Positions 1-64,000 of a DNA stretch of 64,000 nt are shown here, piece by piece (the first letter of the stretch is position 1; each line of letters begins with the position of its first letter). A program made the position numbers and the translations under genes. Under the pieces are notes generated by a model. The model was not told the origin of the DNA and ran no database searches. It saw only the letters and a list, made by a program, of their open reading frames with translations. The stretch spans positions 124,001 to 188,000 of the forward strand of contig NZ_VWSF01000008.1 of NCBI RefSeq assembly GCF_008629685.1, given 5' to 3'. This stretch comes from Adhaeribacter rhizoryzae. GTDB taxonomy: Bacteria; Bacteroidota; Bacteroidia; Cytophagales; Hymenobacteraceae.

Positions 1-384
1 GAAGAAATGCGCCAGCCTCCTTTTAAAATAAATACCATTGCCGATATTACCTGCGATATTGATGGCTCGGTGCCCAGTACCAAACGGGCTTCTACCATCC
101 TGGACCCGGTTTACGATTATAACCCCGAAACCGAACTGTTAGAGCCGCCTTTTAGCCGACTAGATAATATTACCGTAATGGCCGTCGATAATTTGCCTTG
201 TGAATTACCCCGCAACGCTTCCCGTGATTTTGGCCGGCAGTTAATAGATGCCGTATTCCCGCATTTATTCCGGAACGATGAGCAGGGAATTATCCGGCGG
301 GCTACCATTGCCAGCCAGGGCAAACTTACGCCCCGCTACGAATACCTGCACGATTATGCAACAGGTAAGTCATTGGTGCATTAA
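1..384 (+). CDS. Saccharopine/alanine dehydrogenase-like protein, C-terminal part (5' end outside window)
   Basis: The reading frame is open from the first base, so the gene begins upstream of the window and only about 127 C-terminal residues are present. The visible part matches the C-terminal half of the lysine-forming saccharopine dehydrogenase / alanine dehydrogenase-like family: an ADITCDIDGSVPST stretch, then a segment on ordering the catalytic domain, and VMAVDNLPCELPRNAS followed by FGRQLIDAVFPHL. Family knowledge says such enzymes are cytosolic NAD(P)-dependent dehydrogenases that act on amino acids through two Rossmann-like domains. The substrate cannot be decided from this fragment. 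The internal ATG at base 7 is probably not the true start. No terminator is obvious after the stop. Confidence 0.8.
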   Translation, partial: EEMRQPPFKINTIADITCDIDGSVPSTKRASTILDPVYDYNPETELLEPPFSRLDNITVMAVDNLPCELPRNASRDFGRQLIDAVFPHLFRNDEQGIIRRATIASQGKLTPRYEYLHDYATGKSLVH

Positions 385-461
385 GAAGCGTAATGTTTTC
401 TAAATACTATTTCGTGGTGGTGCAGCTGCTAATAGCTATATTTTATTTAATACTTAACTAT

Positions 462-806
462 TTAATCCGGATCAACCTCCTGAATGATGAAGTTGCGAGA
501 GCCGGACTGACCGGTTACACCCAGGTTTTCTAATTGTTGTAACTGATGCTGCAGCAGGTTGTGTTCGCGGCGTAGTTTTTTCAGTTGCTTGCGCATGTGC
601 AAAATAACCTCAATGCCTTCTTTATTTACTTCTAAATCATGGAACAGGCGCAACGTGCGTTCCAGGCGGGTAATAGCTTTGTCCGGTAGAAACTCCCGGT
701 TATCTTCGACGTGTAAGGGTACCAATCCAAAAGCGGCGAACTCCCGGATTAAGGTAACTTCTACGCCGTGGTGGCTACAAAATTCTTCAATGGCAATATA
801 TTTCAT
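462..806 (-). CDS. cbpM: Chaperone modulator CbpM-like protein (MerR-like fold)
   Basis: This 114-residue protein has the size and layout of CbpM: an N-terminal MerR-like helix-turn-helix region (residues about 1-60, with the typical LIREFAAFGLVP and an ILRRLERTLRLFHDLEVN-like segment) and a C-terminal coiled coil rich in Leu, Gln and Arg (about 70-100). CbpM binds the J domain of CbpA and restrains its stimulation of DnaK. The gene lies directly downstream of the CbpA gene on the same strand, 107 bases away, which is the usual pairing and strengthens the call. The spacer between them is simple-sequence DNA with inverted arms. The family match is clear; in vivo partner binding is inferred. 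Confidence 0.85.
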   Translation of the reverse strand: MKYIAIEEFCSHHGVEVTLIREFAAFGLVPLHVEDNREFLPDKAITRLERTLRLFHDLEVNKEGIEVILHMRKQLKKLRREHNLLQHQLQQLENLGVTGQSGSRNFIIQEVDPD

Positions 807-913
807 AGCGGTCTATAGTGATTAGTTGTTAGCTATTAGTAATTAGAAAACAAGAATCAACAACGAACAAACAACACTAATCGAATAACGAACAACGATT
901 AACGCACAACGAA
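807..913. repeat. Low-complexity AACAAC-rich spacer with inverted arms
   Basis: The spacer between the cbpA and cbpM genes is made of degenerate AACAACGAA-type units. The left edge carries GATTAGTTGTT (820-830), and AACAACACTAATC (870-882) is its near reverse complement, so the spacer can fold on itself. Similar spacers occur at 12184-12391, 35114-35251 and 47571-47731. Whether it affects co-expression of the pair is unknown. Confidence 0.6.
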
Positions 914-1852
914 TTATTCCCCGCGCGCCTGAGCTAGTTGCTGAAATAAATCTTTTTCTTGCTCGGTTAAATTTTCGGGTAGTTGCAAATTTATTTTTAC
1001 ATACAAATCGCCGAACGTGTCGGGCTGGTTATAAACCGGGAATCCTTTGCCGCGCAGCCGCAGCATCGTGCCGTTTTTCGTTTCGGGTTTTACTTTAATT
1101 TTGAGTTGCCCGCTCATGGTATTTATAAAGGCATCCCCTCCCAAAGCGGCTTTATAAACGGGTATATCAGCATCTACGTACAGGTCGTTTCCGCGGCGGG
1201 TAAAGCGCGGGTCGGGTTCAAGCCGGAAGGTTAGGTACAAATCGCCGGGTTCGCCGCCGTTGGCGCCGGGACCACCGTTTCCTTTCAGCCTAATGGTTTG
1301 GCCATCTTCTACGCCGGGCTTAATATTAATGCGCAGGTTTTTACCGTTAACTGTTATGGTTTTGCGGCCACCGGTGTAAGCTTCGTGCAGCGGTAAAGTC
1401 AGTTCGGCGGTATAATCCTGGCCTTTAAACGAACGGCTGCGCCGGGAACCAGCCTGTTGTCCGCCACTGCCGCCCATGCCGCCAAAAATATCCCGGAAAA
1501 AATCCGAGAAATCAGTGCCCTCAAAATCGCCGCCCATGTTGCTGTAGGTGTAGCTGCCACCCGGCCGGCCGCCCTGTGCGTACTGCGACCAGTCAAATCC
1601 GCCCGGACCACCGCCGGCCTGTTCGTAACGTTTCCAATCAGCACCCAGGGTATCGTACTTTTGGCGTTTTTCATCGTCGCTGAGTACTTCGTGCGCCTCG
1701 TTTATAGCTTTAAATTTTTCTTCGGCCTCTTTGTTGCCCGGGTTTACATCCGGGTGATATTTACGGGCTAATTTCTTGTACTGCTTCTTTATCTCCTCTT
1801 TGGGGGCTTTCTTGTCAACTTCCAGTATTTTGTAATAATCTTTGTAGTCCAC
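914..1852 (-). CDS. cbpA: DnaJ-class co-chaperone CbpA
   Basis: A 312-residue J-domain protein of the type-B (DnaJ without zinc finger) class. Residues 1-70 form the J domain with the HPD motif at 33-35, which stimulates DnaK ATPase. A Gly-rich/Phe linker follows (about 75-145, with GGMGGSGG and DFFRDIFGG), then two beta-sandwich client-binding domains (about 150-310) and no CxxCxGxG repeats. Length matches CbpA of other bacteria (about 300-320). The start is a GTG (complement of 1850-1852), since the protein begins [10 protein letters not shown] exactly where the family does. The neighbouring cbpM supports CbpA rather than general DnaJ. Cytosolic chaperone work under stress is the expected role. 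Confidence 0.92.
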
Positions 1853-2019
1853 GGTCGTGTCAGATTAAAACTGGTTAGGTTTAGATAGGTTAATAATACG
1901 GAAAACTTAATCTGATTGGTTGAATTTAGATGCCAAATCTAACCGAAGTACAGTTAGTAGCGGCTGAATAAAAAAATACTTTTGGGCCTAATACAATTTG
2001 CTTATATCGTTACAAAACA

Positions 2020-2060
2020 AAGAAGGCCTTTGCCCCGGAATGGGCAAAGGCCTTCTTTTC
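2020..2060 (-). terminator. Rho-independent terminator after the first mini-lipoprotein
   Basis: A perfect stem AAGGCCTTTGCCC / GGGCAAAGGCCTT with a CGGAAT loop lies just past the stop of the lipoprotein gene. It is T-rich on both sides, so it may work in both directions. Confidence 0.85.
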
Positions 2061-2078
2061 TCATAGTAAAATAAGAAC

Positions 2079-2306
2079 TTATTGGGCTTTCATTGTATCA
2101 ACTACGCCATCTTTAACGGGTTGGTCCTGAACCGTAGCGGTATCACCTTCGGTGGCCATACCTACCGAATCTAGCTCCGCTTCGGCGGCATCAACGGTGC
2201 TTTCGGTAGCATCTTCTGCATTTTCAGCGGGTTTAGAATCGCAAGAGGCAAAAGTAAAAGAAATGGCAGCAAAAGCCAGAACGGAAATTTTTGCTAAATT
2301 TTTCAT
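2079..2306 (-). CDS. Small acidic lipoprotein, paralogue of the next gene
   Basis: A 75-residue predicted lipoprotein. The signal peptide (MKNLAKISVLAFAAISFTFASC) ends in a lipobox with the acylated Cys at residue 22. The mature part is short, acidic and low in complexity (Ala, Glu, Asp, Thr), with no recognised domain. The neighbour at 2477-2683 has an almost identical signal peptide and a quite different tail, so the two are tandem duplicates. It would sit in the periplasm or outer membrane as a flexible, highly charged chain. Function is unknown. The gene has its own terminator, and the sister gene has one too, so they are separate transcription units. Confidence 0.75.
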   Translation of the reverse strand: MKNLAKISVLAFAAISFTFASCDSKPAENAEDATESTVDAAEAELDSVGMATEGDTATVQDQPVKDGVVDTMKAQ

Positions 2307-2417
2307 AATTCTATTTTTCTGTTTTGAATTAATACCGGATTTAATAAAAAGTAACCCAAGTAAAGGAATTAAGTAGGGATATTCGCAGAAAGGTTAATGC
2401 TTAAATATGTTGCTAAA

Positions 2418-2456
2418 ACAAACAGCCCGACCGGTATAAGCGGTCGGGCTGTTTTA
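2418..2456 (-). terminator. Rho-independent terminator after the second mini-lipoprotein
   Basis: Perfect 13-bp stem AACAGCCCGACCG (2421-2433) with CGGTCGGGCTGTT (2441-2453), loop GTATAAG, and A/T tracts on both sides. It lies 20 bases past the stop of the lipoprotein gene. Confidence 0.87.
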
Positions 2457-2476
2457 ATATTGCAATTATTTAATAA

Positions 2477-2683
2477 TTACTGAGCAACAGTAGTAGTGTC
2501 AGTTGTAGTGGTAGTAGTGGTAGTATCAGTTGTAGTTGCATCAGTTGCAGCTGCATCTTCAGTAGCTTCAGTTGTAGTTTCAGTAGTTTCAGTTTCAGTA
2601 GTTTGAGTTTCGCCACCGCAAGAAGCAAAAGTGAAAGAGATAGCAGCGAAAGCTAATACTGTTAATTTTGATAAATTTTTCAT
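2477..2683 (-). CDS. Small Thr-rich lipoprotein, paralogue of the previous gene
   Basis: A 68-residue predicted lipoprotein whose first 22 residues (MKNLSKLTVLAFAAISFTFASC) differ from its downstream sister at only a few positions. The mature chain is almost entirely Thr, Glu, Ala and Asp, with runs of up to eight Thr, so it is disordered and negatively charged. The DNA shows degenerate ACT/GTA-type triplet repeats, which suggests growth by slippage. No domain is recognisable. It may be a surface or periplasmic spacer peptide; that is a guess. Low complexity could make the reading frame look coding by chance, but the matched signal peptide and terminator argue that it is real. Confidence 0.75.
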   Translation of the reverse strand: MKNLSKLTVLAFAAISFTFASCGGETQTTETETTETTTEATEDAAATDATTTDTTTTTTTTDTTTVAQ

Positions 2684-2938
2684 TGTTGTTTTAATTAGGT
2701 TTTAGTTTCTGATACCCTTTATACCCGGGGCGAAAGAAGGTAACCCGTGTTTTTAAAGAATTTTATCTTTTTTTTGCTGATTGGTGTTAAATGCTTAAAG
2801 GTCAAGGGAATATTGTGAAAATATTTTTCTGATTTTCCTGAAAATTTTAGTTTAAGCTGTTGCAAGGCTGGCTGCAGAAAAGAAATATTACCCATTAATA
2901 AAGCTTTTGTAGTTTTGGTAAAACACTGGTTAAATTTT

Positions 2939-4285
2939 ATGCTGAAAGTTATTTTTTCGCGCGGATTTTGGTTGCTGCTGATTCTGGGTTTTTTCAGGCA
3001 GGAATTGGTTGCCCAAACCCAGGTTACCGATAAAGCCATATCGCAATTTATTCAAACAGCTTCCCCCGATTTAAGTAAGTTGTACCAGCACCTGCACACT
3101 AACCCAGAACTATCGTTTCAGGAAAAAAATACCTCGGCGCGCATTGCTTCGGAGTTAAAAGCTTTGGGCTACACGGTTACTACCAATATTGGCGGCTACG
3201 GCGTAGTAGGGGTGTTAAAAAATGGCAATGGCCCCACGGTTTTAATCCGGACCGATTTAGATGCTTTGCCAATATTAGAAGAAACAGGCTTGCCTTATGC
3301 GAGTAAGGCAATAGGTAAATCCGATGATGGCAAGGATGTAGCGGTTATGCAGGCTTGTGGCCACGATGTGCACATGACCGTTTTTACCGGCGTAGCTAAA
3401 ACCTTAGTTCAGTTTAAAAATAACTGGAAAGGTACGCTGGTTTTAATTGGACAACCCGCCGAAGAACGGAGCGGCGGTGCGAAAGCCATGTTGCAGGAAG
3501 GCTTGTTTACCAAATTTCCGAAACCAGATTATATAGTAGCGCTTCATGCTAATGCCAGCATCCCGGCCGGGCAGGTAGGCTACACCGAAGGCAATATTAT
3601 GGCCAATGTAGATGCTGTAGATATTACAGTGCGCGGCATTGGTGGCCACGGGGCCGTACCGGATAAAGTTAAAGATCCGGTAGTATTAGCCTCGCAATTG
3701 GTATTAGCGCTCCAAACCATTGTTAGCCGCGAAATATCTCCTTTTCAGCCGGCAGTAGTTACGGTTGGTTCTATTCACGGCGGTACCTCTTTTAACGTAA
3801 TCCCCGACGAAGTAAAACTGCAGCTTACCTTAAGGTCTTACAACGACGCGGTGCGTAATAATACCATTGCCAGCATTAAGCGTATGTGCGAGGGGCTGGC
3901 CCGCGCCGCCGGCATGCCCGAAAATCGCTTACCCTTGGTAACGGTGCGCGACCAGTTTACCCCCTTTACTTATAACGATGTAGCTTTAACCCGCCGCCTT
4001 ACAACTTCTTTTAAACGCGTTTTAGGTTCGGATAAGGTAGTGGAAACGCCACCCTCGATGGTAGGCGAAGATTTTGCTTTCTATGGTCGCACCGAAGCCA
4101 AAATTCCCATTTGTATGTTCTGGCTGGGCACCGTAGACCCTAAAAAAGTAGTTGAAAGCAAAGCCCAAAATATTGAACTGCCAGGGCTACACTCAAGTAA
4201 ATTTACGCCTTTGCCGGAGCCTACCATTAAAACCGGGGTGCTGGCCATGAGTACAGCCGTACTGGATTTATTTAACCAAAAATAG
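2939..4285 (+). CDS. Secreted M20D-family amidohydrolase/peptidase
   Basis: A 448-residue metal-dependent amidohydrolase (IAA-amino acid hydrolase/carboxypeptidase type). A signal peptide (residues 1-25, ending LVAQ) exports it. Metal ligands are visible: CGHDVH (Cys140, His142, His145), QPAEE (Glu175/176), a His in VALHANAS, and the C-terminal PGLHSSKF His. The dimerisation domain follows GIGGHGAVPD. The family removes acyl groups or N-terminal residues from small amides, so periplasmic peptide or conjugate processing is likely. I chose the ATG at 2939 because it begins directly at the signal peptide; an upstream TTG at 2915 would add eight residues. A TAGTTTTG box at 2910-2917 could be the -7 element. 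Confidence 0.88.
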   Translation: MLKVIFSRGFWLLLILGFFRQELVAQTQVTDKAISQFIQTASPDLSKLYQHLHTNPELSFQEKNTSARIASELKALGYTVTTNIGGYGVVGVLKNGNGPTVLIRTDLDALPILEETGLPYASKAIGKSDDGKDVAVMQACGHDVHMTVFTGVAKTLVQFKNNWKGTLVLIGQPAEERSGGAKAMLQEGLFTKFPKPDYIVALHANASIPAGQVGYTEGNIMANVDAVDITVRGIGGHGAVPDKVKDPVVLASQLVLALQTIVSREISPFQPAVVTVGSIHGGTSFNVIPDEVKLQLTLRSYNDAVRNNTIASIKRMCEGLARAAGMPENRLPLVTVRDQFTPFTYNDVALTRRLTTSFKRVLGSDKVVETPPSMVGEDFAFYGRTEAKIPICMFWLGTVDPKKVVESKAQNIELPGLHSSKFTPLPEPTIKTGVLAMSTAVLDLFNQK

Positions 4286-4321
4286 TTTTTATTTCCTGCC
4301 TAAAGTAGAAGGCAATTGTAG

Positions 4322-5851
4322 TTATTGAATTATAACCTTGGCCGTAAAAGCGTGTTGTTTATTTATTACCTGTAAAAAGTAAAGGCCGGTTTGCAATTTT
4401 TCGGTAGGCAAACTTTCGGTTGCAGCATGGTTGGCGGTTGTTTGTTTGGTAAGCCAGACTTTGCCGTCGGTGCTGGTTAAGGTTATGCTAGCGGGTAAAG
4501 TATCAGGGTTATTATATTCGAGTTGAAGCGGCTTGCCTTTTAATATTGGTACCGGATATATTCTAAAATTAAGTTTTGGCGAAGCAACTGTTACGGATTT
4601 TAACGGAGAATAAGTAAACGTGCCGTTAGTATCGGTTTGTTTTAAGCGGTAATAATTTATACCTGTTATTGGTTGTGGGTCAGTAAAAGAATATTGCCGT
4701 AACACTTCAGAATTGCCGGCCCCTTTCTTTTGCCCTATTTCTTTAAAATGAACCGCATCCGTTGAACGCTCTATGGTAAAAGAAGCATTATTTTGCTCAG
4801 AGGCCGTTTGCCAGGAGAGCATCACGCCCGGATGCTTGTATGCGGCTGTAAAGTTTACCAAAGTAACCGGCAACGGCACCCAGTTGGTAGTGGAAAAAGG
4901 ATATAGCCGGGGCGCTACTATAAAACCACTTCTATCAATTCGCTCTGAGGATATATAGCCATTGCCATTACTGGTAAAAGTAACGCCTTCCAGCTGCCCC
5001 TTGTCTATCGAAATACCCAAATTTATCCGTCGTTTATTACCGCTAAAAAAATTGTTGTCTGGGTAATCCCACAATACCCACATAAACAAGCTGAGCAAAT
5101 TACCGCCATAACCAATCAGAACTATTTCGTTGACATTGGTAGTAGAAATATGGGCATCGGTGATTAAACCGTTTACTGCCAGTTCTTCTTTACGTTCAGC
5201 GGTGTGCGTGCCCGGAGTGGCGGGTAAGGTATAATGCACGGTTTTGTAAGTAACCCAGTCTTTGGTAAATAAATGCAACTGGTTATCTTTTACCAGAAAA
5301 GCCTCACAATCGAATTTAGTTTTATTACCGCCGGTTGGTACCGGAGTTCCTTGGTCTTGGTATGAAAAATTAATAATATCGGCGGTGACCGAAATATTTG
5401 CTCCCGAGCTAATAGCGGTTTTGCTCACCCGGTATATTTTCAGGTCGGAGCGGGCGCCATTTGCATTATTGCCAAAGTCGCCAATATAAAAATAATTTGC
5501 GTCGGCGGTTAACGCTTCCCAATCAATATTGGTGGCATTACTTATTTCTACAGTTTGTAGAATACTGCCATCGGTTTCGCTGATTCTATAAATTTTATTA
5601 TAAACAGCAGGCGGTTCGCCGCTATCGTTCAAGGTCCATAACTGGTTATAGGTATAAATTAATCCGGAGCTTTCGTTTAGGCTGGCGGGTAAAGTTTTTG
5701 GGTTAGTTAAAGTGTAAGAGTAGGTGCAACTGCCATCATTGGTAGTTGCATTCGGATTGTAGTTATCGGCTGCCGGGTCGGTACAGCCAGATTGGGCTAA
5801 AGCCTTGGTAGAAAATATTAAGCCAATTAAAAGCAAAAGCAGAATTTTCAT
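4322..5851 (-). CDS. Secreted protein with C-terminal type IX secretion sorting domain
   Basis: A 509-residue exported protein. A signal peptide (1-19) is followed by a Cys-bounded motif of the form CTDPxAxNYNPxAT..DGSC (23-42), known from many Bacteroidota surface proteins. The middle (about 50-330) reads like a beta-propeller: repeated ESSGLIY, TLNDSG, DWEALT and YIGDFGNN motifs. A fibronectin-like segment follows (about 335-420), then a C-terminal T9SS type A domain (about 430-509) with FRIYPVP and the terminal GLYFLQV...KVIIQ. It should therefore be carried across the outer membrane and perhaps anchored. Enzymatic activity is not evident. It ends 37 bases from the convergent M20 gene. Confidence 0.82.
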   Translation of the reverse strand: MKILLLLLIGLIFSTKALAQSGCTDPAADNYNPNATTNDGSCTYSYTLTNPKTLPASLNESSGLIYTYNQLWTLNDSGEPPAVYNKIYRISETDGSILQTVEISNATNIDWEALTADANYFYIGDFGNNANGARSDLKIYRVSKTAISSGANISVTADIINFSYQDQGTPVPTGGNKTKFDCEAFLVKDNQLHLFTKDWVTYKTVHYTLPATPGTHTAERKEELAVNGLITDAHISTTNVNEIVLIGYGGNLLSLFMWVLWDYPDNNFFSGNKRRINLGISIDKGQLEGVTFTSNGNGYISSERIDRSGFIVAPRLYPFSTTNWVPLPVTLVNFTAAYKHPGVMLSWQTASEQNNASFTIERSTDAVHFKEIGQKKGAGNSEVLRQYSFTDPQPITGINYYRLKQTDTNGTFTYSPLKSVTVASPKLNFRIYPVPILKGKPLQLEYNNPDTLPASITLTSTDGKVWLTKQTTANHAATESLPTEKLQTGLYFLQVINKQHAFTAKVIIQ

Positions 5852-5929
5852 GGCTACCGGGTAATATATTTGGCTTTATGCAAGCAAAATTTACTTGCTT
5901 GATTTTTTAAAGTAATAGAAGCAGAAAAT

Positions 5930-5962
5930 AAAACCCGGCAGCTTTAAAACTGCCGGGTTAAT
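5930..5962 (-). terminator. Rho-independent terminator after the M28 peptidase gene
   Basis: Stem AACCCGGCAG / CTGCCGGGTT with an 8-base loop, followed on the minus strand by a T-rich stretch. It lies about 10 bases past the stop of the gene at 5972-7702. Confidence 0.85.
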
Positions 5963-5971
5963 TACGGGCGT

Positions 5972-7702
5972 TTATTGTTGCTGCTGCAGCATTTTCTCGC
6001 GCCGTTCTTTAAACTCGGTGCCGGGTTTCCATGCGGGCCAAGTGTTGCCTTGCGCTACGTCGTAACCTACTCTAAAATACAACTGTAAATCTTCTATTGC
6101 TCCGGAAAAATCCCAATCTGGTTTAATTTCATCCGATACTTTGTGGTAATCCTGGGCCGTGTATACATCAGCTTTTTCCTGTAAATATTTGGCATCACGG
6201 TTTCTGGCTTTTACACCCGATTCGGCGTAGAGGGCCGGTACTCCTTTTTTGGCAAACTCGAAATGGTCGGAGCGGTAAAACGAGCCTTTTTCGGGGGTAG
6301 CTTCCGGCACAATTTCGCGTTGCTGGGTAGCGGCGGCACGGGCCAAAATATCGTCGAGCGTAGAGTTGCCGTAACCCACAATTATTACGTCTTCGGTACG
6401 GCCGTAGGGGTTCAGACCATCCATGTTAATATTGGCCAGCGTTTTATTTAAAGGATAAAGCGGGTTGTTGGCGTAATATTTAGACCCTAATAAACCTTTC
6501 TCTTCGGCGGTAACCGCTAAAAACAAAACAGATCGTTTGGGTGGCTCGGGTAATTGGGTGTAGGCTTTGGCTAGTTCTATTAAGCCGGCCGTTCCCGATG
6601 CATTATCCAGCGCTCCGTTAAATATTTGGTCGCCTTTTAACTTCGGATCGCGGCCCAGGTGATCCCAGTGCGCAGAATAAACCACGTATTCGTCTTTTAG
6701 TTTTGGGTCAGAGCCTTCGAGTCTGGCAACTACGTTTTTAGACTGAATTTCGCGTAATTTATTGTTAATGCTAAAGTTAGCCTTTGCACCCAACGGAACG
6801 GGTTTAAAGTTTTTATTTATAGCTTGTTGTTTTAGAGCATTAAAATCTTTGCCGCTGGCGCTAAATAATTCCTGGGCTTTGGGTAGCGTAATCCAGGCTT
6901 CTACCGGTATCCGGTCCATGTTTTTGTTCGGATTCTTAATATCGAAATTTTCGCGGCTCCAGCTACCCGAAACCACTTCGTAAGGGTAACCGGCCGGACC
7001 CGTTTCGTGCACAATAATACAGGCCGCCGCGCCTTTTTCGGCGGCTATTTCGTATTTGTAAGTCCAGCGGCCGTAATACGTCATGGCGCGGCCTTTAAAT
7101 AAATTATCGTCCAGTTTAGAAGTATCCTGCGGATTAGATACCGGCGGGTCGTTGATGAGCATGACAATGGTTTTACCTTTTACATCCAGACCTTTGTAAT
7201 CGTCCCAGCCGTATTCGGGCGCCACAATGCCGTAGCCCACAAACACCACATCGGAATTATTTAACTGCACTTGTGGTACAAACCGGTGCGTAATAGCCAC
7301 ATAATCTGTAGGGAAGTTGAGGTTTATTTTTTTGCCGCCGGCGGTAAACGAAGCGGTAGGCTGCGCGGTAAAACCTACCAAGGGTACCTGCTGAATATAA
7401 GTGCCATCAGGGTTGCCGGGTTTCAGGCCCAGTTGGGTAAACTGGCGGGTCAGGTAAGCTATGGTAGAATCTTCGCCGCGGGTACCGGGGCTGCGGCCTT
7501 CGTAAGCATCAGAGGCTAATATTTTAATGTGGTTGAGCAACGTATCGGGGCTGAAACTGGCGAGGGCGGGTTTAATGGCAGCCGTTGCGACCGTATCAGT
7601 AGTTGTAGCGGTGCCGGATTGGGCTTCTCCGGTTTTGCGGGCACTTTCGCTGCAACTGCTTAGCAAGCCTAACAGCAAAAAAGCATAAACACAATATTTC
7701 AT
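5972..7702 (-). CDS. M28-family zinc aminopeptidase, lipoprotein, with PA-like insert
   Basis: A 576-residue lipoprotein (lipobox LLSSC, Cys17). Residues about 130-300 look like a protease-associated insert ([16 protein letters not shown]). The catalytic M28 domain spans about 320-560, with the two-zinc ligand set visible: HWDHLG (His345, Asp347), ALDNASG (Asp366), TAEEKG (Glu400/401), NMDG (Asp428) and SDHFEF (His480). All metal ligands appear present, so it should be active. The family cleaves N-terminal residues from peptides; the lipid anchor places it on the periplasmic face or the outer membrane. It is a single-gene unit with its own terminator, next to a secreted T9SS protein and other export-type proteins. 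Confidence 0.92.
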
Positions 7703-7762
7703 GCGGTTTTCATAGTTTTGGTACGGCTCTAAGTTAAACTTTTATCCGCATCTAAACCAACG

Positions 7763-7795
7763 AAAAAAGCCGGCCCCAACTAAAGACCGGCTCCA
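7763..7795 (-). terminator. Rho-independent terminator after the SIMPL-domain gene
   Basis: Stem AGCCGG (7768-7773) with CCGGCT (7787-7792), followed on the minus strand by TTTTTTCG. Located about 30 bases past the stop of the SIMPL gene. Confidence 0.75.
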
Positions 7796-7820
7796 ACACA
7801 AACAATAAACCAAACAACAA

Positions 7821-8555
7821 TTACTCAATTACAAAGCTTACTTCTACGGAGGCTCTTACCAAAATCTGGCCTACGGCTAAGGTAGGGCCGCTGGCTCCGG
7901 CATCCGCCGATTCCATCATTTTATTAGCCATCTGGAGGCGGGCATAAGGCCGCGGCGTATATTCAGAACCCGACTCGGTAATACTATATACCCGGCCAGG
8001 TTTAGCGCCCAATTCTTTCGTCATGGCGGTGGCTTTTTCTTTCGCCGATTGTATGGCTAATTTCCGGGCTTGTTCGCGGTGTTTTTGTAAATCCGAAGTA
8101 CGGTATTCAATACCTTCTACCCGGTTAGCTCCGGTTTTGTAAATACCGGTTAATATTTCGTCAAAACGGCTAACTTTTCTAATCAGCACCGATACCGATC
8201 GTTGGGTCATGTAAAGTTCCGGCGTAGTTTGGCCGTATTCGCCTACGTACTGCGGGTACACACTTAAATTGGTAACCTGAATATCTTTGGCATCAATGCC
8301 GGCTTTTTTCAGGTAATTCAGGAGTTCTCTAACTTTGGTGTCGCTGTCCTGGCGGGCGGCTTCTAAACTTTTATTGCGTACATCAATGCCCACATTTAGT
8401 AAAACTTCGTTGGGTTCTACTTTAACCTCGCCTACGCCCGATACATTTACCAGCGGCGGCAAAACTGCCGGCACTTGTAGCTGGGCCTGGGCCGAAGCGG
8501 CAACACAAAAGAATAAACTTAAAACAACAAGCGGGTATAACAGGAGGCGTTTCAT
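7821..8555 (-). CDS. Periplasmic SIMPL domain (DUF541) protein
   Basis: A 244-residue protein with a signal peptide (1-24, ending ASAQAQ). The rest fits the SIMPL/DUF541 fold: VSGVGEVKVEPNEVLLNVGIDVR at the start of the mature chain, a central segment with VTNLSVYPQY, and AIQSAKEKATAMTKELGAKPGRVYSITE near the end. Family members are periplasmic or outer-membrane proteins, some linked to oxidative stress or signalling; their molecular activity is not settled. It is divergent from the 8732 gene, with a short shared promoter region between. Confidence 0.88.
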   Translation of the reverse strand: MKRLLLYPLVVLSLFFCVAASAQAQLQVPAVLPPLVNVSGVGEVKVEPNEVLLNVGIDVRNKSLEAARQDSDTKVRELLNYLKKAGIDAKDIQVTNLSVYPQYVGEYGQTTPELYMTQRSVSVLIRKVSRFDEILTGIYKTGANRVEGIEYRTSDLQKHREQARKLAIQSAKEKATAMTKELGAKPGRVYSITESGSEYTPRPYARLQMANKMMESADAGASGPTLAVGQILVRASVEVSFVIE

Positions 8556-8672
8556 AGGGGTAAAAAGCTTAAATATTTATAACCCGGTGCATCCAAGTAT
8601 CATGCCATTTCTATATACAACCTTTTTATATACCCTAATATTTTACCCTACGCGGTTTATTTTTGCGGAACG

Positions 8673-8711
8673 TTGTTTTCAGTAAGCTTTAAGGGTTATC
8701 CGCTATCTTTG
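8673..8711 (+). promoter_or_regulatory. Bacteroidota-type promoter, -7 box TATCTTTG
   Basis: TATCTTTG at 8704-8711 matches the TAnnTTTG -7 consensus used by the primary sigma factor of Bacteroidota. The best -33 candidate is a TTG at 8673-8675, with imperfect spacing. It lies 20 bases before the ATG of the following gene, which implies a very short leader. Confidence 0.5.
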
Positions 8712-8731
8712 CAGAGATTAATATTTTAGAT

Positions 8732-9730
8732 ATGACTGCGCTTACTTTATACGACCCTTTTGACCGGATGCAGTTTGGTCCCGAAACCTGCTTTTTGTGT
8801 GGAACGCCCACTGGTGCTACCGATACAATACCGGTTTTTCCGGGCTGGCTGCAACAACGCTACAACTTAACCAACAAGCAATTACAATTTTTAGATAAAA
8901 GCATTATTACTTACCCCGACTTAACCATTCCTTGTTGTGTGGTTTGCCGGGAACAGCACGTGCAGCCGCTCGAAGAAAAAATAGAAAACGCCCATGACCA
9001 GGGTGTAGCCGGCTTTAAAGCCCTTGAACAAAAAGATATATTTCTTTGGCTGAGCAAAATATTTTACGGCATTTTAGTGCGGGAACTGCTAAACGAAAAA
9101 AATCCGCTAATAATGCCGGAACATGCCGTGGGCGAAAACCCCAAAATGTTTATCAAGTTTCAGGCTTTTTATAAACTGCTGCAAGCCCTGCGGGTGCCCG
9201 TTGTTTTCGACGATTTTACGCCTTATAGTTTATTTATTCTGGAAACCGCCGAAACCGACGACACTGTACCCTTCGAGTACCGCGATGAACTAAGCACCAT
9301 GATGTTCAGCATAAAAATGGGGCGGGTAGTTTTAATTTGTTGTTTACTAGATAATGGTTTGCTGCAGCAGGCCTTAAACCGGGTTTATGTTACTATAAAA
9401 GATAAACCGTTGCACCCCGTGCAGGTAGCCGAGTTTACCGCCCGCGCGTATTATGCGGCTTACTTGTTAAATATTATTCCGGAATATTTCGAACGCAAAG
9501 CTTCGCCTACCGATAATTTTTTTACCTACGATACTTTAATAGACGATATAACCATGGATATTTTTAACCCTTGGGAAAATTCGGCTTACGCCAAAGTACT
9601 GGAAGAAATGTGGAAGAAATGGCAAATTACCCGCGAACAAATATTAAATAATCCGCAGGAACCCATGACGATGCTATACGACGAAACAGGCGCCCTCCGG
9701 AATATTGTTAGCTTTCCGCCGATTGTTTAA
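8732..9730 (+). CDS. Protein of unknown function with a degenerate HNH-like zinc finger
   Basis: A 332-residue cytosolic protein with no signal peptide and no confident family name. Near the N-terminus it shows CFLCGT (20-25), IPVFPGWL about ten residues later, then CCVVCREQH. This spacing resembles the treble-clef of HNH nucleases, whose hallmark is CxxC ... EHxFPxWL ... CxxCN. Here the catalytic EH is IP and the final Asn is absent, so if related it is a non-catalytic, metal-binding version. The remaining 250 residues are mostly helical by composition and unrecognised. It is a monocistronic unit with a close promoter and is followed by the toxin-antitoxin pair. The HNH link is an inference from spacing. 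Confidence 0.6.
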   Translation: MTALTLYDPFDRMQFGPETCFLCGTPTGATDTIPVFPGWLQQRYNLTNKQLQFLDKSIITYPDLTIPCCVVCREQHVQPLEEKIENAHDQGVAGFKALEQKDIFLWLSKIFYGILVRELLNEKNPLIMPEHAVGENPKMFIKFQAFYKLLQALRVPVVFDDFTPYSLFILETAETDDTVPFEYRDELSTMMFSIKMGRVVLICCLLDNGLLQQALNRVYVTIKDKPLHPVQVAEFTARAYYAAYLLNIIPEYFERKASPTDNFFTYDTLIDDITMDIFNPWENSAYAKVLEEMWKKWQITREQILNNPQEPMTMLYDETGALRNIVSFPPIV

Positions 9731-9842
9731 GCGTAAAAACTATAGACCAGAAATATGCCCTGGTGAAAAATATCTGACGGGGGAGATTTATTAAAATTAG
9801 AAACGGACTAGCATTAAAGTCGTAAATTAGAAAGCATAAAGA

Positions 9843-10100
9843 ATGAAATATATGGCTTTAGGAAATATAAAAGCAAATTTTCATCTACTCATCGAAAAAA
9901 TTGAGAATGAAGAATTGCTTACATCTTTTTATGAATTACTTTTTCAGAAAAGTCAAGCCCAGGAAGGACAACTTTGGGAAAGATTAACCCAAGAAGAGAA
10001 AGCCGAATTATTATTAGCTGACGAAGAAAGTAAAGACAGTAATAATTTGCTAAGCGACGAAGAAGTAAGACAAAAACACCAGGAATGGCTAATAAAATAG
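9843..10100 (+). CDS. Putative antitoxin of a RelE/ParE-type pair
   Basis: An 85-residue, acidic and mostly helical protein, with a run of Glu/Asp/Lys near the C-terminus and the final EVRQKHQEWLIK. It has no ribbon-helix-helix or other DNA-binding motif that I recognise. It overlaps the toxin gene by 16 bases, the typical translational coupling of antitoxin-first pairs, and this placement is the main support for the call. Small helical proteins of this sort in Bacteroidota often act as antitoxins for ParE-like toxins by wrapping the toxin. The initiator ATG is assumed; an ATG three codons later is possible. Confidence 0.65.
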   Translation: MKYMALGNIKANFHLLIEKIENEELLTSFYELLFQKSQAQEGQLWERLTQEEKAELLLADEESKDSNNLLSDEEVRQKHQEWLIK

Positions 10101-10366
10101 TCTGGACCAAAAGAGCTGATAAAAAGTTTTTGAATATTTTAAAGTATTTAAATGAAGAATGGGGACAAAAAGTAACCAAAGCTTTTATCAGAAGAACTTA
10201 TAACTTTTTAGACTTATTAATAGATTTTCCAGAAATGGACGCAGTTCAAAATCCTAGTCGGAATATTCGGGGTTTCTTACTGACAAAGCATACCACCGTA
10301 TTTTATAGAATAGAAGGTAGAAATATTATCCTACTTAATTTTTTCGATAACCGGAAGAAGAATTAA
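10085..10366 (+). CDS. RelE/ParE-superfamily toxin
   Basis: A 93-residue basic protein with the standard layout of the RelE/ParE toxin fold: VWTKRADKKFLNILKYLNEEWG (helix start), then an RTYNFLDLLIDFPEMD segment, RNIRGFLLTKHTTVFYRIEGRNIILLNFFDNRKK (three-stranded sheet). The TVFYRI plus a final basic strand are typical of ParE-type members, which poison gyrase; RelE-type members cleave mRNA. The residues that distinguish them cannot be judged with certainty here. It overlaps the antitoxin by 16 bases and a strong hairpin follows. The acting pathway is growth inhibition when antitoxin is degraded. Confidence 0.85.
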   Translation: MANKIVWTKRADKKFLNILKYLNEEWGQKVTKAFIRRTYNFLDLLIDFPEMDAVQNPSRNIRGFLLTKHTTVFYRIEGRNIILLNFFDNRKKN

Positions 10367-10425
10367 AGGGGAAGCAGTTAATAATATTAAGGTGATTTTC
10401 TTTTAAAAATTGTTCTGGTAATATT

Positions 10426-10474
10426 ATAAAAATCCTGGATGATGTTGATAGCAACATTATCCAGGATTTTTTAA
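10426..10474. terminator. Bidirectional terminator between the toxin-antitoxin pair and the next gene
   Basis: Stem AAAATCCTGGAT with ATCCAGGATTTT, extended inside by ATGTTG/CAACAT around an ATAG-type loop. It has A/T tracts on both sides. It sits between the convergent toxin gene and the small gene on the minus strand. Confidence 0.85.
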
Positions 10475-10494
10475 TTATTTAAGTAAAATATTGC

Positions 10495-10725
10495 CTAGCT
10501 ATCTTCGCGGGCAAATTCGCTTAATTCATCGTTTTTATCGTGGCGGGGGTTCTCATCGCCGTGTTGGGTTTGTTTGCCACCCTGGCCGCCTTGCGAGTGT
10601 CCGGCCGGCTGGCCGCCCTGGGCAAATTTAGCTTGCTCGTCCGCCGATTTATTTTGAAGTCCTTCGGTGCTGTTGTTTTCGGCTTCCCGTTGGGTGGCCT
10701 GGTCGTTTTTATCTTGTGGTTCCAT
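10495..10725 (-). CDS. Small hydrophilic disordered protein
   Basis: A 76-residue protein made almost wholly of polar residues: Gln, Gly, Asp, Glu, Asn, Lys and His, with hardly any aliphatic or aromatic residue. It has no signal peptide or membrane segment. It is probably unstructured, in the manner of hydrophilins or other desiccation-type proteins. It shares general composition and a C-terminal ENPRHDKND-like end with a second small protein at 50053-50274 (NEHPDQEK). Function is unknown. The start is the only ATG in frame. Coding status rests on composition, length and placement next to a terminator. Confidence 0.6.
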   Translation of the reverse strand: MEPQDKNDQATQREAENNSTEGLQNKSADEQAKFAQGGQPAGHSQGGQGGKQTQHGDENPRHDKNDELSEFAREDS

Positions 10726-10905
10726 TGTTTTAAGTGCTTTAAGTGTTTTAAAATACTCTCGGATTACTCTTTTACGGCAGGTTTCCGGAAAAGTACGGAT
10801 AGGTCTAAAAATATTCGCTTCTACAAATTAGCATTACGCCGAAACTACTCTGGTAATTATCGTAAAACCAATGGTATAAACCGCGGTTAACAAAAGAGAA
10901 AAATT

Positions 10906-12183
10906 ATGGCAAATATTCCGCATTATCCTCTGCAACAGGCCCAGGACTTAGATTTATTAATTCAGGAAATTGGTGATGCCCGCATTGTATTATTGGGCGA
11001 AGCTTCGCACGGTACTTCCGAATATTATACCTGGCGAACAGCTATTTCCAAACGCCTGATTCAGGAAAAAGGCTTTAGTTTTATATCGGTAGAAGGCGAT
11101 TGGCCGGATTGTTTTGAGGTGAATAATTTTATCAAAGGCCAGCGCAACGACAATGCTACCGCGCTGGAAGTACTCGCCACCTATAACCGCTGGCCCACCT
11201 GGATGTGGGGAAACTGGGAAGTTGCGGCGCTGGCCGACTGGCTTAAACAACATAATAATGGTAAACCCGAAAAAGAAAAAGTAGGTTTTTATGGCCTCGA
11301 TGTTTACAGCCTCTGGGATTCGCTGCAGGAAATTCTGGCTTATTTAGAGAAGAAAGATGGTGCGGCTGTTGCAGCGGCCCGCAAAGCTTTCCGGTGCTTT
11401 GAACCTTACTCCGAAGACCCTCAGGAATATGCCCGCGCCGTAGCGTTTGTATCGCAGGATTGTGAAGACGAAGTGGTAAACATGCTACATACGTTACGTA
11501 CCAAAGGGCTGGAGGCTGGTACAACACGCGAGTCGGATTTTGATGCGGAACAAAATGCACTTGTAGCAGTTAATGCCGAAAAATATTACCGGGCCATGAT
11601 TAGGGGCGGCGGCAGTTCCTGGAACGTGCGCGACCGCCACATGATGGAAACCCTGACCCGCCTCCTGGACCTGCACGGACCCAATTCCAAAGCCATAATC
11701 TGGGAGCACAACACCCACGTGGGCGATGCCCGCTACACCGATATGGCCCGCGCCGGCATGATAAACGTAGGTCAACTGGCCCGTGAGCAATACGGCGAAG
11801 AAAACGTGTATATTGTAGGATTTGGTTCTTACAAAGGCTCGGTAATTGCCGCTGATGAATGGGGCGAACCTATGGCGGAAATGGAAGTGCCGGCCGCGCC
11901 ACCGGGTACCTGGGAATACATGCTCCACGAAATAGGGGCTAACAATAAACTTATTTTCTCGAAAGACCTCCGCAACCTGAAAGAGCTGGAAAAATCTATC
12001 GGCCACCGGGCTATTGGGGTGGTGTATCATCCGCGGCGCGAGCGCTTTGGCAACTACGTGCCCACTATAATACCGCGCCGTTACGATGCTTTTGCTTACA
12101 TCGATACTACCCGGGCGTTGCATCCCTTAGCCATTCACCAGGACCATACGCAACCACCAGAATTATATCCTTGGGCAGAGTAA
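10906..12183 (+). CDS. Erythromycin esterase family protein
   Basis: A 425-residue protein of the erythromycin esterase (EreA/B-like) superfamily. Key motifs are present: LLGEASHGTSEYY near residue 26-38, SVEGDWPDCFEVN, and IWEHNTHVGDARYTDM near 265, containing the catalytic-type Glu and His residues. Members hydrolyse macrolide lactone rings in the few cases tested, but most homologues from environmental bacteria have unknown substrates. Length fits the family (about 400-450). AAGAGAAAAATT precedes the ATG, a weak ribosome-binding context. The long palindromic region follows directly after the stop codon. Whether it confers macrolide resistance is not known. Confidence 0.85.
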   Translation: MANIPHYPLQQAQDLDLLIQEIGDARIVLLGEASHGTSEYYTWRTAISKRLIQEKGFSFISVEGDWPDCFEVNNFIKGQRNDNATALEVLATYNRWPTWMWGNWEVAALADWLKQHNNGKPEKEKVGFYGLDVYSLWDSLQEILAYLEKKDGAAVAAARKAFRCFEPYSEDPQEYARAVAFVSQDCEDEVVNMLHTLRTKGLEAGTTRESDFDAEQNALVAVNAEKYYRAMIRGGGSSWNVRDRHMMETLTRLLDLHGPNSKAIIWEHNTHVGDARYTDMARAGMINVGQLAREQYGEENVYIVGFGSYKGSVIAADEWGEPMAEMEVPAAPPGTWEYMLHEIGANNKLIFSKDLRNLKELEKSIGHRAIGVVYHPRRERFGNYVPTIIPRRYDAFAYIDTTRALHPLAIHQDHTQPPELYPWAE

Positions 12184-12391
12184 TTGTTGATGGGTGATGG
12201 CTGGTTGTTAGTTAATGGTTGAATATGGGGTTAGTAACCCACATTTATTATTCAGGAAGAAACTTGTTAGCAGGCAGCCAACAAGTTTGCTCCTGAATAA
12301 TAAAAGTGGGTTTTAGCACTAATATTTTTGATTAAATAATTAAAACCAACAACCAACAACCAATTAGCAACCAGCCATCAATCATCAACAA
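12184..12391. repeat. Nested palindrome between convergent genes
   Basis: The intergenic region between the erythromycin esterase and FRG genes folds on itself. Outer arms are 12184-12213 and 12362-12391, which match as inverted repeats in 26 of 30 positions. Inside lies a separate hairpin (12237-12311, described next). The arms are of the TTGTTGATG / CATCAACAA type and are flanked by further AACAACC units. It may serve as a bidirectional transcription stop. Confidence 0.7.
12237..12311. repeat. Dispersed hairpin element, copy A
   Basis: A 75-nt stem-loop: outer arms of 21 bases (12237-12257 and 12291-12311, 20 of 21 paired), inner stem AACTTGTT / AACAAGTT and the loop AGCAGGCAGCC (12269-12279). 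Copy B at 32339-32411 has an identical loop and differs in the stems by compensatory changes. See the findings. Confidence 0.8.
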
Positions 12392-12394
12392 CAA

Positions 12395-13186
12395 CTAAGT
12401 AGTGGTATAATGGCGGCGGAGCCATTGGCTTAGGCCGGCCAGTCCCGGAAACAGCACCCGTTCGGTAATATTGGCCTGATCCAGTTTATCGCGCACTTCC
12501 CATTTCAGGCGGGCAGGTATTATTATCCGGAAATATAAATCAGAATGGTTGACCAGCCAATCGTTTAAAATCGCATGAGGACTCGACATCATCGAAAACA
12601 AGGCAAACTGGTGTACAATGCGCGCGTCGATCGAAGGTGGCTCCAGAAATATTACAAAGTCTTCTTCCTGAAAAGTACCCAGTTCTTTTAAAGAAGAACA
12701 AACCGGTTCCAGTATTTCGGGGGTAAACACGTTAGAGCCTTCGGCGTAAATGGTTTCCCGCAGTATTTCCGGAATATAATTGTTTGTTTTTACATAGTTA
12801 ATGCACCAGATTGCGGCATCCTTGTCAAAATTATTAAAATCGGCGGTAGCAAAATGCAAGGCCACATACGGCGAATAAGTCCAGTCGAGGAGGCGCGTGG
12901 GCAAGCCGTGGTGCTGGGCTACGGCCAGCCAGTTCCAGACAGAATTTCCCGGTGAAGCATCTTCGTGGGCGTATTTTTTAAAATTGCGAAGCAGGTGATG
13001 TTCCAGCTTGCCGTAATCGCCGCCCAAGCGGATTAAACTCGTTTTTAAATCGTACTTTCTACTGCCCAGCCCCCGGTAAATATACGGCGACCGGAACCGG
13101 TTAATGCGTTCGTCCCAGGAATTATGAAATAAAGCTTTTTGCAGTTCTTCCCAGGATTGTACCACTATGTCGTTTTCTAGCTCCAT
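12395..13186 (-). CDS. FRG domain-containing protein
   Basis: A 263-residue protein that is nearly all FRG domain. The domain's name-giving motif appears as YIYRGLGSRKYDLKTSLIR (residues about 35-53), followed by WNWLAVAQHHGLPTRLLDWTYSP (about 85-107), the second family hallmark, and ALHFATAD. FRG domains occur in bacteria and phages, often alone; their molecular activity is not established, though they are often seen near defence or toxin genes. No signal peptide or membrane segment is present. It stands convergent to the erythromycin esterase gene across the palindrome. A TGAATTTG box (complement of 13203-13210) may be its -7 element. Confidence 0.85.
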   Translation of the reverse strand: MELENDIVVQSWEELQKALFHNSWDERINRFRSPYIYRGLGSRKYDLKTSLIRLGGDYGKLEHHLLRNFKKYAHEDASPGNSVWNWLAVAQHHGLPTRLLDWTYSPYVALHFATADFNNFDKDAAIWCINYVKTNNYIPEILRETIYAEGSNVFTPEILEPVCSSLKELGTFQEEDFVIFLEPPSIDARIVHQFALFSMMSSPHAILNDWLVNHSDLYFRIIIPARLKWEVRDKLDQANITERVLFPGLAGLSQWLRRHYTTT

Positions 13187-13395
13187 ACAGGTGCTGTTTT
13201 TGCAAATTCAAAAGTTTGTTGGTTATACGGCAATAGCGTTGCTTTTAAGCGGTGATATGTACGTAAAATAACCGAAGGTTTATACGTAATTCTATTCCGG
13301 ATTTAAACAAAATTTATGTTGTGCGTATGGCGTTATAGCTAACCGGCTACCATTACCTACAGCTTTGAGGTACATTAAATATTCAATATTATCGT

Positions 13396-14364
13396 ATGAA
13401 TAAAGCGTTCCTGGTTATTGTTTTCCTGGCATTGTTGGGCGTACTATCGGGGGCTTTTCAGCGAAACAACTCTTTTAAAAATAACATGACTGCAAAAGAG
13501 CCATTACCGGTAAACAAAGACCGGCTTTATGCCGATGTAGAATTTTTAACCAGTCTTAAACCTGCCCGCAATGCTTTTAACGTAGCTTCGTTAAATAAAA
13601 GCGCGGCGTATATTTACCAGGAGTTTCAAAAAATATCTACTGAGGTAACTTACCAAAACTTTAAGGTAGGTCAGCAGGAGTATAAAAATATTATTTGCTC
13701 GTTAGGTCCGGAAACCGGCGAACGCATTGTGGTGGGAGCGCACTACGATGTGTGCGGCGACCAGCCCGGCGCCGACGATAATGCCAGCGGGGTAGCAGGT
13801 TTGCTCGAAATAGCACGACTGGTAAATCAGCAAAAGCCGGCGCTAAAATACCGGATAGATTTTGTAGCGTTTGCGCTGGAAGAGCCGCCTTATTTTAAAA
13901 CCGATGATATGGGCAGCGCCGTGCACGCCAAATCTTTGGCCGAGGCCGGGGTAAAATTAAGAGGAATGGTTTGCCTTGAAATGATTGGTTATTACTCCGA
14001 AGAAAAGAATTCGCAACGTTACCCGGTAGCTGCCTTAAAAGCTATTTACCCCAATAAAGGCAATTTTATTTCGGTGGTAGGCAATATGGGGCAGGGCAGC
14101 TTAGTAAAGCACCTGAAAAAATATATGCTGGCGGGCAGCCAAATTGGGGTAGAGTCGTTAACAGCGCCGGCTTCGGTGCCGGGCGTAGATTTTTCGGACC
14201 ACCTGAATTATTGGCGCTACAACTATCCGGCTGTTATGATTACCAACACGGCTTTCTTCCGCAACCCCAATTATCACCTCGAATCCGACACCATTGATAC
14301 GCTGAATTTTGATAAAATGGCGGAAGTAGTAAAAGGCGTTTACTGGGCAGTGGTGCATTTGTAA
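13396..14364 (+). CDS. M28-family aminopeptidase, exported
   Basis: A 322-residue peptidase with an N-terminal hydrophobic segment (3-20) that acts as a signal peptide or membrane anchor. The M28 ligand set is visible: GAHYDVCGDQPGADDNASG (His116, Asp118, Asp128), ALEEPPYF (Glu162/163), LEMIGYY (Glu195) and VDFSDHLNYW for the last His. Glu replaces the more usual Asp at the fourth ligand, which is common in this family. Length is that of a minimal catalytic domain without PA insert, unlike the other M28 protein in the window. It probably trims peptides in the periplasm. No Cys lipobox is present at the signal. Confidence 0.88.
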   Translation: MNKAFLVIVFLALLGVLSGAFQRNNSFKNNMTAKEPLPVNKDRLYADVEFLTSLKPARNAFNVASLNKSAAYIYQEFQKISTEVTYQNFKVGQQEYKNIICSLGPETGERIVVGAHYDVCGDQPGADDNASGVAGLLEIARLVNQQKPALKYRIDFVAFALEEPPYFKTDDMGSAVHAKSLAEAGVKLRGMVCLEMIGYYSEEKNSQRYPVAALKAIYPNKGNFISVVGNMGQGSLVKHLKKYMLAGSQIGVESLTAPASVPGVDFSDHLNYWRYNYPAVMITNTAFFRNPNYHLESDTIDTLNFDKMAEVVKGVYWAVVHL

Positions 14365-14479
14365 GATTTTAGAAGTAGCTGATTTAATATAAACTAAAGC
14401 TGATATTTATGCGTAACCTTAAGTTAAAATGCGTCTGATACCAGATGCATTTATCCTATGTACCTGTAAAAAAAAATAT

Positions 14480-15496
14480 ATGCAGAGTCACACTAAAGCA
14501 ATTTATCAGAACCTGAAACGGAACGACTTTCTGACCGTTGCGCCAGGCGTTAGTTGTTTGCAAATAGTAATGGTAAACGTTTACCTGATTAGCGACCCGG
14601 CTGATACGAGCGGTAATTGGGTGCTGGTAGATGCGGGGCTGGCTGGTTCGGCTAACCGGATAAAGCGGGCCGCCGAAAAATTGTACGGCAAAGGCACCAA
14701 GCCCCAGGCCATTATTCTTACGCACGGCCATTTCGACCACGTGGGTGCTTTGCGCCAGTTATTGGAAGAATGGGATGTGCCGGTTTATGCGCATTTATTG
14801 GAATTACCTTATTTAACGGGTCGCTCGGCTTATCCGCCCCCTGACCCAACTGTTGGCGGTGGCGGCATGGCTTTTATGTCCAGGATTTACCCAAATAAAC
14901 CCATAGATATTAGCCGCCAGGTGCAAGCCTTACCCAACGACGGCACCGTACCGCATTTACCCGGCTGGACTTTTCTGCATACGCCCGGCCACACGGCGGG
15001 CCATATTTCGCTTTTCCGCGACAGCGATAGTGTATTAATTGCCGGCGATGCTTTTGTAACCGTTAGGCAGGAATCTATGTTAGCCGTAATGACCCAGAAA
15101 CAAGAAGTGCACGGGCCGCCGGCTTATTATACGCCTAACTGGGAAGCCGCCAAACGATCTTTAGAGCGGCTTTGGTTGCTGCGGCCCAAAGTAGCGGCTA
15201 CCGGCCACGGCTTACCTATGTACGGCGAAGAATTATTAGACCAGTTAGGACTTTTGTTCCGGGAGTTCGACGAGCGAGCGTTACCGTCGCAGGGGCGCTA
15301 TATTAAACAGCCGGCCGAAGCCGATGAAAGTGGGGTAATCTCTTTGCCGCCGCCGGTGCCCGACCCGGTTCCTAAAGTATTGGTGGGCGTTGGATTGGTG
15401 GCTTTAGCCGGTATGGCGGTTCTGGCTATTCGCCGCCGCAACAATACCATCGATTTTATAGATAAAAGTTTTCTGGCCGGTATTGCTAAATTTTAA
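14480..15496 (+). CDS. Metallo-beta-lactamase fold hydrolase with C-terminal membrane segment
   Basis: A 338-residue MBL-fold protein. Zinc motifs: THGHFDH (HxHxDH), HTPGHTAGH (His), LIAGDAF (Asp) and TGHG (His). The fold runs to about residue 285. The last 50 residues are a proline-rich linker (PPPVPDPVPK), a hydrophobic segment (VLVGVGLVALAGMAVLAI) and an RRR cluster, so the protein looks tail-anchored. That tail is not part of the MBL fold. The substrate is unknown; MBL hydrolases act on thioesters, lactones and phosphodiesters. I chose the ATG at 14480 because the fold begins soon after it; an ATG at 14429 would add 17 unrelated residues. The gene is followed by a strong terminator. Confidence 0.83.
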   Translation: MQSHTKAIYQNLKRNDFLTVAPGVSCLQIVMVNVYLISDPADTSGNWVLVDAGLAGSANRIKRAAEKLYGKGTKPQAIILTHGHFDHVGALRQLLEEWDVPVYAHLLELPYLTGRSAYPPPDPTVGGGGMAFMSRIYPNKPIDISRQVQALPNDGTVPHLPGWTFLHTPGHTAGHISLFRDSDSVLIAGDAFVTVRQESMLAVMTQKQEVHGPPAYYTPNWEAAKRSLERLWLLRPKVAATGHGLPMYGEELLDQLGLLFREFDERALPSQGRYIKQPAEADESGVISLPPPVPDPVPKVLVGVGLVALAGMAVLAIRRRNNTIDFIDKSFLAGIAKF

Positions 15497-15529
15497 GTTA
15501 CCCCTGAAAATATTAAAACTAAAGATATT

Positions 15530-15568
15530 AAAACTAAAAAAGCCGGTTTACCCGGCTTTTTTAGTTTT
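15530..15568. terminator. Bidirectional terminator between convergent genes
   Basis: Stem AAACTAAAAAAGCCGG / CCGGCTTTTTTAGTTT with loop TTTAC. It is symmetrical in A/T tracts, so it should stop both the MBL gene and the disordered-protein gene. Confidence 0.87.
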
Positions 15569-15579
15569 AATAAAAATCG

Positions 15580-16404
15580 TTAATCATCGTGCCGACGACG
15601 ATTACGCCTGTCCCGATTGTAGTTGTCATCTTCATCGGCCCAACGCGGACCGGATTCATAGCCCCGGTTAAAATTGCGGTTTTGCTGCTCCCGGTTGCGG
15701 TAATCATTATCATCGTCGTTGCTGGTCATGCTGTTCCATGCATTGCTGATAGAGTCGCCCATCCGGTCGAAAAAGCCGCGATCCCGATCTTGGTTATAAT
15801 TGCGGTCGTTGCGGTAATTATTCTGGTAACGGTTGCGGTCATCATCGTCATAGTCCTTGCGGCCAATGCCGGGAGCTTCCCAGTTGCCCCGGTTGCCGCT
15901 GGTATAACGGTAATCATCTTGCTTGTAGCCTTCGCGCTCGCCCCAGAACCGGGTGCCGCCATGGTCGCCTTGCGGTGGGTCGTTGTAATAATTGCCGCGT
16001 CGGTCGCCGTAAGTGTTCTGGCTATCGTAATTTTGCTTATCTCCGAAATTACGATTCTGATTTTGATAGCGGTTCTGGTCTTGGTTATAACGCTGATCCT
16101 GGAAACGGTTCTGGCTTTGATCCTGATTTTGGTTCCGGTCTCTGTCGGGCCGGTTATCGCCGTAGTTTATCCGGTTCGCATCGCGGTAGGCGCTGTCGGG
16201 GCGGGCACCGTAATGCGTTTGTCCGCGCTCATTGCCTTCGTTGCGATTCTGATAATTTTGGCTGCTGCGGTATTGGTCTTGCGGGTTCCGGTCGCCGCGG
16301 TCGCGGTAAATATTACGGCCAACCCGTTGGTTTTCTTCTAAGTGTCTGCGGTCGGGGTTAAAGTTTTGCTCCTCTTCCCCCGAGTGTCTTGTGTTATAAT
16401 CCAT
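15580..16404 (-). CDS. Asn/Arg/Asp/Gln/Tyr-rich disordered protein
   Basis: A 274-residue protein made mostly of Asn, Arg, Asp, Gln, Gly and Tyr with very few aliphatic residues. DRN, YNQDRN and NRYQN motifs recur throughout, and no domain, signal peptide or membrane segment is visible. A conserved-looking segment near residues 215-232 (RGFFDRMGDSISNAWN) is the only amphipathic stretch. It resembles dehydration- or DNA-associated stress proteins in composition, but this is an inference. The antisense strand is open for 250 codons purely because of the base composition. An AAAAAGGG-type hairpin lies before the start codon. The start is the single ATG in context. Confidence 0.75.
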   Translation of the reverse strand: MDYNTRHSGEEEQNFNPDRRHLEENQRVGRNIYRDRGDRNPQDQYRSSQNYQNRNEGNERGQTHYGARPDSAYRDANRINYGDNRPDRDRNQNQDQSQNRFQDQRYNQDQNRYQNQNRNFGDKQNYDSQNTYGDRRGNYYNDPPQGDHGGTRFWGEREGYKQDDYRYTSGNRGNWEAPGIGRKDYDDDDRNRYQNNYRNDRNYNQDRDRGFFDRMGDSISNAWNSMTSNDDDNDYRNREQQNRNFNRGYESGPRWADEDDNYNRDRRNRRRHDD

Positions 16405-16812
16405 AGTTTTATTTTATTAATTAAGTTAAAATCCTTTGCTAAAGGGTTTGGCTTTTTTTACGGGAATAACTTTAAGAGAGTTAAGAAATAATTGAGCAGC
16501 AGAATATTATTAAGCTTTTAGACAGCCGCATTCTAATAATTACTGCTTACGCAGGCACAGATTCTACTAAATATTTTATAGGTATCTGACAATAATGTTA
16601 TTCCGGAGCTAAACAGGGAAAGTTGTATTTTCTGTAAGGGTTTGTAATACAAAAGGCTATAATTATTATGTACTTATGGGGCTCGGGCTGGTAATTAGAT
16701 TAATGCCATTTTGTCTTGTTCTTTTGCTCGTGCCTAAATAAAACAGCAATTTTTACAGTATGGTATAAGATTTGTTTTGTTAAGAAACATAAGATCATGA
16801 AGGGAAAAGACG
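16405..16812. other. Divergent intergenic region, 408 bases
   Basis: This region separates the disordered-protein gene (minus) from the small heat-shock gene (plus). It is AT-rich, with a short hairpin AATCCTTT/AAAGGGTT near 16429-16449 and no credible open frame. It should contain the promoters of both genes, but I see no strong TAnnTTTG match. Confidence 0.6.
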
Positions 16813-17217
16813 ATGTATATCATAAAAAATAAAAAAATATTAAAAAGCTTTGGTAACCAGATTGACCAACTAAATACCTTAACCGGTGGCATTAGTATGG
16901 CTCAGTTTAAGGTAACTAATAAGCCAGATAAAATGGTGGTAACTGTGTTGGCACCATCGGTTAGTCCAGACCTGATACAGGTACAGGTAGAGTATAATAA
17001 ACTGATGGTGTATGCTACTTTACCGTTAAACGAAGAATATAATACCGAGCAGCCAAGTGTTAATTTGCCTTTGTTTGCGCAGGTTATTGACATACCGTTT
17101 CACGTGGATGTAGACCAGATTCAGGCCAATTACAGAAACGGCAAACTGCACATAAACTTACCGTTTACCGAAGGCCGTTTAAATAACCGCCGCAGTATTC
17201 AGATAGAACAGGAGTAA
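16813..17217 (+). CDS. Hsp20/alpha-crystallin family small heat-shock protein
   Basis: A 134-residue protein. The alpha-crystallin domain spans about residues 35-125: a first strand pair (MVVTVLAPSVSPDLIQVQVEYNKLMVYA), then IPFHVDVDQIQANYRNGKLHINLPF, which contains the family's A-x-x-x-NGxLxIxLP signature. The N-terminal about 30 residues begin KNKKILKSFGNQIDQLN, shared with Cytophagales members. Small heat-shock proteins bind unfolding proteins and hold them for DnaK. An upstream ATG at 16798 opens only a 12-codon frame and is not used. An IxI motif is not clear at the C-terminus. It pairs logically with the CbpA system at the left of the window. Confidence 0.88.
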   Translation: MYIIKNKKILKSFGNQIDQLNTLTGGISMAQFKVTNKPDKMVVTVLAPSVSPDLIQVQVEYNKLMVYATLPLNEEYNTEQPSVNLPLFAQVIDIPFHVDVDQIQANYRNGKLHINLPFTEGRLNNRRSIQIEQE

Positions 17218-17254
17218 AACTGTTGAAATAAAAATAAACGAGGGGCTATGAATA

Positions 17255-17638
17255 ATGGCCCTTTTTTATTTACTTTATATAAATGGTGCCGGAAAGCGGA
17301 TAGCTCACGGTGCTTGGCTAAAACCAGAATATACCGGTGGGCCGGAACAAAAACATTTTTATAGGAGTTTAAAGGACATGGTTAATTTAATATTTCCTCC
17401 CAAATACATGGCCGTGTATGCGCAATGCATCGATGATTCGTTACCGGCCTTCGAGCCCCAGGAATGGATTCAGGAAGGGCGCATTTACCAGGTTAAACAT
17501 TACACCGAAGCTTTGAATAATAGTGAGGGTTTTGCCGTTACCATTCTGGACGCAAACGGCGAAGAAATTCATCCGTCGCCGTCGCACTGGAGTTTTGCTT
17601 CGGACCGTTTCGAAATATTTAGTATCTGTTTGAATTAA
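17255..17638 (+). CDS. Small protein of unknown function
   Basis: A 127-residue protein that I do not recognise. The C-terminal half (from about residue 43, MVNLIFPPKY) contains QEWIQEGRIYQVKHYTEA and HWSFASDRFEIF, which is the layout of small family members with a G-x-x-Y-x-V strand and W..RFE end that occur in many Bacteroidota. The N-terminal 40 residues may not be translated: the ATG at 17379 is an alternative start. No signal peptide is evident. The gene follows the heat-shock gene after 37 bases, so the two might share a transcript. Confidence 0.55.
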   Translation: MALFYLLYINGAGKRIAHGAWLKPEYTGGPEQKHFYRSLKDMVNLIFPPKYMAVYAQCIDDSLPAFEPQEWIQEGRIYQVKHYTEALNNSEGFAVTILDANGEEIHPSPSHWSFASDRFEIFSICLN

Positions 17639-17685
17639 TTTTTCGTAGGTGCAAGCATATTTTTTTATTTAGAGCAGAGGGAGAA

Positions 17686-17931
17686 ATGCTGGCACAGGAA
17701 GAGTTTAAAGTTTTAACCACCACCGAACAAGTAGCTATTTTGCGCAATCATGGCAATTACATTCATTACCGGGTTAAGGGCTGGTGCAAAATTGAGCTTT
17801 ATTGGTTTCATAAATTTTACGTAGAAATTTGGTATTTGCACAACGACCAAACTGTTGGATTAATTAGGGTACTTACCGGTAAACCATCGCTGGAGCCTTA
17901 CCTGGATACCATTCAGCTTAAAGTGGTTTAA
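17686..17931 (+). CDS. Small protein of unknown function
   Basis: An 81-residue protein with no family that I can name. It is rich in aromatic residues: residues 30-60 contain YRVKGWCKIELYWFHKFYVEIWYL. An AGAGGGAG sequence five to eight bases before the ATG is a strong ribosome-binding site, unusual for this genome and good support for translation. It follows the preceding small gene by 47 bases on the same strand. A long terminator lies about 100 bases after the stop. Its aromatic-rich beta-strand pattern suggests a compact beta fold. Confidence 0.65.
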   Translation: MLAQEEFKVLTTTEQVAILRNHGNYIHYRVKGWCKIELYWFHKFYVEIWYLHNDQTVGLIRVLTGKPSLEPYLDTIQLKVV

Positions 17932-18027
17932 CCATTTATTTAAGAACAAGCTTTAGAGGTTTTTTAAGGTACCCCCGAAACCGGAATACCTACCGCGGTA
18001 AATAATAATTTATCAGTGTTTATAAAT

Positions 18028-18074
18028 AAAATTAGCCGGCCAGTAATATTTAAATATTGCTGGCCGGCTAATTT
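18028..18074. terminator. Long terminator hairpin
   Basis: Stem AAAATTAGCCGGCCAG / CTGGCCGGCTAATTTT closed by a second short stem AATATT/AAATATT. Near-symmetrical A/T tracts make it bidirectional. It ends the small-gene cluster at 16813-17931. Confidence 0.87.
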
Positions 18075-18137
18075 TATTTTATGCCCATATAACTGGTGGC
18101 AAGTGTACGCTTTGCAACTACCTCTACATAATTGTTT

Positions 18138-18167
18138 TTTGTTGGGTAAAAATAATTTTTACTTTAA
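18138..18167 (+). promoter_or_regulatory. Possible promoter for the methylglyoxal synthase-like gene
   Basis: TTTG at 18138-18141 and TACTTTAA at 18160-18167 are spaced as in Bacteroidota promoters, although the -7 box is not perfect. Start codon at 18200. Confidence 0.35.
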
Positions 18168-18199
18168 TACAAAACTTTTGTAAAGCAAACCTGCCCTAT

Positions 18200-18574
18200 A
18201 TGAAAACAATTGCCTTGATTGCCCATAACGAGAAAAAAAACGAACTGCTAGCCTGGACCAAGCAACACCGCGAAATATTGCAGCATTACGAATTAATTGG
18301 CACCTCTAACACCGCTAAATTAATTAGTGGTTTATTGGGTTTAGAAGTAAAGCCTTTTGGCCACGGCCCCAGCGGCGGCGATATTTTACTTTCGGCCAAA
18401 ATTTTAAAAGGCAAAGTGCAGAAAGTAATATTTTTTATTGATTCTGAAAACCCCCACGGCCACGAACACGATATTCAAACCCTAATCCGGACGGCGGTAA
18501 TTAACAACGTGCCCATTGCGTTAAACCGGGCCTCGGCCGATTATATTATTTTGGAACAGCAAACGCAACCTTAA
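18200..18574 (+). CDS. mgsA: Methylglyoxal synthase family protein, divergent active site
   Basis: A 124-residue single-domain protein of the MGS-like family. Compared with E. coli MgsA (offset of 10 residues), the catalytic His19 and Asp71, Asp91, His98 and Asp101 are kept as His9, Asp61, Asp81, His88 and Asp91. But Asp20 is Asn10, the phosphate loop TGTTG is TSNTA, and SGPMGGD is HGPSGGD. Methylglyoxal synthase converts dihydroxyacetone phosphate to methylglyoxal as a bypass of lower glycolysis. The changes raise doubt about full activity or substrate. The gene stands alone, with terminators on both sides. The fold assignment is firm, the activity is not. Confidence 0.75.
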   Translation: MKTIALIAHNEKKNELLAWTKQHREILQHYELIGTSNTAKLISGLLGLEVKPFGHGPSGGDILLSAKILKGKVQKVIFFIDSENPHGHEHDIQTLIRTAVINNVPIALNRASADYIILEQQTQP

Positions 18575-18639
18575 GCTAGTCTAGGAAGGAGCAGCCTATT
18601 TCTAAAGCGCGTGGAATATGCTAATTTGGTAAATTATCT

Positions 18640-18682
18640 TAAAAAAAAGGCCTCTGCCGCGTATAGCAGCAGAGGCCTTTAT
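18640..18682 (-). terminator. Terminator of the small membrane-protein gene
   Basis: Stem AAAGGCCTCTGC (18646-18657) with GCAGAGGCCTTT (18669-18680), followed on the minus strand by a T-run. About 20 bases past the stop. Confidence 0.85.
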
Positions 18683-18701
18683 GTAAAAGCAGCTTTGGCT
18701 T

Positions 18702-18962
18702 TTAAGCAGCCTGGTGGTGCTCGTCGTTATCATCCGCAGCCCGGGCCACTACAAAAATTGTTACCACTGCCACCGCAGCTACCGCTAAAACCATTTGCCG
18801 GGGCGTTAGTTTTTTACTGGCTTTCATCAGCAGGTGACCGGTATCTTGCAGTAAATCGGGTAGTTTTTCATAGTTACCGTCTTTAAATACGTGCATCACA
18901 TTTTCGAAAGCCCGCGATAAATCCTGTGGTTGTACTAGGGAAGTATTATTAGCCTGATCCAT
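18702..18962 (-). CDS. Small single-pass membrane protein
   Basis: An 86-residue protein with an N-terminal half of mixed helical character (about 10-50), a LTPRQMVLAVAAV linker and a hydrophobic segment (about 55-75, VLAVAAVAVVTIFVVARA), then an acidic-His tail (DDNDEHHQAA). The layout is N-terminal helices facing the cytosol, one transmembrane span and a short charged end. It is similar in plan to the small protein at 40021-40335 (helical part, then S/TTxQK-like turn, then transmembrane segment). No recognised domain. A strong terminator follows. Confidence 0.65.
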   Translation of the reverse strand: MDQANNTSLVQPQDLSRAFENVMHVFKDGNYEKLPDLLQDTGHLLMKASKKLTPRQMVLAVAAVAVVTIFVVARAADDNDEHHQAA

Positions 18963-19114
18963 AATTTTAGTTTTTGTTTAGTGTTCTCTACTTTTTATAG
19001 CACCTATTTGTTGCAGGCAGGCCTATTTTAGGCCTATTTGCCAACAGCATTTGCTATACGTAAAACTATAAACCACGGCTAATCATTTTTTAGATTTATC
19101 AATAACCAACAATA

Positions 19115-19390
19115 CTAAGCCAATTGGTTGCCGCCAGCGTTTTTTACCTCTTCGCCGATTTTCTGCAATATTTTATCCGGGCTGTACATCATGCTGGCCG
19201 GAAAGCCAACATTTACATTGTTTACGGCCAGGGTTTGGGTAGCCTCATCGTAGTTGTATTCGGCTGATACGCCTTTCTCAGAAATACGACCGTTGTTGCC
19301 GGCCAGGTTAATGCCAAAGCCAGATAATTTTGAACGAAGATTGTTATAGATTTCGGGAGAGATACCGGAATATTGCGCGCTTTTTGCCAT
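19115..19390 (-). CDS. Small protein of unknown function
   Basis: A 91-residue protein with no named family. It starts MAKSAQYSGISPEIYNNL and contains a beta-rich middle (GVSAEYNYDEATQTLAVNNVNVGFPASMMYSP) and a helical end. There is no signal peptide or membrane span, so it is cytosolic. It lies between the small membrane-protein gene and the M49-like peptidase gene, all on the minus strand with gaps over 130 bases. It is the right length and composition for a real gene, and its start context is AAATTATGG-like. Function is unknown. Confidence 0.6.
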   Translation of the reverse strand: MAKSAQYSGISPEIYNNLRSKLSGFGINLAGNNGRISEKGVSAEYNYDEATQTLAVNNVNVGFPASMMYSPDKILQKIGEEVKNAGGNQLA

Positions 19391-19524
19391 AATTTTAATT
19401 TGTTAGTAAGGGTTTAAAGTAAATTAATATTTCTAATTAACGCATTTGCAGTTGATTTTGCCTAAAAAAGAGGACACAAATAGTTGTTTTAACGAATTGT
19501 TAATATGCTTTCTGCTTTTAACTA

Positions 19525-21192
19525 CTAAAGGCCAAGTACTTCCAGGCCTTGGTCAAATACCACGTCTACCGGAATATTAGCCTCGCTCAGGCGGTCGAGG
19601 TCGGCTTGCAGTTTGCTGTCTATTTTGCCTTGTTCTTCCAGTAATTTTCCTACGCCAGCATAATCGCCGTTGCCTTGCAAGGTTAATATTTCTGCCGATA
19701 ATTTATTCATGGCCTGTTCCATTTTAGGATAGTTTACGCGGTAGGTATTGGTTTTTTCGTCGCGTTCAAAAGCGCCGTTCTGGGCAAAAAAGTTAAAGCG
19801 CACCATATTGGCCTGCCCGTGGGCACTGGCGGCGCCAAACCTTACCGACCGAAAAATACCCGCCAGGAAAGTAGTATAATAATCTTTCATGTCGCCTTGG
19901 ATTTCGCCTTTGGCGTGCAACTGGTTTATCATGTACAAGCCCAGAATATCGGCTTTGCCTTCTTCCAGCGCCGAGCCTTTTTCTTTTAAAGCATCGCGCA
20001 CGGTGCCCTGGCCGTTTACCAGGTTTTTAATGCCCAGCCCGTGTGCCACTTCATGAAACATGGTTGTCGCAAAAAAAGCATCGAAGGTAACGTGCTGCCG
20101 CTGGTCTTCGGCAATTAAGGTAGTGGCAATGGGCTGCATTATTTTATCGAATTTGGCCTGCATGGCATTTTTTAGCTGCAGCCGCCGGGTGCCTTTTTTT
20201 AACTGTACTTCTTCGTCGTTGGGCAGGTTAATGGCAATGGTTTTGCTGCCCGCATTGCAATCGCCGGCGTAGTAAATTACATCGTAGGCGTTCAGGTCAG
20301 AGTCGGTGCCGGGCTTTTCTTTTTTATATTTTTCAGCTACCGGTAGGCCGCGCTGTAATTCGGGCAAGAATGCCGCGTACCGGGCCAGTTTTTTACTCCA
20401 TTCCTGGTCTTTTATTAATACGTAAGCTTCGTGCGCGGCTTTGTAGTTAAATAATTTGTCTTCGTAAACTTCTATGGGGCCTACCACAAAATCGATGGTG
20501 TTGGTTTTCATATCCATCCAGGCTAAATCGCTGGGCTGGTAGTTATCGGTGAGCAATGCCTCGGCCCGCAAGGTTAAATATTTCTTCAGCCCCGCATCTT
20601 CGGCCAAACCGGCCGCTTGCCGCAATAATTCGGCAGCTTTTTCTACCTGCGCTTTAAATTGCACGTGGTACGGTATGGTTATTAACTGGCCTTTTGGGTC
20701 GCGGCGCAGCAAGGTATATTGGCTCTTCTTATCTTTTAAATCAGCTTTTTCAAACTCCTCTTTGGTCATATCGGGCGGGTAAAAATTAGCTGCTTCGGGC
20801 TTGGGACCAATATTTTTAATAAAAGGGGTGTTGTTATCTAACCTATCCCAGGGGCCGTAATTTATTTGTACCAGCCGGCGGGTGGCCCCGTCCGAGATAG
20901 AATTCAGCAGCGAGTCGCGCTGCCCATAAGCTTCGTACCAGAAAATATCATCCATTATTTTGGCCACCTCAACCAGCAACGGAATCATTTGTTTTTCCTT
21001 AGCCGTTAGCTTATTTAAATCGGTGGTGAGGCTAACTTCTTCGTATTTATTCAGGCGTTGGTGCAGCGGTGCGGCAGTTTCGTCTGGGGTGGCCGTGGTG
21101 CCCTTGGTTTGGTTGTCGGTTTTCTTTTGGTTAGAACAGCCAGCCAGCATTAAACTGCCCACAGCCAGGAATAGCATATATTTAAGCTTCAT
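19525..21192 (-). CDS. M49 (dipeptidyl-peptidase III)-like metallopeptidase, lipoprotein
   Basis: A 555-residue lipoprotein (lipobox LMLAGC near residue 18). The zinc motif is FHEVAHGLG (His380, Glu381, His384) and a second EEGKAD motif follows about 30 residues later. True M49 enzymes carry HExxGH and EEC(R)AD; here the first motif is HExxH, one residue shorter, so it belongs to a divergent branch annotated as Zn-dependent hydrolase in Bacteroidota. It likely removes dipeptides from short peptides in the periplasm. The ATG at 21192 was chosen over a TTG at 21210 because it starts the signal peptide. The N-terminal region is long and helical. Activity is inferred. Confidence 0.8.
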   Translation of the reverse strand: MKLKYMLFLAVGSLMLAGCSNQKKTDNQTKGTTATPDETAAPLHQRLNKYEEVSLTTDLNKLTAKEKQMIPLLVEVAKIMDDIFWYEAYGQRDSLLNSISDGATRRLVQINYGPWDRLDNNTPFIKNIGPKPEAANFYPPDMTKEEFEKADLKDKKSQYTLLRRDPKGQLITIPYHVQFKAQVEKAAELLRQAAGLAEDAGLKKYLTLRAEALLTDNYQPSDLAWMDMKTNTIDFVVGPIEVYEDKLFNYKAAHEAYVLIKDQEWSKKLARYAAFLPELQRGLPVAEKYKKEKPGTDSDLNAYDVIYYAGDCNAGSKTIAINLPNDEEVQLKKGTRRLQLKNAMQAKFDKIMQPIATTLIAEDQRQHVTFDAFFATTMFHEVAHGLGIKNLVNGQGTVRDALKEKGSALEEGKADILGLYMINQLHAKGEIQGDMKDYYTTFLAGIFRSVRFGAASAHGQANMVRFNFFAQNGAFERDEKTNTYRVNYPKMEQAMNKLSAEILTLQGNGDYAGVGKLLEEQGKIDSKLQADLDRLSEANIPVDVVFDQGLEVLGL

Positions 21193-21270
21193 ACAAAACA
21201 GGTTTAGCAAGTGAGGCTAAATTACAAATTTTATTGGGGTATACGTGTCGATTTAACTTTTACCAATTGC

Positions 21271-21657
21271 TTAGCTCTCGTAAAGTTCCAGGGGTAATTT
21301 GTCAGGGTCCTGAAAAAAGGTAAACCGTTTGCCGGTTAGTTCATCTACCCGAATTGGTTCGGTAATTATTCCTTTTGCGTTTAGCTCGGCTACAGCGGCC
21401 TCTAAGTCTTTAACTGCAAAAGCCAGGTGGCGTAAACCGCAGCTTTCGGGTTGGCTTTGGCGTGGCGGCGGTTCCGGAAACGAAAACAGTTCTATCTGGT
21501 AAACGCCATTTACGGCTAAATCTAATTTATAAGATTGCCGTGGTGCCCGGTACGTTTCCTGTATTACCTGCAGGCCTAATTTCCCAACGTAAAATTCTTT
21601 CGAAACAGCGTAATCCGAGCAAATAATGGCAATATGATGAATGCGGTCGAGTTGCAT
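21271..21657 (-). CDS. VOC-family (glyoxalase I-like) protein
   Basis: A 128-residue protein with the vicinal oxygen chelate fold: HHIAIICSDYAVSKEFYVGKLGLQVIQE at the start and GLRHLAFAVKDLEAAVAELNAKGI in the second half, ending FFQDPDKLPLELYE, where His and Glu residues provide the metal site. It resembles the YaeR/GloA2-type single-domain members, not the canonical glyoxalase I. Possible role: isomerising or detoxifying alpha-keto aldehydes; a link to the methylglyoxal synthase-like gene about 3 kb away is tempting but unproven. It sits just downstream of the M49-like gene's start region on the same strand. Confidence 0.82.
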   Translation of the reverse strand: MQLDRIHHIAIICSDYAVSKEFYVGKLGLQVIQETYRAPRQSYKLDLAVNGVYQIELFSFPEPPPRQSQPESCGLRHLAFAVKDLEAAVAELNAKGIITEPIRVDELTGKRFTFFQDPDKLPLELYES

Positions 21658-21800
21658 GGTTTAACAGAATAGGTTAGATGCCGTAAAAATAAATATAGAA
21701 AGAAACACTATATAATAATATTAAATTCGCGCTAAAGGTAAAGCCGTTTAAACAAGAACCTGAATTGGTGCTCAGCAAAAATTCAGATAGAGCAGCAAGC

Positions 21801-23393
21801 ATGCGTAAAAAAATACTCTTTTTGGGTTTAATCGGTTTACTTGCCTGGGGGTTGGTGAAAATTCTTTTTTTTTCGGGTATTACGCAAACCCCGCCTGCAC
21901 CTACTTTCCGGAAGGCAACTGAACCCGGTTTTGTGTGGGCCAGTGCCGGCGAACACTATGCCCGGGGCTGGTTAGGTGAATTTTTACTCGGGCAGCACTA
22001 CCGCCCGGTCTGGACTACGCCCATAAAAGTGCCTGTATTAAATTTAGCTCAGCTAAAAGGTGGCATGCGCGTAGGAAAATTGGGCGGTGGCCAGCAAACT
22101 ACCAGCTTAAGCTTAATTGCCCCTAACGGACAAACCTGGGTGTTGCGCTCCCTGGATAAAGACCCCGTGAATATTTTGCCGCCGTTCTGGCGACGCACCG
22201 TTTTTGCCGATTTATTACGCGATCAGATTTCAGCTTCTCATCCGTATGGTGCCTTGGTGGTAAGCCCGCTAGCCAAAGCCGCAGGAATATTTCATACCAA
22301 TCCGCAGGTAGTTTTTGTTTCGGCTTCCGATTCCCACATTCAGCCTTTTAAAAACCGGATGGGAGATAAATTATTCCTGCTCGAAGAAAAATACGGCGAC
22401 AGTGCCCGGGTGTGGCCGCAGTTTAAAGAAGCTTCGGAACTGGTAGATAGCCGCGTTATGCTCGATAGGCGATTCCGGTACCAGAACCACCGCATCGACG
22501 AAAAAGCTTTTGCCCAATGCCGGTTGTTCGATTTATTTATTGGCGACTGGGACCGGCACGAAGGCCAATGGAATTGGGCTGCCTTCTCCACTGATTCGGT
22601 CACGTATTATAAACCTATTCCGAAAGATCGCGATCAGGCTTTTAGCTTGTACCAGGACGGCCTACTGCCGTGGTTACTTACCCGCAATTTTGCCATGCCT
22701 AAGTTTAGCCATTTCGATTACCAGGTTACTAATGTTAAGGGTTACACAATAAACGCCAGTTTTATAGATGCGCGCGCCCTTACCAGCGTAACCTTGCCCG
22801 AATTTAAAGCATTGGCTAAGCAACTGCAGGCGCAACTAACCGACTCTGTGCTAGAAGCAGCCGTAAGAATATTGCCACCAGCGGTTTATAAATTAACCGG
22901 CCCCGATTTAGTTAATAAACTCAAAAGCCGCCGCCAGAACTTAGTGGCGATAGCAACAAAATATTACCGGGTACTAGCCCGCCACGTAATAATTCCGGGC
23001 ACCGACGAGCGCGAAAAGTTTGTAATTAAGCGTTTGTCAAACGGGCAAGTACAGGTTACTATTTACCAGCTAACTTCTGCTGGTGCTGTCCGGAACCTGT
23101 ATTACCAACGCCTTTTTACCAGCCACGAAACAAAAGAAATTACCTTACATGGTTTGGCGGGCGCCGATATTTTTGAAGTAACGGGCAAAGTAGAACAAAG
23201 CATTAAAATAAATATTGTGGGCGGTTTAGGCGAAGATATAATCACTGATTATTCGCAGGTAACCAGCGGCCAGAAAAGCACCATTATTATTGATACCCAC
23301 GAAGGCAACGAAATAATTTGGGGCCCCAGCTCAGAAGACAAAACTTTAAAAGAAGATCTCTCTGTTCATTATTTCGATCGGGAAGGTCTGTAA
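21801..23393 (+). CDS. Membrane-anchored protein with kinase-like DRH motif, family often fused to metallophosphatases
   Basis: A 530-residue protein with an N-terminal transmembrane helix (about 4-24). A middle domain (about 90-290) contains FRSVDKDP-like WVLRSLDKDPVNILP, DQISASHPYGALVVSPLAKAAGI, then LFIGDWDRHEGQWNW (Asp251, Arg252, His253) and PKDRDQAFS (Asp276, Asp278). The pair of DRH and DRDQAF motifs looks like the catalytic and metal-binding loops of the Fam20/HipA kinase-like fold. I recall the same domain in large Bacteroidota proteins that also hold a calcineurin-type phosphatase and a beta-barrel; this one is a free-standing version. ATG at 21801 was chosen because a TTG at 21765 precedes no better start. 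The C-terminal third is a beta-rich region. Kinase activity is an inference. Confidence 0.6.
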   Translation: MRKKILFLGLIGLLAWGLVKILFFSGITQTPPAPTFRKATEPGFVWASAGEHYARGWLGEFLLGQHYRPVWTTPIKVPVLNLAQLKGGMRVGKLGGGQQTTSLSLIAPNGQTWVLRSLDKDPVNILPPFWRRTVFADLLRDQISASHPYGALVVSPLAKAAGIFHTNPQVVFVSASDSHIQPFKNRMGDKLFLLEEKYGDSARVWPQFKEASELVDSRVMLDRRFRYQNHRIDEKAFAQCRLFDLFIGDWDRHEGQWNWAAFSTDSVTYYKPIPKDRDQAFSLYQDGLLPWLLTRNFAMPKFSHFDYQVTNVKGYTINASFIDARALTSVTLPEFKALAKQLQAQLTDSVLEAAVRILPPAVYKLTGPDLVNKLKSRRQNLVAIATKYYRVLARHVIIPGTDEREKFVIKRLSNGQVQVTIYQLTSAGAVRNLYYQRLFTSHETKEITLHGLAGADIFEVTGKVEQSIKINIVGGLGEDIITDYSQVTSGQKSTIIIDTHEGNEIIWGPSSEDKTLKEDLSVHYFDREGL

Positions 23394-23636
23394 TCCATTG
23401 ATTATTTATGTGTTATGGTAGTTTAAAAGTTTATTACTACTGATTTTGCTTAAACAAAAAAGGCAAAATAAATATCCTTTCAGGAAGCCTTGCGTTAATT
23501 ATTTAATTTACTGTTTCGTAATGTTGTACCTGTAAATACTTAACTCACCCAGAAGATGCATAGGCTTATGAGAAAGTATAAATAATTATCTGAATATAAG
23601 AATTTTCTATTCCATATTTGCTTATGCGCATATTTA

Positions 23637-23668
23637 TTTTATATGGAGTTTATATTTATATATATTTG
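23637..23668 (+). promoter_or_regulatory. Possible promoter of the OGDH operon
   Basis: TATATTTG at 23661-23668 matches the TAnnTTTG -7 box, with a TTTA-type -33 element near 23637. It lies 24 bases before the start of the E1 gene. Confidence 0.45.
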
Positions 23669-23692
23669 GCGAATTTTAAATGATGAAATCTG

Positions 23693-26470
23693 ATGGATAA
23701 TTATTCTTATATCGCAAATGCCCACGCTGCATATATTGATGAATTATATAAAAGCTACCAACAGGACCCCGAATCGGTGGATTTTGGCTGGCGGAAATTT
23801 TTTGAAGGCTACGATTTTTCGGTTAAATACGCCGGCAGCAACGGTAATAGCGCTAACGGACATGCCGCAGTAGCAGAACCTAAGAAAGAAACAACTGCCC
23901 CAACTGTTACCAGCGACGTTGACAAAGAAGTACAGGTACGTAACCTGATATACGCCTACCGCAGCCGCGGCCATTTGCGCTCTAAAACCAACCCGGTGCG
24001 CCCGCGCAAAGACCGCAAAGCCCGCCTGGATTTACCAGATTTCCATTTAACCGAAGCCGACCTGGACACCGTGTTTAGAGTTGGCGAAGAAATTGGCATT
24101 GGCCCGGCTACTTTACGCGATATAATTGGGGCGCTGAAAAAAATATACGAAGGCACCATTGGTTTCGAGTACATGTATATCCGCGATCCGGAAATTCTGG
24201 ATTGGTTCAGACAAAAAATCGAGCATGAGTCTTTGAATTTTGATCCATCATTAGATTATAAAAAACGCATTCTTTCTAAACTGAACGAGGCCGTTGTTTT
24301 CGAAAACTTCTTACATACTAAGTTCTTAGGCCAAAAGCGCTTCTCTTTAGAAGGCGGCGAAACCACTATTCCGGCCTTGGATGCAATTATTGATAAAGGT
24401 TCGGAACTGGGCGTAAAAGAAGTGGTAATTGGTATGGCACACCGTGGGCGGTTAAATGTGCTGGCCAATATTATGGGCAAAACCTACGAGCAAATCTTCA
24501 GCGAGTTTGAAGGTACCGCCGTACCGGATTTAACCATGGGCGATGGCGACGTAAAATACCACATGGGTTATTCCAGCGAAGTACAAACCCCATCGGGTGG
24601 TACCGTTAATTTAAAACTGGCACCAAACCCCTCGCACTTAGAGGCGGTAAACCCGGTAGTAGAAGGTTTTGTGCGGGCCAAAATCGATTCGATGTACGGC
24701 AACGATTACAAGAGCATTCTGCCAATTTTAATTCACGGGGATGCGGCGCTGGCCGGGCAAGGCATTGTGTACGAAGTTACCCAGATGTCGAACCTGGATG
24801 GTTATAAAACCGGTGGTACCATTCACTTTGTTATAAACAACCAGGTTGGTTTTACCACCGATTTTGAAGATGCCCGCTCATCAATCTACAGCACCGATGT
24901 GGCCAAAATTATTGATGCCCCGGTTATTCACGTAAACGGCGACGATCCGGAATCAGTAGTATTTGCCGTGCGCATTGCTACCGAGTACCGCCAGCGGTTC
25001 CACAACGATATATTTATTGACATGGTGTGCTACCGCCGCCACGGTCATAACGAAAGCGACGAGCCTAAATTTACGCAGCCGCAGTTGTATAACCTTATCT
25101 CGAAGCACCCGAACCCGCGCGAAATTTATAACAAAGATTTAATTAACCGGGGAGAAGTAAATGCGCAACTAGCCGAGAACATGGATAAGGAGTTCCGCGA
25201 TATGTTACAGGATCGCCTGAACCTGGTAAAACAAAAGCCGTTGCCTTACAACTTCCAGAACCTGGAAAAAGAATGGCGGAATCTTCGCCGTTCCGAGCCG
25301 GTTGATTTTGAAAGTTCGCCAGATACCAGCATTAGCGCAGAAGCAATTCAGAAAGTAGGAAAAGCCCTTAGCTCCATTCCGGAAGGTTTTAAACCGCTGA
25401 AGCAAATTGAAAAATTGCTGAAAGAACGCCAGGATATGTTCTTTAACCAGCAAAGCTTAAACTGGGCAGCGGCCGAATTATTGGCTTACGGTTCTATTTT
25501 ATTAGAGAATAAAATTGTGCGTTTATCGGGCCAGGATGTGCAGCGGGGTACTTTCTCGCACCGCCACGCCGTTTTGCACGATGCCGAAACCAACGAAGCC
25601 TACAACAGCTTAAATTATATTGATGCCAGCCAGGAAAAATTAAGAATTTACAATTCTTTGCTTTCGGAATACGGGGTACTGGGTTTTGAATTTGGCTATG
25701 CCATGGCTAACCCTAATGCACTGGTAATCTGGGAAGCCCAGTTCGGCGATTTTGCCAACGGCGCGCAGGTCATGATCGACCAGTTTATTACCCCATCAGA
25801 AACCAAATGGCAACGGATGAACGGTGTGGTAATGTTGTTGCCGCACGGCTACGAAGGCCAGGGCCCGGAGCACTCCAATGCCCGTCCGGAACGTTTCCTG
25901 CAATTATCAGCTGAATATAATATTGTGGTGGCTAATATTACCACTCCGGCTAACTTCTTCCACGTTTTACGCCGGCAACTGGCCTGGACATTCCGGAAAC
26001 CGTTAATTATTATGTCGCCGAAATCAATGCTGCGCCATCCGTTATGCGTATCGCCGCTGCAAGACTTTACCAGCGGTTCTTTCCGCGAAGTAATCGGCGA
26101 CAATTATGCCGAACCAAAAGCGGTAACCAAAATATTACTGTGTACCGGTAAGCTGTATTACGAATTACTCGAAGAGCAACAGCAAAATAAACGCACCGAT
26201 GTGGCCATTATCCGGATAGAACAGTTGCATCCGTTCCCGCATATTCAGTTAGAAGCCGAACTAAGCAAATACAGCAATCCTAAAGTTTACTGGGTGCAGG
26301 AAGAGCCATCTAACATGGGCTATTGGGCTTATATGATGCGGGCTTTACGCCTCAAAAATATTCTGACGGATGGAATTGCCCGCAAAGCCAGTGCCTCGCC
26401 GGCAACCGGTTATCATAAAGTACACGGCAAACAGCAGCGCGAAATCATAGAAAAAGCATTTAGCATTTAA
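23693..26470 (+). CDS. sucA: 2-oxoglutarate dehydrogenase E1 component
   Basis: A 925-residue thiamine diphosphate enzyme, the usual length for SucA (about 930). It begins YIANAHAAYIDELYKSYQQDPESVDFGW, the conserved E1 N-terminus. The ThDP/Mg region is HGDAALAGQGIVYEV...NNQVGFTT (about 345-390); EAQFGDFANGAQVMIDQFI and LLPHGYEGQGPEHSNARPERFLQL (about 680-740) form the pyrimidine and C-terminal parts. It decarboxylates 2-oxoglutarate and succinylates the lipoyl arm of E2 in the TCA cycle. The next two genes are E2 and E3, so the operon encodes the whole complex. Spacings are 107 and 110 bases. Confidence 0.97.
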   Translation: MDNYSYIANAHAAYIDELYKSYQQDPESVDFGWRKFFEGYDFSVKYAGSNGNSANGHAAVAEPKKETTAPTVTSDVDKEVQVRNLIYAYRSRGHLRSKTNPVRPRKDRKARLDLPDFHLTEADLDTVFRVGEEIGIGPATLRDIIGALKKIYEGTIGFEYMYIRDPEILDWFRQKIEHESLNFDPSLDYKKRILSKLNEAVVFENFLHTKFLGQKRFSLEGGETTIPALDAIIDKGSELGVKEVVIGMAHRGRLNVLANIMGKTYEQIFSEFEGTAVPDLTMGDGDVKYHMGYSSEVQTPSGGTVNLKLAPNPSHLEAVNPVVEGFVRAKIDSMYGNDYKSILPILIHGDAALAGQGIVYEVTQMSNLDGYKTGGTIHFVINNQVGFTTDFEDARSSIYSTDVAKIIDAPVIHVNGDDPESVVFAVRIATEYRQRFHNDIFIDMVCYRRHGHNESDEPKFTQPQLYNLISKHPNPREIYNKDLINRGEVNAQLAENMDKEFRDMLQDRLNLVKQKPLPYNFQNLEKEWRNLRRSEPVDFESSPDTSISAEAIQKVGKALSSIPEGFKPLKQIEKLLKERQDMFFNQQSLNWAAAELLAYGSILLENKIVRLSGQDVQRGTFSHRHAVLHDAETNEAYNSLNYIDASQEKLRIYNSLLSEYGVLGFEFGYAMANPNALVIWEAQFGDFANGAQVMIDQFITPSETKWQRMNGVVMLLPHGYEGQGPEHSNARPERFLQLSAEYNIVVANITTPANFFHVLRRQLAWTFRKPLIIMSPKSMLRHPLCVSPLQDFTSGSFREVIGDNYAEPKAVTKILLCTGKLYYELLEEQQQNKRTDVAIIRIEQLHPFPHIQLEAELSKYSNPKVYWVQEEPSNMGYWAYMMRALRLKNILTDGIARKASASPATGYHKVHGKQQREIIEKAFSI

Positions 26471-26577
26471 GAAAAAAGAAAAAATTTAAAAAGAAGTTAA
26501 TGTTGTCTGATTGTTCTTTCTAATTTGCAAAGCGCAATTCTTACTAAAATTAATGTCTGATTTATATTAGAAAAACT

Positions 26578-28230
26578 ATGGGTCTTGAAATTAAAGTGCC
26601 GGTTGTAGGTGAGTCCATTACAGAAGTAACCATTGCTAAATGGCTTAAAAAAGATGGCGAGCAGGTTGCAATGGATGAAGTTATCTGCGAACTGGAATCC
26701 GATAAAGCCACGTTTGAACTACCCGCCGAAGCTGCCGGTATTTTAAAAATTCGGGTACCCGAAGGCGAAACCATTCCGGTTGGTTCGGTTTTGGCCGAAA
26801 TTTCTGGTAACGGCGCTGCCACTGCAGCACCAGCCAGCAATGATGGCGGCAATCCCGCCGAAAACCAACAGTCGGGGTATGGCGGTTCAGGTCAGCCAAC
26901 CAGCAATGCACCAGCTCCGGAAGTTGTTTCGGGGGCTTCTGCTAATCCGCAAGCCGCCGAAGAAAACGCAACTGGCACCGGTGAAGAAAAAGAAATAAAA
27001 ATACCAACCGTTGGTGAGTCTATAACAGAAGTTACCATTTCTAAATGGTTGAAAAAAGACGGCGAGCAGGTAGCAATGGATGAAATATTGTGCGAATTGG
27101 AATCGGATAAAGCTACTTTTGAATTACCCGCCGAAGCTGCCGGAACTTTAAAAATTATTGCCCAGGAAGGCGAAACCATTCCGGTAGGTTCGGTAATTTG
27201 TAAAATTCAGGTAGGTAGCGGGGCGGGTGCGGGTGCTTCCGCTCCAACTGCTACCCCAGGTGCTCAACCGCAAGCCCAAGCGGCCGCAGCTCCATCTGGT
27301 GGTACTTCGGCGTATGCTGCCGGAACACCTTCGCCGGCTGCCGGTAAAATATTAAGCGAAAAAGGTATTAACGCTACTGATGTGGCCGGTACGGGTCGGG
27401 ATGGTCGCATTACCAAAGAAGATGCCCTGAAGGCCCAGTCTAAACCCGCTGCTCCGGCTTCCGCACCTGCTTCTCCGGCTGCTGCGCCAGCCGCCGCACA
27501 ACCAGCTAACGTTGGTAGCCAGGTTGGCAACCGCAACCAGCGCCGCGAGCGCATGTCGAGTTTGCGGAAAACCGTAGCGCGCCGTTTAGTAGCCGTTAAA
27601 AACGAAACAGCCATGTTAACTACCTTTAACGAGGTAGACATGAAGCCGATTATGGACATACGGGCCAAGTACAAAGACAAGTTTAAAGAAAAACACAGCG
27701 TAGGCTTAGGCTTTATGTCGTTTTTTGTAAAAGCTTGTACCGTAGCTTTACAGGAATTCCCGGCCGTAAACGCCATGATCGACGAAGGCGAAATGGTTTT
27801 CAACGACTTCTGCGACATTTCCATTGCCGTATCGGCGCCTAAAGGTTTGGTAGTGCCGGTAATCCGCAACGCTGAATCAATGTCGCTAGATGGTATTGAA
27901 AAAGAAGTAATCCGGTTAGCTACCCGCGCCCGCGATAATAAAATATCCATCGAAGAAATGACCGGCGGTACCTTTACCATTACCAACGGTGGCGTATTTG
28001 GCTCTATGATGTCTACGCCTATTATCAACGCGCCGCAATCGGCTATTCTAGGGATGCACAATATTGTGCAACGCCCGGTTGCTATTGATGGCCAAGTGGT
28101 TATCCGGCCCATGATGTATGTTGCCTTATCTTACGACCACCGCATCATCGATGGCAAAGAATCGGTAAGCTTCCTGGTACGAGTTAAAGAACTCCTAGAA
28201 GACCCAATGCGATTATTATTAGGCGTGTAA
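26578..28230 (+). CDS. sucB: 2-oxoglutarate dehydrogenase E2 (dihydrolipoyl succinyltransferase) with two lipoyl domains
   Basis: A 550-residue acyltransferase. Two lipoyl domains lie at about 2-77 and 139-212, with lipoylated Lys at 43 and 178 in identical ESDKATF motifs. The two domains are very alike, so they come from a recent internal duplication; classical E2o has one. Two Ala/Pro-rich linkers and a peripheral-subunit-binding domain (about 253-287, [29 protein letters not shown]) follow. The catalytic domain ends in SYDHRIIDG with His521 and Asp525. It transfers succinyl to CoA. Antisense frames of over 280 codons here are shadows. The gene is between E1 and E3. Confidence 0.95.
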
Positions 28231-28246
28231 AATAATTATGAGTTAG

Positions 28247-28284
28247 AAAGAGGGGGGAGGTTTTAAAGTTTCCCTCCTTTTTTA
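28247..28284 (+). terminator. Weak internal hairpin between E2 and E3
   Basis: GGAGG (28256-28260) pairs with CCTCC (28273-28277), followed by a T-rich stretch. It may act as an attenuator or partial terminator inside the operon, or may be incidental. E3 is often needed by more than one complex, which would fit separate expression. Confidence 0.35.
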
Positions 28285-28340
28285 TATATGGTTTTATAGA
28301 TTCCGGCTTAAATGCCAGAATAATTAATAAATTAAGCGAA

Positions 28341-29744
28341 ATGAAATACGACGTAACAGTTATTGGTTCCGGGCCGGGTGGTTATGTGGCAGCGGTTCGT
28401 TGCGCCCAGTTGGGCTTAAAAACGGCCATCATTGAAAAATATAATGTGTTGGGTGGTACCTGCTTAAACGTGGGTTGTATTCCTTCCAAAGCCCTACTCG
28501 ATTCTTCGGAACACTACCACAATGCGGCGCACACCTTTAAAACCCACGGTATTGAGCTCGATAACCTGAAAGTGAACCTGGAGCAAATGATTAAGCGCAA
28601 AGCCGACGTTATTAAATCTAATAACGATGGTATTTCTTATTTAATGAAAAAGAATAAGATAGATACCTATTTTGGCCTAGGCTCTTTCGTAGACAAAAAC
28701 AAGATTAAAATTACGGGCACCGATGGCCAGGTACAGGAAATTGAAACCGATAAAACCATTATTGCCACCGGTTCAAAGCCTACCATTCTGCCCTTTATTC
28801 CGGTAGATAAGCAACGCATTATTACTTCTACCGAAGCTTTAACTTTAACCGAAGTGCCTAAGCACATGGTTATTATTGGGGGCGGAGTTATTGGCTTGGA
28901 GTTAGGTTCGGTATACGCCCGTTTGGGTTCTAAAATTACCGTGGTGGAGTTCCTGGATTCGATTATTCCGACCATGGACCGGGCGCTGGGTAAAGAGCTG
29001 CAGCGGGTATTAAAGAAAACCTTAGGCTTCGAATTTTTCTTCCAGCACAAAGTAACCGGTGCTACCAATACTGGCAGCGGCGTAACGGTAACAGCCGAAA
29101 ACCCAAAAGGTGAGACTGTTACGTTTGAAGGTGATTATTGTTTGGTATCTATTGGACGCAAACCTTACACCGAGGGTTTAGGCCTGGAGAATGCTGGCGT
29201 ACAAATGGGCGAGCGCGGCATGATTGCCGTAAACGACCACCTGGAAACCAACGTACCCGGTATATTTGCTATTGGCGATGTAGTACGGGGTGCCATGCTG
29301 GCGCACAAAGCCGAAGAAGAAGGCGTACTGGTAGCCGAATATATTACCGGTCAGAAGCCGCACATTAATTATAACCTGATACCCGGAGTAGTGTATACCT
29401 GGCCCGAAGTAGCTGGCGTGGGTTACACCGAAGAGCAACTGAAAGAACAAGGCCGCGCTTATAAAACTGGTTCATTCCCGTTCAAAGCCTCTGGTCGGGC
29501 TAAAGCCAGCATGGATACCGATGGTTTTGTGAAAGTACTGGCCGATAAAGAAACCGACGAAATATTGGGCGTGCACATGATTGGTCCGCGTATTGCCGAC
29601 CTGATTGCAGAAGCCGTAGTTGCCATGGAGTTCCGGGCCTCGGCCGAAGATATTGCCCGCATGAGCCACGCGCACCCTACTTATACCGAAGCCATGAAAG
29701 AGGCTTGTTTAGCTGCAACGGACAACCGGGCTATACATATTTAA
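28341..29744 (+). CDS. lpdA: Dihydrolipoyl dehydrogenase (E3)
   Basis: A 467-residue flavoprotein disulfide reductase. The FAD-binding GSGPGGY motif (9-15), redox-active Cys41/Cys46 in GGTCLNVGCIPSKALL, the NAD-binding GGGVIGLELGSVYARLGS, the AIGDV FAD contact and the catalytic HAHPTYTE at the C-terminus are all present. It re-oxidises the dihydrolipoyl arm of E2 using NAD. The family length matches. It is the third gene of the OGDH cluster, after a weak hairpin. A clean terminator follows at 29766-29800. Confidence 0.96.
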   Translation: MKYDVTVIGSGPGGYVAAVRCAQLGLKTAIIEKYNVLGGTCLNVGCIPSKALLDSSEHYHNAAHTFKTHGIELDNLKVNLEQMIKRKADVIKSNNDGISYLMKKNKIDTYFGLGSFVDKNKIKITGTDGQVQEIETDKTIIATGSKPTILPFIPVDKQRIITSTEALTLTEVPKHMVIIGGGVIGLELGSVYARLGSKITVVEFLDSIIPTMDRALGKELQRVLKKTLGFEFFFQHKVTGATNTGSGVTVTAENPKGETVTFEGDYCLVSIGRKPYTEGLGLENAGVQMGERGMIAVNDHLETNVPGIFAIGDVVRGAMLAHKAEEEGVLVAEYITGQKPHINYNLIPGVVYTWPEVAGVGYTEEQLKEQGRAYKTGSFPFKASGRAKASMDTDGFVKVLADKETDEILGVHMIGPRIADLIAEAVVAMEFRASAEDIARMSHAHPTYTEAMKEACLAATDNRAIHI

Positions 29745-29765
29745 AATTTCTTTTAGTTTAACGTT

Positions 29766-29800
29766 AAAAAGCCACTTTGGAATTTCCAAAGTGGCTTTTT
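29766..29800 (+). terminator. Operon terminator after the E3 gene
   Basis: Stem AAAAAGCCACTTTGGA / TCCAAAGTGGCTTTTT with a short ATT loop, ending in a T-run. Ends the OGDH transcription unit. Confidence 0.9.
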
Positions 29801-29906
29801 AGCATTTATTTAAAGGTGCTTAAACATTTTTTATTTACCCGGTAGCCTGAATGAAAGAAGTTACTGGCAATGGCATAAGCAAATAAGCACAGATGCATGG
29901 CAATTA

Positions 29907-30722
29907 TTAATGATATAAATATTCGTAAGCGCTGTTTTCCTTTACAGGATAATCAACAGCGTTGTATTCGTAAGTATTTTTAGCTGTGCTGCTTTGCGGA
30001 ATGCCCGGCGTATTGGTAAAGGAAGTGGTTTGGGTTTCGATAATATTATTGGGGTTGGTATAGAGGCCCGGCAAACCCAGTTCCCGGTAAATCCGGAAAG
30101 GATTATTCTTTGTATCGTACAGGAAAGTTGCCGTGTGAATTAACTGGGGTGTTGCCCCGGCAGATTGATTAAGCAAAGAATAATAATGCTCTTTACTAAC
30201 ATTCCCTCTGCTGTCGTAAGAGAAAGTATTGTATTGCGTAATCCTGTCAGTAGCATCATGAATATTTACCCGTGTAATTAAACTGTCGGTGTATTCAAAG
30301 CTTCGCTTCGAAGTATAAATAAATGCATTATTCTGCTTCTGGTAATATTTGGCTGTTATTAATTGGTTGTTTGGGTTAAACGTGTACAGCGTATAACCGG
30401 ATATTTCGGTGTTGGCAGCCGTCATTAATTCAGTACGCTTGTTTAGCGTAGATGATGAAAAACTGCTAGGGTCAATTGCATTTTCCTGCTTAATTAAATC
30501 TCCTTCCTGGTTGTAATAAAATTTGTTATAATAATTAAGACTTTCTGTTTCTAATATTCTCCCCGAAGCATCATAAACAAACCGGGTAGCTGTTTTTCCC
30601 GGCAACGCCTTAATTTCTTTTATTAACCAGGAATTTTTAGCTACAGGCGCTACATTCTTTTCTTCTGTACAGGAAAATATTGTAACCAGAAATACAATCA
30701 GTGGTAGAATGGCTTTTTTCAT
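29907..30722 (-). CDS. Lipoprotein with YD-like repeats
   Basis: A 271-residue lipoprotein (lipobox IFSC, Cys18). The mature part has several repeats such as FVYDASGRILETE, YYNQEGDLIKQE, FNPNNQLITAKY, FSYDSRGNVSKEHYY and FLYDTKNNPFRIY, which are the YD/RHS-like repeats that form beta-strands around a shell. In this length it is not a full RHS toxin but a small DUF4595-type member. It is a single gene, convergent with the OGDH operon terminator. Its role is unknown; carbohydrate binding or cell-surface contacts are possible. Confidence 0.72.
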   Translation of the reverse strand: MKKAILPLIVFLVTIFSCTEEKNVAPVAKNSWLIKEIKALPGKTATRFVYDASGRILETESLNYYNKFYYNQEGDLIKQENAIDPSSFSSSTLNKRTELMTAANTEISGYTLYTFNPNNQLITAKYYQKQNNAFIYTSKRSFEYTDSLITRVNIHDATDRITQYNTFSYDSRGNVSKEHYYSLLNQSAGATPQLIHTATFLYDTKNNPFRIYRELGLPGLYTNPNNIIETQTTSFTNTPGIPQSSTAKNTYEYNAVDYPVKENSAYEYLYH

Positions 30723-31086
30723 GCGCTTTCAGCAGCTTTTATTTTAATGAGTATTATGCATTGCAAATGGTTGCAAGTGGTGACAATGTATTAAATGCTT
30801 AAAGCTTAATATTTTTTGTTTTAAGCATTTACGAAGTAGCCTAACTGTATTTAAATTAATATTTTATGGCTTCAGGCAACCCCGCACATCTTAATAGCAT
30901 CTTAAAAGTATTTATGCCTTTAAATTAAAAATATATAGGTTTAAAATAAATAGGTGAAGTTTTTCGGTTATATAATAAAGAGAAATTATATAAATTATTT
31001 GTAATTAAAAATCTAAGCAACTAACTTGTATTGCATACTACTATGCTAAACATATAAGCTGTTAATTTAGGTGACTAAACAAATAT
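30723..31086. other. AT-rich divergent intergenic region, 364 bases
   Basis: No credible gene. It contains a weak promoter candidate for the ABC ATPase gene: TTTG at 30998-31001 with TAACTTGT at 31022-31029, spaced as in Bacteroidota. Otherwise it is AT-rich without repeats that I could see. Confidence 0.55.
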
Positions 31087-31779
31087 ATGATTCAGTTAAA
31101 AGATATTCATAAATATTATGCGGTGGCCCAGAACAAGCTGCACGTGCTGAAAGGAATTGATTTGCATATCCGGGAAGGCGAATTGGTATCGATTATGGGC
31201 TCATCGGGTTCCGGCAAATCTACGCTGCTGAATATTTTGGGTATTCTGGATGATTACGATAAAGGCGATTATTATTTAGCCGGCACCCACATAAAAAACC
31301 TGTCGCAAACCAAAGCGGCCTTTTACCGGAATAAATTTCTGGGTTTTGTATTTCAGTCGTTCAACCTGCTTTCTTTTAAAAACGCCATGGAAAACGTGGC
31401 TTTGCCGCTTTATTACCAAAAAGTTGGTCGCCGCGAACGCAATAAACTGGCCTTAGAATATTTAGACCGGGTAGGCTTGAAAGAATGGGCCGAACACTCA
31501 CCCAACGAAATGTCGGGTGGGCAGCGGCAACGAGTAGCCATTGCCCGCGCGCTCATCAGCAAACCTAAATTAATTCTAGCCGATGAGCCAACGGGTGCCC
31601 TCGATACCCAAACTTCATACGAAGTAATGGAAATATTTAAAGAGGTAAACCTACAGGGCATGACGGTGGTAATTGTAACCCACGAAAACGATATTGCCGC
31701 CCAAACGCACCGCGTTATCCGCCTGAAAGACGGCCTGATAATAAACGAAACCGAAAACGTAGAGCTTTACAACAGTTAA
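31087..31779 (+). CDS. ABC transporter ATP-binding protein, MacB/LolD type
   Basis: A 230-residue ATPase. Walker A GSSGSGKST (38-46), Q-loop VFQSFNLLSF, the signature MSGGQRQRVAIARAL, Walker B LILADEPTGALD and an H-loop VTHEND are all visible. The length and signature place it in the MacB/LolD/FtsE branch. It should energise the two FtsX-type permeases downstream (32596-33843 and 33857-35113) with the adaptor at 35252-36358. The usual order in MacAB is adaptor first; here ATPase is first and a lipocalin-like gene stands between. Confidence 0.92.
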   Translation: MIQLKDIHKYYAVAQNKLHVLKGIDLHIREGELVSIMGSSGSGKSTLLNILGILDDYDKGDYYLAGTHIKNLSQTKAAFYRNKFLGFVFQSFNLLSFKNAMENVALPLYYQKVGRRERNKLALEYLDRVGLKEWAEHSPNEMSGGQRQRVAIARALISKPKLILADEPTGALDTQTSYEVMEIFKEVNLQGMTVVIVTHENDIAAQTHRVIRLKDGLIINETENVELYNS

Positions 31780-31819
31780 TATTTAGCTACGCATCAGCAT
31801 AAATTAAAAACAAATAATT

Positions 31820-32224
31820 ATGCAGCACCTCAGGATTTTTTCAGTAGCCTTTTTTTTACTAACCTTTACCTGCACAATTGCTTTGGGCCAGGCAATTAAT
31901 GAAGATTTAATTATTGGTAAATGGAAGTTTGTTAAAGCAACGACCGGTAATACGGAACTAGCTTACCAATATAACGGTGATCCACTCCTTACTTTCGAGA
32001 AAGGCGGCCATTGGATTACAGAAGACACTAATCCGAAATACCGGCAAAGCGGCAGCTGGAAAATAGAGAATAATATTTTGATAAGAGATCCGGAAGTATC
32101 CGGGTTAGGCGATATCGGGCCTTACACCAGAGTTATAGATAAACTAACCAAAACAGACTTGGTGTTTTATGCCCCTGATAACGGAGCCCGTACCTTTACT
32201 TTTTATTTTACCAGAATAGAATAA
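31820..32224 (+). CDS. Secreted lipocalin-like protein
   Basis: A 134-residue protein with a signal peptide (1-22, ending ALGQA). The mature part begins EDLIIGKWKFVKATTG, the first strand of the lipocalin-type barrel with the conserved GKW, and ends TDLVFYAPDNGARTFTFYFTRIE. It fits the lipocalin-like domains often found in Bacteroidota exported proteins. It is 40 bases downstream of the ABC ATPase gene, on the same strand. That position makes a role with the exporter possible, for example binding a hydrophobic cargo, but this is a guess. Confidence 0.65.
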   Translation: MQHLRIFSVAFFLLTFTCTIALGQAINEDLIIGKWKFVKATTGNTELAYQYNGDPLLTFEKGGHWITEDTNPKYRQSGSWKIENNILIRDPEVSGLGDIGPYTRVIDKLTKTDLVFYAPDNGARTFTFYFTRIE

Positions 32225-32338
32225 CCAACATTGGCCGTATGGCTGATCGGTTATAAGCTTAAATCCTTTTTAATTTTTTGAACAATACTACTTAGGTATT
32301 AATACTCGCAAATGTTAATATAATAAAGGTTTAAGCAA

Positions 32339-32411
32339 TCCATACTTGTCATTCAGGAGGAAACTATTTAGCAGGCAGCCAAATAGGTTCCTCCTGAATG
32401 ACAAGTGTGGA
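32339..32411. repeat. Dispersed hairpin element, copy B
   Basis: A 73-nt stem-loop: arms 32339-32369 and 32381-32411 pair at 29 of 31 positions, with the loop AGCAGGCAGCC (32370-32380) identical to that of copy A (12237-12311). At least four base pairs differ in a compensating way between the copies, so the shape rather than the sequence is preserved. Confidence 0.8.
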
Positions 32412-32514
32412 CTCCTGTAAATGAATAGTTATTAAATGTCCCTTTGGAGGGGAAGGTTATAAAGATTAAAACGGCAATTTTGCTAAAGCCCTAATTAATC
32501 AGTTTGTAGTAATT

Positions 32515-32593
32515 AGCAATCGGCAACCAACAACCAACAACCAACAACCAGCAACCAACAACTAACAACCAGCAATCAACAACCAGCAATAAA
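32515..32593. repeat. Degenerate AACAACC simple repeat
   Basis: A tract of about ten units of AACCAACAACC with small variants such as AACCAGCAAT. It reaches to a few bases before the ATG of the permease gene. The same kind of tract is seen at 12345-12393. Confidence 0.6.
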
Positions 32594-32595
32594 CC

Positions 32596-33843
32596 ATGTT
32601 TGATTTAGATAAATGGCAGGAAATATTAGGCACGATGCGCAAAAACAAACTGCGTACTTTCCTGACGGCATTTGGCGTTTTCTGGGGAATATTTATGCTG
32701 GTTTTATTACTGGGCGTTGGTAAAGGTTTAGAAAACGGCATTTTTAACCGTTTTGGCGATGGGGCTAAAAACAGTATTTTCTTCTCCAATGGCCGCACTT
32801 CTTTGGCGCATCAGGGCCTGGCACCCGGCCGGGAAATAAATTTTACGAACGACGATATTACCGCTATTGAACGGGAGGTAAATAATTTAAAAATTATTGC
32901 ACCCCGCAACCGGCTTTTCGGCGAATTTACCATTAACTACCAAAAACAAAACGGCTCTTACCAGGTATTTGGCGCTACGGACCAGTTCTTTAAAATGAAC
33001 GGCGAAAAGCTAAACAAAGGCCGCTTGCTAAACCCCAACGACGATAAAGAAAAACGAAAAGTAATTGTGCTGGGCGAAACGGCTAAAAATGTGTTGTTCG
33101 GCGATTCGGTAAATGCGGTGGGCGAATACGTAAATATTAAAGGTATTTATTTTAAGGTGGTCGGGATATTTAATGCCAGCGGCAATAACAAAGGCCGCCG
33201 GGAGGAGCGGGCTTACATACCCTTTACCACGCTGCAAACCACTTTTAACCAGCCTAACAAAGTACAGATGCTGGCTTTAGTTGCCCAGGATGGTATTCCT
33301 GCCGATGAAATTGAAAAGCGCGTACGCAAAGTGCTGGCTACCCGCCATAAATTCTCAGAAGAAGACCCTTTGGCGCTGCAGGTAAACAACAACGAACGCG
33401 AGTTGAAGCAATTAAATGGCCTATTCAGCGGCATTCGTACTTTCGTCTGGATTGTGGGCATCGGCACTTTAATTGCCGGTATTGTGGGCGTAAGTAATAT
33501 CATGCTCATTATTGTAAAAGAACGCACCCGCGAAATTGGTGTCCGCAAAGCTTTAGGTGCTACGCCTTTCTCGGTGGTAAGCTTGATTTTACAGGAATCT
33601 ATCGTAATAACTGCTTTTTCAGGGTACCTGGGTTTGCTGGCCGGCGCGGGTTTGTTAGATGGTATCCGGTATTTACTGGAGTCGAGCGGGGCCGAGTTGC
33701 CCTTTTTTGCCCGGCCCGAAGTAGACGTGGAAGTTGCCATTGCCGCCACCATTGTGCTGGTTATTTCGGGGGCTGTTGCCGGCTTGGTACCTGCCTTGAA
33801 AGCCGCTAATATTAAACCCATAGAAGCCTTACGCGCTGACTAA
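32596..33843 (+). CDS. MacB/FtsX-family ABC transporter permease 1
   Basis: A 415-residue permease. The plan is that of MacB without its own ATPase: an N-terminal transmembrane helix (about 20-42, FLTAFGVFWGIFMLVLLLGVG), a large periplasmic domain (about 50-280) and three C-terminal helices (about 285-310, 330-350, 375-400), ending in IKPIEALRAD. The EIGVRKALGATP motif after the second helix is the FtsX signature coupling the permease to the ATPase. It is paralogous to the next gene, with conserved start and end. It probably forms a heterodimer with permease 2. Exported substrate is unknown. Confidence 0.9.
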   Translation: MFDLDKWQEILGTMRKNKLRTFLTAFGVFWGIFMLVLLLGVGKGLENGIFNRFGDGAKNSIFFSNGRTSLAHQGLAPGREINFTNDDITAIEREVNNLKIIAPRNRLFGEFTINYQKQNGSYQVFGATDQFFKMNGEKLNKGRLLNPNDDKEKRKVIVLGETAKNVLFGDSVNAVGEYVNIKGIYFKVVGIFNASGNNKGRREERAYIPFTTLQTTFNQPNKVQMLALVAQDGIPADEIEKRVRKVLATRHKFSEEDPLALQVNNNERELKQLNGLFSGIRTFVWIVGIGTLIAGIVGVSNIMLIIVKERTREIGVRKALGATPFSVVSLILQESIVITAFSGYLGLLAGAGLLDGIRYLLESSGAELPFFARPEVDVEVAIAATIVLVISGAVAGLVPALKAANIKPIEALRAD

Positions 33844-33856
33844 CGCAAATATTCTC

Positions 33857-35113
33857 ATGAGCATTATCGACTTGGATAAATGGAGTGAAATTTATGCTAC
33901 CGTAAAGAAGCATAAGTTAAGAACTGCCCTGACAGCTTTCGGGGTGTTCTGGGGAATATTTATGCTGATTGTGCTATTAGGTGCTGGCAAAGGCTTGGAG
34001 AATGGGGTAGTTAAAGATTTTAACGTGGCTAAAAATGCGGTATTTGTCTGGACCCAGCGCACGAGTATTCCTTACAAAGGCTTAAAAGCTGGCCGGTTTA
34101 TTCAGATGACCAACGACGACATGGCTGCGATTAAGCGGGAAATTCCGGAAGTGGCTATCATCAATCCGAGTACATCGTTGGGCGGTACTTTTACGGTGAG
34201 TTACAAAACCAAAAGTTCTTCTTTTTCGGTGCGCGGCGATTACCCGGAGTTTCGTCAGGTGGAACCCATTCTGATTTTAAAAGGCCGTTTTCTGAACCAC
34301 CTCGATTTAAAAGACAAACGCAAAGTAGCGGTAATTGGGGAGCGGGTAATAGAAGTATTATTTGGGAAAGACGCGAATCCCATCGGGCAATATATAAATA
34401 TTAAAGGCGCTTTCTTCCGGGTGGTGGGTGTTTCGCGCGGTGCCGGCAAAGGCGAAGACCTGATTCAAAACGCCCAAACCATTTATATTCCTACTACTAC
34501 CTTGCAGCAAACCTACAACCAGGTAAATAAAATTGGCTACTTTGCCATGACGCCTAAGCCCGGCATACCCGCCGCCGTGGTAGAAGACAAGGTAAAGCAG
34601 TTCCTGATGAGCCGGCACAAAGTAGACCCCAAAGATTTAAAGGCTTTTGGCTCCGCTAACGTCGAAAAAGAGTTTCAGGAGATACAGGGGCTGTTTACCG
34701 GCATTGCGGCATTTAGCTGGATTGTGAGCATCGGTACCATTATCGCGGGTATTATTGGCGTGGGTAATATTATGCTGATTGTGGTAAAAGAGCGCACGAA
34801 AGAAATTGGCGTGCGCAAAGCCCTCGGTGCTACGCCCTGGTCTATCATTAGCCTTATTATTCAGGAGTCGGTGGTGATAACGGGTTTTGCCGGTTACCTG
34901 GGTTTGCTGGCGGGCACCGGCGTAGTGGCTCTTATAGATTACCTGATGACGAAATACGAAGTAGATGCCGGTTTCTTTTCGAACCCGGAAGTAAACGTAC
35001 CTATTGCCCTGACCGCTGTGTTGCTGTTGGTTTTTACCGGCACGCTGGCCGGCTTAATTCCGGCCACCAAAGCGGCTCGTGTTAACCCCGTAGAAGCCCT
35101 CCGGGATGAATAA
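33857..35113 (+). CDS. MacB/FtsX-family ABC transporter permease 2
   Basis: A 418-residue permease, the same fold and length as its upstream neighbour, starting 13 bases after that gene's stop. N-terminal helix FLTAFGVFWGIFMLIVLLGAG-like (about 25-45), periplasmic domain, three C-terminal helices and a final VNPVEALRDE. EIGVRKALGATP is again present. The two are paralogues that likely arose by duplication; translational coupling is probable. The downstream gene is the periplasmic adaptor. No outer-membrane TolC partner lies in the window, so it must use one coded elsewhere. Confidence 0.9.
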   Translation: MSIIDLDKWSEIYATVKKHKLRTALTAFGVFWGIFMLIVLLGAGKGLENGVVKDFNVAKNAVFVWTQRTSIPYKGLKAGRFIQMTNDDMAAIKREIPEVAIINPSTSLGGTFTVSYKTKSSSFSVRGDYPEFRQVEPILILKGRFLNHLDLKDKRKVAVIGERVIEVLFGKDANPIGQYINIKGAFFRVVGVSRGAGKGEDLIQNAQTIYIPTTTLQQTYNQVNKIGYFAMTPKPGIPAAVVEDKVKQFLMSRHKVDPKDLKAFGSANVEKEFQEIQGLFTGIAAFSWIVSIGTIIAGIIGVGNIMLIVVKERTKEIGVRKALGATPWSIISLIIQESVVITGFAGYLGLLAGTGVVALIDYLMTKYEVDAGFFSNPEVNVPIALTAVLLLVFTGTLAGLIPATKAARVNPVEALRDE

Positions 35114-35251
35114 ATTGATTATTGTTGATTGTTGAATGGTTGAAGTGTTGGATTGTTAAATTGTTAATTACTAACAGCTAGTCACTAAAAACTTAAAGCG
35201 AACAACTTAAAACTAACTACTAATAGCTAAACACTAATTACTTAAACTTAA
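35114..35251. repeat. Low-complexity spacer with inverted arms
   Basis: The spacer begins with TTGTTGATTGTTGAATGG-type units and ends with CTAATAGCTAAACACTAATTAC, where the halves are partly reverse complementary (GTTAATTACTAACAGCTAGT versus ACTAATAGCTAAACACTAAT). Resembles the spacers at 807-913 and 47571-47731. Confidence 0.55.
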
Positions 35252-36358
35252 ATGAAAAAGGTTTTATTAGGAATATTTGGTTTACTTTTCCTGGTCTTAT
35301 CCGGCTGGCTGGGATATTATTTTTATAAAAAATCGCACACCGATCCTATCGTTTATAAAACCGAAAAGCCTTTTGTAACAAATATTATAAAGAAAACAGT
35401 GGCTACCGGTTCTATTGTACCGCGGCGGGAAGTGCAAATAAAATCACAGGTTTCGGGTATAATTGAAGAATTGTATGTGGAGGCGGGCCAGGTGGTAAAA
35501 GCCGGTCAATTAATTGCGAAAATCCGGATTGTACCAAACGTGGTAAACGTAAATAATGCCCAAACTACCTTGCAAACGGCGCGCATTAACTACGCTGAAG
35601 CCCAGAAAGAACTGGCCCGCCAGCAAGGTTTATTCGAGCAGAAAGTAATCGCTGAGCAGGAATTTAACCGGTTTCGGGTAGATGCCCAATTAAAGAAAGA
35701 AGCTTTGGAATCGGCAGAAAGTAATTTGCAGATTGCCATGCGGGGCGCTTCGCGGCGTACCGGTACGGCCTCTAACTCGGTGTATTCTACCGTAGACGGC
35801 ATGTTGCTGGATGTGCCGGTTAAAGCCGGCGGTTCGGTAATTGAGCGCAACAATTTTAACGAAGGCACCACCATTGCTGCCGTCGCAGATATGAAAAGCC
35901 TGATTTTTGAAGGTAAAATTGACGAATCGGAAGTTGGTAAAATACGCGAAGGCATGGACCTAGACTTAACCATTGGTGCCATAGAAGGCCGTACCTTTCG
36001 GGCTAAACTGGAATATATTGCCCCTAAAGGTGTACTCGAAGAAGGTGCCATTAAATTTCAGGTGCGGGCCAAAGTATTGCTCGATGATAAAGATTTTATC
36101 CGGGCCGGTTACAGCGCCAACGCCGATATTGTGCTGGATAAAAAAGACAGCGTACTCGCCATTAAAGAAAGCTTGCTGCAGTTTGGCAAAGATAGCACGT
36201 TTGTAGAAGTAGAAACCGCGCCGCAGCAATTTGAAAAACGCCTGGTTAAAACCGGTATTTCTGATGGCATTAATATTGAGGTAATTTCGGGCATTTCGAA
36301 AGAAGATAAGGTAAAAGTAAAAGAGCCGGAAGCAGCAGAAAAAAAAAGTAATACCTAA
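35252..36358 (+). CDS. MacA/HlyD-like periplasmic adaptor protein
   Basis: A 368-residue membrane-fusion protein. One N-terminal helix (about 4-24) anchors it. A lipoyl-like half (VEAGQVVKAGQLIAKI, about 75-95), an alpha-helical hairpin (about 95-165) and the second half-lipoyl (VYSTVDGMLLDVPVKAGGSVIE) precede beta-barrel and membrane-proximal domains. It links the permease pair to an outer-membrane channel. The final EPEAAEKKSNT tail is short and polar. The order ATPase-lipocalin-permease-permease-adaptor differs from most MacA-MacB operons. Substrates of this type include lipopeptides and macrolides, but the cargo here is unknown. Confidence 0.88.
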   Translation: MKKVLLGIFGLLFLVLSGWLGYYFYKKSHTDPIVYKTEKPFVTNIIKKTVATGSIVPRREVQIKSQVSGIIEELYVEAGQVVKAGQLIAKIRIVPNVVNVNNAQTTLQTARINYAEAQKELARQQGLFEQKVIAEQEFNRFRVDAQLKKEALESAESNLQIAMRGASRRTGTASNSVYSTVDGMLLDVPVKAGGSVIERNNFNEGTTIAAVADMKSLIFEGKIDESEVGKIREGMDLDLTIGAIEGRTFRAKLEYIAPKGVLEEGAIKFQVRAKVLLDDKDFIRAGYSANADIVLDKKDSVLAIKESLLQFGKDSTFVEVETAPQQFEKRLVKTGISDGINIEVISGISKEDKVKVKEPEAAEKKSNT

Positions 36359-36693
36359 ATAAAGTAGCCCAACAAAGAGCCGGCAGTTATTTATTAGTCT
36401 GAGGTGCCAAATTCTGACTACCCCGGCCTGTGCCCTCACAGGCCGGAACATAAACTCAAGCATTAGGACAGATTTGGAATGGTAATGCGTTGGCTTGTCA
36501 GGGGACAAACCAAGGAACAGTGGTTTACCTAAATTTTTATTCTTTTTTATCTTCTATTTTTATTACACCTTCTATTCTTTTCCGCTTCTGCGTATAAACC
36601 AAAACAAGATTTAAATATTGGCGTTAGCTGCGGCAATTTATGTTGCTTGCAACTGGTGCCAATGCATCTATAAGCCCAAACCAGGTTGTACTT
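36359..36693. other. Intergenic region with a GC-rich hairpin
   Basis: A 335-base region with no good gene. It contains a perfect 10-bp hairpin CCGGCCTGTG / CACAGGCCGG (36423-36432 and 36437-36446, loop CCCT). It is not followed by a T-run, so it is not a classical terminator. An ATG at 36640 could extend the following gene by 18 codons. Confidence 0.65.
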
Positions 36694-37779
36694 ATGAGAA
36701 AGAAGGATATTAAACTCCTGTTCGATAATAATATTAGTTTTAACGAAGCTGGCAAACACGTGCGCGATGGGTTATCGGCAGCTTTCCGGACCGGCGATAA
36801 TTTGTGGCTAAGTTGCGATGAGCGCAGTTCGTTGGAACGCCTGAAACTGACAGATGCAGGTAGCTTTGGCGAGCATCAATCCATTGACCTGAATAAATAT
36901 TTAAAACTGCCGGCTGGTGGAGATTGCGAAGTAGATATTGAAGGATTAGGCCACGGAAATCATTATTTATGGTTGGTGGGCTCGCATAGTTTAGCCCGTA
37001 AAAAGCCCCGCAAAGAAGATAGCCCGGCCAAGCAAATTAAAAGGCTGGCTAAAATAAAAGACGATCCTAACCGCTACTTGCTGGCCCGCATTCCTATTAT
37101 ATTAAACGAAGAAACCGGCAATTACGAACTCTACAAAAGTTGTCCGCACCCCAAGCACCCTGATAAAATATTAACCGCCGCCCAATTAGTGATGCATAAA
37201 AAAGGTAATCAACTGATGGATGCTATTGCAGATGATATTCATTTTAAAGATTTCCTCAAAATACCAGGTAAAGACAACGGCTTCGATATTGAAGGCTTGG
37301 CAGTGAGCGGCGACCGTATATTTCTGGGTATTCGGGGGCCGGTGCTGCGGGGTTGGGCAGCTATTCTGGAATTAGAGGTAAAAGATACCGAAGACGGTTA
37401 TTTTGAGCTGAAACCTGATAAACAAAACCGGTTGTACAAAAAGCATTTTCTGCACCTGGAAGGCATGGGCGTGCGCGAACTGCGCGTAAGCGGCAACGAT
37501 TTGCTGCTACTAGCCGGCCCCACTATGGATTTGGATGGCACTATTGCGGTTTACCGCTGGCCCAACGCGTTGTTGCAGGAAGACGAAGCCATTGTGCACC
37601 GCAAAGATCTGGAGCGCTTAATTGATGTACCCCACGGTTCCGGTCCTACTACGGGTAAAGACAAGGCCGAAGGCATGGCCCTATACGACGAAAAGCACGT
37701 GCTGATTGTACACGACTCACCAACCGATGACCGCAAAATAGGTGATAACGGCGTAATAGCTGATTTATATACTTTGTAG
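36694..37779 (+). CDS. DUF3616 domain-containing protein
   Basis: A 361-residue protein matching the DUF3616 family by its series of repeats: RDGLSAAFRTGDNLWLSCDERSS, DIEGLGHGNHYLWLVGSHSL, FDIEGLAVSGDRIFLGIRGPVLRGWAAILEL and PHGSGPTTGKDKAEGMALYDEKHVLIVHDSP. This is a seven-bladed propeller-like protein of unknown activity. No signal peptide is visible from the ATG at 36694, so it would be cytosolic. The ATG at 36640 adds a weak non-signal leader. It ends 52 bases before the GNAT gene, with a promoter box overlapping its stop. Confidence 0.82.
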   Translation: MRKKDIKLLFDNNISFNEAGKHVRDGLSAAFRTGDNLWLSCDERSSLERLKLTDAGSFGEHQSIDLNKYLKLPAGGDCEVDIEGLGHGNHYLWLVGSHSLARKKPRKEDSPAKQIKRLAKIKDDPNRYLLARIPIILNEETGNYELYKSCPHPKHPDKILTAAQLVMHKKGNQLMDAIADDIHFKDFLKIPGKDNGFDIEGLAVSGDRIFLGIRGPVLRGWAAILELEVKDTEDGYFELKPDKQNRLYKKHFLHLEGMGVRELRVSGNDLLLLAGPTMDLDGTIAVYRWPNALLQEDEAIVHRKDLERLIDVPHGSGPTTGKDKAEGMALYDEKHVLIVHDSPTDDRKIGDNGVIADLYTL

Positions 37780-37803
37780 CCTACGCCAAAAATAGTAGTT
37801 TTG
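37773..37803 (+). promoter_or_regulatory. Bacteroidota-type promoter for the GNAT gene
   Basis: TTTG at 37773-37776 and TAGTTTTG at 37796-37803 show the TTTG-N19-TAnnTTTG arrangement exactly. The -33 box overlaps the end of the DUF3616 coding sequence. Start codon at 37831. Confidence 0.6.
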
Positions 37804-37830
37804 CCTTGCTTAGAACAACCTTATTAAATT

Positions 37831-38319
37831 ATGGCTACTACTTCTGCGGCAGCTAAACCCGAAATATTGCCTTATGCTCCGGCTTATAAAGAAGCTTTCA
37901 GGCGTTTAAACCACGAATGGATAAACAAATATTTCGAACTCGAAGACTTGGATAACCAAATTCTGGATAACCCGGAAAACTATATTATAGCCAAAGGCGG
38001 CCATATTTTATTTGCCCGTTACCAAGGCGAAATAGTAGGCACCTGTGCCCTGCTTAAAGTTACCGATACTACTTACGAGTTAGGCAAAATGGCCGTAACA
38101 GAAAAAGTGCAGGGTTTAAAAATAGGACAATCTTTATGCCAGGCCGCTATTGCTGAAGCCAAAGCTTTGGGTGCCACTACCCTAGAATTATATTCCCACC
38201 GCAGCTTGCAGTCTGCCCTGCACGTTTACCACAAACTGGGCTTCCGGCAGGTTCCCTGCCCACCCAGCGCCTACAAACGCTCCGATATTAAAATGGAATT
38301 GGATTTAACTGCCTCGTAA
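37831..38319 (+). CDS. GNAT-family N-acetyltransferase
   Basis: A 162-residue acetyltransferase of the GNAT fold. The acetyl-CoA pocket motif is seen as LGKMAVTEKVQGLKIGQSLCQAAI (about 88-111), preceded by an EIVGTCALLKV strand and followed by ATTLELYSHRSLQSALHVYHKLGFRQV (about 124-146). All four conserved motifs of the family are recognisable. The acceptor is unknown, as usual for such stand-alone members. It is separated by 26 bases from the convergent gene on the minus strand, with a short palindromic ACCTTTTTAAAAGGT in between. Confidence 0.88.
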   Translation: MATTSAAAKPEILPYAPAYKEAFRRLNHEWINKYFELEDLDNQILDNPENYIIAKGGHILFARYQGEIVGTCALLKVTDTTYELGKMAVTEKVQGLKIGQSLCQAAIAEAKALGATTLELYSHRSLQSALHVYHKLGFRQVPCPPSAYKRSDIKMELDLTAS

Positions 38320-38345
38320 GCAAAAGCACCTTTTTAAAAGGTAGC

Positions 38346-38768
38346 CTAAACCGTAACGCCGTAAACTTTAGGGTTTACCCGGCGCACGCTGTCTATCATC
38401 CAGCAATCGGTATAAGGCTCGGCGTTCTGCTTGGTAAGGGTAAACAGGAAACCAGAGTCCCAGCCTTCTTCGTTGCGGGTAATAATTATTTGCTGGGCGC
38501 ATTCCCCATCCGAGACCAAATCGCTGGTTTGGTAAGAGGCAAAATTAAGAATAGGCTGAAACAAAGGGTTTTTAACCTGATGTTTATAATTTAACAGCGG
38601 ACCTGCCGCCATTTTATTTGCCGGCGAGGCAAAGTTAAAAGTAGTTTCGATGCCAGTATCTTCTTTGTCGTTCTGGCGCAAAGATTCCATTACCAACCCA
38701 ATTACCTCTTGCGGAGATAATTCGGGCGATGGCATAGGTAAGTCAATCGTGTATTGATAGTTGGCCAT
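38346..38768 (-). CDS. DUF4864-like protein of unknown function
   Basis: A 140-residue cytosolic protein. The sequence has LSPQEVIGLVMESLRQND near the start, then an FNFASPANKMAAGPLLNYKHQVKNPLFQPIL segment and ITRNEEGWDSGFLFTLTKQ, with DCWMIDSVRRV near the end. This arrangement is compatible with the NTF2-like DUF4864 family (catalytic-free helix-sheet fold), but the match is by pattern and not secure. The ATG at 38768 was chosen over a TTG at 38780. It faces the GNAT gene; no partner is visible. Confidence 0.5.
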   Translation of the reverse strand: MANYQYTIDLPMPSPELSPQEVIGLVMESLRQNDKEDTGIETTFNFASPANKMAAGPLLNYKHQVKNPLFQPILNFASYQTSDLVSDGECAQQIIITRNEEGWDSGFLFTLTKQNAEPYTDCWMIDSVRRVNPKVYGVTV

Positions 38769-38994
38769 GTTTTCACTCAATTAAAAGATTAAAAGATAAA
38801 CAGGCTTATGTGTAAAACGACTTACGCGTAAAGCGCCGCTCCCAAGCCCCTATGTACTTAACATATAGGTATTTCCATCTTGCAGCTTAAAACTGCGTTG
38901 CTTTACTTACGGTAAAACAGCCCTATCGGGTTTTTTATATTTATAAGATTTGTATTAAATTGTGGGTGTTCTTGCCCAAAATTGCCTAAGTAAT

Positions 38995-39723
38995 TTACTT
39001 TTCCCGCTGAAAAATCATCACCCCGTTGTGGTAAGTAAGGTGGCCGTTACGGTAGGTTTTGCGGTCGAGTAGAAGTTTGTACCGGTGCTGGCTGGTCTGC
39101 ATAAAATCCAGCGTAGCCTGGTAAGGGTCTTTCCAGTTGGTGTCGTCTACCAAAATCAGGCAATTATCCGAAAAATAAGGCTCGGCTACTTTTAAACCTT
39201 TTAACTGGTCTTCGTACTTATGGCCGCCGTCGTAAATGTAAAAACCAATTTTTTGCCGGTGCATCCGCGAGAAATATTCCTGGTAATCCATATCGTAAAA
39301 AGAATGCTTAGGGCTTTTCAGGCGGTTAAAGCGCTTCAGAAAAGCTTCGCGCGGCCCACCAAACTGCGAAAAGTTATCTACTCCAATACAAATTTTATCG
39401 GGGTTGTGCGCCACGCCCGATAGAAAAGTAAAACCATTCCACACGCCCACATTTACAAAAACTTCGTCGGGCGCCATTTGCGCCACGGCTTGGTTTATCA
39501 TGGCACCCACGGCAAACGTAGACATGCGCGGTACCTTACAAACTTCTTTCAGCTTTTCTTTTAGCTCGGCATCCTGCTCGGGCAAAATGGTATTTAGCAC
39601 ATCCAGCGAAATACCCAGTTTCGGCAAAGTCCGTTTTAGGGTGCCAATGCCCAAAGGTTGTTTGGTATGGGGCTGAAAAAACCGGAAAGAAATATTATTG
39701 ATAAAATCGGGGTAGGGCATCAT
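38995..39723 (-). CDS. Class I SAM-dependent methyltransferase (Methyltransf_24 type)
   Basis: A 242-residue protein. The cofactor-binding motif I is VNVGVWNGFTFLSG (about 88-101), motif II is GVDNFSQFGG, and IGFYIYDGGHKYEDQLKGL...LILVDDTN forms the catalytic-type acidic region. This is the layout of the Methyltransf_24 family, used in sugar, lipid or peptide modification. Its N-terminal 60 residues are family-specific. Two adjacent ATG codons (39721-39723 and 39718-39720 on the complement) leave a one-residue doubt. A monocistronic gene with no nearby glycosyltransferase genes, so the substrate stays unknown. Confidence 0.8.
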   Translation of the reverse strand: MMPYPDFINNISFRFFQPHTKQPLGIGTLKRTLPKLGISLDVLNTILPEQDAELKEKLKEVCKVPRMSTFAVGAMINQAVAQMAPDEVFVNVGVWNGFTFLSGVAHNPDKICIGVDNFSQFGGPREAFLKRFNRLKSPKHSFYDMDYQEYFSRMHRQKIGFYIYDGGHKYEDQLKGLKVAEPYFSDNCLILVDDTNWKDPYQATLDFMQTSQHRYKLLLDRKTYRNGHLTYHNGVMIFQREK

Positions 39724-40020
39724 GAATGTAAAATTTAAAAACGGGTAAAGCTACAAATTGTTATGCATTGCTGGTAAAATCACGTATAAATAATCAGGTG
39801 CTAAAATTGGTAAGTAATTTAAAACAAGTATTTTTTAAGGGAAAGCGGCGGCAGCGGTAAGTAATATTGTAAAATAAAAATGCCGCTAGGTGTAACAAAA
39901 GTTTGTTTTATCCGATAAAAAGTTCTCCCTTAAGTTGATAGACGAAGCCAATTGTGCCGTTGATCATAAACTATTTAAGGTAAAAATTAATTTGTTACAG
40001 ATTATTAAACTAATTGAACT

Positions 40021-40335
40021 ATGGAAAATCAAATGAATAATTCCGGACAAAACCAAATGGGTGGAACTGCTGGCAATACTGCAACTGGCAGCCTGATAGA
40101 TAAAGCAACTTCTATGTTGGGTAACGTGAACCTGAATAATATACCAGATTCGTTGAAGCAATACGGTACTACCGCTGCCAGCAAAGTTAAAAACATGAGC
40201 ACTACCCAAAAAGTAATTGGTGGTGCTTTATTGGCAGCCGGAGCCTGGTATTTATCTTCCCGTTCTAAAAGCGATTATAAAACTAGCAATCCGGCCCACG
40301 CTTCCCGTCGGAGCACTGCCTACGATCCGTCTTAA
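40021..40335 (+). CDS. Small membrane-associated protein
   Basis: A 104-residue protein. The first 65 residues are polar with many Asn, Gly and Gln (MENQMNNSGQNQMGGTAGNT), then DKATSMLGNVNLNNIPDSLKQ and an SKVKNMSTTQKVIGGALLAAGAWYL segment that contains one hydrophobic stretch of about 14 residues, followed by a basic tail. The plan resembles the small membrane protein at 18702-18962. No named family. The terminator that follows supports it as a real gene. Function is unknown. Confidence 0.65.
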   Translation: MENQMNNSGQNQMGGTAGNTATGSLIDKATSMLGNVNLNNIPDSLKQYGTTAASKVKNMSTTQKVIGGALLAAGAWYLSSRSKSDYKTSNPAHASRRSTAYDPS

Positions 40336-40354
40336 CGGGTTACGGATTGTAAAC

Positions 40355-40391
40355 AAAAAAGCCTGGCTACGCTAACAGCCGGGCTTTTTTG
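40355..40391. terminator. Terminator after the small membrane-associated protein
   Basis: Stem AAAAAAGCCTGGCT / AGCCGGGCTTTTTT around an ACGCTAAC loop with one G·T pair. Followed by a T-run on the plus strand. Confidence 0.85.
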
Positions 40392-40587
40392 CTTTATATA
40401 ACGTATTCCGGAATAATTACCCAGTAGTTGTTTAGTCTTCTATAAATAACTAGCTGGTAACAACTTTGCCGGGTTATTTCTTTTATTATTTTTATGTTGT
40501 ATTATAAATTACCTATGTTTTGGTATTATCTATACCCATAGGTATTACGTATATATACAGGCAACCATCATGTTCTATTCCACAACT

Positions 40588-41091
40588 ATGAAAAAAACGA
40601 AATCGCACTTTCTGAAAAAATCATTAGTTTCTTTGGCCAGTGGCTTATCCGGAGCTGTTGCCTTAACCATTGTGCACGAAGCAGCCCGTCGTTTTATTCC
40701 GAATGCCCCGCGCATGGATATTTTAGGAATGCGGGCCATTGCCCGCGGTATGTACAAAATGAATGAACAGCCGCCCGAAGAAGAAAAACTGTTTCAATAT
40801 TCTATTATCGGCGATATTCTGTCGAACTCAATTTATTATAGCCTGACGGGTACGGGGCGGAAAGCCTGGTTGCGGGGAGCAACGTTAGGAGCCTTGGCCG
40901 GCATTGGTGGCGTGGTGTTGCCGGGGCCTATGGGCTTGGGCACTGAGCCCAGCGGCCGAACTACCCAAACCAAAGCCATGACCATTGCCTGGTATTTATT
41001 AGGCGGCTTAACAGCCGCGGCTTTGTCGCGCACTTTATTTGAAAAGCCAACCGTAGAAGAACTTGATGAAGATGATGTTGCTGTGGTGTAA
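40588..41091 (+). CDS. Membrane protein of unknown function
   Basis: A 167-residue protein with at least two hydrophobic segments: SLASGLSGAVALTIVHEAARR near the N-terminus and ATLGALAGIGGVVLPGPMG with WYLLGGLTAAALS near the C-terminus. It contains a polar helix-rich middle. No known domain is seen. The ATG at 40588 starts a basic sequence; an earlier ATG at 40570 would add six residues. Upstream, an inverted repeat at 40510-40544 could be an operator. Its terminator lies at 41132-41170. Function unknown. Confidence 0.65.
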   Translation: MKKTKSHFLKKSLVSLASGLSGAVALTIVHEAARRFIPNAPRMDILGMRAIARGMYKMNEQPPEEEKLFQYSIIGDILSNSIYYSLTGTGRKAWLRGATLGALAGIGGVVLPGPMGLGTEPSGRTTQTKAMTIAWYLLGGLTAAALSRTLFEKPTVEELDEDDVAVV

Positions 41092-41131
41092 CCAGTTATA
41101 AAAACAATATTCAGGAATAAAGCAGTTTATC

Positions 41132-41170
41132 AAAAGCAGGAGCCGCCGTACCAACGGCTCCTGCTTTTTT
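41132..41170 (+). terminator. Terminator after the unknown membrane-protein gene
   Basis: Stem AAAAGCAGGAGCCG / CGGCTCCTGCTTTT with an 8- to 9-base loop, then a T-run. Confidence 0.88.
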
Positions 41171-41337
41171 GTTTAAGCTAAGTTTATTTCTTAAGCCGGT
41201 AAAAAGTATTACCGGTAAAATAAATATTTTCATAAAATTGTAAAAAATAAGAGTTAATGAGGCGGTTATTACCCCGATAATTTTATATTTATAGGAATAT
41301 TTTCCAAAGCCTTCTTTCGCCATTAAAGAGCTACGCC

Positions 41338-41790
41338 GTGAAATTAGAAGATGAAATAAAACAGAAAAAAAGTTTTACCAATCCGTACCACCGCATGATT
41401 GTAAACATCATGTTTACGGGTAATTGGGTGCAAAAGCATATTGCCACGAAGCTAAAGCCGTACGGGCTTTCGTTGCAGCAGCATAATTTGCTACGGATTT
41501 TGCGCGGGCAACATCCTAACCCCAGTACGCTGGGCATGATTCAGGAACGCATGATGGACCCCATGTCTAACGCTACCCGGTTGGTAGATAAATTGCTGGA
41601 TAAAGAATTGGTGCAGCGCGGCCAATGTGCCGATAACCGCCGGAAAGTAGATATTGTTATCACCAAAAAAGGCCTCGACTTACTAGCCCAAACCGATTAT
41701 ATTATTGCGGAATTTGATCAGTTATATAACACCCTCACGGCTGAAGAAGCAACCTTGGTGGGCGAACTGCTGGATAAATTGCGGAGCTGA
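41338..41790 (+). CDS. MarR-family transcriptional regulator (GTG start)
   Basis: A 150-residue winged-helix regulator. A dimer helix (NPYHRMIVNIMFTGNWVQKHI), the winged-helix part (LQQHNLLRILRGQHPNPSTLGMIQERMMDPMSNATRLVDKLLDKELVQRG) and the D-NRRKVDIVITKKG wing are the recognised MarR plan. The first codon is GTG at 41338: the chain VKLEDEIKQKKSFTNPYH then matches the usual start of this branch in Bacteroidota; an AAAGAG precedes it. Such proteins sense small ligands. The target could be a nearby gene, but no clear operator is visible. A DUF or AKR gene lies 540 bases downstream. Confidence 0.88.
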   Translation: MKLEDEIKQKKSFTNPYHRMIVNIMFTGNWVQKHIATKLKPYGLSLQQHNLLRILRGQHPNPSTLGMIQERMMDPMSNATRLVDKLLDKELVQRGQCADNRRKVDIVITKKGLDLLAQTDYIIAEFDQLYNTLTAEEATLVGELLDKLRS

Positions 41791-42327
41791 GGATATTTAA
41801 AAAGAAAATTAATAGCTGTTATTATTATCTGAATTATATAACTATTTTCCTGTAAGGCTATTCTGAGTAGTTGGTATATTTGGTTTTATATCCTTTGTAA
41901 TTAATTTTGGTATAATGTAAGCGGTTGTAAATAAATACTTAGTGATAAAGGTAATAAGCGTTTAATATAAATATTTAAAAAATAGACAAAGCAAAGGCAG
42001 GCGGTTAGTTTGTATTTAAATGATGGCAAGGAAATTGTAATAATTAACTTGTTTTCATAGCTTTTATTCTTCAGGGCAGGAGCGGTTTATAACCGTTTTT
42101 GCCCTGTTTTTTTGTTTACGCCAGGTAATAAGCTTAAATATTGGTTGTAATGGCACGGCCATTTATTTAGGTATCAAAATAAAGTAAAACAGTTAATTTA
42201 CTCCTGGTTAATATCTTTTTAGCGTAATGGGGTAATTAAAATTATTAACCTGAATAATTACCGGTACATATTTCGCTACGTACACGTACAGCAACTTAAA
42301 CTTTGCTAACCTTAATAAACCTGAACC
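41791..42327. other. 537-base intergenic region with terminator-like element copy 1
   Basis: AT-rich without a convincing coding frame. It holds copy 1 of a terminator-like element (about 42040-42115): a TGTTTTCATA motif (42050-42059), then the hairpin CAGGGCA (42072-42078) / TGCCCTG (42100-42106) with an inner CGGTT/AACCG stem and a T-run. It lies nearly 300 bases past the MarR stop, so it may end a short untranslated transcript. Confidence 0.6.
42072..42113 (+). terminator. Terminator-like hairpin, copy 1
   Basis: Two nested stems (CAGGGCA/TGCCCTG and CGGTT/AACCG) then seven T. The left arm CAGGGCAGGAGC is nearly the same as CAGGCCAGGAGC in copy 2 at 43439-43450. Confidence 0.75.
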
Positions 42328-43356
42328 ATGAAATATAATTTATTAGGCGATACCGGTGTGTTGGTATCGGAATTGTGCTTTGGCACCATGACCTTTGGCG
42401 GGCAGGGCCACTGGGAGGCTATTGGCCGGCAGCAACAAGATGAAGTTAATGTGCTAATGAAAACAGCGGTAGATGCCGGCATTAATTTTATAGATACCGC
42501 TAACGTATATTCTTTTGGTTTATCGGAGCAAATGCTGGGCACCAGCTTAAAACAAGTGGGCCTGAACCGCAACAGCCTGTTTATTGCTACTAAAGTACGG
42601 GGCCGCATGGGACCCGGCCTAAACGAATTAGGCTTATCGAGGTACCACGTAATGCAATCTGTAGAAGAAAGTTTAGCGCGTTTGCAGGTAGATCATATTG
42701 ATTTATTGTATGTGCACGGGGTTGATGCTGCTACCTCGGTAGAGCAGGTGGTACATACCTTGCACGATGTGGTGCAGAGCGGCAAGGTGCGTTACATAGG
42801 CGTGTGTAACTGGCCGGCCTGGATGGTAATGAAAGCATTAGGAATTGCCCGTAAACACGGTTGGCACGAATTTATAGCCATGCAATATTTTTACGCCGCT
42901 GCTAACCGCGATGTAGAACACGAATTATTGCCTTTAGCGCAAGACCAGCATTTAGCATTTATGCCCTGGAGCCCCCTGGCCGGTGGCTTTTTATCCGGTA
43001 AGTTTACCCGCGACCAAACCAATACGGGCGGACAATCCAGGCGCGATACTTTTGATTTTCCGGTTATAAACAAAGAACGGGCCTACGATATTATTGATGT
43101 GTTGCTGGAAGTGGCAAATAATTATCAGGTATCGGCGGCAGAAGTGGCACTGGCTTGGGTGCGCCAGCAACCCGGTGTAACCAGTACCATTATCGGGGCC
43201 AAAACGCCGGAGCAGTTGCAGGCCAATATTCATTCGGCTAGTTTTAATTTAAACCCCGAGGAGCTAACCCGATTAAACACGATTAGTCAGCCCGAAAAAA
43301 TGTATCCTGGCTGGATGGTAGAACGGCAAATGGGCGACCGGTTTCCGGTAAAATAA
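42328..43356 (+). CDS. Aldo/keto reductase
   Basis: A 342-residue NADPH-dependent oxidoreductase of the (beta/alpha)8 AKR fold. The catalytic tetrad region is visible: INFIDTANVYSFGLSE (Asp and Tyr), FIATKVRG (Lys) and YVHGVD (His). TSTIIGAKTPEQLQANIHS near the C-terminus is the cofactor phosphate site. It belongs to the AKR11/12-like branch with MKYNLLGDTGVLVSELCFGTMTFG at the start. Substrates are small aldehydes or sugar-derived ketones. The gene stands alone, with the MarR gene upstream on the same strand and with copies of one terminator-like element on each side. Confidence 0.93.
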   Translation: MKYNLLGDTGVLVSELCFGTMTFGGQGHWEAIGRQQQDEVNVLMKTAVDAGINFIDTANVYSFGLSEQMLGTSLKQVGLNRNSLFIATKVRGRMGPGLNELGLSRYHVMQSVEESLARLQVDHIDLLYVHGVDAATSVEQVVHTLHDVVQSGKVRYIGVCNWPAWMVMKALGIARKHGWHEFIAMQYFYAAANRDVEHELLPLAQDQHLAFMPWSPLAGGFLSGKFTRDQTNTGGQSRRDTFDFPVINKERAYDIIDVLLEVANNYQVSAAEVALAWVRQQPGVTSTIIGAKTPEQLQANIHSASFNLNPEELTRLNTISQPEKMYPGWMVERQMGDRFPVK

Positions 43357-43667
43357 ATAGTTAATAAATAATACTTTAAGGAATTGTGGCAACATAATTG
43401 CTATAATATAATTACTGTTTTCATAACTTCCTTTTTTGCAGGCCAGGAGCATTTAATTAGCTTCTGGCCTGTTTTTTTGTTACTTGTTCCTAAACGCTTA
43501 ATTTTAGCACTACACCGGTTATCTATAAAATATTCTGCTTAAAACAGGTTAGTACTCCGCCCAATTAGAAATTATAAATTATAAATTATGAATTACCATC
43601 AACTCGACCAATAATGTCTTATTTAATGGATAAGTTTTCTAAATATTAATCTGGAGAAGCACTGGCT
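43357..43667. other. Intergenic region with terminator-like element copy 2
   Basis: A 311-base gap with terminator-like copy 2 (43416-43478) and further AT-rich sequence. No credible gene. The upstream half of the YdeI-like gene's leader lies here. Confidence 0.55.
43438..43479 (+). terminator. Terminator-like hairpin, copy 2
   Basis: CAGGCCAGGAGC (43439-43450) pairs with GCTTCTGGCCTG (43460-43471), one G·T pair, loop ATTTAATTA, then TTTTTTT. TGTTTTCATA lies 23 bases ahead of the stem, as in copy 1. Confidence 0.82.
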
Positions 43668-44180
43668 ATGTCCGTAATTACTTATGCTACCCCCATTGGG
43701 CGTTTAGAGTACCTCGTCGGGATGCATTATTTAGAAGTGCCTGCCGAAATATTGCAGCAACTAGGCGGCAAATTTAACATGCGGCTGTTGTGTACGGTAA
43801 ACCATAAACTTACTTTTCAGGGCGGACTTATGGCGCTGGGGCAGGGGAATGCCTATATCAGCATTAATAATAAGCGCTTAAAGCAGTTGGGGGTAAAATA
43901 CGGCGATGTAGTGCAGGTAACGCTGCAAGAAGATAAAAGCCAGTACGGAATGGACATGCCGGAAGAATTAGCCGAGTTGCTGCAGCAGGATAATATTGGC
44001 CGGGAACGATTCGACCAACTCACGCCGGGCCGGCAGCGCTACATTATTCATTATGTTTCGGCGGTTAAGAACCCCCAACTCCGCATCGATCGGGCTATTT
44101 TGCTCATCGAAAACCTGAAACAACTGCCCTTGGGTAAAGAGTCGTTCCGGGAAATGCTGGGGCTAGGAAAAAGGCCTTAA
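43668..44180 (+). CDS. YdeI/OmpD-associated family protein with DUF1905 half
   Basis: A 170-residue protein. The N-terminal half (about 1-85) is a DUF1905-like beta-barrel: MRLLCTVNHKLTFQGGLMALGQGNAYISINNKRLKQLGVKYGD, with GDVVQVTLQED at its end. The C-terminal half (about 95-160) is the YdeI/OmpD-associated helical region: MPEELAELLQQD, TPGRQRYIIHYVSAVKNPQLRIDRAILLIENL. In Salmonella related proteins affect antimicrobial-peptide resistance; here the role is unknown. TGGAGAAG before the ATG is a good ribosome-binding site. Confidence 0.82.
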   Translation: MSVITYATPIGRLEYLVGMHYLEVPAEILQQLGGKFNMRLLCTVNHKLTFQGGLMALGQGNAYISINNKRLKQLGVKYGDVVQVTLQEDKSQYGMDMPEELAELLQQDNIGRERFDQLTPGRQRYIIHYVSAVKNPQLRIDRAILLIENLKQLPLGKESFREMLGLGKRP

Positions 44181-44231
44181 CGGTAAATAATCAGCTATTG
44201 CCTTCCAGTACTATAGTTTTAATAACGTGAG

Positions 44232-44711
44232 TTAGTTTTTAGGATAGTCGTTGTTAATTTCTATCCAGTGGCCATCCGGGTCTTGGAAATAAATTTGCTT
44301 TACGCCATCTACGCGCACCGTTGGCGCTTTGGCGGTACCCGGCCAGTTGGTATATTCTATGTTGTGCTTAGTTAAGTTAGCGATAAAATCTTCTATAGAT
44401 TTTACACTAAAACATAAGTGTTCATTTTTATTGTGCGTAGTCGCTTTTTCCGCGCCCTGAATTAAGTGCAATTGCCCGGCTACACCTAACGTAAACCAGG
44501 TATGTAAACCATCTTTAAAAGGCTCCGGTATTTTTTGCAATTGCAGCACCTGTTCGTAAAAAGCAGTACTTTTCTCCAGGTTAACCACGTGTACCGCTAT
44601 ATGATTTAAGACCAATATTCCCGGTGCGGCAGCATCTGTTTTCTGGGCTAGCGCAGCACCCGAGAGAAATAAAAAGAAACTCAGAATAAAATATTGGCTA
44701 AAGCGTTTCAT
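44232..44711 (-). CDS. Exported VOC-family protein
   Basis: A 159-residue protein with a signal peptide (1-22, ending GAALAQ), unusual for a glyoxalase-fold protein. The VOC half is VLNHIAVHVVNLEKSTAFYEQVLQLQ and, later, HLCFSVKSIEDFIANL with DGHWIEINNDYP at the end, where His and Glu probably bind a metal. It may be a periplasmic dioxygenase- or glyoxalase-like enzyme, or a binding protein. It lies convergent with the YdeI-like gene. Confidence 0.78.
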   Translation of the reverse strand: MKRFSQYFILSFFLFLSGAALAQKTDAAAPGILVLNHIAVHVVNLEKSTAFYEQVLQLQKIPEPFKDGLHTWFTLGVAGQLHLIQGAEKATTHNKNEHLCFSVKSIEDFIANLTKHNIEYTNWPGTAKAPTVRVDGVKQIYFQDPDGHWIEINNDYPKN

Positions 44712-44868
44712 GGCAACAAGGCTGTCTTAAAGTAAATATAACTTTTAACCAAGCCAAAACATAGCTAAACGCCGGATTAAATCTTCTGAAACACCCTTAC
44801 ATACTATAACCGGCTTGGGAGCAGAGAATTTAAAGCTAGCTTCCGGAACTGCTCTTAATATTTACCTT

Positions 44869-44876
44869 TATCTTTG
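44869..44876 (+). promoter_or_regulatory. Promoter -7 box of the nuclease gene
   Basis: TATCTTTG followed by CA is a typical Bacteroidota -7 element. The -33 region is not clear. It is about 50 bases before the start codon. Confidence 0.5.
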
Positions 44877-44927
44877 CACCGCCAAACAGATAAAAAATTA
44901 CTGGTAATAAAATTGCGTTATTCTAAC

Positions 44928-45695
44928 ATGAAAAAAATATTCCTGATTTTGTTTTTAGTGCCGTTTGTAGCAGCACAGGCGTTGGCTTGGGGGCAAACCG
45001 GCCACCGGGTAGTGGGGCTGGTAGCCGAGCAGCATTTAAATAAAAAAGCCCGTAAAAAAGTAGCCGCAGTACTGCAGCAAAATTCTTTGGCCGAAGTTGC
45101 CGATTGGATGGATAATATTCGGTCGGATAAAAAGTACGATCATACCGCCGACTGGCATTGGGTTACCATACCCGACGGTATGCAATACGAAGCTACCCAG
45201 AAAAACCCGAACGGCGATGTGGTTATGAAACTCGAAGAAGTTATTGCCACCCTGAAAGCCAGTAATTTAGCCCGCGAAAAAGAAGAAGAGTACCTGAAAT
45301 ATTTGGTACACCTGGTAGGCGATTTGCACCAACCGCTGCACGTGGGCGGCAAAGACGACCAGGGCGGTAATCGCGTGCGCCTGCAATGGTTTGGCGAAAA
45401 TTCTAACCTGCACCGCGTTTGGGACAGCGACATGATAGAAGGCAAGCAATTAAGCTTTACCGAATTAGCCAATTTTGTAGGGCCGGTTACCAAAGAACAA
45501 ATAAAAGCCTGGCAAACCAATAACATCCGCGATTGGGCCCAAGGCATGATGGTTTATCGTCCGCAGGTTTATAAATTGCCCGAAGACAATAAATTAGGCT
45601 ATGTTTATTCTTACGAAAACTTTGGTACGGTACAACAGCTATTATTGCAGGCCGGGGTCCGGCTGGCCGGCTTGTTAAACCAGATATACGGCTAA
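44928..45695 (+). CDS. S1/P1-type zinc nuclease, exported
   Basis: A 255-residue protein. The signal peptide (1-20, ending AQALA) leaves Trp21 as the first mature residue; in S1/P1 nucleases the N-terminal Trp binds zinc. Other ligands appear in GQTGHR (His26), ADWHW, HLVGDLHQPLHVGG and NLHRVWDSDMI. All nine zinc ligands of the three-zinc site seem to be present. The enzyme degrades single-stranded DNA and RNA. Exported S1/P1 nucleases likely salvage nucleotides from outside the cell. The upstream ATG/TTG of the long frame is not used, because the signal peptide starts at 44928. Confidence 0.88.
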   Translation: MKKIFLILFLVPFVAAQALAWGQTGHRVVGLVAEQHLNKKARKKVAAVLQQNSLAEVADWMDNIRSDKKYDHTADWHWVTIPDGMQYEATQKNPNGDVVMKLEEVIATLKASNLAREKEEEYLKYLVHLVGDLHQPLHVGGKDDQGGNRVRLQWFGENSNLHRVWDSDMIEGKQLSFTELANFVGPVTKEQIKAWQTNNIRDWAQGMMVYRPQVYKLPEDNKLGYVYSYENFGTVQQLLLQAGVRLAGLLNQIYG

Positions 45696-45730
45696 ATATT
45701 TTAGAACTTAATTAAAGCTTAATTTAAAGC

Positions 45731-45766
45731 AATGCACCGTTGTGGATATATTCCGGCGGTGCATTT
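45731..45766 (+). terminator. Terminator of the nuclease gene
   Basis: AATGCACCG (45731-45739) pairs with CGGTGCATT (45757-45765), followed by a T-rich stretch. Confidence 0.78.
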
Positions 45767-45900
45767 TCTTTTTATTTAAATAATGGTAAATATTGGCGGT
45801 TGTTTTCTGAAGTCGAAGCTTTGGGTTTATTTGCCTTAATTTATTTTAAACCGTACTATTACCTACCTGATTTTAATGCGCAAGCCTAACGCCGCCTTAT

Positions 45901-47214
45901 ATGCAGTCTTACTTTAAATTAAAAGAAAACAATACCAATGTTTACACCGAAGTAATTGCGGGTATTTCGTCTTTTTTGGCTACGTCTTACATTATTGTGG
46001 TTAATCCCAGTATTTTAAGCCAAGCCGGCTTGCCTTTTGACGGGGCGCTAACCGCTACAGTTATTGTATGCTTTTTTAGTAGCCTGATGATGGGCTTGTA
46101 CGCCCGCAATCCAATATTGGTAGCACCGGGTATGGGCCTGAATGCTTTTTTTACTTTTTCGGCGGTATTGGGTATGCAAGTGCCGTGGCCCGTGGCTTTG
46201 GGGGCCGTATTCTGGTCCGGTATTGTATTTTTGCTCTTATCGGCTTTTAACGTGCGCACCTATATTGTGCGAGCTATTCCGCGGCCTTTGCGGTATGCGA
46301 TTGCAGCCGGTATTGGCTTATTTATTACGCTTATCGGGTTTGCCAATGCCAAATTTATCATTTCTAATCCGGCTACTATTATTGGCGTGAGCCCCTTAAA
46401 CCCAACCTTGCTTACTTTTCTGGCAGGCCTGCTGGTTACAGCCGTATTGGTAACCAAAAATATAAAGGGCGGCATATTGCTGGGTATTTTATTTACCACG
46501 CTGGCGGCTTATCCATTGGGCCGTTGGTGGGCTACCGGCGAGGCGGCCGCTACCCTCGTAAACTTTAACGGTATTTTTGCCGCTCCGGATTTTAGCTTGT
46601 TATTTAAGTTAGATTTAATAAACTCGCTGCAATGGGCCGTGGTGCCGGTAATATTTGCTTTTGTTTTTACCGATATGTTCGATAGCCTTTCTACGTTGGT
46701 GGGTTTAGCCGAAGCCGCCAACCTGCTGGACGAAAACGGCGAGCCCAAAAACGTAAAACGCGCCCTCATGACCGATGCCGTAGCCACCACCTTAGCTGGC
46801 TTGGTTGGTTCCAGCCCCGGTACGGCTTACATTGAGTCGGCGGTTGGGATTGATGCCGGCGGCCGTACCGGGCTTACCGCGGTAGTAGGTGGTTTGCTGT
46901 TTTTGCCGTTCTTGTTTTTAGCGCCGCTGCTATCGGTTATTCCGGCAATTGCCACTGCGCCGGCTTTGGTGCTGGTAGGCGTATTTATGATACGGCCCGT
47001 CATAAAAATTAATTGGCTGCAACTCGACGAAGCCATTCCGGCTTTCCTGGCGATGGTTTTAATTCCGTTTACCTATTCCATTACCCAAGGCATTATCTGG
47101 GGCTTTCTGTCCTGGACCGCCTTAAAATTAATAACCGGAAAAAGAAAAGAAGTCCCCTGGCCGCTGCTGATAATTGATATTTTCTGTATTGCCGCTTTGT
47201 TTTTACACCGTTAA
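45901..47214 (+). CDS. NCS2/AzgA-type purine permease
   Basis: A 437-residue permease with 12-14 hydrophobic segments. The AzgA branch of NCS2 is shown by PGMGLNAFFTFSAV, then FTDMFDSLSTLVGLAEAA and SSPGTAYIESAVGIDAGGRTGLTAVVGG, the signature with the substrate-binding Glu/Asp. Such permeases import hypoxanthine, guanine or adenine with protons. Its position after a secreted nuclease gene is in keeping with nucleobase salvage, although the two are separate units. No purine riboswitch-like structure is visible in the 135 bases upstream. Confidence 0.92.
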   Translation: MQSYFKLKENNTNVYTEVIAGISSFLATSYIIVVNPSILSQAGLPFDGALTATVIVCFFSSLMMGLYARNPILVAPGMGLNAFFTFSAVLGMQVPWPVALGAVFWSGIVFLLLSAFNVRTYIVRAIPRPLRYAIAAGIGLFITLIGFANAKFIISNPATIIGVSPLNPTLLTFLAGLLVTAVLVTKNIKGGILLGILFTTLAAYPLGRWWATGEAAATLVNFNGIFAAPDFSLLFKLDLINSLQWAVVPVIFAFVFTDMFDSLSTLVGLAEAANLLDENGEPKNVKRALMTDAVATTLAGLVGSSPGTAYIESAVGIDAGGRTGLTAVVGGLLFLPFLFLAPLLSVIPAIATAPALVLVGVFMIRPVIKINWLQLDEAIPAFLAMVLIPFTYSITQGIIWGFLSWTALKLITGKRKEVPWPLLIIDIFCIAALFLHR

Positions 47215-47269
47215 TAGGATCGTACTAGGGAACGTTATAATGTGCTTTAATTTGTTTTGGTAGAATATT

Positions 47270-47482
47270 TTATGTGTTTCTAGCCTGACCAATTAACATT
47301 AATCCGATCCCAATAAAGAGTATTCCTCCAATTACATTCAGTACTTTATTTCCTTTTTCAGGATTCTTAAATTTAAATCCATGAGAAGGGAAGAACCACA
47401 TAAAAGCATATTTATTCTTTGTAAAAAATGCGGTATATAAACATAATAAGCCCCAGCAAATAAATGCTAATCCATCTATCAT
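47270..47482 (-). CDS. Small two-helix membrane protein
   Basis: A 70-residue protein with two hydrophobic segments: MIDGLAFICWGLLCLYTAFF (about 3-22) and VIGGILFIGIGLMLIGQA (about 49-66), and a basic, aromatic loop between. No known family that I can name. Its role is unknown. It is small and could be missed by gene callers, but the two spans and codon usage look coding. Confidence 0.6.
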   Translation of the reverse strand: MIDGLAFICWGLLCLYTAFFTKNKYAFMWFFPSHGFKFKNPEKGNKVLNVIGGILFIGIGLMLIGQARNT

Positions 47483-47570
47483 TTTATTGACTTATTTTAT
47501 TCCTTACGTGTCTTTTACAGATATTTACTTTTAACAAAATTAAAGCGGTTAAATTTATTCTTTATCTCAC

Positions 47571-47731
47571 CCAATACTAAATAGTTAGCGGTAAACAGTT
47601 ATCAGTTGCCACTAGTCAGTAACAATTGCTAAATTCAGAATACAACCATTTCTTTACCAAGCTAAAAATCTATAAATAATTGCTTGTTTACTGATATCTG
47701 CTTACTAATAACTGTTTACTAATAACTGAAA
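47571..47731. repeat. Low-complexity spacer with inverted arms
   Basis: GTAAACAGTTATCAGT (47591-47606) pairs with ACTAATAACTGTTTAC (47704-47719) at 15 of 16 positions. The DNA in between is degenerate ACTAATAACT-type sequence. It lies downstream of the next minus-strand gene. Confidence 0.6.
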
Positions 47732-48994
47732 TCAGGTTTTCTGTTTTTTCTTTTTGGCGGCGGGGAATAAAATATTATTTAAAATGAGGCGGTAGCCGGG
47801 CGAGTTGGGGTGCAGCGAGAGGTCAGTGGGGTTCTCGGTGCCGCGGGGCTGGTAGGCTTCGGGGTCGTGGCCGCCGTAAAAAGTCCAGGTGCCTTTGCCG
47901 GCGGTGCCGTTCATGTAGCGCACTTCGTTGGCCGCTTTTGTTTCGCCCATAATAGTTGCTTCGGCTTTCACTTGTTCTTTCTTGAAAGCGGTAGTTTGGC
48001 CCATAAACCCTTTAATGGTTTTTTCGTGGTTCTGGGTGAGCATGGTAGGGATAGGATCGTACTTGGCCGAGAAAGTGAACAGCGAAAAGAAATCATCTTC
48101 ACGGGAAATATTGCGCTCCCAACGCTGGTTATCGATGCTGGAAAAACCTCTTTCGGAAGAATTCAGGCTGATAATAAAATTTTTGAAAGCAAAAGTTTTG
48201 CTGTAATCCAGTTTTTGTTGCGCCTGCGGGTCTACGTCATCGCCATCAAATACGGCATCCACAATATCTACGCCCTCCGCCGATAAAGCAATATCGTAGG
48301 TGTCGGTGGCCGAACACATGGCAAACATAAAGCCACCACCGGCTACAAATTCTTTAATTTTTTTAGCTACGCCCAGTTTCATGTGCGATACTTTGCCAAA
48401 GCCGAATTTCTGGGCAATGCGCTCGGCTTCCTGTTTTTCCATTTGCCGTTCCTGGTAGCGCCGCCGGCCCAACGATTTGCCGTACTGGCCGGTAAAATCT
48501 TCGTGGTGCAGGTGCAGCCAATCGTACTTCAATAATTTCTGATCCAGCACTTCTTCGTCGAACAACACGTCGTAAGGTATTTCGGCGTAGGTAAGCACCA
48601 ACGTTACGGCATCTTCACCGGGAGCAGCGGTTTTAGGCGAATAAACGGCAATCTTGGGCATTTTCTCCAGCTTCATCACATCCATGTTTACCTCGGGGTT
48701 GCTAATTTGAGCCACAATGGCCTGGTACTGGGCATCCGAAATAACGCTGTAGCTTACCCCCCGCACCGATAACTCATTTTCCATTTTGGGCGAGTGGACA
48801 AAGGCAAAACTACCACCGCGGTAGTTTAGCAGCCAATCTACTTCCTGCTGGTTTTGCAGTACCCAATAGGCAACGCCGTAAGCTTTCAGGTGGTCTTTCT
48901 GGTCCGCATCCATGGGTACCAGAATTTCGGCGGCCCTGGCTTTAAAAGCCAGTAAAACAATAAAGGCAAAACTGAGTAGAAGTCGGTTGCTCAT
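47732..48994 (-). CDS. Exported GATase-like protein (often misnamed asparagine synthetase B)
   Basis: A 420-residue exported protein with a signal peptide (1-21). It resembles a class of Bacteroidota proteins named asparagine synthetase B in databases, though it lacks both the glutaminase and the synthetase domains. LTYAEIPYDVLFDEEVL and WLHLHHEDFTGQYGK form a start, and FVAGGGFMFAMCSATDTYDIALSAEG shows a Gly-rich elbow with a Cys, as in class I glutamine amidotransferase-like folds; no full Cys-His-Glu triad is certain. A lysine-rich KKKKQKT tail ends it. Its activity is unknown, and the popular name is probably wrong. Confidence 0.72.
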   Translation of the reverse strand: MSNRLLLSFAFIVLLAFKARAAEILVPMDADQKDHLKAYGVAYWVLQNQQEVDWLLNYRGGSFAFVHSPKMENELSVRGVSYSVISDAQYQAIVAQISNPEVNMDVMKLEKMPKIAVYSPKTAAPGEDAVTLVLTYAEIPYDVLFDEEVLDQKLLKYDWLHLHHEDFTGQYGKSLGRRRYQERQMEKQEAERIAQKFGFGKVSHMKLGVAKKIKEFVAGGGFMFAMCSATDTYDIALSAEGVDIVDAVFDGDDVDPQAQQKLDYSKTFAFKNFIISLNSSERGFSSIDNQRWERNISREDDFFSLFTFSAKYDPIPTMLTQNHEKTIKGFMGQTTAFKKEQVKAEATIMGETKAANEVRYMNGTAGKGTWTFYGGHDPEAYQPRGTENPTDLSLHPNSPGYRLILNNILFPAAKKKKQKT

Positions 48995-49191
48995 AATGGA
49001 AAGCCTTTAACGCATTTAAACAAATATAAAAAACCAGCCTGATTTTACCGAAGCCGAATAAATTAATTATGCAATTAATTATTAGGTAATTATAACGAAA
49101 TAAAGTCTTTTAAGTAGGTAATTTAAGCTAAATATTAACTGGCTTTTGGCGAAGTGCCGTACGCAGGCCGCTAAAATAAAACTGACCAGCG

Positions 49192-49944
49192 CTAAACGTT
49201 TTGGTTGTGGCGAATGCGGTTTACAAATTCCTGCATCCGGTCGAAATGCGAGCCTTGCCAGTAAACCCGCCGGCAGGCAGGGCACTGGTAAAACTGGTTA
49301 AAATATTGCTTGGTTTTGGGCGGCAACAGCTCCCATACGGCTTCTTTATTTACCGTAGTAAGTTTGCTGTTGCATTCGAGGCAGCGGGTAAAGGGCGCCA
49401 GGGAATCTTTCAAGTTAAAATAGGTTAATACTTCGGTTAGTTGTTCTTCGGTGTGCTGGGAGCGCAGCCAATAACCCCAGTTTATCTTTTTTTGTTTTAG
49501 TAGCCCAATATCGCGGGTAAGTACCCGGCGGTTATCGCGGGCCGCTATTTCGGCAATATCTTTATCGGAATAATTATTTTGGTAACAGGTATCAAAACCC
49601 AGCAAACGCAGGTTTTTAGCCAGTTTGCCCAGGTGTACATCTAACACAAAGCCGGTTGCTGCCGGCAAATTAGCTTGCAACGAGTAACCTAGCGGCCAGG
49701 TACGCCGCGGAATTGCCGGGTAAACTGCTATCTGGTCGTGGGGGTGCAGCGGCTGCATAAATTTGGCAGGGGCCTGGTTTATTAATATTACGTCTACTTC
49801 GGGGTGGGGTATGCCTAATGCTTCAATGGCATCTTTTACGGCCGGTAAACTGCTGAACGAGTACCGGATAATGGTATTTCTTTCGCGGGGTCGCAAAAAG
49901 TCGTTCAGGTTGCCCTGAAAAAGAAAATCTGCCCATCCGGTCAT
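49192..49944 (-). CDS. Mut7-C RNase domain protein with ubiquitin-like N-terminus
   Basis: A 250-residue protein. The first 85 residues resemble a ThiS/MoaD-like ubiquitin fold (Mut7-C ubiquitin), the second half (about 95-245) is the Mut7-C PIN-like RNase domain: FVLDVHLGKLAKNLRLLGFDT, then EIAARDNRRVLTRDIGLLK with the acidic residues of the active site, then two CxxC pairs (CLECN and CPACRRVYWQGSH) forming a zinc ribbon. The family is thought to act in RNA processing, by homology to exonuclease Mut-7. It has no signal peptide and is cytosolic. Confidence 0.85.
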   Translation of the reverse strand: MTGWADFLFQGNLNDFLRPRERNTIIRYSFSSLPAVKDAIEALGIPHPEVDVILINQAPAKFMQPLHPHDQIAVYPAIPRRTWPLGYSLQANLPAATGFVLDVHLGKLAKNLRLLGFDTCYQNNYSDKDIAEIAARDNRRVLTRDIGLLKQKKINWGYWLRSQHTEEQLTEVLTYFNLKDSLAPFTRCLECNSKLTTVNKEAVWELLPPKTKQYFNQFYQCPACRRVYWQGSHFDRMQEFVNRIRHNQNV

Positions 49945-50052
49945 AGGGTAATATTTCGCACACGAGCATGCGCGTGTTTAGTAAATATTTATACCAGAGG
50001 ACAGGAATATTTTACCTCAACTTTCCTCTGATAAAATAATGAAATTTTCAAA

Positions 50053-50274
50053 TCAGCCGCCGCCAACTTTTTCCTGGTCGGGATGCTCGTTATAGCTGGT
50101 CATGTCTTCTTTCTTGGTATCGCTTTGCGGCGGTACTTCGGAGCCTTCAGCATTAGCGCTTTCGGTTGGGTTATTAGAACCTTGGTTAGCCTTATTTTCT
50201 TCGCCTTCGGTTACTTTTGCCCCTTCGGTAGTAATATTTTGGGCCGGATTATTTTCTTCGTTTTCTGCTTGCAT
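50053..50274 (-). CDS. Small acidic hydrophilic protein
   Basis: A 73-residue protein of Glu, Asn, Pro, Thr, Gly and Lys, with no aliphatic core and no signal peptide. Similar in composition and length to the small protein at 10495-10725. It is likely intrinsically disordered. Function unknown; hydrophilin-like stress proteins are one idea. The frame begins at an ATG with a weak leader. Confidence 0.55.
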   Translation of the reverse strand: MQAENEENNPAQNITTEGAKVTEGEENKANQGSNNPTESANAEGSEVPPQSDTKKEDMTSYNEHPDQEKVGGG

Positions 50275-50412
50275 AGCCTGCTGGTTTATAATATTTAAAT
50301 ATTTCTGGGTTGGGATTACTTTGTTATAAGTAAAAAGCAGCCGGAATGTTTTAGCATAACACTAGAAACTACCCGTAGCCGCCAGCAGGTGCAACCTAAA
50401 CTATTTCAATAA

Positions 50413-50910
50413 TTATTCTACCAGATATTGTTTCAAGAGCAGGAATGCTTCTTCGTTGCCTTGCTGGGCCGCTAAATCTAAAGCCGTGAGGCCGCGCTGG
50501 TCGCGGAGGGTGGTATTGGCGCCGGCTTCGAGTACTAATTTTACCATTTGGTTGCGTCCAAATAAAGTAGCAAACATAAGCGCGGTGCCGCCGCTGCCGT
50601 TCTGTAAATTTAAATCTGCGCCATGAGCTAATAACAACCGGCCAATTTCCGGATAACCTTTAAAGCAAACACCCATTAAAGCGGTGTTGCCGCTGTAATC
50701 CTGAATATTTACTTCCGCGCCGGCTTTCAGCAAAAGTTCCGTAGCTTCTAAATGCCCATCGTAAGAGGCAATGATCATGGGGGTAAACCCGCGGCCATCC
50801 CGGCTGTTTACGTCTACACCCCTGCTAATTAATTCCTGCAGGTAAGTTATATCGCCTTTGCGGGCGGCATCAAAAAGAAGATCTTCGGGTCGGGAGGAAT
50901 AAAAAGACAT
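50413..50910 (-). CDS. Ankyrin repeat protein
   Basis: A 165-residue protein with four ankyrin repeats of about 33 residues each: GDITYLQELISRGVDVNSRDGRGFTPMI, GHLEATELLLKAGAEVNIQDYSGNTALMG, GYPEIGRLLLAHGADLNLQNGSGGTALMF and GRNQMVKLVLEAGANTTLRDQRGLTALDL, with capping helices at both ends. Repeats bind other proteins. No signal peptide, so cytosolic. It is a stand-alone gene with no obvious partner. Confidence 0.9.
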   Translation of the reverse strand: MSFYSSRPEDLLFDAARKGDITYLQELISRGVDVNSRDGRGFTPMIIASYDGHLEATELLLKAGAEVNIQDYSGNTALMGVCFKGYPEIGRLLLAHGADLNLQNGSGGTALMFATLFGRNQMVKLVLEAGANTTLRDQRGLTALDLAAQQGNEEAFLLLKQYLVE

Positions 50911-51014
50911 GGTACGTTGGGTTTAGTTCAGGGAAATAATTTAGCCCAAAGTACGGCAAAAGCCCAAAACAGATTTAATTATTTAAGGAGCTGCCAGGTT
51001 AGGGTTTACTTAAA

Positions 51015-51058
51015 TTAAAAAAGGTTCTTTAAGCTGCTGCCTAAAGAACCTTTTTTTC
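51015..51058 (-). terminator. Terminator of the DUF4056 gene
   Basis: Stem AAAAAGGTTCTTTA / TAAAGAACCTTTTT around AGCTGCTGCC, with A/T tracts on both sides. Confidence 0.87.
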
Positions 51059-51083
51059 AATGCTAAAAATTAATCATTAATAA

Positions 51084-52154
51084 TTAATTGCGGTAATACC
51101 ATCCGGGCATCGTGTATTGGATTTGGGCGTGTTGCCATTCTTTGGCTACCTGCTCCAGTAGCAGCTGAAAATCGTGCTGGGTAACTACGCGGCGCACCTG
51201 GTCGGGGAATATTTCGCGGAGCGGAAATTTATAATTAGGCTTAATTACCAGTTGATACAAATTGGTGAGAGGTAAACCATTATAAGTTTTTTCGGGAACC
51301 GTTAAGGCGTAATCGTCGGGGTTATTGGTATTCAGGCCCGGCACCAGCAAAGGACGTACCCGTTCATACACGTCTAGTTGCCGCTCCAGCATTATTTTGG
51401 GGCTAGGCAATTTTTTGTCGCGGGTCCACCAAATATTGCGTACTTGTTCCATGGCCGCGTAAGTATCAGCTTCGGTAGGTACGGCTTCCAGCTTTTCAAA
51501 AGTGCGGTCAATAAGTTGGGTCATGGCTTGTTCGTAAGGTAAACTGCTCTGCAAAGCTTCCATGCCCAAGGTAACGCCCAGCAAATTAGAGTAAGCATCT
51601 TCTACCGAAAAACTCGAAAAACGCTCAGTTACCAGCGGAATAGAAGAAGCGCCAAACCAGGTGGCAATTTCGTGCCACACCGATAAATCGTAAGCAATGC
51701 GGCCGGCCAATAAAATAGCGTCGGTGCTATCTAAATCGGCGGGAACGCACAAATTCAGGGTCCGGATGCCGCCTTCGGCGCCCAGGCGTTGCACCAGGGT
51801 TTCTTTGCCCGCTGTTTGCTTAATTAAATTATACAAATAAGCGGTCCAATCGGCTTGGTCGCGTAAATGCCCTAAATCTATAAAGCCACCGCGTTTGGTA
51901 TAAATAATGCCGTTGCCTTCCTGCTCGTTGCCTAAATATTTGTGTGGGCCCAGATTGGCTAAACTGCTGATGTGCGTAATTTTTTTAGTAGGAATAGCCG
52001 CTACTTTCAGGTCGGAGCCAAAAGAACAACAAGTCCGGATAATACGCGGTGGCGGCGACTGAATATCTTTGGTTGGTAAATTAATTGGTTTGCTGTAAAG
52101 CGGGGTAAAACAACCCACAAAAAAGCTCAATAAAAATAGGTGCAATAGCTTCAT
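51084..52154 (-). CDS. DUF4056-domain exported protein
   Basis: A 356-residue protein with a signal peptide (1-21). It carries the DUF4056 hallmarks: RIIRTCCSFGSDLKV, IPTKKITHISSLANLGPHKYLG, GNGIIYTKRGGFIDLGHLRDQADWTAYL and, further on, WHEIATWFGASS with HE-type residues that may bind metal. The family is annotated as hypothetical and probably periplasmic. A TATATTTG box (complement of 52174-52181) lies about 20 bases before the start, a good -7 element for the minus strand. Confidence 0.83.
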   Translation of the reverse strand: MKLLHLFLLSFFVGCFTPLYSKPINLPTKDIQSPPPRIIRTCCSFGSDLKVAAIPTKKITHISSLANLGPHKYLGNEQEGNGIIYTKRGGFIDLGHLRDQADWTAYLYNLIKQTAGKETLVQRLGAEGGIRTLNLCVPADLDSTDAILLAGRIAYDLSVWHEIATWFGASSIPLVTERFSSFSVEDAYSNLLGVTLGMEALQSSLPYEQAMTQLIDRTFEKLEAVPTEADTYAAMEQVRNIWWTRDKKLPSPKIMLERQLDVYERVRPLLVPGLNTNNPDDYALTVPEKTYNGLPLTNLYQLVIKPNYKFPLREIFPDQVRRVVTQHDFQLLLEQVAKEWQHAQIQYTMPGWYYRN

Positions 52155-52173
52155 TAGTCCCTGAAAAATTATA

Positions 52174-52181
52174 CAAATATA
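52174..52181 (-). promoter_or_regulatory. -7 box of the DUF4056 gene
   Basis: TATATTTG on the minus strand, 20 bases before the start codon. No clear -33 partner. Confidence 0.45.
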
Positions 52182-52427
52182 CAGGGTAAATCCGGGAAAA
52201 ATAAGCGGAGATTGATTGAGTAGCCGATTTATCTGGCTAAGTACCAGATTTATCTGGTTAAATGTAAACAGGCAATATTTTTCTGGCCTGGCAAGTTGCT
52301 GCCGCAGGATTTTGAGGTAGGGTAAAACCAGGCAAGAAATAAATTAGGTTTGAAAAAACGAGGAGTAATTTCTTCGAAAGAAATATTTAAGAAACTAAGC
52401 TAGCTGCTAAAAACTTTAGTAGCCGGC

Positions 52428-52862
52428 TTATTCATCTGCGACTGCAAATTCCTGTTGGCATTTTTTTAACCAAATCAGCGCCTTTTCCCGGGTGGGGAAA
52501 AGACAAACTTTCAGGTGCCGGCCAATTAAGCTCACTTGCATTACTTCGCCGGCCGTTTCGCCAAAAGAGTCTGGTGCCGCCACATGCGCCAAATATCGTA
52601 CTCCTGCTTTTATAGCTTCGGGTAACCACTCTTTTTCCAGCCACGCTACCGAGTCGTTCCAAGGGCCAGTAAAATAGGTGTTATCGTTTAGCTTAAAAGG
52701 GCACCTCACCGCCTTGGTAAACTCCAATCCTACCTGACAAGCTTTTTTTAAATCGGTTTTAGAAGCATAACCCTGCCAATGTGTATCAATAATATTTAAT
52801 TCCGGATTGTATTTAATAACATAGAAAGTTCTGTTAAAAGCATTTTTGGCTTCTTGGTACAT
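52428..52862 (-). CDS. Protein of unknown function, possibly SpoIIAA/STAS-like
   Basis: A 144-residue protein. Alternating strands and helices with an HWQGYASKTDLKKACQVGLEFTK region, then WLEKEWLPEAIKAGVRYLAHVAAPDSFG and KVCLFPTREKALIWLKKC at the end. This plan resembles the STAS/SpoIIAA-like domains that Cytophagales carry as free proteins, which often serve as regulators or binding modules. I am not sure of the family. It begins at a single ATG. The adjacent large intergenic region leads to the SusC gene. Confidence 0.55.
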   Translation of the reverse strand: MYQEAKNAFNRTFYVIKYNPELNIIDTHWQGYASKTDLKKACQVGLEFTKAVRCPFKLNDNTYFTGPWNDSVAWLEKEWLPEAIKAGVRYLAHVAAPDSFGETAGEVMQVSLIGRHLKVCLFPTREKALIWLKKCQQEFAVADE

Positions 52863-53458
52863 AGGGGAGGCTTATAAAAAGGCAGCATTACCTCTAAAAC
52901 TAAGAAAGGTAGCAGAAGTTATCATAAACAAAATGTTTTTTAAACAAATTTAAATACAAGCTGCAAGCTGTTCAATTGCGGGTGTAATTATTAGTAATAC
53001 CTAAAAATCTAAAACTAGTTTATCAGGGAGTTATCGCTTATTACACAAAACCTTCCTGAGCAATGCTCGCAGTAATTAAGCAATTTATTTTGGGTTCACA
53101 ACTGCCTTAACCAAATAGGTCTATTCTACTTTAACGCAATCGAAAAAATCTTCTTTTTAATAAGTGTTTTTAATTATAGGTATATAAAAACTGGATTTTT
53201 AACAGAAAATAATTCCTGAATTTAAATGTATTGCTTGGTGCAACAAATTGACATTTACCTATGTAAAGTATAAAAATAACATTTTAATATTCTAATTCAA
53301 CTACTAATAATATTAAATATTCTTTATGTATAATGTATTTTACCCCGAACTAGTTTGTTTAAATAATTAATATCAATGGCATTTAATAGCGGTTTATGCC
53401 TTTAAGTAATCAAATATTTTATTCCACCCAATTAATAGTTTACTTAAAACAATGTTGT
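52863..53458. other. AT-rich intergenic region before the glycan-uptake locus
   Basis: About 600 bases with no coding frame. It is AT-rich and should contain the promoter of the SusC operon, but no strong TTTG-N19-TAnnTTTG match is visible; a TTTG occurs at 53354-53357. No direct or inverted repeats stand out. No regulator gene is next to the locus. Confidence 0.6.
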
Positions 53459-56400
53459 ATGATCAATTTTACTCTAAAACACAATTTACCGGCAATCATT
53501 AATCGGCAAGAATTGTTCAGGCACAAATATTATTTTCTCCTATTGTTGGTAACCTTGTTGGTTACGCTTAGTAGTTTCCAAACATTTGCCCAACAAAACA
53601 TTTCTGGCCGGGTAGTTACCAATAAAAATGAAGCATTGCCGGGGGTAACCGTATTGGTAAAAGGAACCAGCACCGGCACCACCACCGATCCTTCGGGTAA
53701 TTATACTATTACATTGCCCACCGGACAGGAAAATGGCGCTTTAATATTCTCTTTTATTGGCTACACAACCCAAGAAGTGCCTGTAAATAACCGGACTACT
53801 ATTAACGTAACCTTAGTTGATGATGCCCAGGCCCTGCAGGAAGTAGTGGTAATTGGTTACCAAACCATCCGGAAGCAGGATTTAACCGGGGCGGCTTCGG
53901 TGATTACCCCGGAAGCGGCGCAGAAAGTAACGGCTAATACCGTCGCCGAATCTATCCAGGGCTTGGCGCCGGGTGTAACGGTCCGGAATACCGGTCGGCC
54001 GGGAGCCGGGGCGGCGGTAGATATTCGGGGCGTGGCCAGCTTTACCAATACCAACCCTTTGTATGTTATTGACGGCATGATTGCCGATGCTTCGCCTACC
54101 CTGAACAACGATGATATTGAATCTATCCAAATATTAAAAGATGCTTCGGCGGCAGCTATTTACGGCTCCCGGGCGGGTAACGGCGTAATTATTATTACCA
54201 CTAAAAAAGGGCGGGAAGGCCCGGCCAAAGTGGGCGTATCGGTTAAGCAGGGCGTGCAGCAGTTGCCAAAATTATGGGATGTTATGAATTCGGAAGAATT
54301 TGCCGCCACCCAACGCCAGCAATATATTAACTCGGGCGCTACACCGCCGGCCAGTGTGGCTTTAACGCCAATTACGGGGCCAGGTGCTGTTCGGCATTAT
54401 ACAGTAACCGACACCGACTGGCAGGACGAAATTACCCAACTTGGTACCTTATCGGATTACAACCTTACTTTATCGGGTGGCGGACAAGCGGGTAATTATT
54501 TAATATCAGGCTCTTATTTTACCAACGAGGGCGTGGTAACCGGTAACTCATTCGACCGGGCCAGCGTGCGCATCAATACCCAGGGCACCAAAGGCCGGAT
54601 TACTTTCGGCGAAAATCTGGTATTAAGCCATTCCTGGGAAGAACGGCCCTTATTGGTAAACCCCTTCTACGACATGCCCCAGTTGCTGCCGGTTATTCCG
54701 GTGAGAGATCCTAGTTTAGTGGGTCCCGGCAACCCCGGCGGCTGGGGCCTCGGCGACCCGGTTACCGCCCCGGTTTACGCCTGGAATTATATTGCCATGA
54801 CTAATTTATTTAATACCACGCATAAATATTCCAGGGTAGTTGGCAATGCTTACGCCGATGTAAAAATATTTGATTGGCTAACTTACCGGTTTAATGCCGG
54901 CTTAGATGGCGGCTTCGATTTTCACCAGAACATCCGGACCTTGGGTAACTGGGTGCTGGGCCAGGCTTTTGAACCTACTCACGTATATCAGGATCGGCAG
55001 GAATTTCATACTGTATTACTGGAAAATACAGTTAATTTTAACAAAACCTTGGGTGTTCATAACCTAAACGGGGTTTTGGGTTATACGCAGCAACGCACCC
55101 GCCGCGACCGCATGGAAGCCCGGCGTAATGATCTCCAGAGTTTTGGCGGCCAGGACCTAACCACTATTAGTTCGGCCATTGGGGACCAGACTTCGGAGGG
55201 CCGGGTAATGGAAGATTATCATATTTATGGTACCCTGGGCCGGATAAATTATACTTATAACGATAAATATTTGCTAACCCTGACCGGCCGGTACGACCAG
55301 GATTCCCGGTTTGGCCCCGATAACCGCAGTAAATTTTTCCCGTCCATCGCTCTGGGCTGGCGCTTGAGCCAAGAAAGTTTCCTGGAAAACTATGACTGGA
55401 TATCTGACCTGAAACTACGGGCTTCCTACGGCCAGTTGGGTATTGCCACGGTGGGTTCCTGGGATTATATTGGCGTAATAAATAATAACCCCCGGGTAGT
55501 TTTTGGGGCCGATAACCAAACCATAGCCGTTGGGGCTTACCAGGCCAGCTTAACCAATCCGGATTTACGCTGGGAAATCCGGACTTCCCGCAATATTGGG
55601 TTAGATGGCACCTTTCTGAATAACCGGGTTTTAGTAACCGCCGAATATTATAATTCTTTATCCGAAGACGTTTTGGTGCGGCTGCCTATTCCATTTTACA
55701 CCGGTAACCTGGGCGGCGATCCTTTTGTAAATGCCGCCTCTATCCGCAACCGGGGCGTCGAGTTCTCGGCTACTTACCGCAGCTCCGAAAATCCGTTTAA
55801 GTGGGATGTATCGGCTAATTTTACCACCATTAAAAACGAGGTAGAAGATGTGGGTAACCGGGGCGAAGGCATTAATTACCTGGTAGCTGGTAACACGCGT
55901 TCCCAAATTGGCCGGGGCATTGGCGAATGGTACGTCGTGAAAACCAACGGTATTTTCCAGACCGAAGAAGAAGTACTAAATCATAAAAACTCAGCCGGTC
56001 AGGTTATTCAACCCTTTTCTAAGCCCGGCGATATCCGGTTCGTGGATTTAAACGACGATGGCCAGATTAACGACGATGATCGTACTTTTGCCGGTTCTCC
56101 CTGGCCTACCCTGCAAACTGGCGCTCAGTTTAATGCGGCTTACGGCGGCTTTAATTTTAACCTGCAGTTGATAGGCGTATTCGGGCATACCGTTTACAAC
56201 GATGTTAGAAGAATTCTGGACTCTTATGTAAACACCAACTTCCGGCGCGATATTAACCCCTGGACTCCTGAAAACCGCAATACCAGCGATCCGCGTTTGG
56301 GCCGTAATACCGACCCCGGCATAGATTTTAATAACCGGGGATCCAGCGACCGCTGGCTGGAAAAAGCTTCTTATGTGCGGGTACGTAACGTAGAAATTGG

Positions 56401-56605
56401 TTATAACCTGCCCGCCACTTTCTTAAGCCGCTTGCATACCAATAATGCCCGCGTATTTATCAGTGGCCAGAACTTACTAACCTTTACCGATTATTCTGGC
56501 TTAGACCCTGATGTTACCGGTAATGGCATTCTGGAGCGGGGCGTAGATGCTGGTAGCTGGCCGGCCAGCCGGGTATATTCAATTGGGCTAAATTTTGAGT
56601 TCTAG
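53459..56605 (+). CDS. SusC/RagA-family TonB-dependent outer-membrane transporter
   Basis: A 1048-residue transporter. The signal segment (about 20-46) ends in FAQQ. A CarboxypepD_reg-like domain follows (NISGRVVTNKNEALPGVTVLVKG, FSFIGYTTQEV), then the TonB box-type EVVVIGYQTIRKQDLTGA (about 130) and the plug (about 140-240, VYVIDGMIADA, QILKDASAAAIYGSRAGNG). The rest is the 22-strand beta-barrel, ending VYSIGLNFEF with a C-terminal Phe. It imports glycan fragments together with the SusD lipoprotein encoded next. I chose the ATG at 53459; an ATG at 53396 adds 21 residues. Confidence 0.94.
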   Translation: MINFTLKHNLPAIINRQELFRHKYYFLLLLVTLLVTLSSFQTFAQQNISGRVVTNKNEALPGVTVLVKGTSTGTTTDPSGNYTITLPTGQENGALIFSFIGYTTQEVPVNNRTTINVTLVDDAQALQEVVVIGYQTIRKQDLTGAASVITPEAAQKVTANTVAESIQGLAPGVTVRNTGRPGAGAAVDIRGVASFTNTNPLYVIDGMIADASPTLNNDDIESIQILKDASAAAIYGSRAGNGVIIITTKKGREGPAKVGVSVKQGVQQLPKLWDVMNSEEFAATQRQQYINSGATPPASVALTPITGPGAVRHYTVTDTDWQDEITQLGTLSDYNLTLSGGGQAGNYLISGSYFTNEGVVTGNSFDRASVRINTQGTKGRITFGENLVLSHSWEERPLLVNPFYDMPQLLPVIPVRDPSLVGPGNPGGWGLGDPVTAPVYAWNYIAMTNLFNTTHKYSRVVGNAYADVKIFDWLTYRFNAGLDGGFDFHQNIRTLGNWVLGQAFEPTHVYQDRQEFHTVLLENTVNFNKTLGVHNLNGVLGYTQQRTRRDRMEARRNDLQSFGGQDLTTISSAIGDQTSEGRVMEDYHIYGTLGRINYTYNDKYLLTLTGRYDQDSRFGPDNRSKFFPSIALGWRLSQESFLENYDWISDLKLRASYGQLGIATVGSWDYIGVINNNPRVVFGADNQTIAVGAYQASLTNPDLRWEIRTSRNIGLDGTFLNNRVLVTAEYYNSLSEDVLVRLPIPFYTGNLGGDPFVNAASIRNRGVEFSATYRSSENPFKWDVSANFTTIKNEVEDVGNRGEGINYLVAGNTRSQIGRGIGEWYVVKTNGIFQTEEEVLNHKNSAGQVIQPFSKPGDIRFVDLNDDGQINDDDRTFAGSPWPTLQTGAQFNAAYGGFNFNLQLIGVFGHTVYNDVRRILDSYVNTNFRRDINPWTPENRNTSDPRLGRNTDPGIDFNNRGSSDRWLEKASYVRVRNVEIGYNLPATFLSRLHTNNARVFISGQNLLTFTDYSGLDPDVTGNGILERGVDAGSWPASRVYSIGLNFEF

Positions 56606-56631
56606 GACTTTATTAACAAAGAATTTTCTTT

Positions 56632-58176
56632 ATGAAAAAGATAATATATTTTTTACTCGCAGCCGGTTTGTTTATTAGCAGTTGTAAACAAGAGCTGGAT
56701 ATAAATAATCCGAATGCCCCCACCACCACTGTTTTCTGGAAAACAGCTACCGATGCGCAACAAGGGGTTAATGCCGTTTACAGTACCTTACACCGCGATA
56801 GAATGGTGCTGTGGCAATGGTTTTACTTAACCGTACGCTCCGATGAAGCCTTTAGCGTGAGCCCCGATATAGCTATTCCGAACAACATGGATAAGTTTTT
56901 GATTACCAATTATAATTTTGAAAGGTCGAATCTTATTTATGGCGATAATTATGTGGGTATTTTCAGGGCCAACCAGGTGCTGGAAAATGTACCAAATATT
57001 CAGATGGATGAAGCCTTAAAAGCGCGGTATTTGGGAGAAGCTAAATTTTTACGAGCATTCTTTTATTATAATTTAGCCAGCCTGTACGGCAATGTACCAC
57101 TTATTTTAACGCCTTCTAAATCTACAGATTTGCCACCCAATGCTACCCGGGCCCAGGTTTGGGAGCAGGCTGCCAAAGACCTGACCGAAGCCGCCGCCGT
57201 ATTACCCGTTCGGTACTCCGGCACCGATGTGGGCCGTATTACAAAAGGGGCGGCTAATGCTTTACTGGCTAAAGTATATATGCAGCAAAGGCAATGGGAT
57301 AAAGCTTTGGCGCCGCTGCAATATTTAGTAGAGGGCGAAGGAAAATCGGTGTATAATTTAGTGCCGAACTACCGCGATAATTTTTTAAGTACCACTGAGA
57401 ATAATGCCGAATCGGTATTTGAATGGCAGTTAGCGACCAACCTTTCTGAATTTACGCCCGAAGATACCCAAACCCCCAACCAGAACTACGGCTCCCCGCT
57501 AGCGCAGTTTCTGGCACCCTTAAACGTGGGCTTCTCCGATGCCGAAATAAACCGCTGGGTAGTTAATGAGCTTCACAAAGATAAAACTACCACCGGTGCC
57601 CGCGATCCGCGTTTAGCTGCTTCTTTTCTTTATGACTCTACCGATGTGCGCGGCCCGGAATTTTCGCAGCTCTATGGCCAGACCTTTGCGCAACGTTATG
57701 GTTTAACCGGCGGGAACAGGAGCAGGGTTTGGCTACGAAAATTTTCGAACGACGCGGAGCCTGGCCGTACCGGCGAAGGTTTCCGTTCGGCGAATAATTA
57801 CCGGTTTATCCGCTACGCCGATGTGTTGCTGATGTACGCCGAAACCCTGAACGAGCTTAACCGCACCGCCGATGCCGTACCGCATGTAAACCGGGTAAGA
57901 CAGCGGGCTGGCCTGGCACCGCTTCCGACGAACCTAAGCCAGGTGCAGTTCCGCAACCAAATAATGCACGAGCGGGTAACCGAGTTAGCCGGCGAAGGCC
58001 ACCGCTGGAACGATTTAGACCGTTGGGGTTATTTCGAGAGTCAGGACAAAATAAACGAACTTATTCAGCGCGACCCAGCTTTTTCGACCTTTAGGCTGGA
58101 CCGGCACCGGTTATTGCCGCTACCGCAACGCGACGTGGATATTAATCCGAACCTAAATCAGAATCCAAATTATTAA
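56632..58176 (+). CDS. SusD/RagB-family surface lipoprotein
   Basis: A 514-residue lipoprotein (Cys18 in FISSC). TPR-rich SusD fold: ATDAQQGVNAVYSTL, FLRAFFYYNLASLYGNVPL, WEQAAKDLTEAAAVLP, GAANALLAKVYMQQRQWDKAL at the front and ADVLLMYAETLNELNRTADAVPHVNRVRQRAGL with RVTELAGEGHRWNDLDRWG at the back. It binds glycans and forms the lid over SusC. The gene follows SusC after 26 bases. Its specificity cannot be read from the sequence. A long terminator follows before the GH43 gene. Confidence 0.94.
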   Translation: MKKIIYFLLAAGLFISSCKQELDINNPNAPTTTVFWKTATDAQQGVNAVYSTLHRDRMVLWQWFYLTVRSDEAFSVSPDIAIPNNMDKFLITNYNFERSNLIYGDNYVGIFRANQVLENVPNIQMDEALKARYLGEAKFLRAFFYYNLASLYGNVPLILTPSKSTDLPPNATRAQVWEQAAKDLTEAAAVLPVRYSGTDVGRITKGAANALLAKVYMQQRQWDKALAPLQYLVEGEGKSVYNLVPNYRDNFLSTTENNAESVFEWQLATNLSEFTPEDTQTPNQNYGSPLAQFLAPLNVGFSDAEINRWVVNELHKDKTTTGARDPRLAASFLYDSTDVRGPEFSQLYGQTFAQRYGLTGGNRSRVWLRKFSNDAEPGRTGEGFRSANNYRFIRYADVLLMYAETLNELNRTADAVPHVNRVRQRAGLAPLPTNLSQVQFRNQIMHERVTELAGEGHRWNDLDRWGYFESQDKINELIQRDPAFSTFRLDRHRLLPLPQRDVDINPNLNQNPNY

Positions 58177-58179
58177 AAA

Positions 58180-58231
58180 TAAAACCGAGGGTTTTGGCGG
58201 TAAATATTCCCTCCAGAACCCTCGTTTTTTA
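58180..58231 (+). terminator. Terminator after the SusD gene
   Basis: AAAACCGAGGGTTTTGG and CCAGAACCCTCGTTTTT pair with few mismatches around a 15-base loop, then a T-run. It separates SusCD from the GH43 gene, at least in part. Confidence 0.82.
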
Positions 58232-58335
58232 TAAGCTAATATTTAAGCAGCAGATGAGTGGTTGATTAATAATAATTTTACGATTAGTCAGCACGAAGAA
58301 ACTTTACCTAAAGCACCATCATAAAACCTGGTAAA

Positions 58336-59418
58336 ATGCGCACCAATCTTTTCCGGAATATATTTTATTCTTTTTGCTGGCTGCTGGTCCTTACACTTAG
58401 CTGCCAGAAAGAAAAAGGAACGGATCTTAAGAAGCCTCCCGGTACCGGTCCTGATCCGAACACCGAAACCACCTTCACCAACCCCATATTGCCCAGCGGC
58501 CCTGATCCGTGGGTAATAAAACAAGGTGAATATTACTATTATACCCACACCTTAGGCAATCGCATTGGTCTGGCTAAAACAAAAGCCGTATCACGGTTAA
58601 GCCAATTGCCGCTGAATACGGTTTGGACCCCACCTGCGGGTACTAATTATTCTACCAACCTCTGGGCGCCCGAACTGCATTTTATTAACGGTAAGTGGTA
58701 TATCTATTTTGCCGCCGACGATACCCGCGACATTAACCACCGGATGTACGTGCTGGAAAACACGGCTGCTGACCCCACTACGGGCGAATGGGTATTTAAA
58801 GGAAAAATTGCGGATACATCGGATAAATGGGCGATTGATGGTACCGTGCTGGATTACAATGGCCAGCTATATTTTATCTGGTCGGGCTGGCGCGGCGAAA
58901 ATGATCCCGGTATTCAGCAACTGTATATTGCCCGCATGATTAACCCCTGGACCCTGGAAGGGACCCGGGCAATGTTATCGGAACCAACTTACGCCTGGGA
59001 GAAGAACGGGCTGGTAAACGAAGGCCCGCAAATATTAAAGAATAGTAGCGGCCGGGTATTCCTGGTTTACTCGGCGAGCGGCTGCTGGACCGACGATTAC
59101 GCTTTAGGGATGCTAACCTTAAAAGAAGGCGGTAACCCGCTAATTCCCGGCGATTGGACGAAAAGCCCCAACCCCGTATTTAAAACCAAACCAGCCAGTA
59201 ACGCTTATGGTCCCGGGCATAACAGTTTCTTTAAATCGCCGGACGGCAAAGAAGACTGGCTGATTTACCACGCTAACTCCGCTGCGAAGCAAGGCTGCGG
59301 CGATACCCGTAACCCCCGTATCCAACCCTTTACCTGGAATGCCGACGGCACACCCAACCTCGGCGAACCTGTGAGTACCGGTTCGCCTATTCCCCGGCCA
59401 TCCGGCGAAGTGCCATAG
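58336..59418 (+). CDS. Glycoside hydrolase family 43 lipoprotein
   Basis: A 360-residue lipoprotein (Cys23 in TLSC). It has the five-bladed propeller of GH43 with the three catalytic acids in place: Asp57 in SGPDPWV (base), Asp168 in WAIDGTVL (pKa modulator) and Glu229 in VNEGPQ (acid). LWAPELHFINGKWYIYFAAD and GPGHNSFFKSPDGKEDWLIYH are further family marks. Members are alpha-L-arabinofuranosidases, arabinanases or beta-xylosidases. Together with SusCD and the GH2 enzyme, it fits a locus acting on arabinose- or xylose-containing glycans. The anchor puts it on the cell surface or in the periplasm. Confidence 0.92.
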   Translation: MRTNLFRNIFYSFCWLLVLTLSCQKEKGTDLKKPPGTGPDPNTETTFTNPILPSGPDPWVIKQGEYYYYTHTLGNRIGLAKTKAVSRLSQLPLNTVWTPPAGTNYSTNLWAPELHFINGKWYIYFAADDTRDINHRMYVLENTAADPTTGEWVFKGKIADTSDKWAIDGTVLDYNGQLYFIWSGWRGENDPGIQQLYIARMINPWTLEGTRAMLSEPTYAWEKNGLVNEGPQILKNSSGRVFLVYSASGCWTDDYALGMLTLKEGGNPLIPGDWTKSPNPVFKTKPASNAYGPGHNSFFKSPDGKEDWLIYHANSAAKQGCGDTRNPRIQPFTWNADGTPNLGEPVSTGSPIPRPSGEVP

Positions 59419-59973
59419 GGCAACCAATATTTATATAGCAAATATCTGTATATCAGAAAGCTAAATTCCTATTAAGCTTGTGAAGATTGAATAATATTCA
59501 CAAGTAAAATAGGTGCCCACAATTTTAACCAAAAAAGCATTTGCTACGAAGCAAACTACATCAGTTTGGGCGATGAGGGCCTTTCAGGTTTCCGGTGCGC
59601 AGCATTCCGACGTAGGAGGAAAGGAAAGATGAGCAGCCCGAATGACCAAACGGGGCCCCGCGGCCGGGAGCAAACTTAGGCATCAGAAGATAGTTAGCAC
59701 CTCCGCATTGAAATATGAAATCTTTCAAAAGACAAATAATCTTTCAAAAGACAAAGCCTACCCAAAGCTTTTTATTTCCTCTTACCCCTTTAACCACCTA
59801 AAATTTACAGCACCATTAAATTGCCTGAATAAAAGTTATTGGTTATAAGAAATATACTTTCTTTCCGCTTCTGGTTCAATTCCAAAACAGCAGGAGTTTT
59901 TTATTTATAGATTATTAGACTAACTTTTGCGCCAGTAAGCAATCCACCAAGAATATTTAAATTTTTAACCAAC
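59419..59973. other. Intergenic region with a GC-rich island
   Basis: A 555-base gap within the glycan locus. Most is AT-rich, but 59541-59700 is markedly GC-rich, holds palindromic GGGGCCCC (59653-59660) and no clear coding frame; a 68-codon frame here looks incidental. The 3' end (59850-59973) is the leader of the GH2 gene. Confidence 0.6.
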
Positions 59974-61830
59974 ATGAAGAAAGCTTATCTTCTTTTACTT
60001 CTCGGCTTGTGGCTGCAAACCGGTTTGGTACAGGCACAGCGCACCGACTGGAAAATAGTAACAGGCAAAATAACCTCACCCTGGGCCGAAAAAGTAAACC
60101 CGGCCAAGCCCTTACCCGAATATCCACGCCCCCAAATGGTGCGCGAAAACTGGCTAAACCTGAATGGCTTATGGGATTATGCCTTACAGCCCAGAACACA
60201 GCAGGATAATGCGCCAACCGCATTTGCCGGCCAAATATTGGTGCCGTTCCCGGTAGAGTCGGCTTTGTCGGGGGTAGGCAAAACGGCCGGGCAGGAAAAC
60301 GTATTGTGGTACCGCAAATCCGTAACCATTCCGGCTAAACTCCGCAAGCAAAACGTATTGCTGCACTTTGGCGCCGTAGACTGGCTGGCCGATGTGTTTG
60401 TAAACGGGCAAAAAGTAGGTACGCACCAGGGCGGCTACGACCCCTTCTCTTTTGATATTACCAGCGCCCTGAAAGGCAGCGGTGCCCAGGAAATTACGGT
60501 ACGGGTTTGGGACCCCACCAATGATGGTCCGCAGCCCCGAGGCAAGCAAGTTAAAAAACCGGAATCTATCTGGTACACGCCCGTAACGGGCATCTGGCAA
60601 ACGGTTTGGCTCGAAGCGGTACCTAAAACTTACATCCTGGCCACCAAGCAAACGCCCAATATTGATCAGCAAAATCTTACCGTAACAGCCAATGTGCAGA
60701 ACCTGGGAGCCAACGATCGGTTAAGAATATCGGCCTGGAACGGCAAAAACAAAATATCGGAAAAAGAAGTAGCCGCTAACGCCGAAGCAGTATTGCCGGT
60801 AAGCGATGCCAAACTGTGGTCGCCGGAGAACCCGTTTTTATACGATTTGCGCGTAGCAGTGGTGAGCAACGGTAAAGTAGTAGACGAAGTGAAAAGCTAT
60901 TTTGCGATGCGGAAAATCAGCATGGCGCCCGATGCCGCCGGGGTGCAGCGGATGTTACTCAACAATAAATTTGTGTTCCAATACGGCCCCTTAGACCAGG
61001 GCTGGTGGCCCGATGGCTTGTACACGGCCCCTACCGACGAAGCCTTGTTGTTCGATATTCAGAAAACAAAAGAAATGGGCTTTAACATGATTCGGAAGCA
61101 CGTAAAGGTAGAGCCCGCCCGCTGGTATTACCACTGCGATAAACTGGGTATGCTGGTGTGGCAGGATATGCCAAGCGGCGACATGGGTAACCGTTGGGAG
61201 CAGCGGCCCGGCATTATTGGTAAAGGTACCGAAAAAGACCGGACTCCCGAATCAGAAAAAATATTTCGGACCGAATGGCAGGCTATTATGGATGCCAACC
61301 ATAATTTCCCATCGATAGTAGTTTGGGTGCCATTTAATGAAGCTTGGGGCCAGTTTAAAACCGAAGAAATTACCAACTGGACCATGAAACACGATCCATC
61401 GCGGTTGGTAAACAGCGCCAGCGGCGGCAATTTTCACCCGGTAGGCCACATTATAGATCTACACAATTACCCCGAACCCGTTATGCCGGCGCCCAGTTTG
61501 TTCGGGGCCAAGCAAATTATTGTACTCGGCGAATTTGGCGGTTTGGGTTTGCCCGTCGAAGGCCACACCTGGCAAGACAAGAACAATTGGGGTTACCAAA
61601 ATTTCAAAAGCGCCGACGATTTAATTAAACGATACCGCCCTTTTATGGATACCATGACCGACCTGATTCGTCAAGGACTATCGGCCGCCGTTTATACCCA
61701 AACCACTGACGTAGAAATTGAAACCAACGGACTGATGACCTACGACCGCAAAATAATTAAAATACCTACCGCAGAATTAAAGCAAATGCACGCCAAATTG
61801 TATAGCCCCTCGTTGGTTACGCTGAAGTAA
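59974..61830 (+). CDS. Glycoside hydrolase family 2 enzyme
   Basis: A 618-residue exported enzyme with a signal peptide (1-21). The sugar-binding domain (about 45-205, WLNLNGLWDYALQP, VEVFVNG-like DVFVNGQKVGTHQGGYDPFSFDIT), an immunoglobulin-like domain (about 215-310), and the TIM-barrel (about 320-615). The acid/base Glu456 lies in VPFNEAWGQ and the nucleophile Glu520 in VLGEFGG. RKHVKVEP and WQDMPSGD match the family. Members act on beta-galactosides, beta-mannosides or beta-glucuronides; the substrate is not determined. It ends the glycan locus. Confidence 0.92.
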   Translation: MKKAYLLLLLGLWLQTGLVQAQRTDWKIVTGKITSPWAEKVNPAKPLPEYPRPQMVRENWLNLNGLWDYALQPRTQQDNAPTAFAGQILVPFPVESALSGVGKTAGQENVLWYRKSVTIPAKLRKQNVLLHFGAVDWLADVFVNGQKVGTHQGGYDPFSFDITSALKGSGAQEITVRVWDPTNDGPQPRGKQVKKPESIWYTPVTGIWQTVWLEAVPKTYILATKQTPNIDQQNLTVTANVQNLGANDRLRISAWNGKNKISEKEVAANAEAVLPVSDAKLWSPENPFLYDLRVAVVSNGKVVDEVKSYFAMRKISMAPDAAGVQRMLLNNKFVFQYGPLDQGWWPDGLYTAPTDEALLFDIQKTKEMGFNMIRKHVKVEPARWYYHCDKLGMLVWQDMPSGDMGNRWEQRPGIIGKGTEKDRTPESEKIFRTEWQAIMDANHNFPSIVVWVPFNEAWGQFKTEEITNWTMKHDPSRLVNSASGGNFHPVGHIIDLHNYPEPVMPAPSLFGAKQIIVLGEFGGLGLPVEGHTWQDKNNWGYQNFKSADDLIKRYRPFMDTMTDLIRQGLSAAVYTQTTDVEIETNGLMTYDRKIIKIPTAELKQMHAKLYSPSLVTLK

Positions 61831-61861
61831 ATCAATGGCATAGTTGTTATCGGAAAATACT

Positions 61862-61927
61862 AAAACAGAAACTACATTTAATAGGTCGCAGCATAACCAA
61901 ACCGAGTTAAATGTAGTTTTTGTTTTA
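61862..61927 (+). terminator. Terminator after the GH2 gene
   Basis: Stem GAAACTACATTTAA / TTAAATGTAGTTTT with AAAAC/GTTTT continuing, around a 25-base loop. Confidence 0.82.
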
Positions 61928-61986
61928 GCAGCCTGACCCAATATAACGTACCAGTATAAATTGGATACCTGCTTAAATACAAAGCC

Positions 61987-62901
61987 ATGGAAAAAAATTA
62001 CTGGCCCGAATTATTTTTTGAAGATGCAAAGGAAACTTACCAGACTATTCATCTGTGGACCCAGATAGCTGGTAAAATAAAATTAAGTAAAATGCCCTGG
62101 ATTAACCATTCCTGGCATGTTACCTTATCCGTTTACCCTTCTGGCTTAACCACCGGCAACATACCCGACCAGCAGCAATATTTTCAGATTAACTTTGATT
62201 TTATTAAACATCAGTTACAAATTGTTACCAGCAGCGGCGCCGAAAAAACTTTTGCCCTTGCTAATTTATCGGTTGCCGCCTGTTACCGAAATTTGCTGGG
62301 AGCCCTGCAGGAACTAGGCATCGAAGTTAGTATTAATAAAGTGCCTAATGAACTGGTAGACCCTATTCCCTTTCATCAGGATGAACAGCATCATACTTAC
62401 CAGCCGTTGCATGCGGCTAATTTACACGGGGCCCTATTACGCTCCAACGAAGTGTTAAATCGGTTTCGGGCCGAATTTATTGGCAAGTGCAGTCCCGTTC
62501 ATTTCTTCTGGGGTAGTTTCGATTTGGCTGTCTCCCGTTTTTCCGGCCGCAAAGCGCCGGCGCATCCGGGTGGCGTGCCTAATCTGCCAGATTGGGTGGC
62601 GCGGGAAGCTTACTCCCATGAAGTAAGCAGTTGTGGTTTTTGGCCAGGCAACGAAGCCGTACCTTATGCCGCGTTTTACAGCTATATTTATCCGGAACCA
62701 CCCGGCTACAAAAGTTTTCCAATCAAGCCTTCATCCGGATTTTACCATAAAGATTTGGGCGAATTTATTCTTCCGTATAAAGAAGTGCAGCAAGCTGCCA
62801 ATCCCACCCATACCTTATTGGATTTTCTGCAAAGCACCTACGAAGCGGCTGCCGAAACGGCAAACTGGGATCGGGAAAGTTTAGAAAAAACAAAGGAATA
62901 A
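61987..62901 (+). CDS. DUF5996-family protein
   Basis: A 304-residue cytosolic protein that matches DUF5996: WPELFFEDAKETYQTIHLWTQIAGKIKL at the start, PWINHSWHVTLSV, then SPVHFFWGSFDLAVSRFSGR, APAHPGGVPNLPDWVAREAYSHE and CGFWPG. The conserved His/Asp/Trp-rich stretches hint at a metal- or ligand-binding fold, but no activity is established. It starts at a single ATG and lies 28 bases before the HAD gene on the same strand, so the two may be co-transcribed. Confidence 0.87.
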   Translation: MEKNYWPELFFEDAKETYQTIHLWTQIAGKIKLSKMPWINHSWHVTLSVYPSGLTTGNIPDQQQYFQINFDFIKHQLQIVTSSGAEKTFALANLSVAACYRNLLGALQELGIEVSINKVPNELVDPIPFHQDEQHHTYQPLHAANLHGALLRSNEVLNRFRAEFIGKCSPVHFFWGSFDLAVSRFSGRKAPAHPGGVPNLPDWVAREAYSHEVSSCGFWPGNEAVPYAAFYSYIYPEPPGYKSFPIKPSSGFYHKDLGEFILPYKEVQQAANPTHTLLDFLQSTYEAAAETANWDRESLEKTKE

Positions 62902-62928
62902 AGTTTGCCGGGTCAAGAATCAGAAAAG

Positions 62929-63549
62929 ATGAGCAAGAAAGCCCTAATTTTAGATTTAGATAATACCATTTACCCTGTGTCGTCAATCGGCGAGACATTA
63001 TTTAAGTCATTATTCGAACTGATTAGGCAGAGCGGTGAATATTCCGGTGACTTTGAAGAAATCAGGCAGGAAATTATGCGGACGCCCTTTCAGAAAGTAG
63101 CTGCCGATTTTAAGTTTAGTAGTCAGTTAACTGCAGCAGGCACCGAATTATTACAAGATCTGACGTACGATAAACCGATGTTGGCTTTTGAAGATTACGC
63201 AGCCATAAAAAATATACCCTGTACAAAGTTTTTGGTAACCACCGGTTTTACCAAGCTGCAGCGAAGTAAAGTAGAACAACTCGGTATAGAAAAAGACTTT
63301 GCCGAAATTCACATCGTCGACCCCCGGACATCAAACAAAACGAAGAAAGATATTTTTCAGGATATATTAAACAGGTATGGATACAATCAGGCCGATGTAC
63401 TGGTGGTAGGGGATGACCTGAATTCCGAAATAAAAGCGGCAGCTGAATTAGGCATTGATACCGTGTTATATGATAAATTGAATTTCAATCCGAATATTAC
63501 TTCGCCAAGTAAAATATCTGATTTCAGGCAGCTCAAAGATTTTGTTTAA
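62929..63549 (+). CDS. HAD-superfamily hydrolase
   Basis: A 206-residue phosphatase-like protein. Motif I DLDNT (residues 9-13), motif II LVTTGF with a Thr, a Lys region (NKTKKD), and motif III VLVVGDDLNSEIKAA with the final acidic pair. All catalytic positions appear to be present. The substrate is not known; its relatives are nucleotidases and sugar-phosphate phosphatases. The ATG at 62929 is used; a TTG at 62905 would add eight codons. It follows the DUF5996 gene. Confidence 0.88.
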   Translation: MSKKALILDLDNTIYPVSSIGETLFKSLFELIRQSGEYSGDFEEIRQEIMRTPFQKVAADFKFSSQLTAAGTELLQDLTYDKPMLAFEDYAAIKNIPCTKFLVTTGFTKLQRSKVEQLGIEKDFAEIHIVDPRTSNKTKKDIFQDILNRYGYNQADVLVVGDDLNSEIKAAAELGIDTVLYDKLNFNPNITSPSKISDFRQLKDFV

Positions 63550-63600
63550 CAGGGAAACAATTTATTAAATAAAATTCGGTAAAATATAAAAGCATAAGCC

Positions 63601-63622
63601 AGAGCGAAAGGCTCTTTATTAT
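63601..63622 (+). terminator. Short hairpin after the HAD gene
   Basis: AGAGC / GCTCT with a GAAAG loop, followed by TTTATTATTT. Weak but well placed. Confidence 0.4.
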
Positions 63623-63633
63623 TTATCCATCTC

Positions 63634-64000
63634 ATGATTAAAAACCAATTCCTTCGGCCAGTAAAAAACTGGTTTTTATTGTGCCTTTTCATAACCAGTT
63701 ACCTGTCCCTGGCTGCTCAAAGCCTGGATGCTGAATTACAAAATAACACTAGTTACCAGTTGCTGATAAAATCGCCGGGTAACCTAGCCGAAATATTTAA
63801 TCTGAAAGCTGCTGCCGGGCAAAACCAATTGCAGGCCGACAAAAATATGCCGGTGCGCATTAACCGGGAAATTAAGGTTGTAGACGGAGGGGCAGAGTTA
63901 AATTTAACCGTAGAAGCTTTGGCTGATACTTATTTTAGTTTGCAGGGTAAATTCCAAGCGCAGGGCTTTAGTTACGATACTTCGTATACTTTTTTGCCGG
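63634..64000 (+). CDS. Secreted protein, truncated by window end
   Basis: An open frame from the ATG at 63634 to the last base, at least 122 residues. It begins with MIKNQFLRPVKNWFLLCLF and a signal peptide that ends SLAAQ near residue 29. The rest is beta-strand-like (SYQLLIKSPGNLAEIF, KVVDGGAELNLTVEAL). The 3' end is outside the window, so the family cannot be named. It follows the HAD gene and a short hairpin. Confidence 0.6.
   Translation, partial: MIKNQFLRPVKNWFLLCLFITSYLSLAAQSLDAELQNNTSYQLLIKSPGNLAEIFNLKAAAGQNQLQADKNMPVRINREIKVVDGGAELNLTVEALADTYFSLQGKFQAQGFSYDTSYTFLP

Follow-up and report, generated by a model that had tools for sequence, protein, structure and literature searches.

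Two hairpins in the window, by which we mean the whole 64,000-nucleotide stretch of Adhaeribacter rhizoryzae DNA that was analysed, are probably old copies of a nested palindromic MITE, non-autonomous and about 160 bp long, and they fold because the element is palindromic. On the outside of the element, CTGATGTTACGCAAA would serve as terminal inverted repeats, leaving an AT-rich target duplication of 7 bp, and on the inside would lie an apex of two REP-like units placed head to head. It would spread by means of a transposase supplied in trans. During replication, polymerase template switching between the arms would sometimes copy one arm onto the other and flip the loop, a step that our comparisons bear out in part and that could change both sides of the stem with no RNA under selection. 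The object is thus of an ordinary kind, a palindromic MITE whose apex is REP-like, in an informative form. The first-pass annotation had offered two options. A mobile palindromic element of REP/MITE type stands, given the copy number, the terminal inverted repeats in part of the copies, the target-duplication signals, one empty site, the dimer and some loop inversions, whereas conservation of shape under selection has not been demonstrated. The explanation is tempered because one-sided changes prevail between orthologs.

Both hairpins are real, and sequence, folding and an inverted-repeat listing place them within a few bases of where they had been annotated. The palindromic apex of copy 1 occupies positions 12236-12312 of the forward strand (arms 12236-12271 and 12277-12312) and that of copy 2 positions 32334-32416 of the same strand (arms 32334-32372 and 32378-32416), and their arms are the two longest among the 19 inverted-repeat pairs listed in the window. 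RNA folding gives -50.7 kcal/mol (z -10.9) for copy 1 and -42.6 kcal/mol (z -9.0) for copy 2, with none of 200 shuffles as good in either case. Within the window, an exact pattern search on both strands finds the common loop AGCAGGCAGCC at 12269-12279 and 32370-32380 and nowhere else. When 37 stem positions were compared, 32 of them paired in each copy, six were changed on both sides, all of them Watson-Crick (GC/TA, TA/AT, TA/CG, AT/GC, TA/CG and CG/TA), with 0 in each of six slid controls; the earlier figure of at least four was an undercount. Alignment A1 places a 57-nt core in each apex. The core of copy 1 (12246-12302, forward strand, positioned from the loop centre) consists of two REP-like units head to head whose heads have diverged to TATT/AATA, and the core of copy 2 (32347-32403, forward strand, TGTCATTC...GAATGACA, also identified by the unit search) pairs two CGTC-like REP units head to head.

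The contexts had likewise been read correctly. The convergent ORFs on either side of copy 1 carry PF05139 (erythromycin esterase) and PF08867 (FRG), and copy 2 lies inside an ABC export cluster (ABC_tran, MacB-FtsX and HlyD). In the sister genome G019 copy 2 is found at the same place; in G003, G014 and G024 the genes neighbouring it match, but the stretch with a 134-aa ORF and the hairpin does not. Terminal inverted repeats were not established at either window copy, where, in the end scan, the two sides of each copy had 6 and 7 mismatches out of 15. A candidate remnant of the left repeat of copy 2 (TAATACTCGCAAAT) was recognised by eye at 32300-32313 of the forward strand; its right counterpart is not recognisable. 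Copy 1 is surrounded by a further, imperfect outer inverted repeat at 12179-12396, with no strand assigned, whose arms (12179-12232 and 12343-12396) are 74% complementary and abound in CAACCA units; it is possibly another end type. The window copies are most likely immobile relics between genes. Two other long inverted repeats of the window, at 18024-18079 (28 nt, 96%) and 15526-15572 (21 nt, 100%), have no match to the covariance model described below, and the protein of 53396-56605 had no match among viral contigs.

A search of the genome and its relatives yielded many further copies, and the motif reaches well beyond the window. The loop has 30 exact matches (14 + 16) in the 6.5 Mb genome against 0 + 1 for the reversed pattern; 24 of the 30 form the hairpin and 6 do not, the folds being judged by eye. 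Alignment A1 comprises 20 of the 24 hairpins, the disrupted copies L010, L012, L023 and L027 being left out, and the covariance model built from it (R1) has at least 118 distinct sites on both strands of the genome among the 150 that were scored of 3165 candidates. Two of these lie in the window, at 12231-12317 (91.1 bits) and 32332-32418 (101.9 bits), where the copies are part of the model and match by construction. Matches were obtained in all eight genomes of the genus, to which G019 belongs, with two in the weakest genome, and in 51 of 120 genomes of a family sample that includes these eight. Among named genomes, in a search that may not include the genome of the window itself, an exact core match was found in Adhaeribacter aerolatus NBRC 106133 only. 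The loop, previously called invariant, is not so in the family: AGCAGGTAGCC is common, as are further variants, and the loop is sometimes inverted. In L010, L023, L040, L043, L044 and L047 a second small hairpin (GGAATACTTGTATTCC or GGAATCCTCGGATTCC) sits within one arm at a similar relative place, and L039, from the same genome, has an arm hairpin in another form. The right flank of L006, oriented by the loop, carries beside the copy GGTCATCCTGAGCTTGTCGAAGGATCT, a repeat type that is common in many bacterial genomes.

Outward from the loop, each copy consists of the core, TGTCATTCAGGAGGAA[A/C]CTATTT-loop-AAATAG[T/G]TTCCTCCTGAATGACA, followed by variable, partly paired outer arms and then, where it is still present, by the end CTGATGTTACGCAAA, mostly 42-58 bases out; the whole is a MITE-like insertion of about 160 bp. 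We scanned 122 copies for this end, allowing up to 4 of 15 mismatches, and found it on the left in 48 and on the right in 54, with random sequence giving about 2% per side. The apex lies between terminal inverted repeats at both sides in 32 copies, one end is retained in 38 and none in 52. The flanks of the 32 two-ended copies repeat best at a length of 7 bases (mismatch 0.397 versus 0.488 when shuffled, p 0.0004), the second-best of the seven lengths tried being 9 (p 0.031). The duplicated sequence is AT-rich, typically TTANTAA; it is exact in only 3 of the 32 copies, which counts against our explanation, and has one mismatch in 6 more. A replicate in G019, where both ends are found at 6 of 38 loci, again gave length 7 (p 0.016), with none of the other lengths from 3 to 10 below 0.16.

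Three loci (L032, L046 and L075) were used for an empty-site test in G019. L032 is 162 bp long, its ends having 0 and 1 mismatch, and its site is empty in G019, although not base-exact: only 21 bp separate the flanks (79% and 89% identity), compared to 183 bp when filled. L046 is probably empty as well, but its flanks are too diverged for a firm call, so that L032 gave the one clear result of the three. At L276, ends of the same type enclose a different, shorter hairpin in place of the REP dimer.

The covariation that the first-pass annotation had suspected across copies is real, but selection on shape does not follow from it. In A1, 13 of 33 pairs are changed on both sides, which exceeds 500 of 500 shuffles and every slide, in a count that mixes families since two of the 20 members (L001 and L025) are of the second-family type described below. 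An RNA element whose shape is under selection, that is a 3'-end stabiliser, an attenuator or a small RNA, would be in keeping with this covariation and with the strong folding of both hairpins. It would also suit the better preservation of the core than of the ends in the 32 complete copies (0.045 versus 0.186 mismatches per site) and the gene arrangement at the 43 copies with long flanks. By raw counts from a simple ORF caller, without background, 16 of these 43 have convergent neighbours, 23 have co-directional ones (16 in the loop sense and 7 against it), 3 have divergent ones and 1 is undetermined; 1 of the 43 overlaps an ORF of at least 110 codons. However, the non-Watson-Crick cells on the loop strand comprise 32 G-T and 40 A-C in the core stem and 156 G-T and 217 A-C in the outer arms; with G-T no commoner than A-C, there is no G-U excess and hence no trace of RNA pairing on that strand. 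Some orthologs have inverted loops and stem changes are mostly one-sided, and in L347, the G019 ortholog of L114, the ends are retained while about 69 bases including the apex are gone. Furthermore, the window has no Rfam match over gathering score, and, by eye, neither hairpin is followed directly by five or more T in a row. We consider an RNA element quite improbable, and the hairpins are unlikely to be an RNA gene.

For the nested MITE, the ortholog pairs with G019 provide a finer view of how the stems change. Seventeen pairs were aligned and 13 counted; L114/L347 was dropped because the apex is deleted in G019, and L132/L308, L171/L309 and L131/L335 were dropped for weak or one-sided flanks. 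Loop inversion is clear in three of the 13, namely L112, L124 and L029, which is the window copy at 32339 (6 of 11 mismatches directly, 2 of 11 as reverse complement), and weak in two (L149 and L173). Across the 11 pairs that are in register, changes affect a single side at 30 stem positions and both sides at 5, and the paired positions are often fewer in one ortholog, in the worst case 17 instead of 23. The outer arms of these pairs differ at 14 of 352 bases and the flanks by about 3-23%. L010 and L098 were left out of these counts because a side hairpin shifts the register; with both included, the outer arms differ at 31 of 416 bases and one-sided changes outnumber two-sided ones by 50 to 5. 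The one-sided changes and the loss of pairing indicate that neither template switching nor selection maintains pairing strictly. The mean number of core-arm mismatches, out of 46, is 2.52 in the 52 copies with no end, 2.06 in complete copies and 3.13 in one-ended copies. As the core arms of end-less copies are nearly as good, in a search that itself favours good cores, decay alone is no explanation, and selection or conversion may contribute to pairing. The outer arms are little changed despite the divergence of the flanks, so that selection on the core may play a part.

Template switching in inverted repeats has been described as leading to arm homogenisation and spacer inversion (PMC8604942), and repeated switching has been proposed as a reason why short inverted repeats are better conserved than the DNA around them (PMC8604942, PMC7202029, as far as the available text of both goes). 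The hairpins share the spacer inversion with the cases in those texts and partly the arm homogenisation. They differ in that the cases presented there concern yeast coding sequences and an E. coli reporter, whereas here a dispersed mobile family is involved and the stem changes between orthologs are mostly one-sided. Alternatively, gene conversion could exchange apexes and be the main maker of two-sided changes and loop flips, ahead of template switching. All five two-sided ortholog changes cluster in two pairs, L173/L319 and L124/L311, as conversion would predict; in the former, inner stem and loop changed together between flanks that are 90-97% identical, and second-family cores are found between first-family ends (L281, and L221 in G034). 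The arms are nevertheless short for homologous recombination, and the loop flip of L029/L315, with its unchanged outer arms, requires no donor. We regard conversion in this leading role as a possible but rather doubtful alternative.

The apex itself is built from two copies of a short unit, TGTC-ATTC...GAAT-CT, placed head to head. With up to two mismatches, the unit GTCATTCYGGARGAATCT has 158 forward and 160 reverse matches and the reversed pattern 0 and 0; among the matches listed, a unit and its partner on the other strand usually face each other at a distance of 37 bp. The head positions are T, G, T and C in 116, 118, 121 and 111 of 122 copies, window copy 1 having TATT instead. Judged by eye, the unit ATTCY-GRA-RGAAT has a stem of 5 bp and a loop of 3 nt and is degenerate in the main family. 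According to the accessible portion of Di Nocera, De Gregorio and Rocco (2013; PMC3733652), CGTC-tagged REPs have a CGTC, TGTC or CCTC head, a stem of 8-9 bp, a loop of 4-5 nt and a CCA tail. Common to these and the element studied here are a TGTC head, a unit starting with AT, head-to-head dimers, many intergenic copies and, within the compass of that text, the absence of a dedicated transposase. Our unit differs in its 5-bp or degenerate stem and 3-nt loop, and is followed by CT instead of CCA; since stem, loop and tail depart from the published definition, we call it CGTC-like. The nesting is not new in itself, because the same text already places REP dimers within palindromes in H. neapolitanus, where every CGTC-1 dimer lies inside 41-bp palindromes, and in A. 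variabilis. The outer repeats with 7-bp or 3-bp target-duplication signals found here have no counterpart among the CGTC REPs in the part of PMC3733652 consulted. Likened by features, bacterial MITEs named there (RUP, NEMIS, Bcr1, ERIC, Nezha and EFAR) share the 70-300 bp size, terminal inverted repeats, non-coding nature and hairpin formation with our element, whose apex differs in being a REP dimer that occurs in families with different ends.

It is also conceivable that the apex is an independent REP moved by a RAYT (Y1 tyrosine transposase) and that the outer repeats are merely its target. The genome has ten Y1_Tnp matches, nine over cut-off, and the head-to-head dimers resemble those of CGTC REPs as described in the available part of PMC3733652. 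A copy adjoins a Y1 gene at L105, on one side only; this is the single adjacency among the ten Y1 loci, and we rejected the link. A strong apex match was present in the fetched flanks of that one locus in ten, with a second reaching 15.7 bits (E 0.37). Moreover, the RAYT-like Y1 gene of L105 is bracketed, by eye, by inverted copies of a different palindrome, GGCGCGGAAGTTACTTCCG, at about 867-894 and 1598-1624; this may perhaps be the REP of the RAYTs of this genome. The GTAG tag, a criterion of RAYT-associated REPs, was not found at the head of the copies. Finally, the duplications fit the outer ends, and to our knowledge Y1 elements leave no target duplications. Mobilisation by a RAYT therefore appears improbable. 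Apex copies adjoin the GGCGCGGAAGTTACTTCCG palindrome at L105/L109 and L181.

In addition to the nested MITE with ends CTGATGTTACGCAAA, the same genome harbours a second family, in which a homologous apex lies between ends TACCANTATNAAA flanked by a 3-bp duplication, TWA. Its cores are GTCATTC[C/T]GGA[A/G]GAATCTT and closely similar sequences, several of which have the loop AGCAGGTAGCC (e.g. L254 and L259). Under a strict cut, both ends were found in 24 of 43 elements, where the signal at length 3 was reached in 0 of 5000 shuffles and the duplication is exact in 12 of 24. Loose ends, present in 24 of 25 elements, gave p 0.004 for length 3, and 8 new two-ended elements (of 17) taken alone gave p 0.05, the tested sets overlapping. 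In two other species the apex lies, by eye, between ends CGTGAGTTCGA; a 9-base repeat, TTAGGTTAA, stands at both sides of L194, and L191 retains 6 of 9 bases. Second-type cores also occur between first-type ends, in the L281 and L221 elements already mentioned. These data suggest, in a reading that we hold tentatively and that is close to evenly balanced, that one REP-dimer apex serves as an exchangeable module of at least two MITE families in one genome (CTGATGTTACGCAAA with 7 bp and TACCANTATNAAA with 3 bp), which, given their different duplication lengths, would probably be moved by different transposases.

A transposase with ends CTGATGTTACGCAAA was not found, which also counts against our explanation: no cognate autonomous element was seen around the 71 end-pattern matches of the genome (control 10) or among its nine PF01609 matches. 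Of the 71, 32 lie more than 250 bases from any listed R1 site; the apex is nevertheless present at several of these, and C12:214049 belongs to copy L012. Around the remaining matches, any partner end at insertion-sequence distance has 4 or more mismatches of 15. DDE_Tnp_1 (PF01609) was rejected as the source, as the complete element L353 has other ends. Several of the nine loci lie at contig edges, and the best end-pattern match at any of the nine has 4 of 15 mismatches.

As far as text searches reach, we found no earlier description of this element family in the literature. What is new is that a single, exchangeable REP-dimer apex is combined with two types of end, and this bears on the spread of CGTC REPs. 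The available sections of Di Nocera et al. (PMC3733652) tie none of these REPs to a transposase and leave their route of movement open; a testable one is now offered by the signals for ends and duplications that surround REP-like dimers. The hairpins also serve as a warning that palindromic DNA can covary strongly without any RNA being under selection. If the modular reading is true, CGTC-type REPs, themselves lacking a transposase, would ride as apex passengers in palindromes moved by several DDE transposases, and the apex would be renewed and flipped through exchange or template switching.
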